DNA from: Frankia torreyi
Lineage (GTDB): Bacteria; Actinomycetota; Actinomycetes; Frankiales; Frankiaceae
Assembly (NCBI RefSeq): GCF_000948395.1
Contig: NZ_JYFN01000002.1
Location: 21,694 to 85,693, forward strand
DNA: 64,000 nucleotides
Direction of reading: 5' to 3'
How positions within the stretch are numbered: position 1 is the first letter of the stretch; each line of letters starts with the position of its first letter. The translations under genes and the position numbers were made by a program. Below are positions 1 through 64,000 of the stretch, piece after piece. The notes under the pieces are model-generated. The model was not told the origin of the DNA and did no database searches. It saw only the letters and a program-made list of their open reading frames with translations.

Positions 1-667
1 ACTCGATACCCGTCACCTTGTCGCCCGCGGCCTTCGCGTCCGTGCGGTAGACCAGCGCCGCGTCGACCTCACCGAGGGTGACCTTCGACAGGGCGGACTT
101 GACGTCCTGCTCGAGGGTGACGGGGGTCAACTGCGTCCCGGCCGCGGCCAGCGCCTTCTTCGCCGCCGCGCCGCAGGGCACCTGCTCGGCGCACAGCGCG
201 ACCTTCACGCCCGGCTTCACCAGGTCGGGCAGGTCCTTGATGCCCTTCGGGTTGGCCTTCGGCACGGCGATGACGAGCTGGTTGCGGACGAAGACCTTCG
301 GCGCCGAGGAGTTCTCCCCGGCGTCGGTGACGGTCTTCATCGTGGCCGGGCTCGCCGCGGCGAACACGTCCGCGGGCGCGCCGGAGGTGATCTGCTGGGC
401 CAGCGCGGAACTGCCCGCGAAGGAGAACTTCACGGTGGACCCCGGGTTGGCGGCCTCGAACTGCTTGCCGAGCGTCGTGAACGTCCCGGTCAGCGACGCC
501 GCGGCGAACACCGTGACCGTGCCCGTCACACCGCTGGAGGCACTGGTGGTGGCGGGCGCCGGCGTGGCGGCCGTGCCTCCGTCGCTCCCGCTGCTGCCAC
601 ACCCGGCGGCGAGCAGACCGGCGCTGGCCACGACCGCCAGCGCCGTCTTCACCCTGCGAAATCTCAC
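1..667 (-). CDS. modA: Molybdate ABC transporter substrate-binding lipoprotein ModA (C-terminus off window)
   Basis: This encodes the extracytoplasmic receptor of a molybdate importer. The GTG start gives a short basic N-terminus, a hydrophobic stretch and a lipobox ending LLAAGC, so the mature protein should be a membrane-anchored lipoprotein. After a Ser/Thr/Ala-rich linker comes the ModA core, beginning VTVFAAASLTGTF, followed by PGSTVKFSFAGSSALAQQI and GAPADVFAAA. These are the oxyanion-binding segments of the family. About 222 codons are visible and the last 25-40 residues lie outside the window. Permease and ATPase genes would be expected beyond the left edge on the same strand. Related sulfate or tungstate binders are possible but the motifs favour ModA. 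Confidence 0.92.
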   Translation of the reverse strand, partial: MRFRRVKTALAVVASAGLLAAGCGSSGSDGGTAATPAPATTSASSGVTGTVTVFAAASLTGTFTTLGKQFEAANPGSTVKFSFAGSSALAQQITSGAPADVFAAASPATMKTVTDAGENSSAPKVFVRNQLVIAVPKANPKGIKDLPDLVKPGVKVALCAEQVPCGAAAKKALAAAGTQLTPVTLEQDVKSALSKVTLGEVDAALVYRTDAKAAGDKVTGIE

Positions 668-1068
668 GAATCCCCGTTCCTACGCACCACGGTCGGTCGC
701 CGGCGCCATCGCGCGCACGGTCGACCGCCCCCTACGAACATCCACTGTTGGCTGTGCGGTCGGGCGCCTCGATGTCACTCATCGTCACCGAACCGACCTA
801 TGGCGACGTCGTCGTCGCCGCGAGCGTCGAGCCGCGCGGAGTACTCCGACGGCGACGGCACCCGCTCGCACCTGCGGATGCCGCTGGTAGGCGATGCCGC
901 AGATGCGAAACTGGATGCATGATAGTGCCGCTTGTACGTTACGACCAGGTGGGGGTGCCTCAAATCCTTCCGCAACTGCGGTCCGGCTCCGGCCGGATCC
1001 AGCGCGCGCCGGCGCCTGCGCCCCGGGCGGGCCGGCAGTGAGCTGAGCCCGTCACAGCGGGCTGTGTC
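668..1068. other. Intergenic region upstream of modA, no gene supported
   Basis: This 400-base stretch presumably contains the modA promoter. A 66-codon minus-strand frame (775-975) exists, but its third-position G/C is irregular and the product resembles nothing familiar. No obvious molybdenum-cofactor riboswitch or ModE-type palindrome was recognised by eye. Confidence 0.4.
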
Positions 1069-1296
1069 CTACGGGAGGCAGGGGCTGTCGTGGCCCGTGA
1101 CCACGCGCAGCGCGACGAGCGGAACGTCCAGCGTGAGCACGATGCCGATGGCGGTCACGTCGTAGTCGAGGACCCAGGTGGCCGAGGCCTCGGCGACGCC
1201 GGCGGGCACGCAGTGCCCGTCCTGCCAGCGCACGCCATCAGCATGATCGGGATGATCGTGCGCGCGAATAGTCACAGAAGCGAGCAAAATGGTCAC
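1069..1296 (-). CDS. Small hypothetical protein, 75 aa
   Basis: I do not recognise this protein. It starts with ATG and reads MTILLASVTIRAHDHPDHAD, then a stretch with good hydrophobic/acidic alternation (ATWVLDYDVTAIGIVLTLDV). The last 45 codons have near-complete G/C at third positions, as in genuine genes of this genome. The first 20 codons are much less biased, so the true start may lie further in. It has no membrane segment of full length and no known motif. It lies alone between modA and the flavin reductase on the same strand. It may be a real small protein or the remnant of a larger one. Confidence 0.45.
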   Translation of the reverse strand: MTILLASVTIRAHDHPDHADGVRWQDGHCVPAGVAEASATWVLDYDVTAIGIVLTLDVPLVALRVVTGHDSPCLP

Positions 1297-1482
1297 GCTA
1301 TGACGGCCGGCCGGGCGCTCATCTGCCGGGCGGTGGTCAGCCGGGCGGTGGTCAGCCGGGCCCCGACGCGCGCACGGCCCGCCCCCTGGTGGGGTGCGGG
1401 CCGTGGACGCTGCAGCGAGCGGGCGAGCGGGCGAGCGGGCGAGCGGCCGAGCCGCGTGCGCGGACCCGGGGCGCGGGCGAGC

Positions 1483-2001
1483 TCAGGGCAGGGCGTGGAA
1501 GGTGCGGTCGTGGTAGATCAGCGGCGCCGCGGCGGGGTCGGTCGCGGCCTCCAGGACCTGGCCGACGATGAGGAAGTGGTCGCCGGCCTCGATCGGCGGG
1601 CGGGTGGCGCAGCGCAGCCAGGCCCGGCCGCCGTCGAGCAGCGGCTCCCCGGTGGGCAGCGCGGTCCAGCGGGTCGGCTCGGCGAACCGGTCGATGCCAC
1701 TGCGGGCGAAGCGGCGGGCGACCTCCTCCTGCTCCGAGGAGAGCAGGTTGACGACGAACGTCTCGGCGGTGCGCAGGTGCGGCCAGGCCGACGCGCTCGA
1801 CGAGATCGCGAAGACGACCATCGGGGGCTCGGCGGACAGCGACGCCAGCGAGGTCGCGGTGAAGCCGACCGGTCCCACGCCGGCGTCCGTCGTGATGACG
1901 GCGACGCCCGCCGGGTGACCCCGGAAGACGGTCCGGAACAGGTCGCCGTCGACGGCGCGCGCCCTGGGGGCTCCCTGGGTCTGGCGAAGCGAGGCGGTCA
2001 T
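1483..2001 (-). CDS. Flavin reductase family protein (FMN-binding split barrel)
   Basis: A 172-residue NAD(P)H:flavin oxidoreductase-like protein that would supply reduced flavin to a partner monooxygenase. It shows the standard order of the family: FRTVFRGHPAGVAVITT, then GPVGFTATSLASLSAEPPMV with the conserved Ser/Thr FMN-phosphate contacts, FVVNLLSSEQEEVARRFA in the middle, and a C-terminal GDHFLIVGQV strand followed by PLIYHDRTFHAL. Length matches the family. The ATG chosen begins MTASLRQTQG. Upstream in-frame starts would add a low-complexity extension encoded by a short direct repeat around 2030-2080 and are less likely. No partner monooxygenase lies next to it. Confidence 0.85.
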   Translation of the reverse strand: MTASLRQTQGAPRARAVDGDLFRTVFRGHPAGVAVITTDAGVGPVGFTATSLASLSAEPPMVVFAISSSASAWPHLRTAETFVVNLLSSEQEEVARRFARSGIDRFAEPTRWTALPTGEPLLDGGRAWLRCATRPPIEAGDHFLIVGQVLEAATDPAAAPLIYHDRTFHALP

Positions 2002-3373
2002 ACGGATGCTCCCGAGGTTCGAGGGGCGGACATGGTTCTGAGCGGCGGACATGGTTCTCAGTGGCGGTCGTGGGTGTTGAGCGGCGGATCGGGCTCGGCC
2101 GGTGCCATGGACCGCGTCGGTCACGCCGACGGTCGGGCCATCCGACCGATCGTCGCCGCTGCGCCGCGCCCGGTCGGCACGCTCGCCACGACTCGGACCG
2201 CGGACCGGCAGGGTCCGGCTCGTGGACGGGCCGGGCTGTCCGCCGCCGCGGGGCTGGGGAGTGGGTCGGACACGTGCTGGTCAGGGCCACCGGCGACGCG
2301 TGGCAGGCGCACGGCCGGAGGCGGACGTGTCAACGGGGGGCGAGCCACCCTGCGGGGCCGGGCGGGACGGCGACGGGGCGGGCGGAGCCGTTCGGGACGG
2401 CGCAGGTGCCGGAGGCGTTCACGACGGCGGCATCCGCGCGGGACCGGGCCGGGCCTTCCCGGCGGGTCGGTGCGGACGCTCGCGGGATGGGGTGGCCGGG
2501 GTGGGGTGACTCAGCGGCAGGGGCGACAGAGATCGCTGTTGCTGTGGCCGAAGTCGACGTGACGCCGGCGCCGCAGACGTGGCTGGTCGTCGCGACCCTC
2601 CACAGAGGCGCACGGCGATGCGCCGGCCGTAGGCCACGGAGTGAGCTGCACGCTTCCACACTAAATCCGCGCCAATGGCAGGTCAACGGGCCGATCAGGG
2701 CATCCGGACCCCGGTGTGTGGCGGGTGACCTCAACACCGGGATACGCACGGAACGCGGATGGGGACGACTATGACTTCGCTCACTGCCGGCGTGGATCTG
2801 TGCACGGTACGGCCCCGCCGATCGCCGTCCGGTCCGCGGGCGGGATGACCGGTGGCGCCCAGCTCGGCCGCTCCCGTCCCGAGGGGCGGTGGTTCACGGC
2901 ACGCCCGTCATTGTGTTGCTGGTGATATTTGAGATACGGATCGGCTACCGGTCCTGCGCGCACCGCTAACACGGAGCCCGGTCGGAACGAGTGGCGGTAG
3001 CACTCCGTGTGGCAGCACGCGAGCAGGGCCGCGTGAATGCGTTCGCGGCCGACCGGAGGGGCTCGCAGCCGAAGTGGAGGGAACCCCCCGGTTGGCTCCG
3101 CGACAGCTCGGCCCTGGTAGGTTTCCGCCAGCGGAGAGGTGCTCTTCGGTGAAGGCGCGGGGGGATCGGCCCCGTCCTGACCGCAGCGTTGTCAATGCGG
3201 ATCGTCCGCACTGATCCTTTGTGTTTATGCGCCACCGGGTAACGGCGGTCTGCGGGGTGCAGGCAGCCGGCCGCACATAATCCCGGATCTGCCGGTGAGA
3301 GCGGAGGAGGCGTTGGCGCGCAGCGGTCCAGATGCCGGCACGGGTAGACCTCGGCGCGGTCGAGAGGTGGCTT
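2002..3373. other. Long gene-poor region before the transporter cluster
   Basis: No reading frame here has convincing codon bias or similarity. A short direct repeat with core GCGGACATGGTTCT occurs twice around 2031-2060. The last 300 bases (about 3070-3373) form the leader of the first binding-protein gene and recur, diverged, before the second copy (about 5270-5577). Shared blocks include the stretches ending TTGGCTCCG/CTGGCTCCG and the words CGTCCGCACTGATC and ACCTCGGCGCG. Confidence 0.5.
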
Positions 3374-4597
3374 ATGCAGGTGTGGCGGACGAGATTCACC
3401 GGGGCGGCGATCGCCGCACTCATGCTGGCTGCCTGTAGTTCCGGTGACTCGTCGGGCGGCACGAATAGCGCGACCGGCACCTGCGCCCCCGGCGTCACCG
3501 ACGACTCGGTCAAGGTGGGTCTGCTCTATCCGGACACCGGTGTGATGGCGGCGCAGTTCACCGGCTTCCGGGCCGGCGTGACCGCGCGATTCGGTGCGGA
3601 GAACGCCGCCGGCGGCGTCGGCAGCCGGAAGATCGACTATGCCTGGCAGGACGACCAGTCCGACCCCCGCGGCAACCTGCAGGGCGCCTGCGAGCTGGTC
3701 GCGCAGAACGCCTTCGCCGTCGTCCAGTACTCCGCCGCCTCCCAGCAGTCCATCGACTACCTCGACACCGCGGGCGTGCCCGTGGTCGGGGTGGCCGACC
3801 AGCCCGGCTGGGGCCAGCACCAGAACACCTTCAGCGTCACCTTCGCCAGCCAGAACGGCCAGAGCACCACGACCCTCGGCGACTTCGTCCGGCAGCAGGG
3901 CGGCACCAGGGCGGCGCTGGCCATCAGCTTCCTCAGCCAGACGGCCAAGCTCTACGCCGACGGCGTCAGCGCCAGCCTGCGTCACGCCGGCATCGGCGTC
4001 GTCACCCAGGATGTCGACTCCACCAACACCGCGGACGTCGCACAGAAGATCATCGCCTCGGGTGCCGACACCATCATCGCCGCGGCCCCGCTCGACCTCT
4101 ACACCGGCGTCCTGGCCGCCGCGGTCAGCGCCGGACACCCGTTCAAGGTCGCCGTCTCCGTCGTCAGCTACGACCCGCGCCTGCTCGCCCCCTACGGCCA
4201 CCAGCTCGCCGGCAGCTACGCCCAACTCTCCTTCGCGGCTCTCGAACGCGACCGGCCGGTCCAGCGCCAGTTCCTCCAGGCGATGGCCACCTACTCGCCG
4301 GAGGTCTCCCCGCCGGGCCAGCAGAGTGCCATCGACGGCTGGTTGAGCGCGGACCTGTTCATCCGTGGCCTGAAAACCCAGCAGGGCTGCCCCACCCGCG
4401 ACTCCTACATCAAGGGCCTGCGGGCGGTGAGCGACTACGACGCTGACGGAATGATGGTCAACAAGATCAATTTTGGAACAGACCGGGGTAAGCTCGACCT
4501 CTGCTATGACTTCGTCCGGGTTGCGAACAGCGGCGACCATTTCGAGGTCGTCAGCCCGCAGCCCCTCTGTGGGGAGCGCATCGAGACGGATCGATGA
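3374..4597 (+). CDS. Branched-chain amino acid-type ABC transporter substrate-binding lipoprotein, tandem copy 1
   Basis: This is a 407-residue periplasmic-binding-fold type I receptor (Leu/Ile/Val-binding family, Peripla_BP_6). The N-terminus has two Arg residues, a hydrophobic segment and the lipobox LMLAAC, predicting a lipoprotein. The mature part starts with a Ser/Gly linker, then VKVGLLYPDTGVMAAQFTGF, KIDYAWQDDQSDPRGNL and the hinge-region repeats typical of the family. ATG at 3374 is preceded by GAGAGGTGG; a GTG two codons later aligns with the start of copy 2. It is about four-fifths identical by eye to the next gene. An extra Cys (GACELV) replaces Arg of copy 2. The ligand is unknown; sugars, amides and aromatic acids are also bound by this family. 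Confidence 0.88.
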   Translation: MQVWRTRFTGAAIAALMLAACSSGDSSGGTNSATGTCAPGVTDDSVKVGLLYPDTGVMAAQFTGFRAGVTARFGAENAAGGVGSRKIDYAWQDDQSDPRGNLQGACELVAQNAFAVVQYSAASQQSIDYLDTAGVPVVGVADQPGWGQHQNTFSVTFASQNGQSTTTLGDFVRQQGGTRAALAISFLSQTAKLYADGVSASLRHAGIGVVTQDVDSTNTADVAQKIIASGADTIIAAAPLDLYTGVLAAAVSAGHPFKVAVSVVSYDPRLLAPYGHQLAGSYAQLSFAALERDRPVQRQFLQAMATYSPEVSPPGQQSAIDGWLSADLFIRGLKTQQGCPTRDSYIKGLRAVSDYDADGMMVNKINFGTDRGKLDLCYDFVRVANSGDHFEVVSPQPLCGERIETDR

Positions 4598-4792
4598 GGC
4601 CGCCGGTGCGCCGCGCCCTGCCGATGCCGATGCCGAGAGCACTCCTCCATCCCAACTCCGGGACAATCTGAGATGGATTTCTCGGTGTTGCGGATTGGTG
4701 GCTGCAACGCCCCCGCCGGCGGGATCGAGGAGACTTTTCGGCCCGGTGCCCGTGAGGATCGAACCCGCCGGAGATTCGGCTGGGTTGAGGTC

Positions 4793-4870
4793 ACGGACAG
4801 CTTTCTCGGATACGCTGGCGCGGGTTTCGGGACCGGTCCGTCGAAGGTGTTCGCGGCGGCGGGGTCCGCG
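4793..4870 (+). pseudogene. Remnant of a LivH-type permease 5' end left by tandem duplication
   Basis: Twenty-five codons here align without gaps to the first 25 codons of the intact permease fusion starting at 7001. Shared residues include SFLGYA, the following Gly positions and FAAAG against FVAAG. The start codon is ACG instead of GTG, and the frame continues into unrelated sequence. The upstream spacer matches too: GTGAGGATCGAAC occurs at 4752-4764 and again at 6960-6972, and CAGCTTTCTCGGATACG at 4798-4814 and 7006-7022. The distance from each binding-protein start is nearly the same (about 1.38 kb). This shows that the duplicated unit contained the binding protein plus the beginning of the permease. 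Confidence 0.8.
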
Positions 4871-5577
4871 GCTCTTTCGGCGCGATGTTCCGGGGCGACG
4901 CGGTCGCGGTCCAGTGCGGTGGAGGGCCGGTACTCCGGTACTCCTGCGATCTGGATCACTTTGCCGGCGGATCGCCCCAGGTTGCGGGCCTGAGTGCCGC
5001 CGTCCAGCCGGCATCCGAGGCCTGGTGGAGTGCCGGCGAACCCCGGGCCGGATCGGCCGGTGCGGATCGTCGTCCCTGATGCGCCGGAAGTTGTCCGTCC
5101 CAAGGGTTCGTATACAGCACAATATTCATCGTCTACAGACCGTGAGCGTAGTCGGGTGGCGGGTGGCCCCGTGCCGACGCTCGGGTGAGCGTCGCTGACC
5201 CCCGACGGAGAAGGCTGGGTGGAGCCCGTTGCAAATTTCCTGAGGCGATGCCTAAGGGCGCGGATGGGAAGCGGAGAGCACCCCCCGGCTGGCTCCGGCG
5301 TGGCTCCCCCCTGATAGGTTTTCGCCGACGAAGTTCGGTGATCTTCAGTGAAGATGTCGGAGGATGGGACCTGTACTGACTGCTGTGCTGCGGTGAACAA
5401 GTCGTCCGCACTGATCTGGTAGACGTTGATGCGCTACGCGGCGGTGGCGGTTCTCGCGGCGAGTTCGCTCGCCGACCCCGATCGCGCACGTGCGGCCGGG
5501 ATCGGAAATTCATCAGCGCAGAGGGGTCGGCCACGGGCTCGGGAAACCTCGGCGCGATCGAGAGGCGGATTCGACGG
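4871..5577. other. Duplicated spacer and leader between the two binding-protein genes
   Basis: No gene is supported. From about 5270 onward the DNA resembles the leader of copy 1: the blocks CCCCCCGGCTGGCTCCG, TAGGTTTTCGCC, TCTTCAGTGAAG, CGTCCGCACTGATC and CCTCGGCGCGATCGAGAGG have counterparts before 3374. The conserved spacing suggests a retained promoter or 5' leader, so each copy may be transcribed on its own. Confidence 0.5.
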
Positions 5578-6798
5578 GTGTGGCGCACGAGGCTGGGCGT
5601 GGCGGCGATCGCTGCGGTGACAATGCTGGCGGCCTGTAGTTCCGGGGACTCGTCGGACAGCGGAAGGTCCGCGTCCGGCTCGTGCGCTCCGGGCGTGACC
5701 GACAGTGCGATCAAGGTGGGTCTGCTCTATCCGGACACCGGCGTGATGGCGGCGCAGTTCACCGGCTTCCGGGCCGGCGTGAACGCCCGCTTCAGCGCCG
5801 AGAACGCGGCCGGCGGCGTCGACGGCCGGAAGATCGACTATGCCTGGCAGGACGACCAGTCCGACCCCCGCGGCAACCTGCAGGGCGCCCGCGAGCTGGT
5901 CGCCCAGAACGCTTTCGCCGTCGTCCAGTACACCGCGGTGTCCCAGCAGTCCGTCGCCTACCTCGACAAGGCGGGCGTGCCGGTGATCGGCGCCGCCGAC
6001 CAGCCCGGCTGGGCGGCGCACCGCAACACCTTCACCGTCACCCTGACGAGCCAGACGGGCCAGAGCACGACGACGATCGGCGACTTCGTCCGCCAGCAGG
6101 GCGGCACCAAGGCCGCGGTGGTCGTCAGCTTCCTCAGCGAGACCGCCAAGCTCTACGCGGACGGAGTGACGAAGAGCCTGCAGCACGCGGGCATCGACGC
6201 GGTCACCCAGGACGTCGACGGCACCAACGCCGCCGACGTCGCCCGCAAGATCATCTCCTCCGGGGTCGACACGATCATCGCCGCGGCGCCGCTCGACCTC
6301 TACACCGGTGTCCTGGACGCCGCCGTCGGCGCCGGGCACCCGTTCAAGGTCGCCGTGTCCGCCGTCAGTTATGACCCGCGCCTGCTCGCCCCCTACGGGC
6401 GGCAGCTCGCCGGCACCTACGCGTCGCTCTCCTACGCCGCGTTGGAGCGCAACCGGCCGGTCCAGCGCCGGTTCCTGCAGGCGATGGCGGACTACTCCCC
6501 GGAGGTCTCCCCGCCCGGCCAGCAGAGCACCATCATCGGCTGGCTGAGCGCGGACCTGTTTATCCGTGGACTGAAGACTCAGCACGGCTGTCCTACCCGC
6601 GAGTCCTACATGAAGGGCCTGCGTGGGGTGACCGACTACGATGCCGACGGGATGCTGGTCAATAAGATCAATTACGCCACCGATCAGGGCCAGCTCGATC
6701 CGTGCTTCGACTTCGTCCGGGTCGCCGGAAGCGGTGACCATTTCGAGGTCGTGACCCCACAGCCACTCTGTGGCCAACGCTTCGACACCGGCCAGTGA
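5578..6798 (+). CDS. Branched-chain amino acid-type ABC transporter substrate-binding lipoprotein, tandem copy 2
   Basis: This 406-residue receptor is the paralogue of the preceding binding protein and belongs to the same Leu/Ile/Val-binding fold. It begins at GTG with MWRTRLGVAAIAAVTMLAAC, a lipoprotein signal with the lipid-bearing Cys at the end of that segment. The mature domain repeats the pattern VKVGLLYPDTGVMAAQFTGF, then WQDDQSDPRGNLQGARELV. Differences from copy 1 are scattered, which suggests both copies have been kept as proteins rather than one decaying. It sits about 200 bases ahead of the fused permease gene and is the more likely cognate receptor by position. The ligand cannot be told from sequence. 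Confidence 0.88.
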   Translation: MWRTRLGVAAIAAVTMLAACSSGDSSDSGRSASGSCAPGVTDSAIKVGLLYPDTGVMAAQFTGFRAGVNARFSAENAAGGVDGRKIDYAWQDDQSDPRGNLQGARELVAQNAFAVVQYTAVSQQSVAYLDKAGVPVIGAADQPGWAAHRNTFTVTLTSQTGQSTTTIGDFVRQQGGTKAAVVVSFLSETAKLYADGVTKSLQHAGIDAVTQDVDGTNAADVARKIISSGVDTIIAAAPLDLYTGVLDAAVGAGHPFKVAVSAVSYDPRLLAPYGRQLAGTYASLSYAALERNRPVQRRFLQAMADYSPEVSPPGQQSTIIGWLSADLFIRGLKTQHGCPTRESYMKGLRGVTDYDADGMLVNKINYATDQGQLDPCFDFVRVAGSGDHFEVVTPQPLCGQRFDTGQ

Positions 6799-7000
6799 TG
6801 CGGGAAGTCGGGCCCGCGCGTTGATGTGATAGAAGGACATTACGGCGGGGCGTAGGCGAAGATATGGGCCGGCCATCCGATCCGGATGGTGTGGTCTGGC
6901 GGGAGCGCAGGCGTCACAGTGACGACCGGCGGTGTCGAGAACTATCCGACCGGTTCTCGGTGAGGATCGAACTCGCTAGAGTTCGGACTGGGGTGATGCT

Positions 7001-10000
7001 GTGGGCAGCTTTCTCGGATACGCCGTCATCAGTCTTGGGGCCGGCGCACTGTATGCCTTTGTGGCGGCGGGTCTGCTGCTGATCCACCGGGGTTCGGGAG
7101 TGCTGAACCTCGGGCAGGGCGCGCTGGTGATGTTCGCGGCCTATCTGTTCCACGAGGCCGGTGACGGGTGGGGGCTGCCGACCGCGCTTGCCGCTGCCGT
7201 CGTCGTCGTGCTCACCGGGGCGGTCGCGCTGCTGTTTCACGTGGCCGTGCTGCGGCCGATGCGCCATGCCGCGCCGCTCAACCGGGTCGTTGCCACCCTG
7301 GGCCTGCTCATCGTCCTGCAGGCCGCGGTGGTGCTGGCCTTCGGCGGGCAGAGCCGCTCGGTGCCGTCGTTCCTGCCGCAGTCCGTCGTCGAGGTGTTCG
7401 GCAAGCCCGTCGGGGTGCACGTCTTCGTCCGCCTCGGTGTCGTCATCGCCCTGGTCGCGGCGCTGTGGGCGTTCTTCCGGTACACCACCGCCGGGGCGGT
7501 CACCACCGCCGTCGCCGAGGGGCCGGCCGCGGCGGCGACGCTCGGCTGGTCGGCCGACGCGGTCGCCGGGGCCTGCTGGTTCGGTGGCGGGGTGCTCGCC
7601 GGCCTCGCCGGTGTCCTGCTCGCCCCGCTGCAGAACCCGCTGTCGTCGACGAGCCTGGTCCTGCTGGTCGTTCCCGCGCTGGCGGTGGCGCTCGCCGCCG
7701 GGTTCCGCTCGTTCCCGCTCGCGCTCGTCGGCGGGCTGCTGCTGGCGCTGGTCGAACTCCAGCTCCAGGTGCACCTGACCGGCCCGCACGACTGGGCGCA
7801 GGGCCTCGACAGCGCCCTGCCGGTCGTCGTCATCATCGTGCTGCTCGTCGTGCGGGGCAGCAACATTCCCGACCGCGCCCACCAGGCCGAGGACCGCCCG
7901 CCGCTCGGCTCCGGAGCGATCAACCTCCCGGTGCTGGTCGGCGGGTTCGCCCTGCTGGTGGCGCTCGTCTGGCTGGTGCTGCCCGATCCGTGGGTCAACG
8001 CGGTCGCCCTCCAGGCCGGGTACGCGCTGATCCTGCTGTCGCTGGTGGTCCTCGTCGGCTACGCCGGCCAGCTCTCGCTGGCCCAGAGCGCGCTGGCCGG
8101 GATCGCCGCGCTGGTCGCGGGGCGCCTGGTGGCGGCCGAGGGCTGGCCGTTCGCCGCCGCCCTGGTGATCGGCGTGCTGGCCACCACCGCCGTCGGCGTG
8201 CTGTTCGCCCTGCCGGCGCTGCGCACCCGCGGCCTGCAGCTCGCCGTGGTCACTCTGGGCCTCGGTGTCACCGTCAGCGCGATCCTGTTCCAGCGCGGCT
8301 ACTCCTCACCTCCCGCGGACGGCCAGAGCTCCTCGATCTTCGGGGACGTGCTCGACCAGCAGGGCACCGTCGTCGCCACCGCCGACGCCCCGCTGCACTT
8401 CCTCGGCATCCCGGTCGACCGCACCGACGATCCGCGCGCCTACGCCACCCTGGCGCTGATCCTGCTGCTGCTCGCGGGGCTCGCGGTGTCCGCGGTGCGC
8501 CGCGGCCGGGCCGGGCGGCGGCTCATCGCGGTGCGCACCAACGAACGGGCGGCGGCGTCGCTGGGCATCAGCGTGTTCGCGGCGAAGATCTACGCCTTCG
8601 CGCTGTCCGCGGCCATCGCCGGGCTCGGGGGGGTGCTGCTCGCCTTCGCCAACCGCAACATCAGCTATGACGACGGGAACTTCCTGCCGTTCACCGGCAT
8701 CCTCGTCGTCGCCTACGCCGTCGTCGGCGGCGTCGGCTACATCAGCGGCGCCGGGATCGGCGCCCTGCTCGCGCCGGGCACCCTCGGTCAGCAGCTCGCC
8801 GGCTGGCTGTCCGACCGCTTCGGCGGCTCCACCGCGCTGCCGCGCACCGTCGGCGCCGTGCTCGCCGGCCTGTTCGGGTACGGGCTCGGCGGGCTCGCCC
8901 GCGGCCAGGTCGACCGGTCCCGGCGCGCCGGCGCGGCCCGGTGGGCGCGCTGGCTGCCGGCCGGCGCCCTGGTCGTCCTCGCGGTGCTGGGCGTACTGTT
9001 CGGCGACCGGCTCACCGACTGGCTGCGCGAGATCGACCGCTACCTGCCGCTGATCGGCGGGATCATCCTGCTGCTGGTGCTGATCCGTTCCGGGGGCACG
9101 GGGCTCGCCGGCGGCCTGGCCGGCCGGGCCCGTCTGCCGCTGCCCGCCCCCGTCGCCGCTCGGCTGGGCCGCCCCGACACCGCGTTCGCCGGCCCTGCCC
9201 CGGCGCCGGTCACCGTCGTCGAGGCGCCGACCGAGGCTGTGACGACCGGAGCTGTGACGACCGGAGCTGTGACGACCGAGGCTGTGACGACCGGGGCCGT
9301 CGTCCCGGCCGCCGCGGACGTGGCCCCGCCGCCGGAAGCCGAGGCCACGCGAGAGGTGTTGCGGGTGCGGCCGGCGACGCTGACCGTCGAGGGCATCACG
9401 GTGCGCTGGGGCGGCGTCGTCGCCGTGGACAGCGTCGGGTTCGAGGTGGCGCCGGGCACCGTCGTCGGGCTCATCGGGCCCAACGGCGCAGGCAAGACGA
9501 CGATCGTCGACGCCATCACCGGGTACGCGGCGACGGCGGCGGGCACGGTCCGGGTGGGCGACACCAGCCTGGACGGGCTACGGGCGCATCGCCGGGTGCG
9601 GGCAGGGGTGAGCCGGTCGTTCCAGAACCTCGAACTGTTCGAGGACCTCACCGTCGCGGAGAACCTGCGCGCCGCCAGCGACCCGCGCGACCTCGCCGCC
9701 TACATCACCGGCCTGGTCTGGCCGGGCAACCGCCCGCTGAGTGCACCCGCCCAGGCCGCGGTCCGCGAGTTCGGCCTGGCCGACGCGCTGGACACCCAGG
9801 TGTCGGCGCTGTCCTACGGGCGCCGCCGGCTGGTGGCGATCGCCCGCGCCGTCGCGACCGCGCCGTCCGTGCTGCTGCTCGACGAGCCGGCGGCCGGTCT
9901 GGACGAGCACGAGAGCGCCGAGCTCGCCGCCCTCGTACGCCGCCTGGCGGACGAGTGGGGAATCGCCGTCCTGCTCATCGAGCACGACATGCCGTTCGTC

Positions 10001-10717
10001 ATGGGAGTCTGCGACCGCCTGGTGGTCCTCGAGTTCGGCCGCAGGATCGCCGAGGGCGCGCCGGCGGACATCCAGGCCGATCCCGCCGTCATCGCCGCCT
10101 ACCTCGGCCGCCCCGACGAGCCGACCGCGGACGGCGCCGCCGACGACCAGGCGGGCAGCGCCACCGAGACCGCCCCGGCTGATGATCCGCCGGCGGCGGT
10201 GGATCAGGCTGCCGCAGCGGAGTCGTCGGCGCCGGCGGTCGAGCCGGTGGTCGAGGAGTCGTCGGCGCCGGCGGACGAGCCTGTCGTCGAGGAGCCGCCG
10301 GCGGTGGCGGCTGAGGCTGTCGCGGCGAACGAGCCTGCGGTCGCGGAGACTCCTGCCGTCGCGGACGAGGCTGTCCTCGCGGATGAGGCGGTCCCCGTGG
10401 ATGAGGCCGCCGCGCAGGGCGAGGGGGCCGCCGCGGACGGAGTGGGCGCCGGCGGTACCGAGGAGGAGATCGTCGTGGCCCAGGCCAGCGCACCGGAGCA
10501 GACGGCCGGCGATGGTGCCGGACCCGACCAGACGGCCGGCGATGGCGCCGGACCCGACCAGACGGCCGGCGATGGTGCCGGACCGGAGCAGACGGCCGGC
10601 GACGAGAACGGCTCGGCCGGCGACGCGGCGGTCGGGGACGGGAAGGACGGTGCGGCGCTGGCCGCGCCGGTCGGTGAGGCGGCGGCGGCGCCGCCCGTGG
10701 CTGGAGGTGCCAGGTGA
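7001..10717 (+). CDS. Fused LivH-LivM-LivG: two permease domains and an ABC ATPase in one chain
   Basis: A 1238-residue importer subunit normally made as three proteins. Residues 1-285 are a LivH-type permease (SFLGYAVISLGAGALYAFVA, HRGSGVLNLGQGALVMF). Residues about 306-690 are a LivM-type permease (LVGYAGQLSLAQSALAGIAA). An Ala/Pro/Thr linker with AVTTG repeats follows. The ATPase starts near residue 794 with Walker A GPNGAGKTT at 826-834, the LivG-type signature LSYGRRR and Walker B VLLLDEPAAGLD. From about residue 1040 the chain is an unusual acidic Ala/Pro/Glu-rich tail containing three perfect-length QTAGDGAGPD-like repeats. GTG 7001 is supported by its match to the decayed copy upstream. 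The stop overlaps the next start (GTGA). Confidence 0.9.
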   Translation: MGSFLGYAVISLGAGALYAFVAAGLLLIHRGSGVLNLGQGALVMFAAYLFHEAGDGWGLPTALAAAVVVVLTGAVALLFHVAVLRPMRHAAPLNRVVATLGLLIVLQAAVVLAFGGQSRSVPSFLPQSVVEVFGKPVGVHVFVRLGVVIALVAALWAFFRYTTAGAVTTAVAEGPAAAATLGWSADAVAGACWFGGGVLAGLAGVLLAPLQNPLSSTSLVLLVVPALAVALAAGFRSFPLALVGGLLLALVELQLQVHLTGPHDWAQGLDSALPVVVIIVLLVVRGSNIPDRAHQAEDRPPLGSGAINLPVLVGGFALLVALVWLVLPDPWVNAVALQAGYALILLSLVVLVGYAGQLSLAQSALAGIAALVAGRLVAAEGWPFAAALVIGVLATTAVGVLFALPALRTRGLQLAVVTLGLGVTVSAILFQRGYSSPPADGQSSSIFGDVLDQQGTVVATADAPLHFLGIPVDRTDDPRAYATLALILLLLAGLAVSAVRRGRAGRRLIAVRTNERAAASLGISVFAAKIYAFALSAAIAGLGGVLLAFANRNISYDDGNFLPFTGILVVAYAVVGGVGYISGAGIGALLAPGTLGQQLAGWLSDRFGGSTALPRTVGAVLAGLFGYGLGGLARGQVDRSRRAGAARWARWLPAGALVVLAVLGVLFGDRLTDWLREIDRYLPLIGGIILLLVLIRSGGTGLAGGLAGRARLPLPAPVAARLGRPDTAFAGPAPAPVTVVEAPTEAVTTGAVTTGAVTTEAVTTGAVVPAAADVAPPPEAEATREVLRVRPATLTVEGITVRWGGVVAVDSVGFEVAPGTVVGLIGPNGAGKTTIVDAITGYAATAAGTVRVGDTSLDGLRAHRRVRAGVSRSFQNLELFEDLTVAENLRAASDPRDLAAYITGLVWPGNRPLSAPAQAAVREFGLADALDTQVSALSYGRRRLVAIARAVATAPSVLLLDEPAAGLDEHESAELAALVRRLADEWGIAVLLIEHDMPFVMGVCDRLVVLEFGRRIAEGAPADIQADPAVIAAYLGRPDEPTADGAADDQAGSATETAPADDPPAAVDQAAAAESSAPAVEPVVEESSAPADEPVVEEPPAVAAEAVAANEPAVAETPAVADEAVLADEAVPVDEAAAQGEGAAADGVGAGGTEEEIVVAQASAPEQTAGDGAGPDQTAGDGAGPDQTAGDGAGPEQTAGDENGSAGDAAVGDGKDGAALAAPVGEAAAAPPVAGGAR
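10495..10610 (+). repeat. 30-bp tandem repeat inside the fused transporter gene
   Basis: Three to four near-identical 30-base units encode the decapeptide QTAGDGAGPD or QTAGDGAGPE at the C-terminal tail. The unit length is a multiple of three, so expansion keeps the frame. Confidence 0.8.
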
Positions 10718-11391
10718 GCGTCGTCGGATGCCGCCAGCTTGCCGTCGGGTACGGCGCCGGGCCTGTCGTGGTCGGTCTCGACCTCGAGGTGGCCCGCGGG
10801 GAGGTGGTGGCGTTGCTCGGGCCGAACGGCGCCGGCAAGACCACCACGCTGATGGCGCTGGCCGGCGCCCTGACCCCCGACGAGGGGATCGTCACCTGGC
10901 AGGGGGAGGCGACCACGGCGCCGCTGCACCGGCGGGCCCGGCAGGGCCTCGGCGTGGTGCTCGAGGAACGGGCCGTCACCCCGTCGCTGACCGTCCGCCA
11001 GAACCTGCGCATCGGCGGCGTGGATCCGTTGGCCGCGCTGGCCGACTTCCCCGAGCTCACCGAGCATCTCGACCGCCGTGCCGGTCTGCTCTCCGGCGGC
11101 CAGCAGCAGTTGCTCACCCTGGCCCGGGTGCTGGCCCGCCGGCCGGTGGCGCTGCTCGCCGACGAGCTCTCGCTCGGCCTCGCGCCGCAGGTGGTGGCCC
11201 GTCTGCTGGGCGCCATCCGCGCCGCCGCCGACGACGGGCTCGCCGTGCTGCTCGTCGAGCAACACGTCCGCGCGGCGCTGCGCGTCGCGGACCGGGCCGT
11301 GGTGCTCAGCCGCGGGCGGGTTCGCTGGTCGGGACCGGCCGCCCAGGCCCGCGCGGACCCGGCGCTCGTCGAACAGAGCTATCTCACCTGA
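10714..11391 (+). CDS. livF: Branched-chain amino acid-type ABC transporter ATPase LivF
   Basis: This 225-residue protein is the second nucleotide-binding subunit of the importer. It shows Walker A LLGPNGAGKTTT, the Q-loop region, the signature LSGGQQQLLTLARVLA, a Walker B segment ALLADELSLGLAP and the switch His in LLVEQHVRAAL. In Walker B the usual DEP is DEL, as in many LivF proteins. It should pair with the ATPase domain at the end of the preceding fusion protein, giving a heterodimeric motor. The GTG start overlaps the upstream TGA by four bases, so translation is probably coupled and the stoichiometry fixed. Confidence 0.92.
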   Translation: MSVVGCRQLAVGYGAGPVVVGLDLEVARGEVVALLGPNGAGKTTTLMALAGALTPDEGIVTWQGEATTAPLHRRARQGLGVVLEERAVTPSLTVRQNLRIGGVDPLAALADFPELTEHLDRRAGLLSGGQQQLLTLARVLARRPVALLADELSLGLAPQVVARLLGAIRAAADDGLAVLLVEQHVRAALRVADRAVVLSRGRVRWSGPAAQARADPALVEQSYLT

Positions 11392-11455
11392 CCGCCTGAC
11401 CGCCCCCGTCCGTGCCCCGGACGGAACGTCTCACCGATCCTGGAGGAACACGCAT

Positions 11456-12703
11456 ATGCCAGACGACACCGCGGGCGCGGCGGCGCCCGCCGACGGCGGC
11501 CACGGCCTGCGAGCCGCGACGCTGGACTGGGTCGAGTTCGAACGCCAGCGCGCCGAGGACCCGCGGGCCTACTTCTCCCGGCTGCGGGAGAAGTGCCCGG
11601 TGGACTACGACGAGGGACACGATGGCTGGATCCAGATCCTGCGCCGGTCCGACATCGACGAGGTCCTGCGCAATCCCGAGGTGTTCTCCAACCTCATCCC
11701 CGAACTGATGAGCAGCCCGCTGCCCGCCATCCCGATGGGCGTCGACCCGCCCGACCACGCCAAGTACCGGCGCATCCTCGACCCGCTGTTCTCTCCGCGG
11801 CGGATGGCCGTGCTGGAGGCCGAGGTCGTGGCGAACACGGTCGCCACGATCGAGAGCTTCCTCGACCGCGGCGCCTGCGACTTCGCCACCGACCTCGCCG
11901 TCCCGCTGCCCTGCTCGGTGTTCCTCACCCTGTTCGGGCTGCCGCAGTCCGAGCTGCCGGCCCTGCTGCACATGAAGGACGCGATCATCCGTCCGGAGTC
12001 GCTCACCGACGACCCCGACGAGAGGGTGCGGATCCAGACCGAGGCCGGCACGCAGGCGTTCACCCTGTTCGGGACGGTCCTCGCGCAGCGGCGCGCCGAG
12101 CCCCGGGACGATCTCATCACCGAGCTGCTCAAGGCTGAGATCGAGGGCCGGCCGCTGACCGAGCCGGAGCTGCTCGGGATCTGCTTCATGCTCATGATGG
12201 CCGGGCTGGACACCGTCACCATCAGCCTCACCTGCATTCTTGCCTACCTGCTGGAGCATCCCGAGGCGCGGCGCGCGATCGTCGCCGACCCGGAGAAGAT
12301 CCCGACCGTCGTCGAGGAGCTGCTGCGCTGGGAGACCCCGGTGATAGCCGTCCCGCGGATCACCACCCGCGACACCGAGATCGCCGGCTGCCCGATCAAG
12401 AAGGGCGAGATGGTCCACGTGATGCTGGCCTCGGGCAACCTCGACCCGGACGCGGACCCGCGGGCCGGCGTCGTCGACCTCGACCGCGCCGACAAGCGGC
12501 ACCTGGCCTTCGGCGGCGGGCCGCACCGCTGCCTGGGCTCCCACCTGGCCCGGATGGAGCTGCGCACCGTGCTGCGCGAGTGGCACCGACTCATCCCCGA
12601 GTACTCCCTGGCGCCGGGGGCGAGCATCACCTGGAACGGCCACACGCTGCGCGGCCTGGACTCGCTGGCGCTGACCTGGCCGACGGATGCGGGGCAGGCA
12701 TGA
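11456..12703 (+). CDS. Cytochrome P450
   Basis: A 415-residue soluble bacterial P450 of class I type. The I-helix oxygen-binding motif is AGLDT (residues 249-253), the K-helix E288-x-x-R291 pair lies in EELLRWETP, and the heme loop FGGGPHRCLG starts at residue 352 with the thiolate ligand Cys359. Length and N-terminus (no membrane anchor) match CYP families used by actinomycetes for terpenoid, steroid or aromatic substrates. A good Shine-Dalgarno, GGAGGAA, precedes the ATG. The stop overlaps the start of a ferredoxin gene (ATGA), so the two form a redox pair. Its place between the transporter and the third binding protein suggests it acts on the imported compound. The substrate is unknown. 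Confidence 0.94.
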   Translation: MPDDTAGAAAPADGGHGLRAATLDWVEFERQRAEDPRAYFSRLREKCPVDYDEGHDGWIQILRRSDIDEVLRNPEVFSNLIPELMSSPLPAIPMGVDPPDHAKYRRILDPLFSPRRMAVLEAEVVANTVATIESFLDRGACDFATDLAVPLPCSVFLTLFGLPQSELPALLHMKDAIIRPESLTDDPDERVRIQTEAGTQAFTLFGTVLAQRRAEPRDDLITELLKAEIEGRPLTEPELLGICFMLMMAGLDTVTISLTCILAYLLEHPEARRAIVADPEKIPTVVEELLRWETPVIAVPRITTRDTEIAGCPIKKGEMVHVMLASGNLDPDADPRAGVVDLDRADKRHLAFGGGPHRCLGSHLARMELRTVLREWHRLIPEYSLAPGASITWNGHTLRGLDSLALTWPTDAGQA

Positions 12704-12894
12704 GGCTCACGATCGACACCGCCCGCTGCCAGGGGCACGGGCGGTGTTACGACCTCGCCCCGGAGCTGTTCACCGACGACGACAGCGGCTACGGCGAGGT
12801 GACCGTTGCGGACGTGCCGGCCGACCGGGTGGAACTGGCCCGGCGGGCGGCGGAGGCCTGCCCGGAGCGGGCCGTGCTGCTCGACGGGGTGTAG
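12700..12894 (+). CDS. Ferredoxin, P450-associated, with CxxHxxC cluster motif
   Basis: A 64-residue single-cluster ferredoxin that would donate electrons to the adjacent P450. Cluster ligands are Cys10, Cys16 and Cys54 (the last in ACPERAV). The position that is Cys in 4Fe-4S proteins is His13 (CQGHGRC), the arrangement of variable-residue actinobacterial ferredoxins that carry a 3Fe-4S or an unusual 4Fe-4S cluster. It is acidic, typical for docking to P450s. It starts inside the P450 stop codon (ATGA overlap), strong evidence of co-translation. No ferredoxin reductase gene is present in the window, so reductase must come from elsewhere. Confidence 0.93.
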   Translation: MRLTIDTARCQGHGRCYDLAPELFTDDDSGYGEVTVADVPADRVELARRAAEACPERAVLLDGV

Positions 12895-12932
12895 AGCGTC
12901 CCGGCGGGATGTAGAGCGTCCCGGCCGCGGCG

Positions 12933-12962
12933 GCCGGCCGGCCCCGCGGGGGGCCGGCCGGC
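12933..12962 (+). terminator. Strong GC hairpin after the ferredoxin gene
   Basis: A 13-bp perfect stem (left arm GCCGGCCGGCCCC) closes a 4-base loop. There is no U-tract. It may terminate or attenuate transcription before the third binding-protein gene. A short direct repeat GTAGAGCGTCCCGGC precedes it. Confidence 0.55.
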
Positions 12963-13021
12963 GGGACGGTGGCGGTCGGGTGGAGGAACGGCGGCGAGTT
13001 GAGAGTGGGTTCGGGCGAGAG

Positions 13022-14284
13022 ATGATGAGGAAGACGATGCGGTCCAGAAGCGCGATGGCGGCGCTGGCGGTGGGGGCCACGCTGGCCCTGGCCGCGTGTG
13101 GTTCGTCCGGAACGACGGGGGAGTCGTCGCCGGCCACGGACGGCCCGAAGGCCAGCCCGGTGAAGCTGCTGTCCATCGTGCCGCTGACGACGCCGACGAC
13201 GAACTTCCCGGAGCAGGCCGGAGCGGCGAAGGCCGCCGTGCGCGCGCTGAACAAGCGCGGCGGCATCAACGGCCATCCCGTGCAGATCGACGTGTGCGAC
13301 TCGAAGAACGACCAGGCGGCGGGCGAGGCCTGCGCCCAGAAGGCGGTGAGCGGCAAGTACCTCGCCGTCGTCTCCGCCTTCAGCACCGCGGGCGGCATCA
13401 ACGCCATCCTGGAGAAGGCCGGAATCCCCAGCATCGGCAGCTCGGGCATCGCCGGCGACGGCTCGGACCTCACCTCGAAGATCAGCTTCGTCTACCAGCC
13501 GGCGTCGACGTACTACGAGGCCGTCTGCGCGCCGCTGCTCAAGAACACCGCCAAGATCAGCAAGATGGGGGTCGTCAACTACGACATCGCCGCGGCCTCC
13601 CGCCTCGGGGCGCTGGCCGGGCTCGGCGGCAAGTCCGCCGGGGTCGGCACCCAGGAGATCAAGGTGCCGGTGACGACGAGCGACTACGCTCCGGTCGCGG
13701 CCCGGATCACCGACGCCGGCGCGCAGGGCGTCACGATGGGCCTGGCCGAGGCCAGCGCGATCGGCCTCATCCAGGCCGGCGGGGACAAGCTGAACTACTG
13801 CAACGCCGCGGGCACCATCTCGGACGCGAACCTGGTCAAGCTCGGGCCCGCGGCGAAGAACTTCTACGCCGTCGGCGCCTTCCCGCTGTTCAACCAGAGC
13901 GCGAAATACCCGGAGCTGACCCGGCTGCAGTCCGAGCTCGACGCGGACTTCGCCGCCGGCGACAAGGACGCGGCGAAGAACCTGCGCCACTCCACCTCCA
14001 CCATCGGCGGCTGGCTGGCGGTCCAGATCGTCGAACAGGTCGGCAAGAAGGTCACCGGTGACCTCACCGCCAAGTCCCTGCTGGCGCAGCTCAACCAGAC
14101 CAAGGGCCTGGACCTGCAGCTCGTCCCGCCGTTGGACTTCACCAAGACCAACCCGGTCCCCGGCCTGACCCGGCTGTTCAACAACACCCTGCTGGGCCAG
14201 CGCTGGGACTCGACGAAGAAGACCTTCCTCGCCACCGGCACGTCCTACGACGGCCAGAAGATCCTGACCGCCGGCGCGAAGTGA
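13022..14284 (+). CDS. ABC transporter substrate-binding lipoprotein (Peripla_BP_6 type), third receptor of cluster
   Basis: A 420-residue type I binding protein. The signal region (MMRKTMRSRSAMAALAVG) leads to a lipobox LALAAC. The mature domain begins VKLLSIVPLTTPTTNFPEQA and contains the family patterns RGGINGHPVQIDVCDSKND and GVTMGLAEASAIGLIQAGG. It is only distantly similar to the tandem pair upstream, so its ligand probably differs. Several Met codons compete for the start; I chose the first, and an ATG five codons later has an equally good purine-rich leader. It closes the plus-strand cluster and is followed by two strong hairpins. It may feed the fused transporter with a second ligand. 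Confidence 0.88.
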   Translation: MMRKTMRSRSAMAALAVGATLALAACGSSGTTGESSPATDGPKASPVKLLSIVPLTTPTTNFPEQAGAAKAAVRALNKRGGINGHPVQIDVCDSKNDQAAGEACAQKAVSGKYLAVVSAFSTAGGINAILEKAGIPSIGSSGIAGDGSDLTSKISFVYQPASTYYEAVCAPLLKNTAKISKMGVVNYDIAAASRLGALAGLGGKSAGVGTQEIKVPVTTSDYAPVAARITDAGAQGVTMGLAEASAIGLIQAGGDKLNYCNAAGTISDANLVKLGPAAKNFYAVGAFPLFNQSAKYPELTRLQSELDADFAAGDKDAAKNLRHSTSTIGGWLAVQIVEQVGKKVTGDLTAKSLLAQLNQTKGLDLQLVPPLDFTKTNPVPGLTRLFNNTLLGQRWDSTKKTFLATGTSYDGQKILTAGAK

Positions 14285-14287
14285 CCC

Positions 14288-14384
14288 CGTCGGGTCCCGT
14301 CCGCGGGACCCGACGCTAGCCGGCCCCGGCCGGCAAGCCCTGGGCCGGGCCGGCTCCCGAAATGGGGGTCGGCCCGGCCCAGGG
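14288..14384 (+). terminator. Two consecutive perfect hairpins ending the transporter cluster
   Basis: The first stem is 11 bp (CGTCGGGTCCC, 14288-14298, pairing with 14305-14315). The second is 15 bp (CCCTGGGCCGGGCCG, 14338-14352, pairing with 14370-14384) around a 17-base loop. Neither has a U-tract, as is usual in very GC-rich actinobacteria. The position just after a stop codon supports a terminator role. Confidence 0.7.
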
Positions 14385-14390
14385 CGTTCC

Positions 14391-14470
14391 CGGCACCTCC
14401 CGGCACCTCCCGGCACCTCCCGGCACCTCCCGGCACCTCCCGGCACCTCCCGGCACCTCCCGGCACCTCC
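14391..14470. repeat. 10-bp tandem repeat, eight perfect copies
   Basis: The unit CGGCACCTCC is repeated eight times without change, directly after the two hairpins. The unit is not a multiple of three and no gene covers it. Perfect identity suggests recent expansion and likely strain-to-strain length variation. Confidence 0.95.
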
Positions 14471-14915
14471 CGGCTGGGACCCCGGCGATCGGGGACCTGT
14501 CAGTTGGGCCGGCTACCAGTGCGGCGGCATTGCGGTGCGATGCGCACGATCCCCGGGCTCAGACCGTGCAAAACGCACCGCGACCTGCCCGCCCGGCTTC
14601 GGACTCACTCCTCTGGCTTTTCCGGTCAGAACGCGGCCAGATCGTGCCGAGGCTTAGGTACGGTTTTCGGGCTGAAAAGTGGCACAAGCCCTCGGCGCGA
14701 TTCCGTGCACAGACAGGCACAGGCAGACACGGGCAGGCGCGAAGGCGCTTTCGTCTGCGAGCACCGGTCCCGAGTCGGACGCCTGGTGTTCCGCGGAACC
14801 GCGCCGTGCTGCCGGGCACGACCTCGACTTCCACGATCTTGCCCTCACCTGCACACCTCGACGGTGAGGATCAGGGAACGCGACAGGCCCCCACGGTCAC
14901 AACCACATACGCGGA
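14471..14915. other. Gene gap holding a dispersed palindrome
   Basis: No protein-coding frame is convincing. The gap contains one copy of the dispersed palindromic element (14641-14702) and the 12-bp palindrome GTTCCGCGGAAC at 14788-14799, both of which recur near 42.7 kb. Confidence 0.55.
14641..14702. repeat. Dispersed palindromic element, copy A
   Basis: About 62 bases with outer arms ATCGTGCCGAGG and CCTCGGCGCGAT and an inner TACGGTTTT...GAAAA region. It matches the element at 42653-42713 over most of its length, including GTAGGTACGGTTTT-like blocks. In this copy the inner stem is partly decayed. Confidence 0.75.
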
Positions 14916-15569
14916 CTAGGGCACCGTCGTGGCGGCCGGCGGCTGCGGGTCGGGCACGCCGTGGGCGAGCAGGAAGGTGCGCACGCCGGCCTCCACGGCG
15001 CGGCGCACGACGTCGTCCGCCGCCGGGCGGGTGCCGTTCTCGGTCAGCTCGGGGATCTGCGCGTTGATCAGTGCGAAGAACTGGCGGGCGGCGAGCGCCG
15101 GGTCGGCGACCTGCAGCAGCCCGGCGTTGCCGAGCATCGCCAGGCGTCCGGTGAGCGCGTCGAGGATCGGGTCGCCGGCCTTCTCCCGCACCGTGCGGTA
15201 GATCTCGGGATCGCGGACCGACTCGGCGGCGATCGTGCGGTACAGGAACATCGAGCAGGTGCTGCGCTGGCACTCCACCAGCGCTACGCCCACCTCGAAC
15301 AGGCTCGCCTGCCAGCGCTCGGGGGAGACGTCCAGGGCCTGCAGCACCCGCAGCGCGTCACCGTTCTGCTCGACGGCGGAGTCGGCGACCGACTCGCGGA
15401 ACAGGTTCTCCTTGCCGCCGAAGTAGCTGTAGATGGTCGGCTTGGACACCCCGGCCGCGGTGGCGATCGCGTCCACGCTCGCCCGCTCGTACCCCTGCGT
15501 GCCGAAGATCGGTGCTGCGGCGTCGAGGATGGCCCGGCGCTTGTCGATCCCGCGCTGCCGTCCCGCCAT
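14916..15569 (-). CDS. TetR family transcriptional regulator
   Basis: A 217-residue one-component repressor. The N-terminal helix-turn-helix domain is clear: RRAILDAAAPIFGTQGYERA, then VDAIATAAGVSKPTIYSYFG and KENLFRESV. The C-terminal half (residues 85-200) is the ligand-binding, dimerising part and resembles the TetR_C group with the pattern YRTIAAES...FFALIN. It is transcribed divergently from an MFS efflux-type gene 90 bases away, the classic arrangement in which the regulator represses both genes and is released by the exporter's substrate. A palindrome in the shared promoter is a candidate operator. Confidence 0.92.
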   Translation of the reverse strand: MAGRQRGIDKRRAILDAAAPIFGTQGYERASVDAIATAAGVSKPTIYSYFGGKENLFRESVADSAVEQNGDALRVLQALDVSPERWQASLFEVGVALVECQRSTCSMFLYRTIAAESVRDPEIYRTVREKAGDPILDALTGRLAMLGNAGLLQVADPALAARQFFALINAQIPELTENGTRPAADDVVRRAVEAGVRTFLLAHGVPDPQPPAATTVP

Positions 15570-15632
15570 CGGGCCCCACCCTCACCTCTGCGCCGCCGCT
15601 GCCGTCCTTACTGTAGGCCCTCCTGTCCTTAC

Positions 15633-15648
15633 TAAACCGTGTAGTTTA
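15633..15648. promoter_or_regulatory. Candidate TetR operator between divergent tetR and MFS genes
   Basis: An inverted repeat TAAAC-N6-GTTTA lies 11 bases before the MFS start codon in an unusually AT-rich patch. A direct repeat GTCCTTACT also occurs twice (15604-15612 and 15624-15632). The site would block the MFS gene and the regulator's own gene. Confidence 0.5.
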
Positions 15649-15658
15649 ATCTGGTCTC

Positions 15659-17095
15659 ATGAGCGTAAAGGAAGCCTCCGGGGAGCCCGCCGCCACGGCG
15701 CCCGACCCGGCAGCCGTCCCCGCGGCCAGCCCGACGCCGGCATCCGGGTCGGGGGTGCGCACCGGCCCGGCCCTGGTCGCGCTCGCCGGCGCGGCGCTGC
15801 TCGCCGTGCTCGACGGCACCGTCGTCGCGGTGGCCCTCGCCCCGCTGGCCGACGCCTTCTCCGCCCCGCTGACCACCGTCGTGTGGGTGACGATCGCCTA
15901 CCTGCTCGCCGCGGCGACGGCGCTGCCGCTGCTGGGCTGGGCGAGCGCCCGCTTCGGCGGGCGCGCGGTGTTCCTCGCCGGTCTCGGCCTGTTCCTGCTC
16001 GGCTCGCTGCTGTGCACGCTGGCCCGCTCGCCGGGGATGCTCATCGGCTTCCGGGTGCTCCAGGGATTCGGCGGCGGGCTGCTCGAACCGAGCGCGATGA
16101 CCCTGTCCGCGGCGCTGGCCACCCGGGAGTCGATGGGGCGGGCGCTCGGCGTGATGTCCACGGTCGTCAACGTCGCGCCCGCGGCCGGCCCGATCCTCGG
16201 TGGTCTGCTGCTGGAGACCGGCCACTGGCAGTGGCTGTTCGCGGTCAACTTCCCGCTCGGGCTGCTGGTCGGCGCCGCCACCCTGGCCTACGTCCCCGCC
16301 CGCCGGCCCGACCCCGCCCCGACCCGCCCCGGCGCCGACCTACGCGGCCTGGTCCTGCTCACCGCGGGTTACCTCGGCGTGCTGTTCGCGGTCAACCGGG
16401 CCGGCGCGCACCCCGGCGACTGGCCGGTCCTCGCCGCCGCGGCGGGGGGGATCGTCCTGCTCGCCGCCTACGTCCGCCACGCGTTCACCACGACCGCCAC
16501 CCCCGCCCTCGACCTGCGGCTGCTGCGCCGGCCCGGATTCGCCGCGAGCATCGCCGTGATGAGCCTGGTCGGACTGGTCATGTACGGGCAGACCACGGCA
16601 CTGCCGGTGGTCGGCCTCGACCAGCACGGCCTGCACGGCCTCGACCAGGGGCTGCTGGTCTGCGCCCTCGGGCTGGGGCTGCTCGTGTCGATGACGACCG
16701 GCGGGCGGATCAGCGACCGCCTCGGCGCGCGCTCCCTCGTACGTGCCGGCGCCGGCGCCACCACCGTGCTGCTGGCCACCTTCGCGGCGACCGCCGAGCA
16801 CATCCCGCTCGCCGCCGCGTGCGCGCTGTTCGTCGCCGTCGGGCTGAGCTTCGGCCTCACCGCCTCACCGACCGTGGCCAGCCTGTACCGCACGCTGCCG
16901 CCGGTCGAGCAGCCGCAGGGCACCACCTCGATCTTCATGGCGGTGCAGCTCGCCGCGTCGCTGGGCGTCGCCCTGCTGAGCCTGCTGCAGTCGCGCGCCG
17001 GCACCGACTGGGTGACGCCCCTGTTCGCCCTGTTCGCCGCGGCCGCCGCCGGCATCGGCCTGCTCGCCGGCCGGCTGCCCGGCCGGCCCGGCTGA
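15659..17095 (+). CDS. MFS transporter, DHA2 (EmrB/QacA) drug-efflux type
   Basis: A 478-residue proton-coupled membrane exporter with about 14 predicted transmembrane helices. Diagnostic motifs are the motif-C region LDGTVVAVALAPLADAF in helix 1, the motif-A-like loop GWASARFGGRAVFLAG between helices 2 and 3, and the PAAGPILGGLLLETGHWQW antiporter signature of helix 5. The N-terminal 35 residues are Ala/Pro/Ser-rich and cytoplasmic. Expression is probably controlled by the adjacent divergent TetR. The substrate is unknown; antibiotics, antiseptics or a self-made metabolite are typical. Confidence 0.92.
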   Translation: MSVKEASGEPAATAPDPAAVPAASPTPASGSGVRTGPALVALAGAALLAVLDGTVVAVALAPLADAFSAPLTTVVWVTIAYLLAAATALPLLGWASARFGGRAVFLAGLGLFLLGSLLCTLARSPGMLIGFRVLQGFGGGLLEPSAMTLSAALATRESMGRALGVMSTVVNVAPAAGPILGGLLLETGHWQWLFAVNFPLGLLVGAATLAYVPARRPDPAPTRPGADLRGLVLLTAGYLGVLFAVNRAGAHPGDWPVLAAAAGGIVLLAAYVRHAFTTTATPALDLRLLRRPGFAASIAVMSLVGLVMYGQTTALPVVGLDQHGLHGLDQGLLVCALGLGLLVSMTTGGRISDRLGARSLVRAGAGATTVLLATFAATAEHIPLAAACALFVAVGLSFGLTASPTVASLYRTLPPVEQPQGTTSIFMAVQLAASLGVALLSLLQSRAGTDWVTPLFALFAAAAAGIGLLAGRLPGRPG

Positions 17096-17182
17096 CCCGC
17101 CCGTCCCGCCGGGCCAGTCCGTCATCGGCGAGCCGGCGGAGTCCACATCGCCGTCACATCCGGCGGGTCCTACCATCGGTCC

Positions 17183-17935
17183 ATGCGGGTCCTGGTCGTG
17201 GAGGACGAGGTGCGCACCGCCGCGGTGCTGCGCCGGGGCCTCGTCGAGGAGGGATACGCCGTCGACGTCGTCGGCGACGGGATCGACGCCGTCTGGCGGG
17301 CCACCGAGATCGCCTACGACGCGATCGTCCTGGACCTGATGCTGCCCGGCATCGACGGCTTCGAGGTGTGCCGCCGGCTGCGCGCCGACCACCGCTGGGC
17401 GCCCGTGCTCATGCTCACCGCGCGCGTCGACGTCGACGACCGCATCCGCGGCCTGGACGCCGGCGCCGACGACTACCTGCCCAAGCCGTTCAGCTTCGGC
17501 GAGCTCACCGCACGGCTGCGCGCGCTGGTCCGCCGCGGCGCGGTGCACCGGCCCGTCGTGCTGCGCGCCGGCGCGGTCGAACTCGACCCGGCCGGGCACC
17601 GAGTCTGGCGCGGCGGGGCGCCGGTCGACCTGTCCGCCAAGGAGTTCGCCCTGTTGCACCTGCTGCTACGCCATCCCGACCAGGTACTCACCCGCACCTA
17701 CATCACCGAGCACGTCTGGGACGACGCCTTCGACGCCACCTCCAACATCGTCGACCAGTACGTCCGCTATCTGCGCCGCAAGATCGATCTGCCGCCGGCC
17801 CCCTCGCTCATCGAGACGGTCCGCGGGGTCGGCTACCGGCTGTGCGTCCCGCTCGAACCGCACTCGACCGAGCCGCACTCGACCGAGCCGCGCCCGACCG
17901 GGTCGACGCTGCCGGCCGTCGGCGGCGGGACGTAG
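17183..17935 (+). CDS. Two-component response regulator, OmpR/PhoB family
   Basis: A 250-residue DNA-binding response regulator. The receiver domain (MRVLVVEDEVRTAAVLRRGL) has the acidic pocket at its N-terminus, the phospho-acceptor Asp in VLDLMLPGIDGFE, a conserved Thr in LMLTA and Lys in LPKPF. The C-terminal winged helix spans about residues 125-225 and ends with TVRGVGYRL, the wing signature. A repeated HSTEP tail closes the protein. Six bases separate it from the histidine kinase gene, so they form one operon. Signal and targets are not evident. Confidence 0.95.
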   Translation: MRVLVVEDEVRTAAVLRRGLVEEGYAVDVVGDGIDAVWRATEIAYDAIVLDLMLPGIDGFEVCRRLRADHRWAPVLMLTARVDVDDRIRGLDAGADDYLPKPFSFGELTARLRALVRRGAVHRPVVLRAGAVELDPAGHRVWRGGAPVDLSAKEFALLHLLLRHPDQVLTRTYITEHVWDDAFDATSNIVDQYVRYLRRKIDLPPAPSLIETVRGVGYRLCVPLEPHSTEPHSTEPRPTGSTLPAVGGGT

Positions 17936-17941
17936 CCCGAC

Positions 17942-19414
17942 GTGCCGCTGCGGGTTCGGCTGACCCTGCTGTTCGCGCTCGGCACCGCGCTGGTGCTCCT
18001 GCTCGCCGGCACGCTGTTCTACCTGCTGCTGCGGGCGAACCTGCGCGACGCCGTCGACACGGATCTGCGGACCCGGGCCGACGTGCTCACCGCGCGCCTC
18101 GCCGACCGGATCGCCGCCGGCGAGCCGGTGCCCGGCCGCGGGGATCCAGCAGCCCTGCTCACCGGGGCCGGCTCCATCGCCCAGGTCCTCACCCCCGAGG
18201 GGCGGCCGCTGGCCTCCTCGGCGGACGCCGGGACGGCCCCCCTGCTCGCCGTCGACGAACGGGCCCGGGCCCGGTCCCACCCGGTCTGGATCGCCAGCGA
18301 CGCCGACGACCGGGCCCTGCCCGCCGGCCAGGCGCGCCTGTACGCCGTGCCGGTGCGCGCCGCGGCCGGCGGGAGCCCGCTCGTCGCCGTCGTCGGCACC
18401 CCGACCCACCTCACCGACCGCGCCGAGGACCGGGTCCGCAACGTGATGGTCACGGCGACCGCGCCGCTGATCGCGCTGTCCGGGCTTGCCGCCTGGCTGC
18501 TGTCCGGCGCCGCGCTGCGCCCGGTGGACCGGATGCGCCGCCAGGCCGCCGAGATGGCCGCCTCCGACCTCGGGACGGCCGGCGACGGGTTCCAGTTGGC
18601 GGTGCCGGCCACCCGCGACGAGATCGCCGCCCTGGCCCGCACCATGAACGACCTGCTGGCCCGGTTGCACGCCGCCCGCGCCCGCGACCGCGCCTTCGTC
18701 GCCGACGCGGGTCACGAGCTGCGCACCCCGCTGACCGTGCTGCGCGCCGAGCTGGAGCTGGCCGACCGCCCGGGACGCTCGGCCGAGCAGCTACGGGAGG
18801 CGATCCACACCGCCGCCGAGGAGACCGACCGGCTGATCCGCCTCGCCGAATCGCTGCTCACCCTGGCCCGGATGGACGGCGGCCACGTCCGGCGCGGGCC
18901 GCTCGCCCTCGACGAGCTGCTCGACCGCGCCGCGCGCGCCGCCGCCGGCTACGCGGCCTCGCGCGGGCTGCGCCTCGACGTCACGGTGCCCGCCGGCGAC
19001 CGGCCGCTGACCGTGTTCGGCGACCCGGACCTGCTGCGCCAGGCCGTCGACAACCTGCTCGCCAACGGGGTGCGCCATGCCCCGCCCGGCAGCGCCGTCG
19101 AACTGCGGGGGCACCGTGCGCCGGGGCGCGCCGACGGCGTGCCCGGCGTGGTCGTGGTGCAGGTTCGCGATCACGGCGCGGGATTTCCCGCCGCTTTCCT
19201 GCCCCACGCGTTCGAGCGGTTCCGCCGGGCGGACGCCGCCCGCGGCCGCGACGACGGCGGCGCCGGGCTCGGCCTGTCGATCGTCGCGGCGATTGCCGCC
19301 GCCCACGGCGGCACCGTCGAGGCGGCCAACGACCCGGGCGGCGGCGCCCTCGTCACGATCACGCTGCCCCCCGTCCCCGACCCACCCGACATGTTTCCCC
19401 GTCGCGAACCATGA
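17942..19414 (+). CDS. Two-component sensor histidine kinase
   Basis: A 490-residue membrane kinase. The first transmembrane helix lies in residues 4-26 (LTLLFALGTALVLLLAGTLF), an extracytoplasmic sensor region covers about 30-160, and a second helix lies near 162-184. HAMP follows (LRPVDRMRRQAAEM). The HisKA dimerisation domain contains DAGHELRTPLTVL with phospho-acceptor His258. The ATPase domain carries the N box NLLANGVRH, the G1 box DHGAGFP and the G2 box GAGLGLSIV. The GTG start is six bases after the regulator gene. It should phosphorylate the preceding OmpR-type protein. The sensor domain is Ala/Leu-rich and not informative about the stimulus. Confidence 0.94.
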   Translation: MPLRVRLTLLFALGTALVLLLAGTLFYLLLRANLRDAVDTDLRTRADVLTARLADRIAAGEPVPGRGDPAALLTGAGSIAQVLTPEGRPLASSADAGTAPLLAVDERARARSHPVWIASDADDRALPAGQARLYAVPVRAAAGGSPLVAVVGTPTHLTDRAEDRVRNVMVTATAPLIALSGLAAWLLSGAALRPVDRMRRQAAEMAASDLGTAGDGFQLAVPATRDEIAALARTMNDLLARLHAARARDRAFVADAGHELRTPLTVLRAELELADRPGRSAEQLREAIHTAAEETDRLIRLAESLLTLARMDGGHVRRGPLALDELLDRAARAAAGYAASRGLRLDVTVPAGDRPLTVFGDPDLLRQAVDNLLANGVRHAPPGSAVELRGHRAPGRADGVPGVVVVQVRDHGAGFPAAFLPHAFERFRRADAARGRDDGGAGLGLSIVAAIAAAHGGTVEAANDPGGGALVTITLPPVPDPPDMFPRREP

Positions 19415-19622
19415 TCGCGGCGCCTCGCCGCCCCAAGCCGCCCGTGCCCCAAGCCTCCGTGCCCCAACTCTCCGTGCGTCGAGTCGCGACCGGAACACGC
19501 TGCGTGTTGCACACTGGTGAGTAGTGTCGGGGCCGTCGCCGCGTGTCACGGATCGGCGGGCCGCCTCGTCCTCACCCGCGTGGCGGGTCGTCCCTCCCGC
19601 CCGAACCCGAAGGGGAGACACC

Positions 19623-20384
19623 GTGCAGATCGTCGTCATCGGCGGGACAGGCCTCATCGGCGCGAAGCTCGTGCGCCGGCTGATCGGGCACGGGCACACC
19701 GCGGTCGTCGCCTCGCCGAGCTCCGGCGTCGACACCCTGACCGGCGACGGGCTCGCCGAGGCGCTCACCGGCGCCGACGTCGTCGTCGACGTGTCCAACT
19801 CGCCGTCGTTCGACGATCAGGCCGTGCTGGAGTTCTTCCGGACGTCGACGGCGAACATCCTCGCCGCCGCGACCGCCGCCGGCGTCGGGCACCTGGTCGC
19901 GCTGTCGGTGGTGGGCACCCGGCGGCTGGCCGAGAGCGGCTACTTCCGGGCCAAGATCGCCCAGGAGGAGCTGATCGGGCAGGGGAGCCTGCCGTACTCG
20001 ATCATCCAGGCGACGCAGTTCTTCGAGTTCGTCGGCGGTATCGCCGACGCCGCCACCGTCGGCGGCACGGTCCGCCTGGCGCCGGCGCCGTTCCAGCCGA
20101 TCGCCGCCGACGACGTCGCCGCGGCGGTCGGCGTCACCGCGGCCGGCGCGCCGGTGGACGGCACCGTCGAGGTCGCCGGCCCGCAGCGGTTCCGCCTCGA
20201 CGAGCTCGTCCGCCAGCACCTCGCCGGCCGCGGCGACCCCCGTCCGGTGGTGACCGACCCGCAGGCCCGCTACTTCGGCGCCCGCCTGGACGAGCACACC
20301 CTGCTCCCCGGGCCGGACGCCCTGCTCGCCCGGACCCGCTTCGAGGACTGGCGGGCCGTCACCGGCGCCGCAGCCGGCCGCTAG
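19623..20384 (+). CDS. NmrA-like NAD(P)-binding protein (atypical SDR)
   Basis: A 253-residue Rossmann-fold protein. The dinucleotide-binding motif is at the N-terminus (MQIVVIGGTGLIGAKLV, GGTGxIG type). It is followed by VDVSNSPSFDD and HLVALSVVGTRRLAESGYFR, where atypical SDRs place substrate residues, and by PYSIIQATQFFEF. The YxxxK pair of classical SDRs is replaced by YFRAK. A good Shine-Dalgarno (AAGGGGAGA) precedes the GTG. Such proteins act as quinone/NADPH-dependent reductases or redox-sensing regulators; which one cannot be told. It is monocistronic by spacing. Confidence 0.85.
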   Translation: MQIVVIGGTGLIGAKLVRRLIGHGHTAVVASPSSGVDTLTGDGLAEALTGADVVVDVSNSPSFDDQAVLEFFRTSTANILAAATAAGVGHLVALSVVGTRRLAESGYFRAKIAQEELIGQGSLPYSIIQATQFFEFVGGIADAATVGGTVRLAPAPFQPIAADDVAAAVGVTAAGAPVDGTVEVAGPQRFRLDELVRQHLAGRGDPRPVVTDPQARYFGARLDEHTLLPGPDALLARTRFEDWRAVTGAAAGR

Positions 20385-20620
20385 CCAGAGCGCCCCGCTC
20401 GCCGCCGCGGGACCGCACCCTCTCCGGGGATCTGGCGACTCCGGGGATCTGGCGACGCCGGCCTGACCTTCATCTCAGGATGAGCGGACGCTCCGGCCCC
20501 GGCTCGCCGCGAGCTGCCTCCTGGGGTTCGGTGACAGTTCCGACTGGCTCGTTCCGGCTTTGCGCTGTCCGGGGTTACCGTCGATACGGTACGACACCGG
20601 GGGTGGACGGAGAGCAGCCG

Positions 20621-20908
20621 ATGGTGTGGAACAAAAGGGGCAACACCGACGGTGGCGCGTCGTCGGGCCGTGGGGGCACGAAGCGTGGTGGTAAGCCGCC
20701 CGTGGTCCGGGACGACAGCGATCCGGACAGGCGGAAGGCCGGCGGCAACACCGGGGACCAGCCGGTCGAGTTCGGCACGTGTTCCGCCTGCGACGGGAAG
20801 GGCGAGGTGGAGACGGGCCGGCAGGAGGTCGATGAGGACGGCCGGTTCGCTGGAAATGCTGTCACGAAGTGCACGGCGTGCAGTGGCGGTGGGCGGGTGA
20901 CGAAGTGA
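20621..20908 (+). CDS. Small protein with DnaJ-like CxxCxGxG motifs
   Basis: A 95-residue protein of unknown function. The first 50 residues are Gly/Lys/Arg-rich and hydrophilic. The C-terminal part carries two Cys motifs, CSACDGKGEVE and CTACSGGGRVTK, spaced about 32 residues apart. They resemble the zinc-binding repeats of DnaJ and of small zinc-ribbon partners. A structural zinc site is likely. The ATG (MVWNKRGN) is the first plausible start. Its stop codon overlaps the start of another small Cys-containing gene (GTGA), suggesting the two work together. No chaperone gene is nearby. Confidence 0.7.
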   Translation: MVWNKRGNTDGGASSGRGGTKRGGKPPVVRDDSDPDRRKAGGNTGDQPVEFGTCSACDGKGEVETGRQEVDEDGRFAGNAVTKCTACSGGGRVTK

Positions 20909-21153
20909 GCGAGGACACCGGCGTGGACAGGATCGTGCCGATGATCTCTGTCACTGCCTGCCGGAAGTGCCGCCGGGCCCGCGGCGCGGCACTCGCTGGC
21001 GTCCGGGGTGTCCGGGCGTCGTCCAAGGACGGTTCCGGACGCTGTCCTCACGGCCTGGTGGACCGGACGGTCTGGGCGCCAGGTGAAGGGCCCGGTTCCG
21101 AGCCACCGGAGAGTGCCACGACGCCTGAGGAGCGCCGCCAGGGTCCGGTCTGA
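20905..21153 (+). CDS. Small Cys-motif protein overlapping the preceding gene
   Basis: An 82-residue protein I do not recognise. It begins at a GTG that shares bases with the TGA of the previous gene. About 80% of third positions are G/C, consistent with real coding. It contains a CRKC pair near residue 20 and a single Cys in GRCPHG about 30 residues later, so a zinc knuckle is conceivable but incomplete. The C-terminus is acidic and Pro-rich. The four-base overlap and the shared Cys pattern are the main reasons to call it; no homologue comes to mind. Confidence 0.45.
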   Translation: MSEDTGVDRIVPMISVTACRKCRRARGAALAGVRGVRASSKDGSGRCPHGLVDRTVWAPGEGPGSEPPESATTPEERRQGPV

Positions 21154-21188
21154 CCTGGGGGCGGCGCGCCCGCTCGTCGGGGGCGCGC

Positions 21189-21602
21189 TCAGAGCTCGGT
21201 CCGCGCCCCACGCTGGTCGCGGCGCAGCGGGTGGTCGGGTGGGATCTCGACGACCACGATGGGGATGCCGTCCGGGTCCTCGATCCACATCTCGTCGAGC
21301 CCCCACGGTTCCCGCTGCGGGTCGCGGACGATCGGCACCCCCGCGGCGGCGAGCCGGCGGTGCTCGGCGGCGAGGTCGCGCACCTGCAGCCACAGGCGCA
21401 CCCGCCCCGCGCCGCCGCCGGCCGGCTCCTCGGCGCGGCCGGAGACCTCCAGCAGGCTCTGCCCGAGGAAGAACACCAGGCCGGGATCGTCCGGCGGCCC
21501 GAACTCCCGGTAGATCGCCAGCCCCAGGATGTCGCGATAGAAGCGGCGACTGCGCCCCGGGTCGACCGGCCTGATGAGAATCCGACTGCTGAGAACCTCC
21601 AT
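21189..21602 (-). CDS. Glyoxalase/bleomycin-resistance (VOC) family protein
   Basis: A 137-residue metalloprotein of the vicinal oxygen chelate fold. It shows the two beta-alpha-beta-beta-beta halves: ILIRPVDPGRSRRFYRDILG at the start, GLVFFLGQSLLEVSG in the middle, VRLWLQVRDLAAEHRRLAAAG and EMWIEDPDGIPIVVVEIP at the end. The Glu in the last strand is the usual C-terminal metal ligand. It could be a lyase, dioxygenase or drug-binding protein. It lies downstream of the RidA gene on the same strand, about 90 bases away, and may be the last gene of that operon. Confidence 0.85.
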   Translation of the reverse strand: MEVLSSRILIRPVDPGRSRRFYRDILGLAIYREFGPPDDPGLVFFLGQSLLEVSGRAEEPAGGGAGRVRLWLQVRDLAAEHRRLAAAGVPIVRDPQREPWGLDEMWIEDPDGIPIVVVEIPPDHPLRRDQRGARTEL

Positions 21603-21693
21603 CCGGCCAGTCTTCCCCCGCCGGCGCCCGCGTGCCGCCGCAGCCGGACACCGGGGTCCACCGTCGCCCCCCCGCGGCGCCCCGTGGTCGCCG

Positions 21694-22083
21694 CTACGGC
21701 GCCGCCGCGGGTGCGCGCACGGCGATCGCCTGGAGCTCGACGAGCACGACGGGCAGCGCGAAACCGGTCACCAGGGTGGTCCGGGCAGGGGGGTGCACAG
21801 GCCAGGCCGCGGCGAAGGCGCTGTCCCACAGCGGGAAGTCCGCCGGACGGGCCAGGAACGCCTCCACCCGCAGCGCGTAGTGCAGGCCGCTGCCGGCCGC
21901 GCGCAGGACCTCGCCCAGCGCTCCCAGGGCGCCGTCGATCTGCTGGCGGACGTCGGGGGTGGTGGCCGGCGTCAGGCCGGGGCGCAGCAGGTCGGGGCAG
22001 ATCACGCCGGAGGTGACGACGAGCTCGCCGTGGCCGGTGGCGCCCGAGATCGACGGAAGCTGACCGGGCACCCTCGTGATCAC
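21694..22083 (-). CDS. RidA family (YjgF/YER057c/UK114) protein
   Basis: A 129-residue trimer-forming enzyme or ligand-binding protein. RidA members hydrolyse reactive 2-imino acids and enamines released by flavin- or PLP-enzymes. Family features are GELVVTSGVICPD near the N-terminus, DVRQQIDGALGALGEVLRAAG, the strand with RVEAFLA and the C-terminal ARTTLVTGFALPVVLVELQ. The key Arg of active RidA proteins corresponds to PARTTL. The GTG start overlaps the TGA of the FMN oxidase gene by four bases, so the two are translated together, suggesting RidA clears a by-product of that enzyme. Confidence 0.88.
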   Translation of the reverse strand: MITRVPGQLPSISGATGHGELVVTSGVICPDLLRPGLTPATTPDVRQQIDGALGALGEVLRAAGSGLHYALRVEAFLARPADFPLWDSAFAAAWPVHPPARTTLVTGFALPVVLVELQAIAVRAPAAAP

Positions 22084-23309
22084 GGCCGGCTCCGCTGGAG
22101 GGCCGCGGGGGTCAGTTCGGTGACCGACCCGTGCCCGAGCAGGGTCAGCACGGTGACCATCTCCTCGTGCAGCAGGGCCAGGACGCGGGCCACCCCGGCC
22201 TCGCCGCCCGCGGCCAGACCGGCGGCGGCCAGCCGGCCGATGACCACGGCGCGCGCCCCGAGGGCGAGGGCCTTCACGACGTCCGTGCCGCAGCGCACCC
22301 CGCTGTCGAGCAGGACCTCGGCGCGGCCGTCGGCGGCCGCGACGACCTCGGGGAGCTGGTCGAGCGCGGCGGGCGTGCCGTCGAGCTGGCGCCCGCCGTG
22401 GTTGGACACGAGCACGGCGGCGGCGCCGGCGTCGATGGCGGCGCGGGTGTCCTGCGCGGTGAGGATGCCCTTCGCGATCCACGGCAGGTCGGTGTGGCGC
22501 ATCAGCCGGGCCAGCCGGTCCCAGGTCCAGACGGGTTCGTCGCGGGCGAAGAGCTGGCCGAAGACGTCCTGGGCCGCGACGTCGCCGCCCGGCGGGTAGT
22601 TACCGGTGATCATCCGCAGGTCGACGGTGAAACGGTTGCGCAGGTTGCGCTCGCGCCACCCGGCGGTCGGGCAGTCGACGGTCACGCACACGGCCGCGTA
22701 GCCGGCGCGTTCGATGCGCTCCAGCATGCGCACGAAGTTGCGTTCGGTGCCCATGGGGTGCACCTGCGCCACGCGCGCCGCCGCCGGGGCGGCCTGGGCG
22801 ACGCTCTCGATCGAGTGGGTGCCTGCCTCGGGAACGATGCTCAACGTCCCGCACCGGGCGTTCGCCCGGGCCACGGCGAGGTGGCCGTCGGTGTCGAAGA
22901 ACCCGTCGGTGCCGAACGGCGCCGTCAGGACCGGCAGACGCATCGGCAGGCCGAGCACGGTGGTGGCGGTGGAGGGCACCGGGTGGCCGCTCATGACCCG
23001 GGGGCGGAACTGCCAGCCCGCGAACGCGTCGCGGTTGGCCCGCAGCGTCGTCTCCTGCCCGGCGCCGCCGGCGAGGAAGTCCCACACGTCGCGGGGCAGC
23101 ACCGCCTGCGCCGCCGCGCGGATCTCCGTCAGCGTCGGAAACCGCCCCGCGATCGGATCGCCCCTCTCGGCCTGCGCCGACCCGACGCCGTCCGACCGGG
23201 CCCCCGCAGACTCGGTTCCGGCCGGCCCGATCCCCGCCGGCCCGATCCCCGCCGGCCCGGTTCCGTCCGGCCCGACCTCCGTCTGGCCGACTCCCGCCGC
23301 GGTCGTCAT
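22080..23309 (-). CDS. FMN-dependent alpha-hydroxy acid oxidase/dehydrogenase
   Basis: A 409-residue flavoprotein of the glycolate/lactate oxidase family with a TIM-barrel FMN domain. Motifs in order: the FLAGGAGQETTLRANRDAF entry segment, PVLTAPFGTDG, CVTVDCPTAGWRERNLRNRF, LPWIAKGILTAQDT with the FMN-contacting Lys, and the active-site block VSNHGGRQLDGTPA, where His and Arg bind the 2-hydroxy acid carboxylate, then LLDSGVRCGTDVVKALALGA. The first 45 residues are a low-complexity extension with GPAGI repeats absent from standard members. ATG overlaps the stop of the ABC ATPase gene (ATGA). The substrate is presumably what the transporter brings in, but identity is unknown. Confidence 0.93.
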   Translation of the reverse strand: MTTAAGVGQTEVGPDGTGPAGIGPAGIGPAGTESAGARSDGVGSAQAERGDPIAGRFPTLTEIRAAAQAVLPRDVWDFLAGGAGQETTLRANRDAFAGWQFRPRVMSGHPVPSTATTVLGLPMRLPVLTAPFGTDGFFDTDGHLAVARANARCGTLSIVPEAGTHSIESVAQAAPAAARVAQVHPMGTERNFVRMLERIERAGYAAVCVTVDCPTAGWRERNLRNRFTVDLRMITGNYPPGGDVAAQDVFGQLFARDEPVWTWDRLARLMRHTDLPWIAKGILTAQDTRAAIDAGAAAVLVSNHGGRQLDGTPAALDQLPEVVAAADGRAEVLLDSGVRCGTDVVKALALGARAVVIGRLAAAGLAAGGEAGVARVLALLHEEMVTVLTLLGHGSVTELTPAALQRSRP

Positions 23310-24109
23310 GACGCCACCTTCTCGATCAGCGCGCTGCGGTCGCTCAGCGCGTCGCCGGCGCCGGTGATCCGGTCGATCAGGCCGCCTACCGTCATCTCGG
23401 ACTTCTCCGTTCCGTCGTAGTCCGCGATCACCCGGCCCCGGCTCATCACCAGCAGCCGGTCGCCCAGGGCGAGCGCGTGATCCATGTTGTGGGTGACCAT
23501 GACCGTGGTGGCGCCCAGCTCGCGCACCAGCTCGGTGGTCAGCGCGAGCACGGTGGCGGTCGTCCCCGGGTCCAACGCCGCCAGGTGCTCGTCGAGGAGC
23601 AGCACCGACGGGGCGCTCAGGGCGGCCATCACCATCGTCAGGCTCTGGCGCTGGCCCGCCGAGAGCAGCCCGACGCGGTCGGCGAGCCGGTTCTCCAACC
23701 CGAGACCCAGACCGGCGACGTGCTCGCGCATGACGGCGCGCCGGCGGGCGGTCACGGCGAACCGCAGCCCGCGCCTGCGCCCGCGGGCCATCGCCAGCGC
23801 CAGGTTGTCCTCGATGGACAGCTCCGGCGCGGTGCCCGCCCGGGGATCGTCGAAGACCCGGGCGATCCAGCCGGCGCGGCGGTGGTCGGGCAGCCGGGTG
23901 ACGTCGCGGCCGTCGAGGTGGACCCGGCCGCGGGTCGGGCGGGCCGCACCCGAGATCGTCTGGATCAGGCTCGACTTCCCGGCGCCGTTCGTGCCGACGA
24001 CGGTCACGAACTGCCCGCGTTCGAAGGTGACGCTGAGACTGCGCAGCGCCACCACCTCGTCGACCCGGCCGGCGTTGTAGATCAGGTCGATGTCGTCCAA
24101 CCGGAGCAT
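23306..24109 (-). CDS. ABC transporter ATPase (TrpX/YkrX-type importer)
   Basis: A 267-residue ATPase. Walker A is VVGTNGAGKSS, the signature is LLSAGQRQSLTMVMA (Ser-Ala-Gly-Gln in place of the common SGGQ), Walker B is VLLLDEHLAALDP with DEH instead of DEP, and the switch His is in MVTHNMDHAL. DEH and the altered signature are typical of the ATPases that accompany TrpX-like binding proteins. The ATG shares one base with the permease stop (TGATG). It energises import by the adjacent permease. Confidence 0.92.
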   Translation of the reverse strand: MLRLDDIDLIYNAGRVDEVVALRSLSVTFERGQFVTVVGTNGAGKSSLIQTISGAARPTRGRVHLDGRDVTRLPDHRRAGWIARVFDDPRAGTAPELSIEDNLALAMARGRRRGLRFAVTARRRAVMREHVAGLGLGLENRLADRVGLLSAGQRQSLTMVMAALSAPSVLLLDEHLAALDPGTTATVLALTTELVRELGATTVMVTHNMDHALALGDRLLVMSRGRVIADYDGTEKSEMTVGGLIDRITGAGDALSDRSALIEKVAS

Positions 24110-25050
24110 CAGGCGGCCTCCTGCCGGACGGCGGCGCTGGCCGAGCGGGTGGTGTGGGCGAGCGTGCGGGCGAGGCCGCCGAGCGCACCGAGGTAGCGTT
24201 CGGCCGCGATCGCCACGAGCAGCGTCAGCGCCGTGACCCCCCGCAGGTCGCCCGCGGGCAGCCCCACCCGCAGCGCACCGACCAGGACCAGCCGGTAGGC
24301 CAGCGTGCCGACCAGCACACAGCCGACGATGCGCAGCAGCTTCGACCCCGACGGGCGGACGAACAGCTCGCCGAGCAGCACCGCGCCGACCCCGGCGACG
24401 AAGGTGCCCGCGCCCATGTTGACGTCGGCGTAGCCCTGGTACTGCACGCTGAGGCTCGCCCCGAGTCCGGCCAGGCCGTTGGCGAGCACGAGCGCCAGCA
24501 CGGTCAGCCGGCGGTCGTTGACACCCTGGCTGCGGGCCATCCGCGCGTTGACGCCGGTGGCCCGCAGCGCCAGGCCCAGCTCGGTGCGCAGGAACAGGCC
24601 GAACGCGACGAGCACCACGGCGACGACCCCGGCCATCACCCCGGAGGTGGCCAGGTCGGCCTGCCGGCCGGACAGCGAACCGAAGCCGCTGAACAGCGTG
24701 CCCTGCGTGCCGAGGCTCAGCGTGGGGGTGTCGAGCACGTGCAGGTTCACGCTGAACAGCCCGATGCTCATCACCAGGCCGGCGAGCAGCACCGGAACCC
24801 GCAGCAGCAGGTGGATCAGCGCCGTGACGGCGCCGGCGGCGGCCGCGCCGGCCGTCCCCGCCAGCAGGGCGAGCCAGCTCGGCCAGCCGTGCACCAGCGT
24901 GAGGGCGCACACCGCGCCGCCGGTGACGAAGCTGCCCTCGACGGTGAGGTCGAAGTCCGCGCGCAGCCGGAAGACGGTGTAGATGCCGAGGAACACCGGC
25001 ACCAGCGGCAGGCCGGTGACCAGCATGTCCAGCAGGACCTGGATCATCAC
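24109..25050 (-). CDS. ABC transporter permease (TrpX-associated family)
   Basis: A 313-residue membrane protein with about eight to nine hydrophobic segments, for example FLGIYTVFRLRADFDLTVEG, SFVTGGAVCALTLVHGWPS and VFVAG-like segments after GYADVNMGAGT. The pattern ADFDLTVEGSF followed by a glycine-rich helix and the late EELFV-like loop (LLGELFVRPSG) fits permeases linked to ABC_sub_bind receptors. The start may be GTG 25050 or ATG 25047; either overlaps the stop of the receptor gene. It forms the channel of the importer. Confidence 0.9.
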   Translation of the reverse strand: MMIQVLLDMLVTGLPLVPVFLGIYTVFRLRADFDLTVEGSFVTGGAVCALTLVHGWPSWLALLAGTAGAAAAGAVTALIHLLLRVPVLLAGLVMSIGLFSVNLHVLDTPTLSLGTQGTLFSGFGSLSGRQADLATSGVMAGVVAVVLVAFGLFLRTELGLALRATGVNARMARSQGVNDRRLTVLALVLANGLAGLGASLSVQYQGYADVNMGAGTFVAGVGAVLLGELFVRPSGSKLLRIVGCVLVGTLAYRLVLVGALRVGLPAGDLRGVTALTLLVAIAAERYLGALGGLARTLAHTTRSASAAVRQEAA

Positions 25051-26111
25051 TGCACCGTCGCCGCGCTCAGCAGGTCCGCCGGCAGGGTGATCCCGAGTTT
25101 GGTCATGGTGGCCTTCTGGACGGTGAACCCGACGCCCGACGGCTGGCCGAAGGCGACCTCGGCGGCGGGCGTGCCCGTCAGCACCTTCGCGGCGGAGTCG
25201 GCGGCCAGGCGGCCGAGCGTCGGATAGTCCGGTCCGATGCTGGCCAGGATGCCCGCGACGGTGGCGTCCCCGCCGACGACGTAGACCGGCAGCCGCCCGC
25301 CGGCCGCGGCCGAACCGACGACGGGCAGCGCGGCCAGCACGGTGGCGTCGGGGCCGATGAGCTCGGCGTCGACCCGCCCGGTGAGGCTGCGCGCGGCGCT
25401 GGGCACGTCCTGGGCGCCGGAGATCGTCGACTCCACCACGCTCACCCCGGGGTACTTCGCCACCGCGGCGCGCAACGCCTTGATCCAGACCTGCATGTTC
25501 TGGTTGGACGGGTCGTAGATCGTCCCGAGGCGCTTCGGGGCCGGCGTGATCTTCATGATCGACTGCAGCAGCACGGCCGGATCGACGTAGTCGACGCTGC
25601 CGGTGACGTTCTTCCCGGGCCGGTCGAGACTCTGCGCGACCTTCGCGCCGACCGGGTCGCCCATCGCCAGGGCGAAGATGGGCTTTTCCTGCGTCTGCTG
25701 CGCCAGGGCGACCACGGCGGGGGTGCCGATGACGGCGACGCCGTCGGAGTCCGACTGGGCGAAGCTCCGGGAGATGCTGGTGATGAGGCTCTGGTCACCC
25801 TGGGCGTTCTTCACGTCGAAACTGACCGGACGGGGGGCGAGTTTCGTTTTCAGTTCCTGCTCGAAGGCGGCCACGGTCTGGTCGATGACGGTCGCGCTGG
25901 CGAGCTGGAGCACGCCCACGTGCACCGTCTTCGCGGTGGCGGCGGAGGAGGCGCCGGCGCCCGTGCCCGCGGGGGAGCCGTCGCCGCCGGAGGATCCGCA
26001 GGCTGCCAGGGAGATCGCCGCGGCCAGGCAGGAGGCGACGGCCGGCGCGAGAACGCGTCCGCCGCGTCGGCCGTGGGCGTGGGGCCCGGGTGTCAATGTG
26101 GTAACGGCCAT
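25047..26111 (-). CDS. ABC transporter substrate-binding lipoprotein (ABC_sub_bind, TrpX-like)
   Basis: A 354-residue receptor. The N-terminus is Arg-rich, followed by a hydrophobic stretch and lipobox ISLAAC, then a Ser/Gly/Ala linker. The mature fold starts VHVGVLQLASATVIDQTVAA and includes SISRSFAQSDSDGVAVIGTP, DRPGKNVTGSVDYVDPAVLL and GTIYDPSNQNMQVWIKALRA, all hallmarks of the ABC_sub_bind family whose known members bind tryptophan, tyrosine or related solutes. It is the first gene of a five-gene overlapping operon that continues with permease, ATPase, FMN oxidase and RidA. A divergent TetR gene shares its upstream region. Confidence 0.92.
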   Translation of the reverse strand: MAVTTLTPGPHAHGRRGGRVLAPAVASCLAAAISLAACGSSGGDGSPAGTGAGASSAATAKTVHVGVLQLASATVIDQTVAAFEQELKTKLAPRPVSFDVKNAQGDQSLITSISRSFAQSDSDGVAVIGTPAVVALAQQTQEKPIFALAMGDPVGAKVAQSLDRPGKNVTGSVDYVDPAVLLQSIMKITPAPKRLGTIYDPSNQNMQVWIKALRAAVAKYPGVSVVESTISGAQDVPSAARSLTGRVDAELIGPDATVLAALPVVGSAAAGGRLPVYVVGGDATVAGILASIGPDYPTLGRLAADSAAKVLTGTPAAEVAFGQPSGVGFTVQKATMTKLGITLPADLLSAATVQ

Positions 26112-26240
26112 GTGACATCGCTTTCGGGGAGCGGGGAAAGGGATTGATTTGGCGATCTTCTCGCGGACATGGGAAGATTTTCGCGTGTTGCCAGAGTCTT
26201 GAGGTCGGCCCGGATGACTGTCAAGGCGCGAAACATGAGA

Positions 26241-26264
26241 TTAACTTCCCAGGTTATGGGTTAA
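26241..26264. promoter_or_regulatory. Candidate operator between the importer operon and a divergent TetR gene
   Basis: An inverted repeat TTAAC-N14-GTTAA lies in the only AT-rich stretch of the 210-base divergent promoter region. It contains an inner AACTTCCCAGGTT near-palindrome. It could be the binding site of the adjacent TetR-type regulator. Confidence 0.4.
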
Positions 26265-26321
26265 CATTGATGCCGGTGCGCATCGACGGCGGTGCGCACC
26301 GGTGGCGGCGAGGGGGAGCGG

Positions 26322-26921
26322 ATGGCGGGTCCGAGACCGGGACTGCGGCGGGACACCCAGGAGACCCGCGACCGGCTGCTGGCCGCGGTAGGCGAGCTGC
26401 TCGCCGAGTCCGGCCCCACCTTCGGCCTGCCCGAACTCGCCCGCCGCGGCGGTGTGGCCACCGCCACCGCCTACCGGCACTTCGAGTCGATCCACGACGC
26501 GCACCGCGAGTTCCTGCTGCAGCTCACCGGCCGGCTCACCGACCGGCTGCAGTCGGTGCCGCCCACCTGGACCCCGCGCCGGCGCTTCGACGCCGCCTGC
26601 GAACGGTGGGCCGAGCAGGCCGCGGACTGGGGCCCGGCGGCGGTGCACATCCGCAGCTGGCGGGGGTTCCTCGAGCGCGTCCACCTCGGTGACGAGCCCA
26701 CCGGCGCGCTCTACGCCGCCCTCGAGCCGATCGTGCGCGACCTCATCGAGCACGGGGAGCTTCCCGACCAGGACGTCGAGTACGCCGTGCTCGTCTGGAT
26801 CACGATGTTCGACGAGCGGGTGATCGTCGACCTGCGCGAGTCCAAGGGCTGGCCGCTGCAGCGCCTGGCCCGCGTCCTCGGCCGCAGCGTCCTGTCCGCC
26901 CTCGGCGGCACCGCCACCTGA
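26322..26921 (+). CDS. TetR family transcriptional regulator
   Basis: A 199-residue regulator. Helix-turn-helix: [40 protein letters not shown] and [11 protein letters not shown]. The C-terminal domain is Trp-rich ([21 protein letters not shown]) and forms the effector pocket. The ATG follows AGGGGGAGCGG, a good ribosome-binding site. It is transcribed away from the ABC importer/FMN oxidase/RidA operon and is the obvious candidate to control it in response to the imported compound. Confidence 0.9.
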
Positions 26922-27084
26922 GCCCGCCCGGGGCGGGGGCCGCGGTCCGCCCGGAGCGTCGCGCCGCAGGGCGCCCGGGGACGGGGCGCCGCAGCGCGCC
27001 CGGGCGAGCCGGGGGCGCGTGCCGGCCGGGCGCGCGGGGGAGGATGCTCGGCATGCCCCCCTTGGCTGGAAGGTGTTCTGCTCC

Positions 27085-29052
27085 GTGACCTCGACGACCG
27101 AAGCCGAACCGGCGCGGTGCCCGGCCGGCCCGCGGCGGCTGCGGCGGTGGCTGCTGGCCGGCGCCGAGCAGGCCCAGCAGCACTCCGGCCCGCACGCCCA
27201 GCCCGCCGAGGAGCACCGTCTGCACCCGTGGTGGCGGGTGATGTGCCTGACCGGCGTCGACTACTTCTCCACCCTCGGCTACCAGCCGGGCATCGCCGCG
27301 CTCGCCGCCGGGGCGGTCAGCCCGATCGCGACGGCGGTGCTGGTGCTGGTGACCCTCGCCGGGGCGCTGCCGGTCTACCGGCAGGTCGCCCGGGACAGCC
27401 CGCACGGCGAGGGCTCCATCGCCATGCTGGAGAAGGAGCTGTCCTGGTGGAAGGGCAAGGTCCTCGTCCTGGTGCTGCTCGGCTTCGCCTGCACCGACTT
27501 CCTCATCACGATCACCCTGTCCGGCGCCGACGCCACCGCCCACATCCTGGAGAACCCGTACGCGCCGCACGCGCTGCACGGCCACCAGGTCGCCGTCACC
27601 CTCGTGCTGCTCGCCCTGCTCGGCGGGGTGTTCCTACGCGGGTTCACCGAGGCCGTCGGCATCGCCGTCGTGCTCGTCGTGATCTACCTGAGCCTCAACG
27701 CGGTCGTCATCGTCGACGCGCTGATCAAGATCGTGAGCCATCCGCACCTGTTCAGCGACTGGCACGCACTGCTCGTCAACGAACATCCCGACCCGCTCGC
27801 CCTGGTCGGCTTCGCGCTGATCGTCTTCCCGAAGCTGGCGCTGGGCCTGTCCGGCTTCGAGACCGGGGTCGCGGTGATGCCGCTGGTCCGCGGTGACCCG
27901 GGCGACACCGAGGCCAATCCGGTCGGCCGCATCCGCGGCGCCCGCACGCTGCTGACCACCGCCGCGGCGATCATGGCGGTGTTCCTCATCACCAGCAGCC
28001 TGAGCACGACGCTGCTCATCCCGGAGAAGGAGTTCGAACCCGGCGGGCCGGCCAACGGGCGCGCCCTGGCCTACCTGGCCCACCAACAGCTCGGCGCCGC
28101 CTTCGGCACCGTCTACGACGTCAGCACCATCCTGATCCTCTGGTTCGCCGGCGCCTCGGCCATGGCCGGCCTGCTCAACCTCGTCCCGCGCTACCTGCCC
28201 CGCTACGGGATGGCGCCGACCTGGGCGCGCGCCGTGCGACCGCTGGTCATCGTGTTCACGCTCATCGGCTTCGTCGTCACGATCGTCTTCCGGGCCAGCG
28301 TCGACAAGCAGGGCGGCGCCTACGCCACCGGCGTGCTCGTCCTGATCACCTCGGCGGCGCTCGCGGTGACGCTGTCCACCCTGCGCCGCGGCCGGCGCCG
28401 GCTGGCGATCGCGTTCGGCGCCATCGCGGTCGTGTTCGTCTACACGACCATCGCGAACATCATCGAACGGCCCGACGGGCTCATCATCGGCTCGATCTTC
28501 ATCATCGCGATCATTGTCGTGTCGTTCTCCTCCCGGGTCGCGCGCTCGTTCGAGCTGCGCGTCACCGGGGTGCGCCTGGATCCCCTCGCCGAGCGGTGGG
28601 TGCGCGAGTCCGCCGAGGCCGGCTCGCTGCACCTGGTCGCCAACGAGCTCGACGCCGGCGACGCCGCCGAGTACGCCGACAAGGTCCGCAAGGCCCGTCA
28701 GGAGCTGTTCGTGCCCGACGACGTCCCGCTGCTGTTCCTCGAGGTCAGCATCCCGGACTCCTCCGAGTTCGAAGGCGAGCTCGACGTCTGCGGCGAGGAC
28801 CGCCACGGCTACCGGATCCTGCGCCTGACCAGCACGTCCGTGCCCAACGCGATCGCCGCGCTGCTGCTGCACCTGCGCGACACCACGGGCATGCGACCGA
28901 ACGTGTACTTCGAGTGGAGCGAGGGCAACCCGATCGTGAACTTCCTGCGTTTCCTGTTCTTCGGCGCCGGCGAGGTCGCCACCGTCACCCGCGAGGTCCT
29001 GCGCGAAGCCGAACCCGACCCCGACCGCCGTCCCTTTGTCCACGTGGCCTGA
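27085..29052 (+). CDS. APC family amino acid permease with long cytoplasmic C-terminus
   Basis: A 655-residue transporter. After about 55 hydrophilic residues, helix 1 contains the broken-helix motif [17 protein letters not shown], the substrate-binding unwound region of APC proteins. About twelve transmembrane segments follow, to roughly residue 490. The last 160 residues (from [18 protein letters not shown]) are soluble and have a mixed alpha/beta pattern with [18 protein letters not shown], perhaps a regulatory domain. The start is uncertain: GTG 27085 or a GTG four codons earlier. A TetR gene follows within 12 bases. The substrate is not evident; amino acids or polyamines are usual. Confidence 0.87.
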
Positions 29053-29063
29053 CCCCGCGGCCG

Positions 29064-29885
29064 ATGCCGATGTCGGGCCCGGACGAACCCACCGGGCCGT
29101 ACACGGGTGGGCCTGCCGGGCCGGGCGCGGGCGGGTCGGGCGCGGGCGGGTCGGCCGGGCTGGGCGACGCTGGGCCGGCCGGGCTGGGCGCGGGCGAGCA
29201 GACGGGGCTGCGAGCGCGGCGCCGGCGGCGCATCCATGACGCGCTGTCCGCGGCGGCGATCACCCTGTTCCTCGAACGGGGCTTCGACGCCGTCTCCGTC
29301 GCCGAGATCGCGGCGGCGGCCGGGGTGTCCAAACCGACCCTGTTCGCCTACTTCCCTGCCAAGGAAGACCTCATCCTGCACCGCATCCTCGACCACCGCG
29401 GCGAGGCTGCCCGGGTGGTACGCGCCAGGGCGGCCGGCGTGACGCCGCTGGCCGCCCTGGAGTCCCACCTGCTCGCCGGCCTCGACCGCCGCGAACCCGT
29501 CACCGGCCTCAACGACGACCCCGAGGTGCTCGCCTTCCACGGGCTCGTCTTCGCCACCCCGAGCCTGCTCGGCCGCGTCGCCCAGTACACCGCCGGCGAC
29601 GAGCAAGCCCTCGCCGCCGCCCTCGCCGAGGTCGCGCTGCCGGCCGATGATCTACCCGGTGCCGCGTCGGCGTTCGGTGACGTCGTCGGGGCAGTGCCGG
29701 CGCCCGGGGACCTCGCTGCGGCGCTCGCCGCCGCCCAGATCATCGCGGTGCAGCGCGTCCTTGCCCGGGAGAACTGGGCGCGGCTGCGCGCCGGTGAGAA
29801 CGCGGCCGCGCGTCATCCGGCGGCGGTCACGGCCACCCGGAGAGCCTTCGACGCCCTGAGCCGCGCCCTGCCTGACTACGCCTGA
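29064..29885 (+). CDS. TetR family transcriptional regulator with Gly-rich N-terminal extension
   Basis: A 273-residue regulator. Residues 1-48 are a Gly/Pro/Ala-rich extension (GPAGPGAGGSGAGGSAG). The DNA-binding domain follows: RRIHDALSAAAITLFLERGF, VAEIAAAAGVSKPTLFAYFP and KEDLILHRIL. The C-terminal domain contains LESHLLAGLDRREP and a MftR-like pattern. ATG 29064 or ATG 29070 may be used, or a start after the extension. It is 11 bases downstream of the APC permease gene and probably co-transcribed. Its 3' end faces the acetoacetate-decarboxylase-like gene across 16 bases. Confidence 0.88.
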   Translation: MPMSGPDEPTGPYTGGPAGPGAGGSGAGGSAGLGDAGPAGLGAGEQTGLRARRRRRIHDALSAAAITLFLERGFDAVSVAEIAAAAGVSKPTLFAYFPAKEDLILHRILDHRGEAARVVRARAAGVTPLAALESHLLAGLDRREPVTGLNDDPEVLAFHGLVFATPSLLGRVAQYTAGDEQALAAALAEVALPADDLPGAASAFGDVVGAVPAPGDLAAALAAAQIIAVQRVLARENWARLRAGENAAARHPAAVTATRRAFDALSRALPDYA

Positions 29886-29901
29886 TCCGCGGGCGAGGCC
29901 G

Positions 29902-30753
29902 TCATCGACCCCGGCGTGGACTGCGATGGACGATGTCGGCGGCGGTGAAGTCCCCGAGCTTGCCGCGCAGTCGGGGTGCTGTCCCGGTCAGCAGGGGGCG
30001 GTCGGTCATCCCGAGGGCGGCCATCCGCTCGGACATCGGATGATTGCCCACCTCCACCTGAGCCCGGCCACGGCCGAACCGAATCCCGCCCAGCCGCAGC
30101 GGCATCACCCCGCGCAGCAGGACCCCCGGCCGCGGGCCGTCCGGCAGCACGCACCACAGCGGAATGCGGACGCGCACCGGGAACGGCACTCGCACACCAT
30201 CCACCCCCAGCCGGGCCCGCAAGACGAACCGGCCGCCGTCTCCGTCGAGCTTGACCGCGTATCCCGAGCCCGAGGCCTTCGTGTCCGTTTCGTCCCTCCG
30301 CATAGTCGGGAGGGGGCGCGGCGGGGTGGATGGTTCGGGCGCGGTCTCGATCAGGATCGACGCCGCGCGGTCGGTGAGATCCACCTTGGCGGACATGAGC
30401 CACTTCGGCAGCGACCAGATCGCCCGGCCGGCGTCGCGGGTGAACGACTCGGTCACCGGCAGGTCAACGAGGTGCACGCCGCGCCGCCGACGCGGGCCCC
30501 GCACGACGACCCCGATCCCCACCTCGTCGTAGCTTCCGAGCACCCAGGGCCCGTAGTGGACGACGAACAGCACGCTGATGGCTCGGCCCCCGACGGTCCA
30601 CGGCGTCAGGCCGGCGCCCGCCAGCACCCCGCGCGCTGCATCGGGATCGGCCCGGTAGACGGCGATGGCGGCCCGCGCATCCGCGATCGTGACCGGCAGG
30701 CCGATCAGCTGGTCGTGGATGCGCCATGTGCCGGCCCGCACCGTTCGCGCCAT
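29902..30753 (-). CDS. Acetoacetate decarboxylase (ADC) superfamily protein
   Basis: A 283-residue protein of the ADC-like beta-barrel superfamily. It shows the expected elements in order: HYGPWVLGSYDEVGIGVVVR, VDLPVTESFTRDAGRAIWSLPKWL, with the Lys in the position of the Schiff-base lysine region, and a long second half with RVRIPLWCVLPDGPRPGVLL. True ADC activity is not certain because many actinobacterial members act on other keto acids or are uncharacterised. The ATG with upstream GGGGAGG is preferred to a start 48 codons earlier. It is divergent from the HelD-like gene with a 173-base gap. Confidence 0.72.
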   Translation of the reverse strand: MARTVRAGTWRIHDQLIGLPVTIADARAAIAVYRADPDAARGVLAGAGLTPWTVGGRAISVLFVVHYGPWVLGSYDEVGIGVVVRGPRRRRGVHLVDLPVTESFTRDAGRAIWSLPKWLMSAKVDLTDRAASILIETAPEPSTPPRPLPTMRRDETDTKASGSGYAVKLDGDGGRFVLRARLGVDGVRVPFPVRVRIPLWCVLPDGPRPGVLLRGVMPLRLGGIRFGRGRAQVEVGNHPMSERMAALGMTDRPLLTGTAPRLRGKLGDFTAADIVHRSPRRGR

Positions 30754-30901
30754 CCGCGTGCCTCCCCGCCCCGCCGTCCCCTCCACCGCAGTCTTGCCTG
30801 TCGGCCGCACTGAGGCACCGGCACGGCACCGGCCCGGCGCGCGGACAGGAGTCACGGTCGGCGTCCGCTCGGCCGCCGAGGGTACTTCGACCGTCACGTA
30901 T

Positions 30902-30922
30902 CCTTTACCGGGTTAAGAAAGG
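30902..30922. promoter_or_regulatory. Inverted repeat overlapping the helicase ribosome-binding site
   Basis: CCTTT-N11-AAAGG lies immediately before the GTG start and covers the AAGAAAGGGG Shine-Dalgarno. It could be an operator or a translation-modulating hairpin. Evidence is the symmetry alone. Confidence 0.3.
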
Positions 30923-30926
30923 GGTC

Positions 30927-33419
30927 GTGGTGGGGACTGGAAGTCGGGGCGTCGGACTAGATGACGAGACAGAGCCTGATGTCGTGACGAGACCCGACCC
31001 GGCAGGCGAAACCGGCCCGGTGGGCGAAACCGGCCCGGTGGGCGAGGCTGAGCTGGCGGGGGAGCGGGCTTACCTGCGGCGGGGCCACGCGGCGCTCGCG
31101 GGCATGCGGGCCGAGGCCGAGAACACCCAGGTCGCAGGGGGCGACCCGGTTGACGACAAGGTGACGATCGCCTATCTGCGGATCGCCAGGCAGCGTCGCA
31201 TCGCCGGCCTCGCCGACGGTGACGGGACCGCACCGCTGTTCTTCGCCCGCTTGGACTATGCACCCGACTCAGACGGTGGACCCGCAGCAACCGGTGGACC
31301 CGCAGCAACCGGTGGATCCGGCGGACCCGCCGCATCCGGCGGACCCGCCGCATCCGGCGGACCCGCCGCATCCGGTGAACCAGACGCCTCCGGCCGATGG
31401 GGAGCGACCGAGGTGCCCGGTGTCGCGGGCCGGCGGTTCTACCTCGGGCGTCGGCATGTGCGGGAGGCGGCCGGCGACGATCCGCTGGTCGTCGACTGGA
31501 GAACGGACGTCGCCAGACCCTTCTACCGGGCTCATCGCGGCGACCCGATGGGCGTGCTGCGCCGGCGGCGCTTCGGCCACGACGGCGCCGAGCTCACCGC
31601 CTTCGAAGACGAGTTCCTCTCCCGCCCCGTCCGCTCCACCGGCGACGCCGCCCCCGACGGCTACGGCGACGGCACCCCCGACGCCGATGGCGGCGACCAT
31701 GGCGACAAGGGCGGGGCGCGGACGGCGGTGGTGGCGGCTGGGGGGCTGCTCGAGCGGGAGATCGAGCGGCCGCGGTCCGGGCCGATGCGTGACATCGTCG
31801 CCACGATCCAGCCCGAGCAGGACGAGATCGTCCGGGCCGAGCTGTCGGTGAGCCTGTGCGTCCAAGGGGCGCCCGGGACGGGCAAGACCGCCGTCGGTCT
31901 GCACCGGGCCGCCTACCTGCTGTTCGCCCATCGGGAGCGGCTCGCGCGGGCCGGGGTGCTCGTCGTCGGGCCGAACCGGGCGTTCCTCGGCTACATCGCC
32001 GCCGTCCTGCCGGCGCTCGGCGAGTTCACCGTCCGCCACAGCACGCTGGCGGACCTCGTCGACGACGTCACCGTCGCCGGCGCGGACACGCTCGACGCGG
32101 CCACCCTCAAGGGCGACGCCCGGATGGCGACGGTGCTGCGCCGCGCCCTGCACGACGGGCTGCACCCCCCGACCGGGCCAGTCGCCGTCGTGACCAGGAC
32201 CGGCCGGTGGACCGTCGGGGAGGAGGAGGTCGCCGGCCTGTTCGCCGACGCCGCCGCCGGCCTGGCCGCCGGCACCTTCCGCTACGCCACCGGACGCGAA
32301 CGGCTCGCCGGCCGACTGGTGAACGCCGTCCGCGTGCGCGCCGAGGCGAGCGGGCACTACCTCACCGACGGCGCGGTCCGCACCCTCGCCCGCAGCCGGA
32401 CGGTCCAGGGCGCCGTCGAGGCCGCCTGGCCGAAGGTGGACGCGGCCACCCTGGTCCGCCGCCTGCTCACCGACCCGCCCCTGCTCGCCCGCGCCGCAGA
32501 CGGCGTCCTCGACGCCGACGAGCAGGCGACGCTGCTCGCCGCCGCACCACCCGGCGGCGCCCGCACGGCCCGCTGGTCACCCGCCGACGTGTTCTGCATC
32601 GACGAGGCCCGCGACCTCATCGAGGGCACTCCCGGCTTCGGCCATGTGATCGTCGACGAGGCGCAGGACCTCTCCCCGCTACAGTGCCGGGCCCTGGCGC
32701 GACGCTGTGCCGACGGCTCCCTGACCGTCCTCGGGGACCTCGCCCAGGGCACCACCCCGTGGGCGGCCACCTCCTGGGCGGCCCAGCTGACCCACCTCGG
32801 CCGGCCCGACGCCCACCTGGAGGTCCTCACCCGCGGTTACCGGGTCCCCGCGGAGATCCTCGGCTTCGCCGGCCGCCTGCTACCCCACATCGCCGCCGAA
32901 CTGACCACGCCCACCTCGGCCCGCACCACCCCCGGCGCCCTGACGCTGCTGCCCACCGCGGACGTGGCCGCCACCGTCACCGCCCAGGTCGCCCGCGTCC
33001 GGACCGCCAGCGGCTCGTTCGCGGTCATCGCCGCCGACGCCGACCTCCCCGCCCTCGCCGAAGCCCTGCGCGCCGCCGACCTGCCCGTCGACGTGCTCGG
33101 CGTCGACGGGACGCCGTCGCGGGCCTGCCTCGTGCCCGCCTCCCTGGCGAAGGGCCTGGAGTTCGACCAGGTGATCGCCGTGGAACCGGCGGCGATCGTC
33201 GCCGGCGAACCCCATCCCCGCCTGGGCCTTCGCCGCCTGTACGTCGTGCTCACCCGAGCCGTCAGCGACCTCACCGTCGTCCACGCCGACCCGCTACCCG
33301 CGGCCCTGCGCACCCACGTTCCCATCAGGCTGCCAGTGGCAGATCGCGACCCCATTGCGCCGGTCATCCGCGAGGCGTGCCTACCCCGGAGTGACCAGAC
33401 GCTGGTGGCCGACGAATGA
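30927..33419 (+). CDS. HelD-like (class II) superfamily 1 helicase, RNA polymerase recycling factor
   Basis: An 830-residue UvrD/Rep-related ATPase. Residue 314 begins the Walker A GAPGTGKTAVGLHRAAYLLF, a signature of HelD, which releases stalled RNA polymerase; related HelR proteins protect polymerase from rifamycins. Walker B is VIVDEAQDLSPLQ near residue 574, followed by LTRGYRVPAEIL and the late motif LEFDQVIAVEP with RLYVVLTRA. The N-terminal ~300 residues carry the coiled-coil and polymerase-binding part (AYLRRGHAALAGMRAEAENT). Two low-complexity insertions, GGPAA/GGPAAS repeats and a Gly/Asp-rich segment, lengthen it by roughly 70-80 residues over usual class II members. The GTG has a good ribosome-binding site. 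Confidence 0.85.
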   Translation: MVGTGSRGVGLDDETEPDVVTRPDPAGETGPVGETGPVGEAELAGERAYLRRGHAALAGMRAEAENTQVAGGDPVDDKVTIAYLRIARQRRIAGLADGDGTAPLFFARLDYAPDSDGGPAATGGPAATGGSGGPAASGGPAASGGPAASGEPDASGRWGATEVPGVAGRRFYLGRRHVREAAGDDPLVVDWRTDVARPFYRAHRGDPMGVLRRRRFGHDGAELTAFEDEFLSRPVRSTGDAAPDGYGDGTPDADGGDHGDKGGARTAVVAAGGLLEREIERPRSGPMRDIVATIQPEQDEIVRAELSVSLCVQGAPGTGKTAVGLHRAAYLLFAHRERLARAGVLVVGPNRAFLGYIAAVLPALGEFTVRHSTLADLVDDVTVAGADTLDAATLKGDARMATVLRRALHDGLHPPTGPVAVVTRTGRWTVGEEEVAGLFADAAAGLAAGTFRYATGRERLAGRLVNAVRVRAEASGHYLTDGAVRTLARSRTVQGAVEAAWPKVDAATLVRRLLTDPPLLARAADGVLDADEQATLLAAAPPGGARTARWSPADVFCIDEARDLIEGTPGFGHVIVDEAQDLSPLQCRALARRCADGSLTVLGDLAQGTTPWAATSWAAQLTHLGRPDAHLEVLTRGYRVPAEILGFAGRLLPHIAAELTTPTSARTTPGALTLLPTADVAATVTAQVARVRTASGSFAVIAADADLPALAEALRAADLPVDVLGVDGTPSRACLVPASLAKGLEFDQVIAVEPAAIVAGEPHPRLGLRRLYVVLTRAVSDLTVVHADPLPAALRTHVPIRLPVADRDPIAPVIREACLPRSDQTLVADE

Positions 33420-33489
33420 GCAGGTGAGGCCGGCTGACCCCGCGACCTCTTTGCAGCGACGCAAAGTGGTTGCCGTGCGGCGCTCCGCG

Positions 33490-33774
33490 TCACGCGATGA
33501 TCGAGATTTCGGCCAGCTGCCGCTCGGCCAGCTGCCGCTCGGCCAGCTGCCGCTCGGGCAGGTGTCGCCAGACCCCGCCAGCCCATGTCGCAGCCGCTGT
33601 CAGCAAGTCACCCCGGATACAGGCCAGTGGGCAACTGCCGTCACGGCACGTCATTGCACACTCGTTGATGTCGAGATCTTTCGCGATCGCCGATACCGGT
33701 CGACCCGAATCGATGACGAGTTTCACGGCCTCGTCCTTGTTCTCGGGCGTGAACCGCCTCCGCGACCGGGTCAT
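33490..33774 (-). pseudogene. IS3-type transposase OrfA fragment
   Basis: The first 38 residues (RSRRRFTPENKDEAVKLVID, then SGRPVSAIAKDLDI) are the helix-turn-helix start of the IS3/IS911 OrfA transposase family (Tnp_1). OrfA is normally 90-100 residues and goes on with a WR(K/R) motif and a leucine zipper. Here homology stops after about residue 38 and the frame continues into unrelated sequence ending in QLAER repeats. No OrfB, terminal inverted repeats or target duplication were recognised. It is a decayed piece of an insertion sequence and marks past mobile activity next to the lectin gene. Confidence 0.8.
33511..33555. repeat. 15-bp tandem repeat, three copies
   Basis: The unit GGCCAGCTGCCGCTC occurs three times in a row within the transposase scar. 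On the minus strand it encodes the QLAER repeats at the tail of the transposase fragment. Confidence 0.9.
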
Positions 33775-34291
33775 TGATCTCCTCCGTCAAGGGATCAATG
33801 AGCCCACACCGGGATCACTGTCCGAAGAACGGGAACCGCCTCAAGCAGCTGATCGCGCATGACACAGGTCGACCTCTCTCCGCAGGTCGGCCGGGGATGG
33901 CGGAGGCCGGCACTTGGCCGATGGGCCTCGCCACCAACCCGGCAGGCGAAGCCACCGGCGCGGTGACACCCGGCAGCGCACCGAAATCGAACGGCTCGGC
34001 GGCCATGGCGCTCCCAGACCCCTGGGCGCCGATCGCGTCATCGTAGGAACTCGCCTCGTCTCCAGCCATCGGTGGTCGAGCCGGCGGGACGGCATCGCGG
34101 CCATGGCCACGCGCTGTTGCCGAAGGCCGGTTCGGCGCTCATCGAGGGAAAAACCGTGGCCGGACGTTTGCGGCAAATCGTGCTACCTGCTAACCACTGC
34201 GGCCCAATCTCTTGTATCGGGACTAGGTCCGCACATATTTTCGGCCGGCGATGCGCATCCCTGGGGAGCGCGAATCGAATACGGGGGACAG

Positions 34292-35296
34292 ATGAAGAGA
34301 TACTCCTCGGTCGCGTTTCTGGCCGTCCTGTTCGCAACGTTAATGGTTTTTCCTGGAGTCGCGATGGCGGCCGGAAAGTGCGGAAACTGGCACCCGGGTG
34401 GAGGGAAGGTTCGACAGACCTATCTGAAATCAGGTTCGAGCGGATCACATGAGTACCTGGTGACCGTCGACTTCCGATTCTCCGACAGTGATATCTCCGC
34501 CCTCGCATGCACCGGATCCAGTGCGTTGGAGGTTGACGTCGAGGCGTATGGCGGCCTCAACAAGGCCGGGGGGTATCGTGGCTGGGATTCAAATCTACCG
34601 CACGCCTATCTCGACACCGAGGCGTTCGACGGAAACCCTCGTGTACTGACGGTCGGCACCTCGAATGCCGCTGATCTCAAGTCCAACGTGGACTACTTCA
34701 CGAAGATCCATCTGATCGAGGTGGGACCGACCAAGGACTACTCCGAGATCTACCTGAACTTCCAGCGGGGGCATTGGGCAAAGAAGACGAGCCCGAAAGA
34801 GCAGGCATCATGCGTCTCGCATGGTGGCAGTGATCCGGCGTGGTGCGTCTTCGGCGACGAGTCCCATGCCATGAAGAGCGAGCTCGGCACTGCGCCGCGC
34901 ATCGCCCTCAACGTGGACTACGAAACAGACGACGCCGGCTACTGGGGAAACTACCGGACGACCGATCTCGTCCACGGAAATCGGCTGGCACCGGGGGACA
35001 AGATCTTTTCCCCCAATGGCCTCAACTATCTCTCCATGCAGGCCGACGGCAATCTGGTCGAGTACATTCCAGGTGGTCGTGCGGTGTGGGCGAGCGGGAC
35101 AGGTACGCCCGAGGCCATCCTGCTGGCGCAGGACGACGGGAACTTCGTGGTCGTCGCTCCCGGTAACCGCGCCGTCTGGTCGACGGGAACAGGTCGACGG
35201 GACACTGTTCTGAGTCTTCAGGACGACCGCAATCTGGTCGCCTACGCGCCGGGACACATAGCGGTCTGGTCAAACAACATCGCCGGCCGTCCGTAG
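34292..35296 (+). CDS. Secreted protein with C-terminal bulb-type (mannose-binding) lectin domain
   Basis: A 334-residue exported protein. Residues 1-27 are a signal peptide (MKRYSSVAFLAVLFATLMVF, cleavage after AMA). Residues 28-225 are a domain I do not recognise, with at least four Cys that may form disulphides. Residues about 232-334 are a B-lectin fold. Three carbohydrate-site repeats are spaced exactly 30 residues apart: QADGNLVEY (250-258), QDDGNFVVV (280-288, final Tyr lost) and QDDRNLVAY (310-318). The consensus is QxDxNxVxY, which binds mannose. Codon bias is weaker than in neighbours, and an insertion-sequence scar precedes it, so acquisition by transfer is likely. ATG follows GGGGGACAG. 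Secreted bacterial lectins of this type can act in adhesion, host interaction or as bacteriocins. Confidence 0.87.
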   Translation: MKRYSSVAFLAVLFATLMVFPGVAMAAGKCGNWHPGGGKVRQTYLKSGSSGSHEYLVTVDFRFSDSDISALACTGSSALEVDVEAYGGLNKAGGYRGWDSNLPHAYLDTEAFDGNPRVLTVGTSNAADLKSNVDYFTKIHLIEVGPTKDYSEIYLNFQRGHWAKKTSPKEQASCVSHGGSDPAWCVFGDESHAMKSELGTAPRIALNVDYETDDAGYWGNYRTTDLVHGNRLAPGDKIFSPNGLNYLSMQADGNLVEYIPGGRAVWASGTGTPEAILLAQDDGNFVVVAPGNRAVWSTGTGRRDTVLSLQDDRNLVAYAPGHIAVWSNNIAGRP

Positions 35297-35485
35297 CTCT
35301 GCCTGCCAGGACGAGGTGGGACAGGGGCCGCCGGCCGCCGGCCTGCGGCTGTCGGCCGTCGGCCGTCGGCCTGCGGCCAGCGCGGCCCCCCGTTCGGGCG
35401 GACCTGCCGGTCGTCACCGGGGCCCGGCTGGCCCGATCTGGCGGGACACCGTGTGGCCGCGGCGCGGGTAGGAGAAAATGGGCGG

Positions 35486-35878
35486 GTGGCAGAGGAGCGC
35501 AACGTTCTCGGTGGCGAGCTCGAACCGTGCGGCACCGATCCGGTGACCGGGTTCTACCGCGACGGGTGCTGCAGCACCGGTCCGGAGGATCTTGGGAGCC
35601 ACACCGTGTGCGCGGTGGTGACGGCCGACTTCCTGCGTCATCAACGGCAGGTCGGCAACGACCTGTCGACGCCCCGGCCGGAGTACTCCTTCCCCGGCCT
35701 GCGCCCCGGGGACCGGTGGTGCGTCGTCGCCGTCCGCTGGCTGCAGGCCTACGACGCCGGGGCCGCCGCTCCGGTCGTGCTCGCCTCCACCCACGAGCGG
35801 GCGCTGGAGGTCATCCCCCTGGAGGCACTGCGCGCCCACGCCGTCGACGTCCCCGCGGACCCGCGTTCGCTGAGCTGA
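35486..35878 (+). CDS. DUF2237 family protein
   Basis: A 130-residue cytoplasmic protein of unknown function but a well conserved family. The signature blocks are GFYRDGCCSTGPEDLGSHTV, VTADFLRHQRQVGNDLSTP and FPGLRPGDRWCVVAVRWLQA. The paired Cys near residue 30 and His/Asp residues might bind a metal. Size equals the family norm. The GTG start is preceded by GGAGAAAA. It stands alone; the convergent sulfotransferase gene ends 100 bases away. Confidence 0.88.
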   Translation: MAEERNVLGGELEPCGTDPVTGFYRDGCCSTGPEDLGSHTVCAVVTADFLRHQRQVGNDLSTPRPEYSFPGLRPGDRWCVVAVRWLQAYDAGAAAPVVLASTHERALEVIPLEALRAHAVDVPADPRSLS

Positions 35879-35980
35879 TCCCGGCTTCGCCGGGCCGATC
35901 CCCGATCCCCGTTCGCCGGGCCGATCCCGGGTGCGCGGGGCCGACTCCGCGTTCGCGGGGCTGGCCCCTGCGCGGTCCGG

Positions 35981-36916
35981 TCAGTCGATCACCTCGGGTT
36001 CGAGGCCGACGGTGAGCCAGTCGCGGTAGACCAGCCCGGTGAGCTCCTCCAGCCGGGCGATGTCGTCGACGAAGTAGGGCAGCACCGCGCGGCGCTGCTC
36101 CGGGGTCAGTTTCGGCCGGCCGCCCTTCTGGCGTTGCAGCGCGGACAGCAGCGGGTCGCGCACCACGCGGCGCACCGGCACGGGGAAGTGGTGGCCGACG
36201 CGGCCGCCGGTCCGCAGCACCGCGCGCAGCGCCGTGTTCACCGGGGTGTCGGCGACGAACGGGGTGACGTTCTCCGACGGCACGAGGCCGACGAGGCCGG
36301 TCTCGACGCCGAGGAACTCGCAGACGCGGTCCAGTGTGGCGGCGGGGGAGTCGCGCAGGTCCCGGTAGCGCAGCAGCAGCACCTGGTCGCGGGAGAACAG
36401 GCCGAACAGGTGGGCGAGCTGCTCGCCGTAGCGACCGAGGGACACATAGTGCCAGAACTGCGCCCAGCCGGCGTCGCGGCGCTGCTCCTCCAGCGCACAG
36501 GCGCGGACGAAGTCCCGTTCGCTCTCCAACCCGGCGGCCCACAGATGCGTCCAGTTGGAGTGGGCGCGGTCGACCGGATTACGCAGCAGCACGATGATCC
36601 GCACCTTTGGCAGCAGGCGGCGGATCCGGTTCTGCGCGTCGAGGTCGTACAGATAGAACGGGGTGGCCTCGCCGGTGAGCGTCCCTGCCGGCGCGGGGGC
36701 GAACAGCGCCTCGTAGTCGCGGCGGCGCCACACGTGCTCCTGGTAGGTCTGGGCGTCGCCGGGCCCGCCGCGGGCCGGCGGCGGGCCCTCGGACAGGAAG
36801 AACTTCGGCTCCTTGACCTGCGGCAGGAACAGCCCGGGATGGCGCGACAGCGCGGCGTGCAGCGCGGTCGTGCCGGCCTTGGGCACGCCGAGGACGAGGA
36901 AGTCGGGCAGGGCCAT
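35981..36916 (-). CDS. PAPS-dependent sulfotransferase
   Basis: A 311-residue sulfotransferase that would move sulfate from 3'-phosphoadenosine-5'-phosphosulfate to a hydroxyl or amine acceptor. The 5'-phosphosulfate loop is GVPKAGTTAL (residues 10-19) and the 3'-phosphate site is LLRNPVDRAHSNW. The chain also has HYVSLGRYGEQLAHLFGLFS and a C-terminal PEQRRAVLPYFVDDIARLEE, as in heparan-type sulfotransferases. ATG is preferred to an upstream in-frame ATG because AGGAG sits just ahead of it. It is divergent from a glycosidase-like gene, suggesting a carbohydrate or glycolipid acceptor, but this is inference. Confidence 0.9.
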   Translation of the reverse strand: MALPDFLVLGVPKAGTTALHAALSRHPGLFLPQVKEPKFFLSEGPPPARGGPGDAQTYQEHVWRRRDYEALFAPAPAGTLTGEATPFYLYDLDAQNRIRRLLPKVRIIVLLRNPVDRAHSNWTHLWAAGLESERDFVRACALEEQRRDAGWAQFWHYVSLGRYGEQLAHLFGLFSRDQVLLLRYRDLRDSPAATLDRVCEFLGVETGLVGLVPSENVTPFVADTPVNTALRAVLRTGGRVGHHFPVPVRRVVRDPLLSALQRQKGGRPKLTPEQRRAVLPYFVDDIARLEELTGLVYRDWLTVGLEPEVID

Positions 36917-37153
36917 CGGCGGTCGCTCCTGACGGACGGGGGATCGGCCGCGGCCGATCCGCACGGACAGGGATCGGCGTCAACCGATCCGCGGGCACCC
37001 GGCGGCGCCGGTCGAAAGGCCAGCCGCGAGAGGCCATCCCCACTGGCATAGCCGAGTAACCCGACCGGTGAAATCAGGATGCTAACCGCGTAACGGCCCT
37101 GGCGGGGCCCACTTCGCAAGCCTCCCCGTGTAGCGGAACGGTAGGGTTGCGCG

Positions 37154-38080
37154 GTGGCAATCAGCCAGCAGCACACGGCGTCCGAGACCATCCCCCTGCC
37201 CGGTCGGCAGCCCGCGACGACGGTGGCGCCCGCCCCCGGGCACGGCCCCGGCTTCTGGGCCGGCGCGCCCTGCGCCGTGCTGGCCGACGGCGTGTTCTAC
37301 CTGGCCTACCGGCTGCGCCGCCCGGTCGGTGCCGGCCGCGGCTTCGGACTGGTCATCGCCCGCTCCACCGACGGGGAGACGTTCACGCAGATCGCCGGCA
37401 TCCCCCGGGACCCGTTTGGCGCGGAGAGCCTGGAGCGGCCCGCACTGGCGGTGACCCCGCAGGGGTCGTGGCGGCTCTACGTCAGCTGCGCCGCCCCGGG
37501 CAGCCCGCACTGGTGGGTGGACCTGCTCGAGGCCGACTCCCCGGCCGCCTTCGACCCGCATCGGCGGCGCACCGTGCTGCCCGGCGACCCGGCGACCCTC
37601 GCCGTGAAGGACCCGGTCGTCGCCCTACTCGACGGGCGGTGGCAGCTGTGGGCGTCCTGCCACCTGCTCGACGACCCGGCCGCCACCGACCGGATGGACA
37701 GCCGGCACGCCACCAGCCCCGACGGCGTCCACTGGACCTGGACCGGGACGGCGCTCGCCCCCCGCCCGGGCCACTGGGACGCCCGCGGCGTGCGGATCAC
37801 CTCCGTGCTCACCGGCGGCACCCAGCCGGTGGCCTACTACGACGGGCGGGCCAGCGCCGCGCAGAACTGGGCCGAGCACACCGGCCTCGCCGTCGGCATC
37901 ACCCCCGACCGCTTCCACGCCGTCGGCACCGAGCCGGTCGCCTTCTCCCCGGACGGCGACGGCGCGCTGCGCTACGTCAGCGTCGTGCCCCTGCCCGACG
38001 GCGCCCACCGGTTGTACTACGAGGCCGCCCTGCCCGACGGCAGCCACGAGCTGCGCACGGAGCTGCACCCGGCGCCCTGA
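37154..38080 (+). CDS. Five-bladed beta-propeller glycosidase-like protein (GH43/GH32/GH130 fold)
   Basis: A 308-residue protein without signal peptide. Repeated blade motifs are visible: [78 protein letters not shown] and [16 protein letters not shown]. The acidic residues at RPAL and KDPV positions recall the catalytic and pKa-modulating acids of such enzymes. Which sugar is cut is unknown, and it may be a phosphorylase. The GTG start has little Shine-Dalgarno sequence. The divergent sulfotransferase shares its upstream 237-base region, so both may act on the same glycan. Confidence 0.72.
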
Positions 38081-38170
38081 GCCGCGGCTCGTCACGCGTC
38101 GCCGGGTGCCGGTCGTCCCCGGGGGCGGACGCGGTCGCCTCCACCCCCGGGGACGCGGATCAGGGCCGGC

Positions 38171-39385
38171 TCAGGAGGTGATCTCCTTGCCGCAGAGCTG
38201 CTCCTTGACGACGTCGAACGCGGTGCCGGCATCGTTGACCTGCACGAAGGCGTAGCAGGTGGTCTGGCGGCCCTGGCCGTGGGCGATGTCGATGGGCTGG
38301 ATGAGGCCCTCGGCGTCGTAGTTCGTCACCGCGCGCAGCCCGTCGATGAAGCCCTGCCGGGTCGGGCAGTCGCCGGCCTCCTCCAGCCCGCGGACGAACA
38401 TGTCCGTCTGGATGTAGGACATCAGCGGGATGTCCTGCTGCGGCTGGTCGATCTGCGGGGCGTAGCGGTTCATCGCGTCGACGTAGGCGGCGATCGCCGG
38501 CCCACCGGACTCGAACGGGCGGTAGAACAGCGGCACCGTCACCCCCGCCATCCCGGCGCCGTACCGCTTGAGCAGCCCGGCGTCGTACCCGTTGACGGCC
38601 ATGACGACCTTGGGTGCGTGCCCGGCGGCGCGCAGCTGCGCGAGAACCTGGACGAGGGCGTCGGTGTCGGTGATGGCGAGCAGCGTGTCGGCGCCGCTGT
38701 CGACGACGCGCTGGGCGACCGCCGCCGGGTTGTCCGCGCCGGGGGTGTAGCTGACGGTCCCGCCGTCGCTGACGCCGGCCGCCGTCATGCTCTGGACGAG
38801 CTTGGTGCCCACGTCGGAGACGCCGCCGGACAGCGCGGTCTGCAGCAGCACCGACCGGCTGCCCCCGCGGGACTTCACGAACGTGCCGTAGGTGTCCACG
38901 GGGGCGCCGGTGGTGTAGGAGAACGAGAACATGTTGCGGTACTTCGACCAGATGCCCTCGGCGGCCAGCCCCGTGACGGGGACGCTCTGGTCGTTGAGGT
39001 ACTGGGCGCTGCCGCTGGCCGCGATCGTGGACTCGATGAGGCCGAAGACCTGCTGGTGCTCGATGAGGTCACGCGCGGCGATCGCGTTGGCCGCCGGCGT
39101 GCCCTGGTCGTCCCGCCAGTCGTAGAAGATCTTCCGGCCGTTGACGCCGCCCTTGGCGTTGATCGCGCCGAGCCGGGCGTCGATGCCGGCGCGGGCCGCC
39201 TGCAACGGCCCCGACACCGCGCCGGTGTCCGGGTAGACGACGCCGATGTGGATCGCGTTCTTGGTCACCCCGGGTGCGTCGCAGTCGCCGGCGGCGCCCG
39301 CCGCGCCGCTGGCGCAACCCGTGGCAGTGGCCGCGGTCAGGGTGAGCGCGACGGTCGCGAGACGTAACTGGACGTGGCGGCGCAT
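38171..39385 (-). CDS. Branched-chain-type ABC substrate-binding lipoprotein, orphan
   Basis: A 404-residue type I receptor related to the tandem pair at 3.4-6.8 kb. The shared core includes CDAPGVTKNAIHIGVVYPDT, RAGIDARLGAINAKGGVNG and the KIFYDWRDDQ block corresponding to KIDYAWQDDQ, and near the C-terminus GDCPTRQGFIDGLRAVTNYD. The lipobox is TATGC after a short Arg-led signal. No permease or ATPase gene is adjacent, so it may serve the distant fused transporter or another importer. Its promoter region holds an inverted repeat. The ligand is unknown. Confidence 0.87.
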   Translation of the reverse strand: MRRHVQLRLATVALTLTAATATGCASGAAGAAGDCDAPGVTKNAIHIGVVYPDTGAVSGPLQAARAGIDARLGAINAKGGVNGRKIFYDWRDDQGTPAANAIAARDLIEHQQVFGLIESTIAASGSAQYLNDQSVPVTGLAAEGIWSKYRNMFSFSYTTGAPVDTYGTFVKSRGGSRSVLLQTALSGGVSDVGTKLVQSMTAAGVSDGGTVSYTPGADNPAAVAQRVVDSGADTLLAITDTDALVQVLAQLRAAGHAPKVVMAVNGYDAGLLKRYGAGMAGVTVPLFYRPFESGGPAIAAYVDAMNRYAPQIDQPQQDIPLMSYIQTDMFVRGLEEAGDCPTRQGFIDGLRAVTNYDAEGLIQPIDIAHGQGRQTTCYAFVQVNDAGTAFDVVKEQLCGKEITS

Positions 39386-39958
39386 AAGCGGCGAACCCCT
39401 CGGTGGCTGACGGTGGACGATCGACGATGACGGGCGACGATCAGCGAACGGTGCATGCGGACTCCGATCTCGTCGGCAGCAGGGTGCGCCTGGCCGGAAC
39501 CACGACTGCGATGTTCACCGCCTGTGACAACAGGCACGTGCCCGAGGCGCGGACATTACCGTAAAATGTCCACACCCGAGCACAATACCGAGCCCACTTT
39601 TATGGTCTTATGCCTGGTGGGCCTGGGTGTCGGCCGGCAACTGCGCGTAAGGTGCGGCGGGCCCAGCGTCCCGCCGGCGGGCACGCTCACCGCCGCTGTG
39701 GTGACACTGGGCAGCCCTCCGCCGGCCCGGCTCGCCGTCAGGCCGCCCGCCCGGCTCGCCGGCCGGCCAAACTACCCGCGCGCGCAGCGGCCGCATCAGA
39801 TCAGGGACGGCCAGAATCGGGGTCGGCCGCGCGCCCGCGCGCGGCGGCCGCGTCGCGGCGCGCGGCGGCCGCGTCGCGGCGCGCGGCGACCGCGCGCGGG
39901 GTGAGGAAGTGTCCGCCCGCGGCCGCCGCGTGCCGTCAGTCCCCTCGCCGGGCGAGGG
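39386..39958. other. Gene gap with operator-like inverted repeat and GC-rich duplicates
   Basis: No gene is supported. Near 39551 is an inverted repeat upstream of the orphan receptor gene. A 21-bp unit (CGCGCGGCGGCCGCGTCGCGG without its last base at most) is present twice in tandem at 39838-39879, followed by a partial third copy, just after the crotonase stop codon. Confidence 0.5.
39551..39571. promoter_or_regulatory. Inverted repeat upstream of the orphan receptor gene
   Basis: GGACATT-N7-AATGTCC is a perfect 7-bp inverted repeat about 165 bases before the receptor start codon, in a locally AT-rich patch. It looks like an operator; the regulator is unknown. Confidence 0.4.
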
Positions 39959-40723
39959 TCACTCGCCGCGCCAGACCGGCGCCCGCTTCTCGGCGAACGC
40001 CAACGCGCCCTCCTTGGCGTCCGCGGAGGCGAACACCGGCTCCATGATCTTTGCCTGGCGGTCGAACGCCTCGTCGGCCGGCCAGGCCGACGCCGAGGCG
40101 ACGATCTCCTTGGTGGCGGCGACGGCCAGCGGGCCGTTCGCCGCGATCCGGGCGGCGAGCGCCCGGGCGCCGGCCAGCGCCTCGCCGGCCGGGGTCAGCA
40201 CGTTGACCAGGCCGTAGCGGTGGGCGTCGGGGGCGGAGAGCTGGTCTCCGGTCAGCGCCAGTTCCAGGGCGACCTGGTAGGGGATGCGCTTGGGCAGGCG
40301 CAGCAGGCCGCCGGCGCCGGCGACGAGACCGCGCTTGACCTCCGGGATGCCGAAGGCGGCGTTCTCGGCGGCGACGACGAGGTCGCAGGCCAGCACGACC
40401 TCGCACCCACCGGCCAGGGCGTAGCCCTCGACGGCGGCGATGATCGGCTTACGCGGCGGCGACAGCGTGATACCGGCCAGGCCCCGGCCCTCGACGACGA
40501 CGTTCTCGCCCCGCAGGAACGCCTTGAGGTCCATCCCCGAGCAGAACGTGCCGCCCGCGCCCGTGATGATCGCCACGGTCAGGTCCTTGCGGGCCTCGAA
40601 CTCGTCGAGGGCGGCGGCGACCCCCACGGACACGGCGCTGTTCACGGCGTTGCGCGCCTGCGGGCGGTTGATCGTGATGACGGTGACCCCGTCGGCGTGT
40701 TCGACCAGAACTTCGTCGGACAT
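39959..40723 (-). CDS. Crotonase / enoyl-CoA hydratase family protein
   Basis: A 254-residue acyl-CoA-binding enzyme. The N-terminal VTVITINRPQARNAV, the oxyanion-hole strand GAGGTFCSGMDLKAF and the second oxyanion segment GYALAGGCEVVLACDLVVAA are standard. The catalytic-Glu region reads FGIPEVKRGLVAGAGGLLRL. This form, with VKRGL and AGG, is seen in actinobacterial EchA-like proteins used in fatty acid, steroid or aromatic-acid breakdown. Length is normal. It is monocistronic by spacing. Exact substrate is not predictable. Confidence 0.92.
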   Translation of the reverse strand: MSDEVLVEHADGVTVITINRPQARNAVNSAVSVGVAAALDEFEARKDLTVAIITGAGGTFCSGMDLKAFLRGENVVVEGRGLAGITLSPPRKPIIAAVEGYALAGGCEVVLACDLVVAAENAAFGIPEVKRGLVAGAGGLLRLPKRIPYQVALELALTGDQLSAPDAHRYGLVNVLTPAGEALAGARALAARIAANGPLAVAATKEIVASASAWPADEAFDRQAKIMEPVFASADAKEGALAFAEKRAPVWRGE

Positions 40724-40910
40724 ACGTGCTCCCTTGTTGACGGACAGTAAGCCACGCGCGCCCGCGCCGCCGCATACGGGTGATCTCGTCGCGGACGTGG
40801 CTGTTTTCGCGCAATACCCGGTGGCCGAACGCTACCGCTAGCGCGCCGCAGAGGAGAGTTCTCGCCCACGCCACCGCCCTCGCCCGAATCCGTCCCGCCG
40901 GATCGAGCAG

Positions 40911-40964
40911 CGCCGGGTCGTGGGTCTGCGCCGGGTCGTGGGTCTGCGCCGGGTCGTGGGTCTG
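40911..40964. repeat. 18-bp tandem repeat, three copies
   Basis: The unit CGCCGGGTCGTGGGTCTG is repeated three times perfectly, followed by a degenerate partial copy. Confidence 0.92.
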
Positions 40965-41095
40965 TGCCGGGTCCGGGTACCGCCAGGTGTCCTCCGTGAT
41001 CCTCGCCGGTCGGCGGCCCGTCGGCGGTGGCCCGCCGAGTTGCTGGAGGGTGGCGACGGTTCCAGTCCCGTGAACGGGGCGCCCCGCCCGCGGGG

Positions 41096-41214
41096 ATCGG
41101 ACGTCGGCGAAGATGGGATGTCGGCGAGGATGGGATGTCGGCGAGGATGGGATGTCGGCGAGGATGGGATGTCGGCGGGGATGGGACGTCGGCAGAGAGG
41201 GAACGTCGGCGGAG
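41096..41214. repeat. 17-bp tandem repeat, seven copies
   Basis: The unit ATGGGATGTCGGCGAGG occurs three times exactly, flanked by four variants (one before, three after) that keep the GTCGGC core. The array ends 13 bases before the GTG of the XdhC-like gene and leads directly into its GAGAGGGGCGG ribosome-binding region, so copy number may alter the leader. Confidence 0.92.
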
Positions 41215-41227
41215 AGGGGCGGCGCCG

Positions 41228-42535
41228 GTGCGCGAGATCGCCGACGCGCTGCGGCGATGGCGGGCCGAGGGCGGCGCGTTCGCGGTGGCGACCGTCGTCG
41301 GGGTGCAGGGCAGCGCGCCCCGCCAGCCCGGCGCCGCCATGGCCGTCGCCGCCGGCGGGGAGGTCGTCGGCAGCGTGTCCGGCGGCTGCGTCGAGGGTGC
41401 GGTCTACGAGGCCGCGGCCGAGGCGATCCGCACCGGCGTGCCCGTCCTGGAGAGCTACGGCATCTCCGACGACGACGCCTTCGCCGTCGGCCTGACCTGC
41501 GGCGGGACCATTGACCTGATCATCGTCCCGTACCCGGCCCGCGGGCCGTCCGCGGGCACGGGCGCGCGGGGCGCGGGCGGCGTGCTCGACGCGGTCCTCG
41601 CCGCGCTGGCCGCCGACGACGCGGTGGCGCTGCTGACCGTCGTCGGGGGAGGCAGGTTGGGTGGGCAGGTGGCGGTGTGGCCCGATCGCACCGTGGGTTC
41701 GTCCGGGGTCGCCGGTCTCGACGTCGCCGCGGTGGACGATGCCCGCGGGCTGCTGGCGGCCGGTCGCAGCGGGCTGCGCCGTTACGGGCCGCAGGGGCAG
41801 CGGCGGCCGGACGCGATCGGCGTGTTCGTCCAGTCGTTCGCCCCACCGCCGCGGATGCTGGTCTTCGGCGCGATCGACTACGCCGCCGCGGTGGTGCGGT
41901 TGGGCCGCTTTCTCGGCTACCGGGTGACGGTGTGTGACGCCCGGCCGGTGTTCGCCACCGCGCGGCGCTTCCCCGACGCCGACGAGGTCGTCTGCGAACG
42001 CCCGGTGGCCTTCCTCGACCGTGCGGCGGTCGACGCTCGCACGGTGATCTGCGTGCTCACCCACGATCCCAAGTTCGACATCCCGGTGCTGCGCGCCGCG
42101 CTGCGCTCCCCGGCGCACTACGTCGGCGCGATGGGGTCGCGGCGCACCCACGCCGACCGGCTGCGTCGGCTGCGTGCCAGCGGCGTCGCCGAGGACGACC
42201 TCGCGCGGCTGCACTCCCCGATCGGCCTGGACCTGGGCTCGCGCACGCCCGAGGAGACGGCCGTCTCGATCGCCGCGGAGATCATCCAGAGTCGCTGGGG
42301 TGGCAGCGGCCGCCCGCTGCGGGCCACCCGCGGTCGCATCCACGCCGACCCCGGCGAGCCGTCCAAGCCGTCCGAGCAGGCTGGGCCGTCCGAGCAGGCT
42401 GGGCCGTCCGAGCAGGCTGGGCCGTCCGAGCAGGCTGGGCCGTCCGAGCAGGCTGGGCCGTCCGAGCCGTCGGCGGACCCGGTCGCGCCGAATCCGGCGG
42501 ACGCACCGAGCGCCCCGGCCAGACCGGACGGCTGA
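41228..42535 (+). CDS. XdhC/CoxI family protein
   Basis: A 435-residue protein related to the XdhC/CoxI chaperones that insert sulphurated molybdenum cofactor into xanthine or CO dehydrogenases. N-terminal XdhC/CoxI domain: TVVGVQGSAPRQPGAAMAV, GSVSGGCVEGAVYEAAAEAI and GLTCGGTIDLIIVP, containing the conserved Cys that handles sulphur. The C-terminal Rossmann part has FGAIDYAAAVVRLGRFLGY, CVLTHDPKFDIPVL and YVGAMGSRRTHADRLRRL. The last 55 residues are a GPSEQA repeat tail not found in typical members. No molybdenum hydroxylase genes are adjacent. The link to the modA gene at the window edge is only thematic. Confidence 0.9.
   Translation: MREIADALRRWRAEGGAFAVATVVGVQGSAPRQPGAAMAVAAGGEVVGSVSGGCVEGAVYEAAAEAIRTGVPVLESYGISDDDAFAVGLTCGGTIDLIIVPYPARGPSAGTGARGAGGVLDAVLAALAADDAVALLTVVGGGRLGGQVAVWPDRTVGSSGVAGLDVAAVDDARGLLAAGRSGLRRYGPQGQRRPDAIGVFVQSFAPPPRMLVFGAIDYAAAVVRLGRFLGYRVTVCDARPVFATARRFPDADEVVCERPVAFLDRAAVDARTVICVLTHDPKFDIPVLRAALRSPAHYVGAMGSRRTHADRLRRLRASGVAEDDLARLHSPIGLDLGSRTPEETAVSIAAEIIQSRWGGSGRPLRATRGRIHADPGEPSKPSEQAGPSEQAGPSEQAGPSEQAGPSEQAGPSEPSADPVAPNPADAPSAPARPDG
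42371..42460 (+). repeat. 18-bp tandem repeat, five perfect copies, coding
   Basis: The unit TCCGAGCAGGCTGGGCCG encodes the SEQAGP hexapeptide five times in the tail of the XdhC-like protein. Copies are identical at base level, implying recent expansion. Confidence 0.95.
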
Positions 42536-42652
42536 GTGAGGGCCGTGGCCGTGGGGCCTGATCGGAGCTCGGGTGCCTGGTGGCCTCGAGGCTCGGGCGC
42601 TCGCTGGCCGTACCACCTGCCTTGTATCGTTCTGTGATCGTCTATGCACAGA

Positions 42653-42713
42653 ATCGTGCCGAGGGGTAGGTACGGTTTTTAGCCGAAAAACCGTACACAG
42701 GCCTCGGCATGAT
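42653..42713. repeat. Dispersed palindromic element, copy B
   Basis: Outer arms ATCGTGCCGAGG and CCTCGGCATGAT pair with one mismatch. The inner stem TACGGTTTTT (42671-42680) pairs perfectly with 42686-42695 around a 5-base loop. The whole could fold into a long two-part hairpin. Copy A lies at 14641-14702. Confidence 0.8.
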
Positions 42714-42739
42714 GTGGCCTCAATATGGCCGACACTCGG

Positions 42740-42803
42740 CTGACGGGCTGACGGGCTGACGGGCTGACGGGCTGACGGGCTGACGGGCTGACGGGCTGAC
42801 GGC
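42740..42803. repeat. 8-bp tandem repeat, eight copies
   Basis: The unit CTGACGGG is repeated seven times perfectly plus one copy ending CTGACGGC. It is intergenic and its unit is not a multiple of three. Confidence 0.95.
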
Positions 42804-43082
42804 GGTGGTGCGGCGTGGCGTGGTTCCGCCGGACATCATGATCGCCTGGGTTGGGTGGCGGGAGCGCGGTTCCGCGGAACCCCATGATCGTCGCCCTGTG
42901 TGACCGGATTTCGCGGTGGCTGGGTAGCCCCCGGGCGGTCACCGGGGAGCTCCGCCGCACGGGGGCATCGGGGCCCTTCGGGCCGGCCGGGAGCCCCACG
43001 GTCGTGGCGGGGGATGGGGCCCGACCTGGGTGTTTGCGTATCGCGATGGGTGGCGGCCGTCACTGGGGCGCTCCCCGCGTCG

Positions 43083-43121
43083 GTGAACCGGCGTTCACTA
43101 TGCTGGTGAACGTCGGTTCAC
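43083..43121. promoter_or_regulatory. Double TetR-type operator upstream of MFS gene
   Basis: Two 16-bp palindromes, GTGAACCGGCGTTCAC and GTGAACGTCGGTTCAC, share the form GTGAAC-N4-GTTCAC and are separated by 7 bases (centre to centre 23 bp). They lie 58 bases before the GTG of the MFS transporter. The TetR gene just downstream of the transporter is the likely binding partner. Confidence 0.75.
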
Positions 43122-43178
43122 CGCAAGGTGGCCGAATCTGTTCCGATCATGTCCTGTCTCGATCAGTCAAGGAGTCAC

Positions 43179-44732
43179 GTGGGCGAGCCTGCCGTGCATC
43201 CGGTCCGCGCCGTGTCCGCGGGGGAGGCCCCCGCGGGGGGACGTTCCCGGGAGCTCAGCGCCGTGCTGGGCGTCGGCGGCATCCTCACCGCGATCTCGCA
43301 GGTCTCGATCGTGCCGCTGCTGCCCGACCTGCCCCGGCTCACCGGCGCGTCGGCGTCGAACGTGAGCTGGCTACTCACCGTCACCCTGCTCGTCGGTGCC
43401 GTGGTCACGCCGCTGTTCGGCCGGGCGGGCGACATCTTCGGCAAGCGGCGGATGCTGCTGGTCGCGCTCGGGATGCTGACCACCGGGTCGGTCCTGTGCG
43501 CGCTGACGTCGAACATCTGGCTGCTGATCCCGGCCCGCGGACTGCAGGGAGCCTGCCTTGCGGTGGTGCCGCTGTCGATCAGCATCCTGCGCGACGAGCT
43601 CCCCCCCGAGCGGGTGGGGTCGGCGGTCGCGCTGATGAGCGCCACCGTCGGCATCGGCGCGGCGCTCGGCGTCCCGTTCGCCTCCCTGATCATCCAGTTC
43701 GCCGACTGGCACGTGATGTTCTGGGTCACCGGTGGGCTCGGCCTGGCCGATCTGATCCTCGCCGGGCTGCTCGTGCGCGAGTCGAAGGTCCGCGCCCCCG
43801 CCCGCTTCGACATCCCCGGCGCGGTCGGGCTGGCCCTCGGCCTGCTGTGCCTGCTGCTGGCGCTGTCCAAGGCGGCCGACTGGGGCTTCACCAGCCCGCG
43901 CTTCGGCGGACTGATCCTCGCCGCCGTGGTGATCTTCGTCGGCTGGGCCCGCTGGCAGTTGCGGGTCGCCGACCCGCTGGTCGACCTGCGTCTGGCGCGG
44001 CGGCCCGCGGTGCTCGCCCCGAACGCCGCGGCGCTGCTGATCGGCTTCTCGTTCTACGCCAACTCGCTGTCCACCGCCCAGCTCGTCCAGGTCCCGAAGG
44101 AGACCGGCTACGGCCTGGGCCTGTCGGTGTTCGCCAGCGGCCTGTGCCTGCTGCCCGGCGGCGTGGCGATGTTCGCTCTGTCGCCGGTCGCGGCGCGGAT
44201 CACCGCCTCCCGCGGCCCACGGATCACTCTGCTGCTCGGCGCGTCCGCGCTCGTGTTCGGCTACCTGCTACGCATGTTCACCAGCGAGAATCTACCGATG
44301 ATCGTGGTGGGTGCGGCGGTGGTCGCCGCCGGGACGGCGCTGGCCTACTCGGCCATGCCGATGCTGATTATGAACGCGGTTCCCCGCACCCAGACGGCCG
44401 CCGCCAACGGCCTCAACGTCCTGCTGCGCACGGTCGGGCAGGCGATGTGCAGCGCCGCCGTCGCCGCGCTGCTCAGCCACCTCACGATGACGACCTCCGG
44501 CGGGGCGGTGCCGAGCCTCGGCGCCTTCCAGACCGTCTTCGCGATGGCCGGCGTGGTGGGGGCGCTCGCTCTCGGGGTGGGCTGCCTCGTGCCTACCCGT
44601 GACCGGGTCGACACGGATGTGCCGGTGCAGCCCGGTGATCCGGCCCGGACCATGCACGCGGCTGGCGACGACGGTGGCCGGCTGGCGGAGTCCGTCTCGG
44701 CCGCGCCGACCCCGGTCACCACCACACGCTGA
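43179..44732 (+). CDS. MFS transporter, DHA2-like drug-efflux type
   Basis: A 517-residue exporter with about 14 transmembrane helices. After a short polar N-terminus the first helix reads VLGVGGILTAISQVSIVPLL. The motif-A loop is LFGRAGDIFGKRRMLLVALG, closely matching the MFS consensus GxxxDRxGRRR. Helix 4-5 has PARGLQGACLAVVPLSISIL and GIGAALGVPFASLIIQFADW. The C-terminus carries a 50-residue hydrophilic tail. GTG 43179 is chosen because AAGGAG stands six bases before it. A TetR gene follows on the same strand and a double operator precedes it, so expression is probably induced by the exported compound. Confidence 0.91.
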   Translation: MGEPAVHPVRAVSAGEAPAGGRSRELSAVLGVGGILTAISQVSIVPLLPDLPRLTGASASNVSWLLTVTLLVGAVVTPLFGRAGDIFGKRRMLLVALGMLTTGSVLCALTSNIWLLIPARGLQGACLAVVPLSISILRDELPPERVGSAVALMSATVGIGAALGVPFASLIIQFADWHVMFWVTGGLGLADLILAGLLVRESKVRAPARFDIPGAVGLALGLLCLLLALSKAADWGFTSPRFGGLILAAVVIFVGWARWQLRVADPLVDLRLARRPAVLAPNAAALLIGFSFYANSLSTAQLVQVPKETGYGLGLSVFASGLCLLPGGVAMFALSPVAARITASRGPRITLLLGASALVFGYLLRMFTSENLPMIVVGAAVVAAGTALAYSAMPMLIMNAVPRTQTAAANGLNVLLRTVGQAMCSAAVAALLSHLTMTTSGGAVPSLGAFQTVFAMAGVVGALALGVGCLVPTRDRVDTDVPVQPGDPARTMHAAGDDGGRLAESVSAAPTPVTTTR

Positions 44733-44799
44733 CCACGTACCAGGATCCGGGCAGCGGGATCCGGGCAGCAGGGTCCCGGCGACGGCGCGAGCCGACACG

Positions 44800-44841
44800 G
44801 CCAGGGCTGCGTGGCCAGGGCTGCGTGGCCAGGGCTGCGTG
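44800..44841. repeat. 14-bp tandem repeat, three copies
   Basis: GCCAGGGCTGCGTG is repeated three times between the MFS and TetR genes. Confidence 0.9.
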
Positions 44842-44978
44842 GTGAGGATGCGGCAGCCGGGGAGGACCCGACGGTGCCGGGGCGGGCACGGTGCGGCGCC
44901 GGTGAGCGGTAGCGTGCAGGCTCGGGCGTCCCGGTTGGGGACGTCCGGCGCATCCCGGGACGGGCGGAGGAGCGGACC

Positions 44979-45764
44979 ATGACGAGCCCTTCGACCACCA
45001 CCCGCGGACGGCCGGCAGGGCCGGAGTCCAGCAGCCCTGCCGGGGCCGACTCCGCCCGCCCTGACACTGGCCGTTCGGATGCCGGCCAGCACGAGACGTC
45101 CCACTCCCATCCCGGCCGGGTCGCCCCGCAGTCCGCGGTCGCCGTCCTGGCTGGGTCCGATGCCGTCCCGGGTGGGGTCGCGCCGACGGGGGCGGCGGGC
45201 GGCGGGCGGGGCCGGATGCGGGGGGACGCCGAGGTCAGCCGCGAGGCGATCATCGCCGCGGCCCGCCGGGCGTTCGCCCGCCAGCCCTACGCCGCCATCA
45301 CGCTCAAGGCGATCGCGGCGGACGCCGGGGTGAGTGCTCCGCTGGTGCTGAAGTACTTCGGCAGCAAGGAGCAGCTCTTCGCGCGGGTCGCCCGCTTCGG
45401 CGACGAGATCGACCAGTTGCTCGACGCGCCGCTGCCCGACCTCGGCCGCCACCTGCTGCACGCCCTGCTCGACGCGCACGAGCAGCGCCGCGATCCGCTC
45501 ATCCGGGTCGCGTTCGCGCTCCAGCACGGCGAGCACGCGACCCTGCTGCGCGACAACTTCCGCGACCAGGTCGTCGCCCGGCTGCGCTCGCGTCTGACCG
45601 GCCCGGATGCGGCCCTGCGCGCCGAGCTCGTCCTCGCCCACCTGCTCGGCCTCGGTGTCCTGCGCAAGATCGTGCATACCGAGGCGATCAGCGCCGCCGA
45701 ACGCGACCGGATCGTCGACCTGTGCGCGCCCGGCCTGCAACGCCTCCTCGACGGCAGCCCCTGA
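44979..45764 (+). CDS. TetR family transcriptional regulator
   Basis: A 261-residue regulator. The first 80 residues are a Ser/Pro/Gly-rich extension. Then comes the helix-turn-helix: SREAIIAAARRAFARQPYAA, LKAIAADAGVSAPLVLKYFG and KEQLFARVARF. The C-terminal segment RRDPLIRVAFALQHGEHATL and ELVLAHLLGLGVLRKIVH resembles the TetR_C_17 type domain. ATG has a strong CGGAGGAG ribosome site. It lies 246 bases after the MFS gene. The double GTGAAC palindrome ahead of that gene is the best candidate operator. Confidence 0.9.
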   Translation: MTSPSTTTRGRPAGPESSSPAGADSARPDTGRSDAGQHETSHSHPGRVAPQSAVAVLAGSDAVPGGVAPTGAAGGGRGRMRGDAEVSREAIIAAARRAFARQPYAAITLKAIAADAGVSAPLVLKYFGSKEQLFARVARFGDEIDQLLDAPLPDLGRHLLHALLDAHEQRRDPLIRVAFALQHGEHATLLRDNFRDQVVARLRSRLTGPDAALRAELVLAHLLGLGVLRKIVHTEAISAAERDRIVDLCAPGLQRLLDGSP

Positions 45765-45798
45765 CGATCTCCGCCTCGGCCTGACCGCCTCCGGCGCA

Positions 45799-45844
45799 AT
45801 CAAGATAATCAACACTGTTGACAGCTCGCCGCCATCCATGATCA
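45799..45844. repeat. Conserved element in a convergent gap, copy 1
   Basis: It begins ATCAAGATAATCAAC, contains the palindrome TCAACACTGTTGA and TTGACAGC, and ends ATGATCA. The same order and spacing recur at 52471-52517. It lies between the 3' ends of a TetR gene and an SDR gene. Confidence 0.7.
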
Positions 45845-45884
45845 CAAAAGATGGGCTGATCCTCAGCACCGGCGCCGGGCCGGC

Positions 45885-46853
45885 TCAGCCGCGGGCCGGC
45901 GCGTCGCGCGGGGGACGGTCTCCGGTGAGGTCGGCGTTCGGGGCGGCGGCGCGGACCAGGTCGGGGATGACCTCGCCGAGCGCGCCCGGTTCCCAGACGC
46001 CGTCGACGTCGACGGCCGGTCCGTTGGCCCATCCCTCCAGCACGGTGATCCGACCGCCGACGACCGCGAACACCCGCCCGGTCACGCCAGCCGACGCCTC
46101 GCTGCCCAGCCAGACCACCAGCGGCGCGATGTGCTCGGCGCTCATCCCCGCCGCCTGCGCCTCGGTTAGGTCGCCGGTGAGGCCCTCGGTCAGCCGGGTC
46201 AGTGCGAGCGGGGCGATCGCGTTCACCGTCACCCCGTAGCGGGCGAGCTCCAGCGCGGCGGTCACGGTGAACCCGGCGATGGCGGCCTTGGCGGCGCCGT
46301 AGTTCGTCTGGCCGATGTTGCCGAACAACCCCGACGGCGAGCTGGTGTTGACGACCCGGGCCGACCGTCCGCGCCCGGCCCGGTGCTCGTCGCGCCAGTA
46401 GACGCCCGCGTGGTGGGTCGGGGCGAAGGTGCCCTTGAGATGCACCCGCACGACCGCGTCCCACTCCGCCTCGGTCATGTTGACCAGGGTGCGGTCGCGC
46501 AGAATCCCGGCGTTGTTCACCAGGACGTCCAGCCCCCCGAACGCCTCGATCGCCTGGGCGACGAGGCGCCCGGCCCCGGCGAAGTCGGCGACGTCGTCGG
46601 TGTTCGCCACCGCCTGCCCGCCGGCCGCCCGGATCTGCTCGACCACGGCGGCCGCGGGCCCGCCGTCGCGGCCGCGGCCGGCCCGGTCACCGCCGACGTC
46701 GTTGACGACCACCCGGGCGCCCTCGGCGGCGAACGCCAGCGCGTGCGCCCGCCCGATCCCGTTGCCGGCCCCCGTGACGATGACCACCCGACCCGCGCAC
46801 AGACCCCGCACGGGGCCACCCCCTGTCCTTCGCCCTCGGCGGATGTCCTTCAC
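45885..46853 (-). CDS. Short-chain dehydrogenase/reductase (SDR)
   Basis: A 322-residue NAD(P)-dependent oxidoreductase. The cofactor motif is VTGAGNGIG (TGxxxGxG), NNAG occurs in LVNNAGILRDRTL, the catalytic Ser is in NTSSPSG and Tyr/Lys in YGAAK. It resembles the dehydrogenase domain of multifunctional beta-oxidation enzymes in the TEAEWDAVVRVHLKGTF block, with a C-terminal extension of about 50 residues. GTG 46853 is favoured by GGAGG upstream. It is the last gene of a minus-strand set with a PPOX protein and a luciferase-like oxidoreductase. A hydroxyacyl-CoA or steroid/alcohol substrate is plausible. Confidence 0.9.
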   Translation of the reverse strand: MKDIRRGRRTGGGPVRGLCAGRVVIVTGAGNGIGRAHALAFAAEGARVVVNDVGGDRAGRGRDGGPAAAVVEQIRAAGGQAVANTDDVADFAGAGRLVAQAIEAFGGLDVLVNNAGILRDRTLVNMTEAEWDAVVRVHLKGTFAPTHHAGVYWRDEHRAGRGRSARVVNTSSPSGLFGNIGQTNYGAAKAAIAGFTVTAALELARYGVTVNAIAPLALTRLTEGLTGDLTEAQAAGMSAEHIAPLVVWLGSEASAGVTGRVFAVVGGRITVLEGWANGPAVDVDGVWEPGALGEVIPDLVRAAAPNADLTGDRPPRDAPARG

Positions 46854-46906
46854 CCTCGGTGCCTCCGGCTCGGCGCCTCCAGGCGCCTGCGGTGCAACGG
46901 ATCCGG

Positions 46907-47839
46907 CTACACCGGGTCGGCGGCGTGGGCGACGATCTCCTCGCCGAAGCGGCGCACGGTGTCCTCGGCCGCAGCCGGGTCGTCGCCGCAGACCGCGATC
47001 ACGATCCAGTCCGCGCCGAGCTTGGCGTAGGTCGCGACGTCGTCGAGCATGGCCGCCGCGTCCCAGCCCTGCCGGACGTCGAGCTGCGGCCACATGCCGG
47101 TGGCCACCACGTCGACGGCGTCATGCGGGCGGCCCGCCGCGTCCAGCCGGGCCCGGACGTCGTCGACGACCCGGGTGAACCCGTCGACGCCGGGCACGGC
47201 CGCCGTGCGGATCGTGCGGGCCAGGGTGTCGTTCGTGAGCAGGGTGACGACCCCCTGCCCGTAGCGGACGGCCCGCTCCCGCCCCCACGCGCTGTTGCCG
47301 TGCAGCCACAGCGGCGGGTGCGGCTGCTGGACGACCCGTGGCTGGATGTTGGTACCGCGGGTCTGCAGCAGCCGGCCGCTGTGGGTCAGCCGCGGCTGCT
47401 CCCAGCTAGCGCGCAGCACGTCCACCGTCTCGTCGAACGCGGCGAGCCGCCCGTCGAAGTCGACGCCGAGCGCGCCGAACTCCGAGCGCAGGTAGCCCGC
47501 GCCGAGGGTCAGCGTCAGGCGCCCGGCGGACAGCGCGTCGAGCGTCGCCACCTGGTGGGCGGTCAGCAGCGGGCTGCGGTAGGGCGCCACCAGCGCCCAG
47601 GTGAACAGGCGGATGCGGCTGGTCACCGCCGCGCAGAAGGCCAACGACACCAGCGGGTCGGCGCTGCCCTCCCCGCCGGAGTCGACCCAGCGCGCCGACG
47701 GCGCGGGATGGTCGCTGAACCCGAGCGCGGCGAAACCCGACTCCTCCGCGGCCCGCGCGAAGCCGGTCACCGCGTCCGGGGTGAGGATCCGCGGCGACCA
47801 GGCGGGATCGGCCACGGCATGCTGGACGGCGAATCTCAT
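46907..47839 (-). CDS. F420-dependent LLM class oxidoreductase (luciferase-like)
   Basis: A 310-residue TIM-barrel enzyme of the luciferase-like monooxygenase family, of the subgroup often using coenzyme F420. Motifs are FARAAEESGFAALGFSDHPA, AAVTSRIRLFTWALVAPYRS, ATLDALSAGRLTLTLGAGYL with the conserved GRL...G(A/V)G, and the late WLHGNSAWGRERAVRYGQGV. The ATG overlaps the stop of the PPOX gene by four bases (ATGA), indicating co-translation. It may oxidise or reduce an alcohol or enoyl substrate together with the SDR that follows 53 bases downstream. FMN dependence is an alternative. Confidence 0.88.
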   Translation of the reverse strand: MRFAVQHAVADPAWSPRILTPDAVTGFARAAEESGFAALGFSDHPAPSARWVDSGGEGSADPLVSLAFCAAVTSRIRLFTWALVAPYRSPLLTAHQVATLDALSAGRLTLTLGAGYLRSEFGALGVDFDGRLAAFDETVDVLRASWEQPRLTHSGRLLQTRGTNIQPRVVQQPHPPLWLHGNSAWGRERAVRYGQGVVTLLTNDTLARTIRTAAVPGVDGFTRVVDDVRARLDAAGRPHDAVDVVATGMWPQLDVRQGWDAAAMLDDVATYAKLGADWIVIAVCGDDPAAAEDTVRRFGEEIVAHAADPV

Positions 47840-48495
47840 CGGTTCTCCACACTCAAGGTCTCGGCACGCAAGGTCTCGGCACTCCGGGTCTCGGCCGGGC
47901 CAACCCAGGGATCGGGCAGGGGCGGCAGGGGGAGGGGCAACGCCGGCAGACCGTCGATGCTCGTGCCGTTGTACTCCTTGCGTTCGCAGTAGGCGGCGAA
48001 CTCCTCGTCGGTCCGCCGACCGAAGTACTCCCGGTGCAGGCTTCGTTCCTCCCGGTACTCCAGGAACGGCACGGCGTAGCCGCAGCTGTCGCTGATCCGC
48101 TCGGCCGTCACGACGATGATCGACCGCAGCCCGCTGGGGTCGGCCGCCCGCGGGTCGAACCGGGCGAGCAGCGCGGCGAAGCGCGGGTCGTCACGGAACA
48201 CCGGCTCGCCGCGCCCGTGCACCCGCACGATGGTCGGGGGTCCGCTGAACGCGCACCACATCAGCGTGATCCGGCCGTTCTCGCGCAGGTGCGCGAGGGT
48301 CTCCGCGTGGCTGCCACCGAAGTCCAGGTAGGCCAGGGTCCGCTCGTCGAGGATGATGAGCGTCCCGGCGCGGCCCTTGGGGGAGAGGTTGACGCTGCCC
48401 TGCGCGGACAGGGGCGCCGTCGCGACGAAGAAGACGACCTGGTCCTCGATGAACCGGCGTAGCCGGCCGTCGAGGCGTTCGTAGGTCTTTCCCAT
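47836..48495 (-). CDS. Pyridoxamine 5'-phosphate oxidase-like (PPOX) family protein
   Basis: A 219-residue split-barrel flavin/F420-binding protein. It begins MGKTYERLDGRLRRFIEDQV, then FFVATAPLSAQGSVNLSPKG with the conserved phosphate-binding NLSPKG, AYLDFGGSHAETLAHLRENG and FSGPPTIVRVHGRGEPVF. A Pro/Leu-rich hinge and ETxRAET repeats close the C-terminus. Members reduce small substrates or bind F420. It heads the minus-strand operon with the LLM enzyme and SDR, and the lipase gene lies 114 bases upstream on the same strand. Confidence 0.88.
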   Translation of the reverse strand: MGKTYERLDGRLRRFIEDQVVFFVATAPLSAQGSVNLSPKGRAGTLIILDERTLAYLDFGGSHAETLAHLRENGRITLMWCAFSGPPTIVRVHGRGEPVFRDDPRFAALLARFDPRAADPSGLRSIIVVTAERISDSCGYAVPFLEYREERSLHREYFGRRTDEEFAAYCERKEYNGTSIDGLPALPLPLPPLPDPWVGPAETRSAETLRAETLSVENR

Positions 48496-48609
48496 GGATA
48501 GGCAGTATCGGCCGCGTACCCGCCCGGCGCCCGTGCTTTCCCGCCCCTCCCTGTCCCTCCCTGTCCCGTCCCGTCCCGGGCCGGTGCGCCGGCCCGGGAC
48601 GGCAGGCGG

Positions 48610-49815
<1,206 letters not shown>

Positions 49816-49951
49816 CGCCTGCTCACCTGCACCCCTTCTTCGTCGATCGCGGCCTTATACGGATCGATGTCGGAGGGTAACTCAACGTGCCCACCTCCGT
49901 CCCGTCCCGCGACCCGCCGCGCCGGTGGCCGGTGGCCGTAGGGTGGCGGGG

Positions 49952-51565
49952 ATGGGGCGCGCTGCGCAGGAACCGGAGCGCCGGGCGCTGCTCGTGCGCC
50001 GGGCCGAGCTGACCGGGTCGACCGAGCTGACCGGGTCGGCCGGCGGCGGCGCAGCGGGGCCTGGCCGGCGCGTCCTGGCTGGCGCGCTCCCGCCGACGTG
50101 GGTCGCGGACGTGCGGATTCTCGGCGGACGGATCGTCGAGGTCAGCGCCGAGCCGCTGCGCCCGCGGGCGGGGGAGGACATCCTCGACGCCGACGGCGGC
50201 GCGCTGCTGCCGGGTCTGCACGATCATCATGTCCACCTGCTGTCGCTGGCGGCGTCGGCGTCGTCGGTGCGGGTGGGGCCGCCCGAGGTCGTCGACGCCG
50301 CAGGGCTGCGCGCGGCGCTGCGCGCGGCGCCGGGTACCGGTCCGGCGCGGTGGGTGCGCGCGGTCGGCTACCACCCGTCGGTGGCCGGTGACCTCGACCG
50401 GCGCACCCTCGACGCGCTGCTGCCCGACCGGCCGGTGCGGGTGCAGCACCGCGGCGGGGCCCTGTGGGTGTTCAACTCGCCGGCGCTACGCCTGGCCGGC
50501 ATCGACGGCTGCGACCTGCCGGGCGTCGAACGCGACCCCACCGGGGCGCCCACCGGGCGACTGTGGCGGATGGACGGTTGGCTGCGCCGCCACGCCGCGC
50601 TGCCCCCGGTGGCCGTGGACCTCGCCGCCGTGGGCCGCGCCGCCGCTGCGGCGGGGATCACCGGGTTCACCGACGCGACCCCCGGCCGCACCGCCGAGCA
50701 TCGCCGGACCCTCGCCGCGGCCGCCGCGACCGGCGAGCTGCCGCAGCGGCTGACCCTCATGCGCCCCGAACCGCAGCCCACTGCCGATGCGGACGCCCCG
50801 GCCGGACGGCGGGCCGGGGAGGGGACCGTCGGCGTGGCAGGCGTGGCAGGCGTGGCAGGCGGTGTCGGTGGTGGTGGTGGCGTTCGCGTCGTCGGCGGCC
50901 CGGTGAAGGTGATCCTCGACGACGACACCCTGCCCGACCTCGACACCCTCGCCGCCCGGTTCGCCGCCGCGCACCGCGCCGGCCACCCGGTGGCCGTGCA
51001 CTGCGTGACCCGCGTCCAGACGGTGCTCACCCTCGCCGCGCTCGACCTCGCCGGCCCGCGCCGGGGCGATCGCCTCGAACATGGTGCCGTCATCCCCGGC
51101 GAGCTGTACGGGCAGGTGCGCCGCGCCGGGCTCGTCGTGGTCACCCAGCCCAACTTCGTCGCCGAGCGGGGCGACCGCTACCTCGTCGACGTCACCGACG
51201 AGGATCCGGCGGCGCTGTACCCGGCCGCCTCCCTCGTACGGGCCGGCATCGGGCTCGCCGCCGGCACCGACGCCCCGTTCGGCCATCCCGACCCGTGGCG
51301 GGCCGTCGCCGCCGCGGTGACCCGGCGCACCGCCGCCGGGATCGTCCTGGGCGCCGACGAACGCCTCGACGCCCCCGCGGCCCTCGCGCTGTTCCTCGGC
51401 GACCCGGCGGACCCGGCCCGCCCGCGCCGGGTACGCCCCGGCGCGCGCGCCGACCTCTGCCTGCTGCACCGCCCCCTGCGCGCGGCCCTGCGCGCGGCCC
51501 TGCGCGACCCGTCCGCGGCCCAGGTCCGCCAGACGATCGTCGACGGCGTCCCGGTGTACGGGTGA
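49952..51565 (+). CDS. Amidohydrolase (Amidohydro_3, YtcJ-like)
   Basis: A 537-residue TIM-barrel metal hydrolase. The HxH metal motif is in GLHDHHVHLLSL, the specificity segment is ALWVFNSPALRLAG, then GITGFTDATPG, KVILDDDTLPD (the Lys/Asp region), AVHCVTRVQTVL with the third His, RLEHGAVIP with the fourth His and AAGTDAPFGHPDPW with the catalytic Asp. The C-terminal RPGARADLCLL returns to the small beta-sandwich. Gly/Val-rich tandem GVA repeats at about residues 294-310 are an odd insertion before KVIL. YtcJ-like enzymes act on amides or imides of unknown identity. Confidence 0.9.
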   Translation: MGRAAQEPERRALLVRRAELTGSTELTGSAGGGAAGPGRRVLAGALPPTWVADVRILGGRIVEVSAEPLRPRAGEDILDADGGALLPGLHDHHVHLLSLAASASSVRVGPPEVVDAAGLRAALRAAPGTGPARWVRAVGYHPSVAGDLDRRTLDALLPDRPVRVQHRGGALWVFNSPALRLAGIDGCDLPGVERDPTGAPTGRLWRMDGWLRRHAALPPVAVDLAAVGRAAAAAGITGFTDATPGRTAEHRRTLAAAAATGELPQRLTLMRPEPQPTADADAPAGRRAGEGTVGVAGVAGVAGGVGGGGGVRVVGGPVKVILDDDTLPDLDTLAARFAAAHRAGHPVAVHCVTRVQTVLTLAALDLAGPRRGDRLEHGAVIPGELYGQVRRAGLVVVTQPNFVAERGDRYLVDVTDEDPAALYPAASLVRAGIGLAAGTDAPFGHPDPWRAVAAAVTRRTAAGIVLGADERLDAPAALALFLGDPADPARPRRVRPGARADLCLLHRPLRAALRAALRDPSAAQVRQTIVDGVPVYG

Positions 51566-51680
51566 GGTCCAGGACCACCGAGTGCAGGTCAGCCGGTGCG
51601 CGACCGCCCGCGGGAGTCCGCCGGTGAGAGATTGCTTGCACGGCGGCCCCGTCGACGCCGCGGATGTGCACAGTGGCGGG

Positions 51681-52229
51681 ATGGACCCCAGACGCGATCC
51701 CGAGCGGCTCAGCCTCGCCAGCTACCCGCTCAGTCACCCCGTCCAGGCGCGGTTCAGTGACCTCGACGGCAACGGTCACCTGAACAACGTCGCGCTGGCG
51801 TCCTTCTACGAGGACGCCCGCATCACGCTGGACTGGCGGATCTTCACCGACGGCAGGCCGGTGCCGTTCGAGAACTTCACCTTCGTCGTCGCCAACGTCT
51901 CCATCCACTACCTGGCCGAGGCGCGCTATCCCGCGACGTACGTCGTCGGCTGTGGGGTCGGCCGGATCGGCACCACCTCGTTCGTGCACAGCGCGGGGCT
52001 GTTCCGCGACGGCGTCTGCCTCGGCCTGTGCGACAGCATCCTGGTCCACCTCGTCGAGGGCGCGCCGACGGTCATCCCGCCCGATCGCCGCGCGCAGATG
52101 GAGGCCCTGGCGTTCCCGGTGCGCGCGGGTGGCCCGCCGACCGAGCCCGACGCCGAGACCGTCGGGATCCCGGACCAGCCGGCGCAGACCGGCTCCGGTC
52201 TGGTCGGCTCCGAGCCCGACCGCCGCTAG
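51681..52229 (+). CDS. Acyl-CoA thioesterase (4HBT hotdog fold)
   Basis: A 182-residue thioesterase. The core is PVQARFSDLDGNGHLNNVAL, the 4HBT motif with the active-site Asp/Asn of D(x)xGHxN, followed by FYEDARITLDWRIF, VVANVSIHYLAEARYPATYV and GTTSFVHSAGLFRDGVCLGL. The last 45 residues are a flexible tail. The start at MDPRRD is chosen because upstream sequence (from 51582) lacks family similarity, but the ribosome site is weak. It is 116 bases after the amidohydrolase. It would hydrolyse an acyl-CoA or acyl carrier thioester. Confidence 0.85.
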   Translation: MDPRRDPERLSLASYPLSHPVQARFSDLDGNGHLNNVALASFYEDARITLDWRIFTDGRPVPFENFTFVVANVSIHYLAEARYPATYVVGCGVGRIGTTSFVHSAGLFRDGVCLGLCDSILVHLVEGAPTVIPPDRRAQMEALAFPVRAGGPPTEPDAETVGIPDQPAQTGSGLVGSEPDRR

Positions 52230-52562
52230 GCCCTGCCCTTCGCGTGTGTGGGAGGCGTGGGCGACGGCTCGTGCGTCGGCGGCGGCTGCGTCGGCGGCGG
52301 CTGCGTGGGAGAGCGCCTCCATGGTTCTTCCACAGGGTTCGGCGTCCGATTTATCCCTGCGGAAGAGACGGGTGGCGTCGCTCCCGTGCACACCGCCTCG
52401 CGGGCCGGGGGTCCGCGCCCGCTGCCAGGACTTCCGCCCGCCGGCGGCGCACCGGAACCTCCCTGTCGATATCAAGATAATCAACGGTGTTGACAGCGCG
52501 GCGCGCCAAAATGATCATTCGGGTCGGGAGCCGACACGGGCCCCGGCCAGGCGGACCGACAG
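52230..52562. other. Convergent gap with repeated element
   Basis: No gene. It holds a short GTCGGCGGCGGCTGC direct repeat near 52276 and the second copy of the conserved 47-bp element at 52471-52517. Confidence 0.55.
52471..52517. repeat. Conserved element in a convergent gap, copy 2
   Basis: It begins ATCAAGATAATCAAC, contains the inverted repeat TCAAC-N3-GTTGA and TTGACAGC, and ends ATGATCA, as in copy 1 at 45799. It lies between the 3' ends of the thioesterase and DUF2752 genes. Confidence 0.7.
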
Positions 52563-53135
52563 TCAGCCGGGCGAGCCGGGGGTGAGCGGCCAGCCGGGCA
52601 GGTTACGCACGATCATCCAGACCAGCGCCGCGCCGCCGAGCCCGTAGGCCAGCGGCGCGGGCAGGGGGGCGTACCGGTCGTCGCGCACCGCCCGGGCCTG
52701 GCGGGCGAGCAGGCCGGCGAGCAGCGGGGCGCAGGCCAGCACGAACACGTTGTCGTGGCCGGCCGCCGCCCACCGTCCATGCAGCACGTCGTAGGTGGCG
52801 CGCAGGGTTCCGCAGGCCGGGCAGTCCAGGCCGGTGACCCGGTGTATGGGGCAGCCGGGCATCGCCGTCGACGGGTCGTGCGGATCGTGGCCCGCCAGGT
52901 AGGTCAGGCCGGCCACGGCCGCCGCGGCGACGCCCCAGACCGCGGCGCGGCGCCGGCCCGATCGGGTGGCCGCCGGCCCGGTCGCCGCCGCTGCGGGCGG
53001 TTGTGCTGTGGGCGGCCGCGTCGGGGAAAGGGAAGGCGGGGCGGGCGGGTTCGGGGGCGGGAGCGGTCCCGCCGGATCCGCCGGCGACCCGGATGGGGCG
53101 TCGGCGGGATCCGTGGACGGGGGCGGCTCAGTCAC
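52563..53135 (-). CDS. DUF2752 membrane protein
   Basis: A 190-residue protein. The first 60 residues are Pro/Ala-rich and cytoplasmic. A first membrane helix (AAVWGVAAAAVAGLTYLAG) is followed by the family signature CPIHRVTGLDCPACGTLRA, with three Cys, then further helices (VFVLACAPLLAGLLA and LAYGLGGAALVWMIV). The CxxCG motif suggests metal or redox chemistry, unproven. It overlaps the TM2-domain gene by eight bases. The two families are often adjacent, and both may form one small operon. Confidence 0.88.
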   Translation of the reverse strand: MTEPPPSTDPADAPSGSPADPAGPLPPPNPPAPPSLSPTRPPTAQPPAAAATGPAATRSGRRRAAVWGVAAAAVAGLTYLAGHDPHDPSTAMPGCPIHRVTGLDCPACGTLRATYDVLHGRWAAAGHDNVFVLACAPLLAGLLARQARAVRDDRYAPLPAPLAYGLGGAALVWMIVRNLPGWPLTPGSPG

Positions 53136-53751
53136 GCAACGGCCGGCCGTGCCGGTCGCGGACGTTGCCCGTCAGCATCATCACGCCGTCGATCAACGCC
53201 CAGACGCCCAGCCCGCCGCAGGTGAACAGCTGCGCCAGCGCGATGCCGGTGTTGCCGAGGTACCAGCGGCCGGCGCCGACCGTGCCGAGCAGGATCTGCA
53301 GCAGTCCGGCGGTCAGCTTCTGCTTGTCCGAGTAGGCCTCCCCGGTCAACGGGTGCCGGCCGAACGGGGCGGAAGGGTCGTAGGGCGCCGCACCGCCGTA
53401 CCCGGGCGGCGGACCGTACCCGGGCGGCGGTCCGTAGCCCATCGGCCCGGGGTAGCCAGGCTGGCCCTGGTAGCCGGGCTGGTTCGGGTAGCCGGGCTGG
53501 CCCTGGTAGCCAGGCTGGCCCTCGTAGCCAGGTTGACCCTCATAGCCGGGCTGGCCGGGGAAGCCGGGGGGCGGGCCCGGGTAGCTGTCCTGGCTCGGGT
53601 AGCCCTGCTGGCTCGGGTAGCCCTGCTGGTAGCCGGGGGGCGGCTGCTCGGGGTATCCGGGCTGGCCCTGGGCCGCGGGCTTCTGGTCGGGGTGCTCGGG
53701 CTGCCCCTGGTAGCCGGGCGGCTGGTCCTGCGGTTGCCATGGCGAGGTCAT
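53128..53751 (-). CDS. TM2 domain protein with PGYxGQ repeats
   Basis: A 207-residue protein. Residues 1-125 are Pro/Gly/Tyr/Gln-rich with many PGYQGQ-type repeats, a disordered cytoplasmic or surface tail. The C-terminal TM2 domain follows the motif SDKQKLTAGLLQILLGTVGA, then GRWYLGNTGIALAQLFTCGG and GVWALIDGVMMLTGNV, two membrane helices joined by the conserved D-x-F/W loop pattern. Function of TM2 proteins in bacteria is unclear. It heads a two-gene unit with the DUF2752 protein, whose start lies within its last codons. Confidence 0.9.
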   Translation of the reverse strand: MTSPWQPQDQPPGYQGQPEHPDQKPAAQGQPGYPEQPPPGYQQGYPSQQGYPSQDSYPGPPPGFPGQPGYEGQPGYEGQPGYQGQPGYPNQPGYQGQPGYPGPMGYGPPPGYGPPPGYGGAAPYDPSAPFGRHPLTGEAYSDKQKLTAGLLQILLGTVGAGRWYLGNTGIALAQLFTCGGLGVWALIDGVMMLTGNVRDRHGRPLRD

Positions 53752-54423
53752 CTGTGCTCCCAGGGTGTGCGGGTCCGGCTCCCCGGCCGGGCGCCGCGCC
53801 CGGTCCGTCCGAGGCCGGCCGGCCCTGGTCGGCGGCTCGCCCGGGGACGCGCCGGCGCGGTGATTGCGGCGATGCTACCGAGATCGCCCCGGCGCGCGAC
53901 CACCGTTTGCCTCCCGCCGCTGTCCGGTGCGCGACCTGCAGCCCGCCGCCGGCCGCCGGGCGCGGCGCCCGGCGCGGACCCCCTCCCGATGGAGGTGAGC
54001 TGTAGGTCTTTCGTGGTCCCTGGATGGCCCATCCGTGGTGGAACCATCGGGTTGTCCTGTCGTCGGCGATGCGTCCCCGACTGGTCACCATCGGTTTCCG
54101 TGGTTCTGGTGCGGCAGGCTGACCTGCGGTTCTCTTTCTCGTTCGGGGGTCAACCCCGCCGACTCGTGACCTGTTTGTCGTCCCGTTTCGGATATTCGGG
54201 GGTGGCTGACCTGCACGGCACCGGCCGGACGGGCCAACAATCCCCGATCCCAGGGACAAGCGGCTCGATTTCCGTTACACGATCCCCGGTTGTCTTCTAC
54301 AGTTCAGCGCGGGTTCCCGAAGCCGTCGGCGTCGCAGGCGCGACCCGGCGACGCAGGCGTGCCCCGTCGCGCCCGCGCAGCCGGCCGGCGGGAGCTCGGA
54401 CCGGAAGGCTGAGGTGGCTGGCG
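53752..54423. other. Long gene-poor stretch upstream of a hypothetical gene
   Basis: No gene is supported in 670 bases, whose composition is less GC-rich than coding parts. A short palindrome GCAGG-N4-CCTGC occurs near 54110. It probably holds promoters for the divergent TM2 and hypothetical genes. Confidence 0.4.
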
Positions 54424-54930
54424 ATGCGACACGGGCACGGCGACGGCGCCGCCGGCGGGCGAGCCGGAGCCGAGTTCGACCTGGCGGCGATGGAGATTCT
54501 GGAGCCGCTGGCCGAGAAGTACGGGCTTTTCCTCGCCAAACGGACCTGCTGGCATGTCCAGTTCCGGGGTGGCCGGCGAATGTTCGACGTCGCCTGCGAT
54601 CCGTGGACGTCCTGGGCGCTCGGAGCCAGGGTCGGGATATGGTCGGCCGATTCCGCGCCGGCCGTCGGCGGCGTGCCGGCCCCCCGGCCACGCGCGCTCA
54701 GCGTCCAGGACATTCTGCACACGGTTTACGGAATGCGGGAGAACGCCTGGCCGTGGATCGCGGCGACCCCGGCCGAGCTGCGCGCGATTCTGCTGACCCT
54801 CGCCGGACTCGTCGACCGGTACTGCGGGGAGCTGTTACTCGACGACGACGCCTTCGCCCGGGCCGAGGCCGCGGTCAACCGGGCGACCGCCGAGCGGGAG
54901 GCGTTCCTGCGCCAGTTCGAGGACCGCTGA
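54424..54930 (+). CDS. Hypothetical protein, 168 aa
   Basis: I do not recognise this protein. It is soluble, with a His/Gly/Ala-rich start and a core that looks globular: FDLAAMEILEPLAEKYGLFL, KRTCWHVQFRGGRRMFDVAC and WTSWALGARVGIWSAD. A helical C-terminus follows (ELRAILLTLAGLVDRY, then AEAAVNRATAEREAFLRQFE). Several Trp residues and two Cys stand out. Third-position bias is typical of real genes here. ATG 54424 is the best start. It precedes the APH-like/P-loop gene by 285 bases. Confidence 0.6.
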   Translation: MRHGHGDGAAGGRAGAEFDLAAMEILEPLAEKYGLFLAKRTCWHVQFRGGRRMFDVACDPWTSWALGARVGIWSADSAPAVGGVPAPRPRALSVQDILHTVYGMRENAWPWIAATPAELRAILLTLAGLVDRYCGELLLDDDAFARAEAAVNRATAEREAFLRQFEDR

Positions 54931-55024
54931 GGGTGCTTCCCCGCTCCCGGCCGAGGGTCGCCCTGCCCGGCCGGTGAGGTCGCGCGTGCAGGGCGAGTTC
55001 TCGCGTGCAGGGCACGGCCCTGAT

Positions 55025-55042
55025 CCGGGACGGATGTCCACC
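55025..55042. promoter_or_regulatory. Candidate DevR/DosR box
   Basis: The core GGGACGGATGTCC has the GGGAC-N4-GTCC form of the mycobacterial DosR box, extended as CCGGGACGGATGTCCACC. It lies about 175 bases before the start of a gene resembling the DosR-regulon protein Rv2004c, and a DevR-like regulator gene is 2.3 kb downstream. Only one half matches fully beyond the core. Confidence 0.45.
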
Positions 55043-55215
55043 GAGGGTGGTCCGAACGTCCCCCGGGTAGGCAACCTCTGGCGGTCGTGAGATCGCCGAC
55101 GGACGGCGAGCATGACGAAGGAGAACCATCGAACGCCTGTGTTCGACTGTTCGACGGTGGAACGGGGCGTCGACCGTCAGGATCGTGAGACTTTCACGCA
55201 ACCCCGGGAGAGGCC

Positions 55216-56973
55216 ATGACCGTCCAGTATGTGCGGGATGCCCTGCCCGGCGAAGGGGCCGGCGACAGCCGCAACGCCGGTAGCCCGTCGCCGCCCGGCA
55301 CCTCGTCGGCCGGCACCTCGTCGCCGGGCACCTCCCCGGCCGGAACCGGGCCGGGCGGAACCAGGCCGGGCGGCGAGACGGCGTCGACCGGGCCGGCGTC
55401 CCTCGCCGGCGCGTCCGTGCCGCCTCGACTACCGGCCCCGTCGTTCGCCGAGCTCGCCGCGGCCGAGACCCGCGAGACGCACAGCGCCGTGCTCTACCTG
55501 ACCGCCGACCGGGTCTACAAGCGCAAGAAACCCGTCGACCTGGGGTTCCTCGACTTCACCGAACGGCGGACCCGGGAGGCGGTGTGCCTGGCGGAGGTGG
55601 CGCTCAACCGCCGCCTCGCCCCCGACGTCTACCTCGGCGTCGCCGACCTGTGCGACGACTCCGGCGAGGTGATCGACCATCTCGTCGTCATGCGGCGGAT
55701 GCCGACCAGCCGCCGGCTGTCGACCCTGGTGCGCCGCGGCCACCTGCTCGGCCCGGCGCTGCGCTCGGTCGCCCGGGCGCTGGCGGTGTTCCACCAGCGG
55801 TGCGAGACCTCCCCGCTGATCGCCACCGCGGGGGAGCAGGCCACCCTGGAGGACCTGTGGCGGGAGGGGATGGCCGGCATCGCCGCCTACCGCGGCACCC
55901 AGCTCGACGCGGCGGTCGTCGACGACATCGGCCGCCTGGCGCTGCGCTACCTCGCCGGACGCGCCGAGCTGCTCGCCGAACGCACCCGGGCCGGCTGGAT
56001 CCGCGACGGGCACGGCGACCTGCTCGCCGACGACATCTTCTGCCTCGACGACGGCCCCCGCATCCTCGACTGCATCGAGTTCGATCCGCGGCTGCGCTTC
56101 GGTGACGTCCTCGGCGACGTCGCCTTCCTCGCCATGGACCTGGAGCGTCTCGGCGCCCCGGAGGAGGCCGCCGAGTTCCTGGAGGCCTACCGCGAGTTCA
56201 GCGGCGAGGTACATCCCCGGTCACTGCAGCACTTCTACGTCGCCTACCGGGCGTTCGTGCGGGCGAAGGTGGCCTGCATCCGCGGCGGCCAGGGGGACCC
56301 CGACGCCGCGGAGAACGCCCGCAGGCTGCTCGCCGTCGCCCACCGCCACCTGCGCGCCGGCCGCGTCCGGCTGGTCGTCGTCGGCGGGCTGCCCGGCACC
56401 GGCAAGACGACGCTGGCCAGCCGGCTCGCCGAGGTCGGCGACGGCTGGGTCCTGCTGCGCTCCGACATCATCCGCCAGGAGCTGGTGGGCAAGCCGCCCG
56501 CCGAGGCCCCGCCCCAGCAGCACACTGATGGCGCCTCGCCGTCGGCCGACGGCGAGGCGGTGGGGTTCGACGCGGCGGGGTTCGACGCCCAGTTCGGCGT
56601 CGGCCGCTACGCCCCGGAGATCACCGACGCGACCTACGCCGAGATGCTGCGCCGGGCCCGGGCGGCGCTGTGCCGGGGGGAGAGCGTCGTGCTCGACGCC
56701 TCCTGGTCCAGCGCGCGCCACCGCGCCGCCGCCGCCACCCTCGCCGCCGACGTCTACGCGGACCTGGTGGAGCTGCACTGCGTGACCGCACCCGAGGTCG
56801 CCGCGGCGCGCATCGCCCGGCGCATGGCCGCCGGCCCCGACCCGTCCGAGGCCACGGTGGCCATCCACCGGGCGATGGCCGCGCGCGCCGACCCGTGGCC
56901 GTCGGCCGCGGTGATCCGCACCGCCGTCACCGTCGCCGAGGCGTTGCAGGCCGTCCAGAGCCATCTCGACTGA
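55216..56973 (+). CDS. Fusion of APH-like kinase domain and P-loop (AAA_33) kinase, Rv2004c type
   Basis: A 585-residue two-domain protein. After a Gly/Pro/Ser repeat N-terminus (residues 15-60), residues 75-360 resemble the aminoglycoside phosphotransferase fold, with VYKRKKPVDLGFLDFTERRT and the catalytic loop GHGDLLADDIF, where the usual metal-binding Asn is Asp, then CIEFDPRLRFGDVLGDVAFL. Residues 383-580 are a P-loop kinase with Walker A GGLPGTGKTT (391 onward), DIIRQEL and the SVVLDASWSS block. Proteins of this layout, such as M. tuberculosis Rv2004c, belong to the hypoxia/dormancy regulon, but their reaction is not established. A candidate DosR box precedes it. Confidence 0.85.
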   Translation: MTVQYVRDALPGEGAGDSRNAGSPSPPGTSSAGTSSPGTSPAGTGPGGTRPGGETASTGPASLAGASVPPRLPAPSFAELAAAETRETHSAVLYLTADRVYKRKKPVDLGFLDFTERRTREAVCLAEVALNRRLAPDVYLGVADLCDDSGEVIDHLVVMRRMPTSRRLSTLVRRGHLLGPALRSVARALAVFHQRCETSPLIATAGEQATLEDLWREGMAGIAAYRGTQLDAAVVDDIGRLALRYLAGRAELLAERTRAGWIRDGHGDLLADDIFCLDDGPRILDCIEFDPRLRFGDVLGDVAFLAMDLERLGAPEEAAEFLEAYREFSGEVHPRSLQHFYVAYRAFVRAKVACIRGGQGDPDAAENARRLLAVAHRHLRAGRVRLVVVGGLPGTGKTTLASRLAEVGDGWVLLRSDIIRQELVGKPPAEAPPQQHTDGASPSADGEAVGFDAAGFDAQFGVGRYAPEITDATYAEMLRRARAALCRGESVVLDASWSSARHRAAAATLAADVYADLVELHCVTAPEVAAARIARRMAAGPDPSEATVAIHRAMAARADPWPSAAVIRTAVTVAEALQAVQSHLD

Positions 56974-57085
56974 CCGGCCGCGCCGGGAACCGTTGCAATG
57001 TGACCTCACCGGTGAAGGACAGCGCCGGGCGGACACGCCCGCCGGCTCGGCCGCCGCCGCGACGTACGGCCTCGGGGTGACCGAC

Positions 57086-57229
57086 ATGAAGGCGCTGAGC
57101 ATCCTGCTGCACGACGGGCGCGAGGTCGTTGTCACGGTGGACCTCGCCGGGCTGGCCGCTCGCGAGAACGTCTGTCTCAGCATCGGCGCCAGGGACAGTC
57201 CCGCGCACGACCTGCGCCGACGACCGTGA
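57086..57229 (+). CDS. Small hypothetical protein, 47 aa
   Basis: A short frame, MKALSILLHDGREVVVTVDL, with strong third-position G/C bias, ending in Arg-rich residues. No motif or homologue is recognised. It follows the kinase gene by about 110 bases and converges on the devR-like gene. It could be a real small protein or chance. Confidence 0.35.
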   Translation: MKALSILLHDGREVVVTVDLAGLAARENVCLSIGARDSPAHDLRRRP

Positions 57230-57328
57230 CGCACCCAGCGGCACCGCGCCGCGATCCGACGCCGTCGCCGGCGCGCCGGCCGGGGTCAGGACCGGACGGG
57301 TCGGTGGAGGGGCGGCGCCGGCGGGGCG

Positions 57329-57964
57329 CTACTTGTCGATGCGGGTCGCGTAGACGGCGGCCTGGGTGCGGCTGGACAGCTCCAGCTTCTCCAGGATCGC
57401 CGAGACGTAGTTCTTGACCGTCTTCTCCGACAGGTGGATCCGCCCGGCGATCTGCCGGTTGGTCAGACCCTCCGCGATGAGGACGAGGATCTGGCGCTCC
57501 CGCTCGCCCAGCGCCGCGAGCTTGCGGTCCTCCGCCGGACCCTCCCGCAGCCGGGTCAGCACCCGCTGGGTGACCGCCGGATCGAGCAGGGAGCGGCCGG
57601 CGGCGATCGTGCGGATCGCCCCGACCAGGTCCGTGCCCTTGATCTGCTTGAGCAGGTAGCCGGCGGCCCCGGCCATGATCGCGGCGAACAATGCGTCGTC
57701 GTCGTCGTAGGAGGTGAGGATCAGGCAGCCGATATCGGGATGCGCCGAGCGCAGGTCACGGCAGACGTCGATGCCGTTGCCGTCCTCCAGCCGCGCGTCG
57801 AGCACCGCCACGTTCGGTCTGGTGGCGGGGATCCGGCGCAGCGCCTCGGCCGCGGTGGACGCCTCGCCGACGACGTCGACGTCACCGGTCTCGGAGAGCA
57901 TCTCCCGAATTCCCCGGCGGACGATCTCGTGGTCATCCAGGAGGAAGACCCGTACGGTACTCAC
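57329..57964 (-). CDS. devR: DevR/DosR-type response regulator (NarL/LuxR family)
   Basis: A 211-residue response regulator closely resembling mycobacterial DevR/DosR. The receiver has D10-D11, phospho-acceptor D56 in VAVLDARLEDGNG, the Thr of CLILTSYDDDDAL and Lys in LLKQIKG. The LuxR-type domain (residues about 145-205) reads LGERERQILVLIAEGLTNRQ and LSEKTVKNYVSAILEKLELS, followed by RTQAAVYATR, as in DosR. In mycobacteria this regulator answers hypoxia, NO and CO through DevS/DosT kinases; no such kinase is in the window. The GTG start has only a weak ribosome site. It lies just downstream of the helicase gene on the same strand. Confidence 0.88.
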   Translation of the reverse strand: MSTVRVFLLDDHEIVRRGIREMLSETGDVDVVGEASTAAEALRRIPATRPNVAVLDARLEDGNGIDVCRDLRSAHPDIGCLILTSYDDDDALFAAIMAGAAGYLLKQIKGTDLVGAIRTIAAGRSLLDPAVTQRVLTRLREGPAEDRKLAALGERERQILVLIAEGLTNRQIAGRIHLSEKTVKNYVSAILEKLELSSRTQAAVYATRIDK

Positions 57965-58047
57965 AGGGTGACGATACCGCTCGGGTCGCGCGCCCCGGCC
58001 CGGATCGCGAGGTGACCCCGGTCGAAGGGGCCCGACGGTGTACCCGG

Positions 58048-60702
58048 TCAGAGCCGGTCGACGGCGGTCACCCGGACCATCGCCACCCCGGCCTCGTCGG
58101 AGGCGGCGAGGTCGATCTCCGCGCTGATCCCCCAGTCGTGGTCCCCGGCCGGATCGTCGAAGATCTGCCGCGCCGTCCACACCCCGGGCCGCTCGTCGAG
58201 CAGCAGCAACCCCGGCCCGCGCGCGTCCGGGCCGGTGCCGATCTCGTCGTGCTCGGCATAGTAGCCGGCCAGCGCCCGCTCCCAACCCGCCGCGTCGAAC
58301 ACCGGACCGTCCCCCGCGGCCACCCCAGCCCCGGGGCCGACTCCCGCCCCGAGGCCGACTCCCGCCCCGAGGCCGACTCCCGCCCCGAGGCCGGCTCCGG
58401 CCCCCGGGCCGTCGAGCTCGCCGAGCAGGTCGTAGCGGCGCAGCGCGGCCAGCTCCACCCGGCGGAACAACGCGTTGCGGACCAGCACCCGAAACGCCCG
58501 GAGGTTGCCCGTCACCGCCGGCGGCCGCTCGTCGACCGCCCCCGCCCCGGCCCCGGCGGCCGCGTCGGGATCGGGGTTGCTCAGCCGCTCCCACTCGTCG
58601 AGCAGGCTGGAGTCGGTCTGGCGCACCAGCTCCCCGAGCCACTCGGTGAGGTCGATGACCTCGTCGGTGCGCGCGTCCTCCGGCACCGTCTGGCGCAGTG
58701 CCTTGTAGGCGTCGGCGAAGTAGCGCAGCAGCAGCCCCTCGGAGCGGGCCAGCCCGTAGAACGCCACGTACTCGGCGAACGTCATCGCCCGCTCATACAG
58801 CTCCCGGGCCACCGACTTCGGTGCCAGCTCGTAGTCGTCGACCCAGGGATGACCCCGCCGGTACGTCGCGAACGCCGCGGCGAGCAGCTCACCCAACGGC
58901 TGCGGATAGGTCACCTCCTCCAGCAGCTCCATCCGCCGGTCGTACTCGATCCCCTCGGCCTTCATCGCCGCCACCGCCTCCCCCCGAGCCTTGGTCAGCT
59001 GCGCGTGCAGCACCTGGCGGGGGTTGTCCAACGTCGCCTCCAGCACCGACAGCACGTCGAGGGCGTACGTCGGCGACGCCGGGTCGAGCAGTTCGAGCGC
59101 GGCCAGCGCGAACGGCGACAGCGGCTGGTTGAGCGCGAAGTCGAGCTGCAGATCCCCGGTCACCCGCACGTTGCGGCCCAGCTCGTCGGGGGAGTCGAGC
59201 TTCTCCACCACGCCGGCGGCCAGCAGCGCCCGGTAGATCGCGATCGCCCGGTGGATCAGCCGGCGCTGCGTCGGGAGATCCGAATGGTTGTCGGTGAGCA
59301 GGTGACGCATCGACGCGAACGCGTCCCCGGGCCGGTTGACGACGTTGAGCAGCATCGCGTGCGTCACCGTGAACTGCGACGTCAACGGCTCCGGCTCGGC
59401 GGCCACCAGCCGGTCGAACGTCGGCTCCCCGTAGCCGACGGTGCCCTCCGGCGGCTTCTTGCGCACCACCTTGCGCCGCTTCTTCGGGTCGTCGCCGGCC
59501 TTCGCCAACGCCCGCATGTTCTCCACCACATGATCGGGAGCCTGCACGACGACGTTGCCCACCGAGTCGTACCCGGCCCGCCCGGCCCGCCCGGCGATCT
59601 GGTGGAACTCCCGCGCCGAGAGCAGCCGTACCCGCGTCCCGTCGTACTTCGACAGCGACGTGAACACCACCGTGCGGATCGGCACGTTGATCCCCACCCC
59701 GAGCGTGTCCGTCCCGCAGATCACCTTCAACAGCCCCGCCTGCGCGAGCTGCTCGACCAGGCGGCGGTACTTCGGCAGCATCCCCGCGTGGTGCACCCCG
59801 ATGCCGTGGCGCACCAGCCGGGACAGCACCTTGCCGAACCCGGCGGCGAACCGGAAGTTCCCGATCGTCGCCGCGATCTGGTCCTTCTCCGCCCGCGACG
59901 ACACGTTCACGCTCATCAGCGCCTGCGCCCGTTCCAACGCCTGCGCCTGGGTGAAGTGCACGACGTACACCGGCGCCTGATGGGTCTCCAGCAGCTCACC
60001 GATCGTCTCGTGCAGCGGGGTCGTGACGAACCGGTAGAACAACGGCACCGGCCGCTGCGCCGAGCGGACCACCGCCGTCGGCCGCCCGGTGCGCCGCGTC
60101 AGATCCGCCTCGAACATCGACACGTCGCCGAGCGTCGCCGACATCAGCACGAACTGGGTGCGCGGCAGCTCCAGCAGCGGCACCTGCCACGCCCACCCCC
60201 GCTCCGGATCGGCGTAGTAGTGGAACTCGTCCATGACGACCTGACCGACGTCGGCGGCCACCCCGTCGCGCAGCGCGATGTTCGCCAGCACCTCCGCCGT
60301 GCAGCAGACGATCGGCGCGGTGTCGTTGACGGAGGCGTCACCCGTCATCATCCCGACGTTCGCCGCCCCGAACATCGCGCACAGCGCGAAGAACTTCTCC
60401 GACACCAGCGCCTTGATCGGCGCGGTGTAGAACGTCCGCCGCCGGGCGGCCAGCGCCGCGAAGTGCGCCCCGGCCGCCACCAGGCTCTTCCCCGACCCCG
60501 TCGGCGTCGCCAGGATGACGTTCGACCCGGAGACGATCTCGATGAGCGCCTCGGACTGGGCGGGATAGAGTTCCAGGCCCTGCTCGGCGACCCAGGCGGT
60601 GAAGGCGTCGTACAGGGTGTCCGGATCCGGCTCGCCGGGTACATCGTCGGCGGCGCCGGCCACCGGATACGAGGACGCGGGAAGGTGGTCGGTGAGTGTC
60701 AT
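58048..60702 (-). CDS. Ski2-like DEAD/DEAH-box RNA helicase (DUF3516-type)
   Basis: An 884-residue superfamily 2 helicase. Motif I is ATPTGSGKS with Lys72, motif II is MDEFHYYAD (DExH), motif III is MSATLGDVSMF, motif V includes CGTDTLGVGINVP and motif VI is HQIAGRAGRAGYD. The C-terminal 450 residues are the accessory region found in actinobacterial DUF3516 helicases. A GAGVGL repeat stretch at about residues 775-800 is an unusual low-complexity insertion. It would unwind or remodel structured RNA, or act in RNA processing; an in vivo role is not evident. The gene is on the strand opposite to the desaturase, their starts 166 bases apart. Confidence 0.9.
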   Translation of the reverse strand: MTLTDHLPASSYPVAGAADDVPGEPDPDTLYDAFTAWVAEQGLELYPAQSEALIEIVSGSNVILATPTGSGKSLVAAGAHFAALAARRRTFYTAPIKALVSEKFFALCAMFGAANVGMMTGDASVNDTAPIVCCTAEVLANIALRDGVAADVGQVVMDEFHYYADPERGWAWQVPLLELPRTQFVLMSATLGDVSMFEADLTRRTGRPTAVVRSAQRPVPLFYRFVTTPLHETIGELLETHQAPVYVVHFTQAQALERAQALMSVNVSSRAEKDQIAATIGNFRFAAGFGKVLSRLVRHGIGVHHAGMLPKYRRLVEQLAQAGLLKVICGTDTLGVGINVPIRTVVFTSLSKYDGTRVRLLSAREFHQIAGRAGRAGYDSVGNVVVQAPDHVVENMRALAKAGDDPKKRRKVVRKKPPEGTVGYGEPTFDRLVAAEPEPLTSQFTVTHAMLLNVVNRPGDAFASMRHLLTDNHSDLPTQRRLIHRAIAIYRALLAAGVVEKLDSPDELGRNVRVTGDLQLDFALNQPLSPFALAALELLDPASPTYALDVLSVLEATLDNPRQVLHAQLTKARGEAVAAMKAEGIEYDRRMELLEEVTYPQPLGELLAAAFATYRRGHPWVDDYELAPKSVARELYERAMTFAEYVAFYGLARSEGLLLRYFADAYKALRQTVPEDARTDEVIDLTEWLGELVRQTDSSLLDEWERLSNPDPDAAAGAGAGAVDERPPAVTGNLRAFRVLVRNALFRRVELAALRRYDLLGELDGPGAGAGLGAGVGLGAGVGLGAGVGPGAGVAAGDGPVFDAAGWERALAGYYAEHDEIGTGPDARGPGLLLLDERPGVWTARQIFDDPAGDHDWGISAEIDLAASDEAGVAMVRVTAVDRL

Positions 60703-60868
60703 GGTCCCTCGATCGTGCCTGACGCGCGCCGCCGCCGACCGGCGGGCACACCCCCGTCTACTGTTGGGGCGGACCCGAACCGGTGTTCCGGTGGCCAGCA
60801 CCCGTGACCCGGCTCGGAGAACCGACGAGGGTTGCCGGGTATCCGACGAACCTCGTGAGAGGAAATAT

Positions 60869-61846
60869 GTGTCCTCCGAATCGACCGAATCGACATTCCA
60901 GCGTATCGACGCGGGCCCGCCTGCCCGCCCCGACATCGCCCCCGATCTGAAGACCCCCCTCGAACAGATCCTGCTGCTGCTGTTCCTCGCCGTCCCCCTC
61001 CTCGCGGTGGCCCTGGCGGTGCCCGTGGCCTGGGGACACGGACTGGGCTGGCACGACATCGTCATCGGCGGGGTGATGTACCTGATCTCCGGCTTCGGGA
61101 TCACCGTGGGCTACCACCGCCTGTTCACCCACGGCTCCTTCAAGGCCAGCCGGCCCCTGCGCATCGGCCTCGCCCTGGCCGGCAGCCTCGCCGTCGAGAT
61201 GAGCGTCACCGACTGGGTCGCCGCCCACCGCCGCCACCACAAGTACTCCGACGCCGCCGCCGATCCCCATTCACCCTGGCGCTTCGGCCGCAGCGCCGTC
61301 GGAGTGACCAGGGGCTTCCTGCACGCCCACGTCGGCTGGCTGTTCAACCGCCACCGCACCTGCCCGAAGCGGTTCTGCCCCGATCTGCTCGCCGACCGCG
61401 ACGTCGCCGCCGTCGCCGCCGCGTTCCCCTGGTGCGTGGCCGCCTCGGTCCTGATCCCACCGGTGGCTGGCGGGCTGTGGAGCATGTCGTGGACCGGCGC
61501 GCTCACCGCCCTGTTCTGGGGCTCCCTGGTGCGCATCGCCCTGCTGCACCACGTCACGTTCTCCATCAACTCGATCTGCCACCTCATCGGCGAACGGCCC
61601 TTCACCACCCGCGACCAGTCGCGGAACGTCTGGTGGCTGGCCGTGCCGTCGCTGGGGGAGTCCTGGCACAACCTGCACCATGCCGACCCCACCAGCGCCC
61701 GCCACGGCGTCCTGCCCGGTCAGGTCGACCCGAGCGCCGCGCTCATCCGCTGGTTCGAACGCCTGGGCTGGGCCCACGACGTGCGCTGGCCGACCGCCGA
61801 ACGCATCGCGGCCCGCCGGGCCTGCGCCGCCGAGCAGGCCCGCTGA
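60869..61846 (+). CDS. Delta-9-type acyl-CoA (fatty acid) desaturase
   Basis: A 325-residue integral membrane diiron enzyme. The three His boxes are HRLFTH, HRRHH (in AHRRHHKYSDAAADPHSPW) and HNLHH, spaced as in stearoyl-CoA desaturases. About four membrane helices are arranged in two pairs (IVIGGVMYLISGFGITVGY). It introduces a double bond into saturated acyl chains, adjusting membrane fluidity, with ferredoxin or a similar reductase as electron donor. GTG is preceded by GAGAGGAAA. The C-terminus keeps the GWAHDVRWPTAERI pattern of actinobacterial members. Confidence 0.93.
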   Translation: MSSESTESTFQRIDAGPPARPDIAPDLKTPLEQILLLLFLAVPLLAVALAVPVAWGHGLGWHDIVIGGVMYLISGFGITVGYHRLFTHGSFKASRPLRIGLALAGSLAVEMSVTDWVAAHRRHHKYSDAAADPHSPWRFGRSAVGVTRGFLHAHVGWLFNRHRTCPKRFCPDLLADRDVAAVAAAFPWCVAASVLIPPVAGGLWSMSWTGALTALFWGSLVRIALLHHVTFSINSICHLIGERPFTTRDQSRNVWWLAVPSLGESWHNLHHADPTSARHGVLPGQVDPSAALIRWFERLGWAHDVRWPTAERIAARRACAAEQAR

Positions 61847-61920
61847 CGCAGCCGACCGTCCGGCCAGCCTGCCGTCCGGCCAGCCTGCCGTGGGGCCGGA
61901 GCGCCGTTCGGCCGGCCCGG

Positions 61921-62250
61921 TCAGCCGGCCATCCGCACCTCGCCGCCGGGGGGCCCGGCCGATCCGCGAGGGTCACCGTGCCCGCCGGCCCCCTCCCGGG
62001 AGCGGTGCAGGAGGCGTCCCGGCGGCTGCTCGCCCGCGACCAGCCAGTAGCCCCGGTCATGACGCAGACCGACCAGCTGCGGGGGCTGGCAGACCCCGTT
62101 CACCCGGTGGGCGTCGAAACCGGTCGTGGCCCCCGCGAACGTGGCATGACAGGTCGGGCAGTGCGCCGCGGTCAGCGCCGTCCACCGGGCGTCGCACCCA
62201 CCGCAGCCGAGCAGGATGGGACGTTCGTACTCGTTGTCCCGCCCCGCCAT
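61921..62250 (-). CDS. Small zinc-ribbon protein with FDAHR motif
   Basis: A 109-residue protein. A four-Cys ribbon, CGGCDARW and CPTCHATFAG, is followed by TTGFDAHRVNGVC, the signature of FDXHR-type putative zinc-binding proteins found in actinobacteria and their phages. The first eight residues are polar (MAGRDNEYER). The C-terminal half is Gly/Pro-rich. ATG follows GGGAAGGGTGG, a good ribosome site. It is near a DNA polymerase gene but divergent from it. Function is unknown. Confidence 0.75.
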   Translation of the reverse strand: MAGRDNEYERPILLGCGGCDARWTALTAAHCPTCHATFAGATTGFDAHRVNGVCQPPQLVGLRHDRGYWLVAGEQPPGRLLHRSREGAGGHGDPRGSAGPPGGEVRMAG

Positions 62251-62468
62251 GAATCCACCCTTCCCCCGTGGTACGCGCATCCCTCGTCGACGGGGATTCT
62301 TACCGCTCCACGTTTCCAACGGGGGCATTTCCGCTTTCCCGGCCACCATGACGGTCCATCTGACCACGGCACCGCGCACCCGGCCAGGCTCGCCCGCCCG
62401 GCCACGCGCGCCGGCCCCCCGCCACCGGGCCGGCGCGAACTGTCGGACCCGGTGGTGAGAATCGAACG

Positions 62469-64000
62469 ATGACGCCGGCCAGCCCGTCGCACCCGGCCGC
62501 GGGACCACTCGCGGACCTGTGGTCGGGGGAGTTCGCCCCGCGTCAACCCCTGGCGCTCGTGGTCCTCCCAAAAGTCGGGTTCGCCCTGGCCCACCACCTG
62601 CCCGCCGGCCCGCCGCCGCTCCCGCCGTCTCACCCGACCAGCACGCCCGTCACCCTGGTGGTGTCCGCGCCCGAGCCGGCCGAGGCCGCCGAACTGGTCG
62701 CCGAGATCGAGCGGCGCTGCGCCCCGCGCTGGGTGTGGTGGTCGGCGTCGGCGGCGGTGCCGCCAGCCACCCAGGTGCGCCTCGCCGCCTGCTGGGATCT
62801 CGCCGCCGTGCACCGGCTGCTGCACGGCGGGCGCCGTGACGACCCGGCCGCCGTGTGGGCCGCCGCCGCCGGCCTGCCCCTGCCACCCCCGCCGTCCCGA
62901 CCTCCCGGCCCCGCCGCGCGGGTCGCGCCGGGCCAGCTCGGCCTGTGGGAGGGCACCGGCGACGACCCCGCTGCCCGGCATCGCCTCGACCCCACCGGCG
63001 CCGAGGGAATCAGCGCCGGTGGGGGAGTCGACACCCGCGGTACCCGCGAACCCGTCGGCGCTGGCGGACCCCTCGGCGCTGGCGGTGCGTTCAGTGCTGG
63101 CGGCGGGTTCGGCCTCGGCGGTGCGGACGGGCCACTGGCGGGGGATGGCCAGCTCGACGCCGGCTGGCTGCACCGGGCCGCCGGGCCCGGTGAGGCGCTG
63201 CGCCGCGCCGCCGCCCTCGCCGCGCTCGCGCTGCAGGCCCAGCACCGTCAGCAGGCCGCGCTGAACGGCCTCGCCGACCGGCGCGCCCGCCCCGGCCGGA
63301 CCAGCCTCGCCGTCCTGACCGCCCGCGCCGAATCCGCCGCGGAGCTGCTCGCCCGCGAACTCGAACGCGACGGCCTGCCCATCGACCGCGCCACCGCCGA
63401 GACGCTGCTCGCCGAGATCGTCGGCCCGCCGCCGCGCACCGACGCCGACGAGCTCGCCGCCCGCCGCCGCCGCGACGCCCCCGTCCTCGCCCACCTGCGC
63501 GGCCCCGTCGACCTGCGCAACCCCGCCGCCGTGCGAGCCGCGCTGCGCGCGGTGGGCATCGACGTCCCCGACACCCGCTCGGGCCGCCTCGAACCGCTGC
63601 GCGACGCCCATCCCGCCGTCGCCGCGCTGCTGGCCTGGCGGCGCACCGAGCGGATCGCCACGACCTACGGCCACCGTTGGCTCGACACCCACGTCGCCCC
63701 GGACGGCCGGCTGCGCGGCGCCTGGCACGGCAGCGACGGCGCCGCCGGGCGGATGACCGCCCAGGCCGGCCTGCACAACCTGCCCGCCGACCTACGCGCC
63801 GCCGTCGTCGCCGAACCGGGCCGGGTGTTCGTCCGCGCCGACCTCGGCCAGATCGAACCCCGGGTCCTCGCCGTCGTCTCCGCCGACCCCGCCCTCGCCG
63901 CGGCCACCCAGGCCGACGACATGTACGCCCCCGTCGCGGCGCAGCTCGGTCGCGACCGCCCGCAGGCCAAGATCGCGATGCTCGCCGCCATGTACGGCCA
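62469..64000 (+). CDS. Atypical family-A DNA polymerase (3'-5' exonuclease/polymerase type), C-terminus off window
   Basis: About 510 codons are visible, reaching into the polymerase palm and fingers. The N-terminal 180 residues match the exonuclease-like region of actinobacterial bifunctional polymerases (ACWDLAAVHRLLHGG, DDPAAVWAAAAG). A Gly/Ala-rich insertion is present near residues 175-210. In the polymerase domain, motif A is RADLGQIEPRVLAVVS with the catalytic Asp kept but DYSQIELR changed to DLGQIEPR. The O-helix is RPQAKIAMLAAMYG, keeping Arg and Lys but replacing the usual Asn-Phe-Gly by Met-Leu-Ala. It is shorter than Pol I, with no 5' nuclease. It may be a repair polymerase with unusual nucleotide selection. 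Confidence 0.85.
   Translation, partial: MTPASPSHPAAGPLADLWSGEFAPRQPLALVVLPKVGFALAHHLPAGPPPLPPSHPTSTPVTLVVSAPEPAEAAELVAEIERRCAPRWVWWSASAAVPPATQVRLAACWDLAAVHRLLHGGRRDDPAAVWAAAAGLPLPPPPSRPPGPAARVAPGQLGLWEGTGDDPAARHRLDPTGAEGISAGGGVDTRGTREPVGAGGPLGAGGAFSAGGGFGLGGADGPLAGDGQLDAGWLHRAAGPGEALRRAAALAALALQAQHRQQAALNGLADRRARPGRTSLAVLTARAESAAELLARELERDGLPIDRATAETLLAEIVGPPPRTDADELAARRRRDAPVLAHLRGPVDLRNPAAVRAALRAVGIDVPDTRSGRLEPLRDAHPAVAALLAWRRTERIATTYGHRWLDTHVAPDGRLRGAWHGSDGAAGRMTAQAGLHNLPADLRAAVVAEPGRVFVRADLGQIEPRVLAVVSADPALAAATQADDMYAPVAAQLGRDRPQAKIAMLAAMYG

What the first reader, a model, noticed from the sequence alone, without database searches (positions are those of the whole stretch)
21694..26111. 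Overlapping five-gene operon: TrpX-type importer, FMN 2-hydroxyacid oxidase and RidA
All four junctions overlap by 1-4 bases, so the proteins are made together. A TrpX-like receptor suggests an aromatic amino acid or derivative. An FMN oxidase of the glycolate/lactate family could act on the matching 2-hydroxy (or 2-amino) acid, and RidA would remove a reactive imine or enamine. Import, oxidation and damage control in one translational unit is not a pathway I recognise. A divergent TetR gene with a palindromic site may regulate it, and a VOC-fold gene follows.
Basis: partly seen in the sequence, partly recalled or inferred. Interest (0 to 1): 0.65.

Follow-up and report, generated by a model that had tools for sequence, protein, structure and literature searches.

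The report
Importer–FMN-oxidase–Rid operon with TetR switch
A Frankia bacterium carries a conserved, self-regulated gene set that imports a small molecule, oxidises it with an unusual flavin enzyme and probably mops up the reactive imine that results; the substrate is unknown, but the gene set, its control switch and the altered enzyme active site are shared with distant relatives.

Summary
Five genes (SBP, permease, ATPase, FMN_dh, Rid) on the minus strand, 26111-21694, overlap at all four junctions by 1, 1, 4 and 4 nt. The set is a real evolutionary unit: the same 11 of 395 class genomes hold both oxidase and receptor, a second genus keeps the operon and its TetR gene at about 50-60% identity, and one genome shows it decaying.

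New here: (1) TetR orthologues flank the oxidase in Frankia, the second genus, Kineosporia and a Rhodococcus plasmid, with a shared palindrome, TGAGAA-N4-TTCTCA, at the promoters. In five 9-11 Mb genomes the perfect palindrome occurs seven times, six at operon promoters. (2) The oxidase lies in a distinct clade in which the normally invariant active-site Tyr (glycolate oxidase Tyr129) is replaced, by His in 16 of 18 members. (3) A Rid gene accompanies 4 of 7 gene contexts of this clade and none of 23 other FMN_dh. (4) The 'TrpX-type' receptor lost two of five shared ligand contacts and the HPxLD His, so an aromatic amino acid is not supported.

Best reading: a TetR-controlled catabolic unit oxidising an imported amino acid (or analogue) to an imino acid that Rid hydrolyses. 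Substrate and chemistry are untested.

The parts
25047..26111 (-). Lipoprotein solute-binding protein, ABC_sub_bind (PF04392) family, diverged ligand pocket
   Evidence: Pfam 3.5e-44; AF2 model best matches 3lft, 3lkv, 6hni; pocket residues changed
24109..25047 (-). ABC permease (BPD_transp_2)
   Evidence: Pfam 3.7e-21; orthologues 50-98% in syntenic loci
23306..24109 (-). ABC ATPase
   Evidence: Pfam 5.4e-24; orthologues 61-98% in syntenic loci
22080..23309 (-). FMN-dependent oxidase (FMN_dh) with His in place of glycolate-oxidase Tyr129 and Phe in place of Tyr24; Lys230, His254, Arg257 kept
   Evidence: Pfam 2.1e-108; residue table; tree
21694..22083 (-). Rid (YjgF/RidA superfamily) protein with catalytic Arg and Glu kept
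   Evidence: Pfam 1.5e-8; alignment
26322..26921 (+). TetR-type regulator, divergent
   Evidence: Orthologues 45-52% next to the oxidase in Kineosporia (L022), Rhodococcus plasmid (L049) and genus g7
26236..26251 (.). Proposed TetR operator TGAGATTAACTTCCCA (10/12 of TGAGAA-N4-TTCTCA)
   Evidence: identical in five Frankia loci, single hit in each of three whole genomes
26170..26185 (.). Weaker second operator-like site TGGGAAGATTTTCGCG (9/12 by my count), about 59 bp upstream of the SBP start
   Evidence: Site; score counted by hand
21189..21602 (-). VOC/glyoxalase-fold gene, accessory (not conserved with the operon outside close Frankia)
   Evidence: Pfam 2.3e-13; found only in close Frankia loci

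Best explanation
A TetR-repressed catabolic unit. The lipoprotein receptor and the permease/ATPase pair import a small carboxylate-bearing metabolite (inferred). The FMN enzyme oxidises it at the alpha carbon (family and catalytic residues shown, substrate inferred); the substrate is most likely an amino acid or amino-acid-like compound, giving a reactive 2-imino acid. The Rid protein hydrolyses the imine to the 2-oxo acid and ammonia (residues shown, activity inferred). The divergent TetR protein binds TGAGAA-N4-TTCTCA sites at the promoters and lets go when substrate or product is present (site conservation shown; binding, repression and effector inferred).
For: Operon and synteny. FMN and SBP co-occur in the same 11 of 395 genomes, and within the family in 11 of 35 with neither in the other 24 (not corrected for relatedness). 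G005 keeps only pieces: SBP tail, permease pieces, ATPase joined to the last part of Rid; oxidase and TetR gone. FMN keeps D157/R164/K230/H254/R257. Rid keeps the PAR-motif Arg and the Glu; Rid proteins with this Arg are the imine-hydrolysing kind, and RidA and Rid2 act on amino acid oxidase imines (PMC4433059). Rid in 4 of 7 contexts of the oxidase clade (this operon; L047; Rhodococcus plasmid L049; Rhizobium L052/Salipiger L050) against 0 of 23 outside it. L047 pairs oxidase and Rid with a different importer whose permease passes the His/Glu/Gln/Arg/opine model TIGR01726. Rhodococcus has oxidase and a RidA plus 2-oxo acid dehydrogenase operon around one divergent promoter region, fitting a 2-oxo acid product. 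Operator. A related FMN_dh, MftD, performs oxidative deamination (PMC7491314).
Against: No substrate, activity or binding data. The same FMN residues serve 2-hydroxy acids, so a hydroxy acid fits as well on the enzyme alone. Rid is absent from one otherwise complete operon copy (L046) and from the Kineosporia, L051 and L088 contexts. Two Rid-linked members (L050, L052) replaced catalytic His254 by Tyr and Tyr129 by Thr and sit beside an FAD oxidoreductase, which their Rid may serve instead. The window Rid is a weak family match (35 bits). The Frankia operator matches only 10 of 12 positions.
Confidence: 0.5

Rival explanations
1. The oxidase acts on an imported 2-hydroxy acid and yields a 2-oxo acid and H2O2; Rid protects against an imine or enamine formed elsewhere or has a non-deaminase role.
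For: All best solved relatives are 2-hydroxy acid oxidases: lactate, glycolate, hydroxymandelate. Hydroxymandelate oxidase also has Phe24 (PMC6677016). Rid is dispensable in L046 and missing in Kineosporia and L088.
Against: Rid is the only other enzyme in the operon, recurs in 4 of 7 contexts of this clade and in none of 23 outgroup FMN_dh, and the Tyr that contacts the alpha-OH is replaced in every clade member.
Confidence: 0.3
2. Replacement of Tyr129 turns the enzyme into a four-electron oxidative decarboxylase (lactate-monooxygenase-like), giving a one-carbon-shorter acid.
For: Hmo Y128F, at the equivalent position, converts mandelate to benzoate (PMC6677016, PMC6778850). The clade never has Tyr there.
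Against: His is not Phe and can still hydrogen-bond. In Rhodococcus the clade member shares a divergent promoter region with a 2-oxo acid dehydrogenase complex, which needs an intact 2-oxo acid. Gives no obvious role for Rid.
Confidence: 0.12
3. No functional coupling: genes gathered by horizontal transfer, with Rid as a passenger.
For: Rid scores weakly and overlap lengths vary between species; some relatives lack Rid.
Against: Order kept at 50-60% identity although TetR moved to the other end; FMN-Rid start/stop overlap seen in both genera; repeated Rid pairing with different importers.
Confidence: 0.08

Closest known systems
TrpXYZ / CD0873-type aromatic amino acid ABC importers (PF04392)
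   Same: Same receptor family and fold (AF2 model best hits 3lft, 3lkv, 6hni), with a permease and an ATPase
   Different: Below the TrpX cut-off (169.8 vs 390 bits); Thr129->Gly, Asn233->Ala, HPxLD His->Ala; linked to catabolic enzymes; TetR operator, whereas S. suis trpXYZ uses a T-box (PMC9382623)
Glycolate oxidase / hydroxymandelate oxidase (Hmo) family of FMN 2-hydroxy acid oxidases
   Same: Family; D157, R164, K230, H254, R257; Phe24 as in Hmo
   Different: Tyr129 (Hmo Tyr128) replaced by His throughout the actinobacterial part of the clade
Pseudomonas dad operon with the Rid protein DadY, and FAD amine oxidase-RidA clusters
   Same: Amino acid oxidation paired with a Rid protein (PMC4433059 read; PMC9714295 abstract only)
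   Different: FMN_dh enzyme instead of an FAD enzyme; own ABC importer and TetR switch; amino acid substrate here only inferred
MftD, pre-mycofactocin synthase
   Same: FMN_dh family member that performs oxidative deamination
   Different: MftD model score far below cut-off (218 vs 470.85 bits); Arg257 kept here, Asn in the host's own likely MftD-type paralogue L003

Membership tests
TrpX equivalog (NF041285) | Score above curated cut-off (390 bits) | tested here: not met
   169.8 bits
TrpX/CD0873 aromatic amino acid receptors | Five shared ligand contacts (T108, A127, T129, D152, N233 of S. suis TrpX) | tested here: not met
   T108, A127, D152 kept; T129->Gly and N233->Ala in all eight operon receptors (residues from PMC9382623)
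ABC_sub_bind (PF04392) | Score above Pfam gathering cut-off | tested here: met
   151.6 bits vs 25.9
FMN_dh (PF01070) | Score above gathering cut-off; Lys230, His254, Arg257 | tested here: met
   362.9 bits vs 24.9; residues kept
Canonical 2-hydroxy acid oxidase (GOX/Hmo/LOX type) | Tyr at GOX 129 / Hmo 128, forming the catalytic dyad with His | tested here: not met
   His in the window protein; Tyr in all 25 rows outside the clade
MftD (TIGR03966) | Score above cut-off | tested here: not met
   218 vs 470.85 bits
Rid superfamily (PF01042) | Score above gathering cut-off | tested here: met
   35.1 vs 27.3 bits
Imine-hydrolysing Rid (RidA, Rid1-3) | Conserved Arg (Arg105 type) | tested here: met
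   Arg of the PAR/PSR motif kept in all Rid compared; the Tyr17 and Asn88 equivalents differ in the window protein
Imine-hydrolysing Rid (RidA, Rid1-3) | Imine deaminase activity | not testable with these tools
   Needs an assay
TetR family | TetR_N above gathering cut-off | tested here: inconclusive
   20.7 vs 24 bits; its Rhodococcus orthologue is annotated TetR/AcrR

The most novel reading that the evidence does not exclude
A new clade of FMN_dh enzymes in which the alpha-OH-binding Tyr was replaced by His and which oxidise free amino acids (or amino-acid conjugates) to imino acids, with dedicated Rid partners, swappable importers and a conserved TetR/TGAGAA-N4-TTCTCA switch: an FMN-based counterpart of the FAD amino acid dehydrogenase-Rid systems.
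Probability: 0.35. Interest if true: 0.7.

Novelty: new variant of a known kind. Interest (0 to 1): 0.5.

Why it matters
If right, the glycolate/lactate oxidase superfamily contains an unrecognised amino-acid-oxidising branch with a one-residue active-site marker, and the module gives a ready test of whether a Rid protein is a dedicated pathway partner rather than a housekeeping enzyme. The operator makes the inducer, and so the substrate, searchable. The papers searched (an open-access subset only) did not describe this set.

Tried and rejected
Aromatic ligand from the TrpX label: rejected as unsupported after the pocket comparison. Wider regulon to reveal the pathway: no further exact sites in the three Frankia genomes searched, and one extra site in one g7 genome near an MFS-like reading frame. 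TetR relatives in genus g5: beside tsaD/tsaE genes, no operator, no clue. Kineosporia neighbours: metallophosphoesterase, radical SAM, protein kinase, no pathway clue. Frankia symbiosis papers: nothing on these genes by the terms searched. The receptor model (mean pLDDT 74) gave only the known family, with no coordinates to inspect the pocket. A PDB search with the Rhodococcus E1 alpha subunit hit pyruvate and branched-chain enzymes alike, so it does not size the substrate.

Full report
Observation. The five minus-strand genes and their four overlaps (1, 1, 4, 4 nt) are exactly as described, and domain calls agree. The host is a Frankia: the nearest named loci are F. gtarii, F. tisae and Frankia sp. 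AiPs1 at 92-95% oxidase identity.

Conservation. Searching 395 class genomes with the oxidase (E<=1e-90) and with the receptor (E<=1e-40) returned the same 11 genomes, plus one with a receptor only, G239 (Fisher p 1.5e-20, not corrected for relatedness). Receptor and oxidase lie about 3 kb apart in each. Loci L036-L046 show the order SBP-permease-ATPase-FMN-Rid with TetR either divergent (Frankia) or convergent at the far end (g7), at about 47-63% identity to the window (Rid about 40%) in g7. L046 lacks Rid. In G002 the oxidase ends its contig C245, and Rid and TetR lie at the start of contig C111, so the unit is probably split by the assembly. G005 carries a relic in which the ATPase end meets residues 88-125 of Rid, with the oxidase and TetR gone. 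The overlap is kept at permease-ATPase in both genera and mostly at FMN-Rid, but not at ATPase-FMN in g7.

Regulator and operator. TetR orthologues (45-52%) also neighbour the oxidase in Kineosporia babensis (L022) and on the Rhodococcus erythropolis plasmid pRLCBG43 (L049), where no such importer adjoins. A 16-bp palindrome, TGAGAA-N4-TTCTCA, lies upstream of SBP in g7 (12/12), twice between TetR and oxidase in Kineosporia (11/12), before the oxidase in Rhodococcus (11/12), and as TGAGATTAACTTCCCA at window 26236-26251 (10/12). Shuffles expect 0-0.35 per locus, and loci without this TetR/oxidase pair have none; the window itself has one other 10/12 hit, at 4669. In five g7 genomes the perfect palindrome occurs at seven places, six of them this operon's promoter. 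The Frankia version is found once in each of three genomes. The palindrome was read off these promoters, so the within-locus test is not independent, but the genome-wide rarity is informative. Repression and effector are inferred.

Oxidase. A maximum-likelihood tree puts the window protein in an 18-row clade on a 100/100 branch. All sixteen actinobacterial members have His where glycolate oxidase has Tyr129, and the two alphaproteobacterial ones have Thr; all 25 rows outside keep Tyr. Tyr24 is usually Phe. K230, R164 and R257 are kept throughout the clade, and D157 and H254 in all but the two alphaproteobacterial rows. In Hmo this Tyr contacts the alpha-OH, and Y128F makes a four-electron decarboxylase (PMC6677016, PMC6778850). 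So substrate or outcome probably differs from plain glycolate or lactate oxidation; which way is not shown.

Rid. The window Rid keeps the Arg needed for imine hydrolysis and the Glu (PMC4433059). A Rid gene accompanies the clade in this operon; in L047 with a polar-amino-acid/opine-type importer, SLAC1 and PucR genes; in Rhodococcus with a 2-oxo acid dehydrogenase complex; and in Rhizobium and Salipiger with an FAD oxidoreductase and another ABC importer. It was not found in Kineosporia, L051 or L088. None of 23 other FMN_dh loci has one (four of these were viewed with only about 1.5 kb flanks). The plasmid contexts were found by oxidase similarity, not by Rid. A count of 3 of 6 actinobacterial contexts against 0 of 20 gives Fisher p 0.008: suggestive, small sample.

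Receptor. Sequence and predicted fold place it with the Trp-, Tyr- and Phe-binding structures, but Thr129, Asn233 and the HPxLD His are replaced in both branches, while G239's receptor, outside this unit, keeps them. The equivalent of specificity residue 279/284 is Tyr, not the Gln of the Trp binder (PMC6816091). The ligand is therefore open.

Verdict. A genuine, conserved, locally regulated module of known protein kinds in an uncharacterised combination, with an altered active site. Amino acid oxidation with Rid clean-up is the best reading, at about 0.5; a hydroxy acid substrate is the main rival.

Noticed in passing
L050:7998-9098 and L052:7926-9065: Alphaproteobacterial FMN_dh relatives in FAD-oxidoreductase/Rid/ABC clusters replaced the catalytic His254 by Tyr, Tyr129 by Thr and Asp157 by Ser: possibly a different reaction.
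   Followed up: partly
L047:3928-13000 (G032:C80): Separate gene set: polar amino acid-type importer, SLAC1, clade oxidase, Rid, alpha/beta hydrolase, PucR regulator.
   Followed up: partly
L113:6533-10790 (G005): Decayed relic of the operon with the oxidase and TetR gone and the VOC gene still present about 2.4 kb away.
   Followed up: partly
L088:8262-16746 (G544): Clade oxidase in a cluster with NMT1-type receptor, permease, MmgE/PrpD, SDR, CMD and EamA genes; no Rid found.
   Followed up: partly
L003 (G000:C2:252614-253699): Host paralogue of FMN_dh with Arg257->Asn, probably the mycofactocin enzyme MftD (not tested with its model).
   Followed up: no
L112:7328-10816 (G028): Second TetR relative (47%) convergent with a large peroxidase-domain gene, no operator site.
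   Followed up: no
window 21189-21602: VOC-fold gene downstream, kept only in close Frankia.
   Followed up: partly

Follow-up and report, generated by a model that had tools for sequence, protein, structure and literature searches.

Two adjacent perfect palindromes ahead of a predicted exporter gene of Frankia torreyi are very probably (about 0.88 by our estimate, from comparative sequence analysis) twin operators of the TetR-family regulator encoded behind the exporter, which would repress it by promoter occlusion, and the corresponding pairs of Streptomyces would be evolving as one inverted repeat. The window, by which we mean the whole 64,000-nucleotide stretch of contig NZ_JYFN01000002.1 analysed here, holds the following features at this locus:

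43083-43098, no strand assigned: predicted operator O1, GTGAACCGGCGTTCAC, that is GTGAAC-CGGC-GTTCAC, found by exact search, with arms invariant in five Frankia genomes.
43099-43105, plus strand: the gap TATGCTG between O1 and O2, 7 bp, with 6 of its 7 bases invariant across the five Frankia genomes.
43106-43121, no strand assigned: predicted operator O2, GTGAACGTCGGTTCAC, that is GTGAAC-GTCG-GTTCAC, found by exact search, with arms invariant in the same five genomes.
43083-43121, no strand assigned: the 39-bp element made of O1, gap and O2, an inverted repeat.
43179-44732, plus strand: DHA2-like MFS exporter of 517 aa, with a probable GTG start and AAGGAG just upstream.
44979-45764, plus strand: TetR-family regulator of 261 aa with TetR_N and TetR_C_16 domains, the candidate repressor.

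The exporter matched the MFS_1 profile at 2e-48 with 165.6 bits (cut-off 33.4) and TIGR00711 (efflux_EmrB) with 145.2 bits, under its curated cut-off of 230.2; it resembles DHA2 efflux proteins, and drugs are its probable, predicted substrates. The regulator gene follows after 246 bp in the Frankia window, and both of its domains exceed the gathering score (PF00440 at 9.4e-15 and PF17920 at 8.2e-24). About 70 N-terminal residues of the 261 form a variable extension. The ortholog of Frankia sp. AiPs1 (...VTSPSTLGRRGDAEVS) aligns by eye with the start of the 261-residue reading while lacking most of the extension, which makes this start plausible and the extension a variable insert. Orthologs with 95-97% identity were found in Frankia sp. 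QA3, Frankia sp. AiPs1, F. gtarii and F. tisae. The closest solved sequence is that of 2GUH, a putative TetR-family regulator (E 2e-32 over query residues 78-260), with a nearly identical recognition helix (SAPLIIKYFGSKEQLF).

As the sequence-only reading had described, both 16-mers have the form GTGAAC-N4-GTTCAC with a start-to-start distance of 23 bp. The search for a regulon that it proposed was carried out over 7,624,758 bases in 153 contigs of the F. torreyi genome and returned exactly two sites, both at 43083-43121 of the window, with 0 matches of the reversed control pattern across the same bases; by the measure of this exact pattern, then, the regulator seems to act locally and not to govern a wider regulon. 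The expected number of exact sites per genome was 0.10 with a base model and 0.16 with a dinucleotide model, both derived from the composition of the window. Chance palindromes would be compatible with a looser count, as three matches with up to two mismatches were found in the window alone, and 14 of 100 shuffles also reach three. This count being unremarkable, the case for the element rests on exactness, pairing and conservation, and here chance is practically refuted, both by two exact sites 23 bp apart against the 0.10 to 0.16 expected genome-wide and by the conservation of the pair in relatives, where the control gives 0.

The suggestion that two repressor dimers could bind on nearly the same DNA face is not supported. 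The 23 bp correspond to 2.19 turns, around 69 degrees off. With 10.5 bp per turn, the spacings at MFS-TetR loci of Frankia, Streptomyces, Prauserella and Kribbella, 22-26 bp overall, are out of alignment by around 34 to 171 degrees, so that a strict same-face placement is not conserved among these loci.

The pair and the regulator occur together in the genus. An ortholog of the TetR was detected in seven of 13 Frankia genomes (G000, G002, G003, G006, G009, G010 and G012), and the exact pair with its 23-bp spacing in five of the 13, all five among those seven. In the alignment of the pair-bearing genomes, invariance is complete across the arms (24 of 24 bases) and falls to 47 of 100 in the upstream stretch and 17 of 57 in the leader, O2 ending 57 bp before the exporter start. 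Of the two remaining genomes, G009 counts against the reading, with one exact site and a second that is at most degenerate despite its MFS and TetR hits, and the promoter of G010 is unreadable because the contig begins within the TetR gene. In G002 the assembly is broken between exporter and regulator: the contig with the pair and the exporter stops short of where the TetR would lie, and the TetR ortholog is found at the start of a different contig. Three exporter orthologs (G004, G001 and G005; 64-76% identity) have no TetR hit alongside, and 0 of the 3 has a site with up to two mismatches in the fetched loci. This co-occurrence, the missing sites where no TetR adjoins, and the related sites found with related TetRs (below) strongly support the proposal that the likely regulator is the one encoded behind the exporter. 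Single exact sites also occur elsewhere (G005, G013, G014, G022, G026, G032 and G038).

The distribution was followed beyond Frankia. In a class-wide sample of 393 genomes, 11 have the exact pair, and a relaxed pair (GTRAAY-N4-RTTYAC twice) was detected in 23, with 24 pairs; the controls gave 0 in both cases, and the spacing was always 23-25 bp in a scan that allowed 18-30. The gene after the pair is an MFS relative in 20 of the 24 cases and another gene in four, so the prospect of sites placed before unrelated genes only, which would have spoken against the assignment, is not borne out. Three of the pairs precede an ORF for an ABM-type monooxygenase followed by a different TetR, and one lies between a divergent TetR and a FAD monooxygenase ORF. 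A TetR gene adjoins 23 of the 24 pairs, the exception being the broken contig of G002, with the reading that several gene types and one TetR of these loci were assigned by eye from translations, and that genes in all fetched loci are ORFs and tblastn hits rather than annotations. At MFS-TetR loci, pairs in which one site or both deviate by a single mismatch were found in Prauserella endophytica, P. flavalba, Kribbella sp. VKM Ac-2568 and Streptomyces sp. SID13031. For the TetR relatives of Prauserella cavernicola (L064) and Kribbella ALI-6-A (L067), the fetched stretch showed no hit to this exporter and no site with up to two mismatches. The exact GTGAAC pair was also present in 6 of 40 genomes of the genus of G128 and in 3 of 12 of the genus of G073, with controls of 0. 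At the ABM-type loci L069, L070 and L071 (3 of 12 genomes of one genus), GTGAAC twin sites spaced 24-25 bp stand before the monooxygenase ORF and the different TetR, and these loci apparently represent a second TetR group sharing the GTGAAC code.

The largest set of pairs came from Streptomyces, where GTGAAY-N4-RTTCAC was found twice in 75 of 392 genomes, with a control of 0. The 77 pairs used (75 of the 76 scan pairs, the one of G489 being left unlisted, plus two from the class sample) are spaced 23 or 24 bp only, 20-30 being allowed in the scan. An exporter relative lies downstream of the pair on one strand in 73 of the 77 fetched loci, and 69 of these have a same-strand TetR hit, the other four being at contig ends or rearranged. 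The recognition helix follows L-x-x-K-[YHL]-[FY] in 68 of the 69 Streptomyces rows of the aligned MFS-locus TetRs, the 69th having no residues at this place, and in the 11 others shown. Three loci that appear rearranged retain the operator pair: in L197 an ORF joins the N-terminus of the exporter to a C-terminus that resembles TetR, in L202 a TnpB-like ORF stands where the TetR is expected, and in L179 the exporter hit is out of place relative to the operators. Of the four pairs away from MFS genes, two are at a divergent TetR and FAD-monooxygenase and two precede an ATPase-like ORF with no TetR seen. In the latter (L190 and L207), the GTGAAT-type pair overlaps the predicted start of this ORF, and a LacI-type regulator and a DapA-like ORF are nearby; the N4 centres of the L190 pair are fully complementary.

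The association was also found starting from the regulator. A TetR relative (E <= 1e-35) was detected in 43 of 121 Streptomyces genomes, and 38 of the 42 that are readable have a pair. These comprise 23 exact pairs (that of G489 was not located, and that of G470 is on a different contig from the TetR hit), two one-mismatch pairs and 13 GTGCAC-type pairs, whereas four of the 43 have one intact site with a degenerate partner and one has a contig ending too early; degenerate pairs in the 20 genomes outside the exact class come from a loose search, with up to five mismatches and without a shuffle control. These variants suggest that related TetRs keep the architecture while the half-site drifts. 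At L245, L247, L249, L251-L258, L260 and L264 the outer half-sites are GTGCAC (GTGTAC once in two loci) and the inner ones GTTTAC or GTGAAC; L251 has an apparent third site, and in L255, where the fetched stretch shows no MFS relative, the pair is retained right before the TetR hit.

We considered that a repressor encoded elsewhere in the genome could use these sites, with the adjacent TetR as a bystander. The same type of pair stands beside different TetRs at the ABM-type loci, and the Streptomyces pairs away from MFS genes include two with no TetR in sight, as such a repressor would allow. We hold this to be very unlikely, since the sites track the adjacent TetR and are absent from all three Frankia exporter orthologs that have none, since a whole genome holds just two exact sites, and since the pair at L255 persists right before the TetR hit even where the MFS relative is not detected.

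Regarding the promoter, the gap contains TATGCT (43099-43104), a possible -10 hexamer that has no convincing -35; a consensus -35 is not apparent in the window, and a scan for the sigma-70 consensus over 42500-46000 reported nothing at the operator site. In the five pair-bearing Frankia genomes the gap starts with TATGCT or TATGGT, again with no clear -35. In the 73 Streptomyces loci a conserved T-A-n-G in the gap runs into the GT of O2 to give TAnGGT, by our assignment a fair -10, and T-T at -4/-3 before O1 (46 and 59 of 73, respectively) is compatible with a -35 overlapping O1. By eye, a -10-like TACnnT of Prauserella and Kribbella overlaps the inner arm of O1. The promoter element thus seems to move a few bases between lineages while the operator spacing stays within 22-26 bp.

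The simplest reading, and a likely one, is that bound dimers occlude the polymerase. Without ligand, a homodimer of the TetR encoded behind the exporter would sit on each of O1 and O2, covering the exporter promoter, whose -10 would fall within the gap or on its border, and because of this cover RNA polymerase could not load. A small molecule, probably a substrate of the MFS protein, would release the repressor. Overlapping MFS and TetR hits, such as those of Prauserella and Kribbella, point to co-transcription, and there the regulator would probably repress itself together with the exporter.

The two operators also appear related to each other through their centres. In F. torreyi the N4 centres CGGC (O1) and GTCG (O2) are reverse complements at three of four positions, and the 39-bp element as a single-stranded DNA hairpin has a folding energy of -17.2 kcal/mol (z -8.5). 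The N4 bases are little conserved, yet in Streptomyces, after collapsing identical pairs (77 to 69), 184 of 276 positions agree between the N4 of O1 and the reverse-complemented N4 of O2, against 115.9 +/- 6.8 when shuffled (maximum 140 in 5000 shuffles), and the centres are fully complementary in 28 of the 69 pairs, in 16 different combinations, against 3.2 when shuffled (maximum 11). For MFS loci in sense orientation (73 collapsed to 65, omitting the four Streptomyces and three ABM-type loci without an MFS hit) the match was 175 of 260 versus 112.4 +/- 6.2 (maximum 134 in 3000 shuffles), whereas direct identity of the centres, 86 of 260 versus 96.8 shuffled, was not enriched. The excess is confined to N4 and arm position 6 (z 4.5-6.5); in the Streptomyces MFS loci the outer flanks 1-12 gave z values of at most 1.9, and the gap edges were at or below chance, with one z of -3.2.

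Shared ancestry alone does not seem to account for this match. On an exporter tree of the 73 loci, 19 same-branch compensatory changes fall on the four correct pairings versus four in the 12 wrong ones, counts that are coarse as they come from Fitch parsimony on a single-gene tree. In 36 disjoint contrasts between near relatives (72 of the 73 loci, taken greedily by exporter identity, 78-100%), there are 17 compensatory double changes versus 2, 0 and 2 for shifted pairings; the same contrasts hold 39 one-sided and 11 other two-sided changes, the one-sided outnumbering the compensatory. Compensatory changes beyond shared ancestry were seen in the Streptomyces MFS loci only. Eight pairs from other lineages showed no excess (11 of 32 versus 11.5 shuffled), nor did the 13 GTGCAC-type loci, which were counted in both orientations as 26 rows (48 of 104 versus 50.2), and the four distinct Frankia pairs are too small a set for a verdict (13 of 16, with a shuffle mean of 11.5 and a maximum of 13).

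Several causes of the covariation were weighed. Independent dimers under selection for equal affinity were rejected: they predict as much direct as inverted matching, and only the inverted is enriched. Because a homodimer on a palindrome cannot distinguish an N4 from its reverse complement, independent symmetric binding fails to explain the inverted-only match. Self-symmetry of each N4 was likewise discarded, as its count, 91 of 260, is near the 86 of direct identity with which it was compared. That the inverted repeat acts as an RNA hairpin, within a leader or a read-through transcript, would agree with the strong fold of the 39-mer under RNA parameters (-28.9 kcal/mol); even so, we consider it most improbable, because sense-strand G-T combinations show no excess (36 versus 42 in shuffles), and transcription from this promoter, with its likely -10 in the loop, would start too late to include the first arm.

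The preferred and most economical candidate mechanism is template switching, a mutational process in which, at the GTGAAT-type loci of Streptomyces, one arm would be copied onto the other through a hairpin template. Template switching is described as homogenising short inverted repeats, one arm serving as template for the other, in the available parts of PMC8794818 and PMC8604942; the cases in these excerpts are RNA genes and coding DNA of yeast, whereas the arms here are predicted repressor operators. We tentatively propose, at somewhat less than even odds, that closely spaced twin operators evolve in concert in this way, with hairpin-templated rewriting keeping the arms identical while the centres drift as reverse complements.

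Selection on the whole symmetric element, either by touching dimers that read outer and inner half-sites differently or through a functional cruciform, could produce the same covariation without any such mutation. That the match is inverted and not direct would suit it, as would the sharp borders of the excess and the confinement of GTGCAC or GTGTAC to outer half-sites at the GTGCAC-type loci. On the other hand, a fixed protein preference should lead to fixed bases, and not to 16 fully complementary combinations, and there is no sign of extended pairing in the gap or flanks. We regard such selection as rather unlikely, though a serious competitor of template switching.

Twin or multiple operators of TetR-family proteins and dimer-of-dimers binders are already well known, as the consulted sections of PMC3511530 and PMC4150764 indicate, and the predicted pair of the window adds a new member to this kind. 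The Tn10 TetR with tetO1 and tetO2 is alike in that a TetR dimer binds two palindromic operators of 15 bp close to an efflux gene (excerpt of PMC3511530), and unlike in that tetR diverges from tetA with the operators between them, whereas in Frankia the TetR gene follows the exporter in the same orientation, with the two sites ahead of the exporter. According to PMC3511530, the SCO7222/SCO7223 region of Streptomyces coelicolor carries three near-identical perfect TGGAACGNCGTTCCA repeats served by one TetR-family regulator and footprinted in vitro. There the genes are divergent, the half-site is TGGAAC with N3 instead of GTGAAC with N4, and three sites are spread across intergenic DNA instead of forming a fixed twin element. 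QacR, CgmR, Ms6564 and CprB also place two TetR dimers on each control element as a 'dimer of dimers', with cooperative binding reported for QacR and CprB, and they bind one sequence of 22-32 bp (available text of PMC4150764); the 39-bp element consists of two separate complete 16-bp palindromes with a 7-bp gap. In the accessible text of PMC6921075, the one listed paper to mention GTGAAC along with the TetR family, operators and palindromes, this hexamer appears only in a primer. The variant part is the conserved same-strand arrangement, the near-fixed spacing and the concerted centres; neither this operator pair nor covarying centres are described among the matches listed, which mostly do not cover subscription papers.

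These pairs provide a testable operator code for an exporter-repressor family of Frankia, Streptomyces and other actinobacteria, with GTGAAC, GTGAAT or GTGCAC variants at 22-26 bp. If the covariation is mutational, template switching would have left a natural trace in the regulatory DNA of the Streptomyces loci, and caution would be due more generally: compensation between the arms of an inverted repeat would not by itself be evidence of a functional RNA or DNA structure. If concerted evolution is true, template switching during replication would help to create and maintain the symmetry of twin operators at promoters.

Further sequence features were noticed upstream of the operators. At 43010-43062, a block (GATGGGGCC..ACCTG, GTATC.CG.TGGGTG.CGG) is well conserved in the five aligned Frankia genomes. 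An 8-bp unit, ctgacggg, stands in around eight head-to-tail copies (by eye) at 42740-42803, ahead of the promoter region. The upstream neighbour is an XdhC-family ORF (41027-42535), with GPSEQA-type repeats near its end and further repeats near its start.
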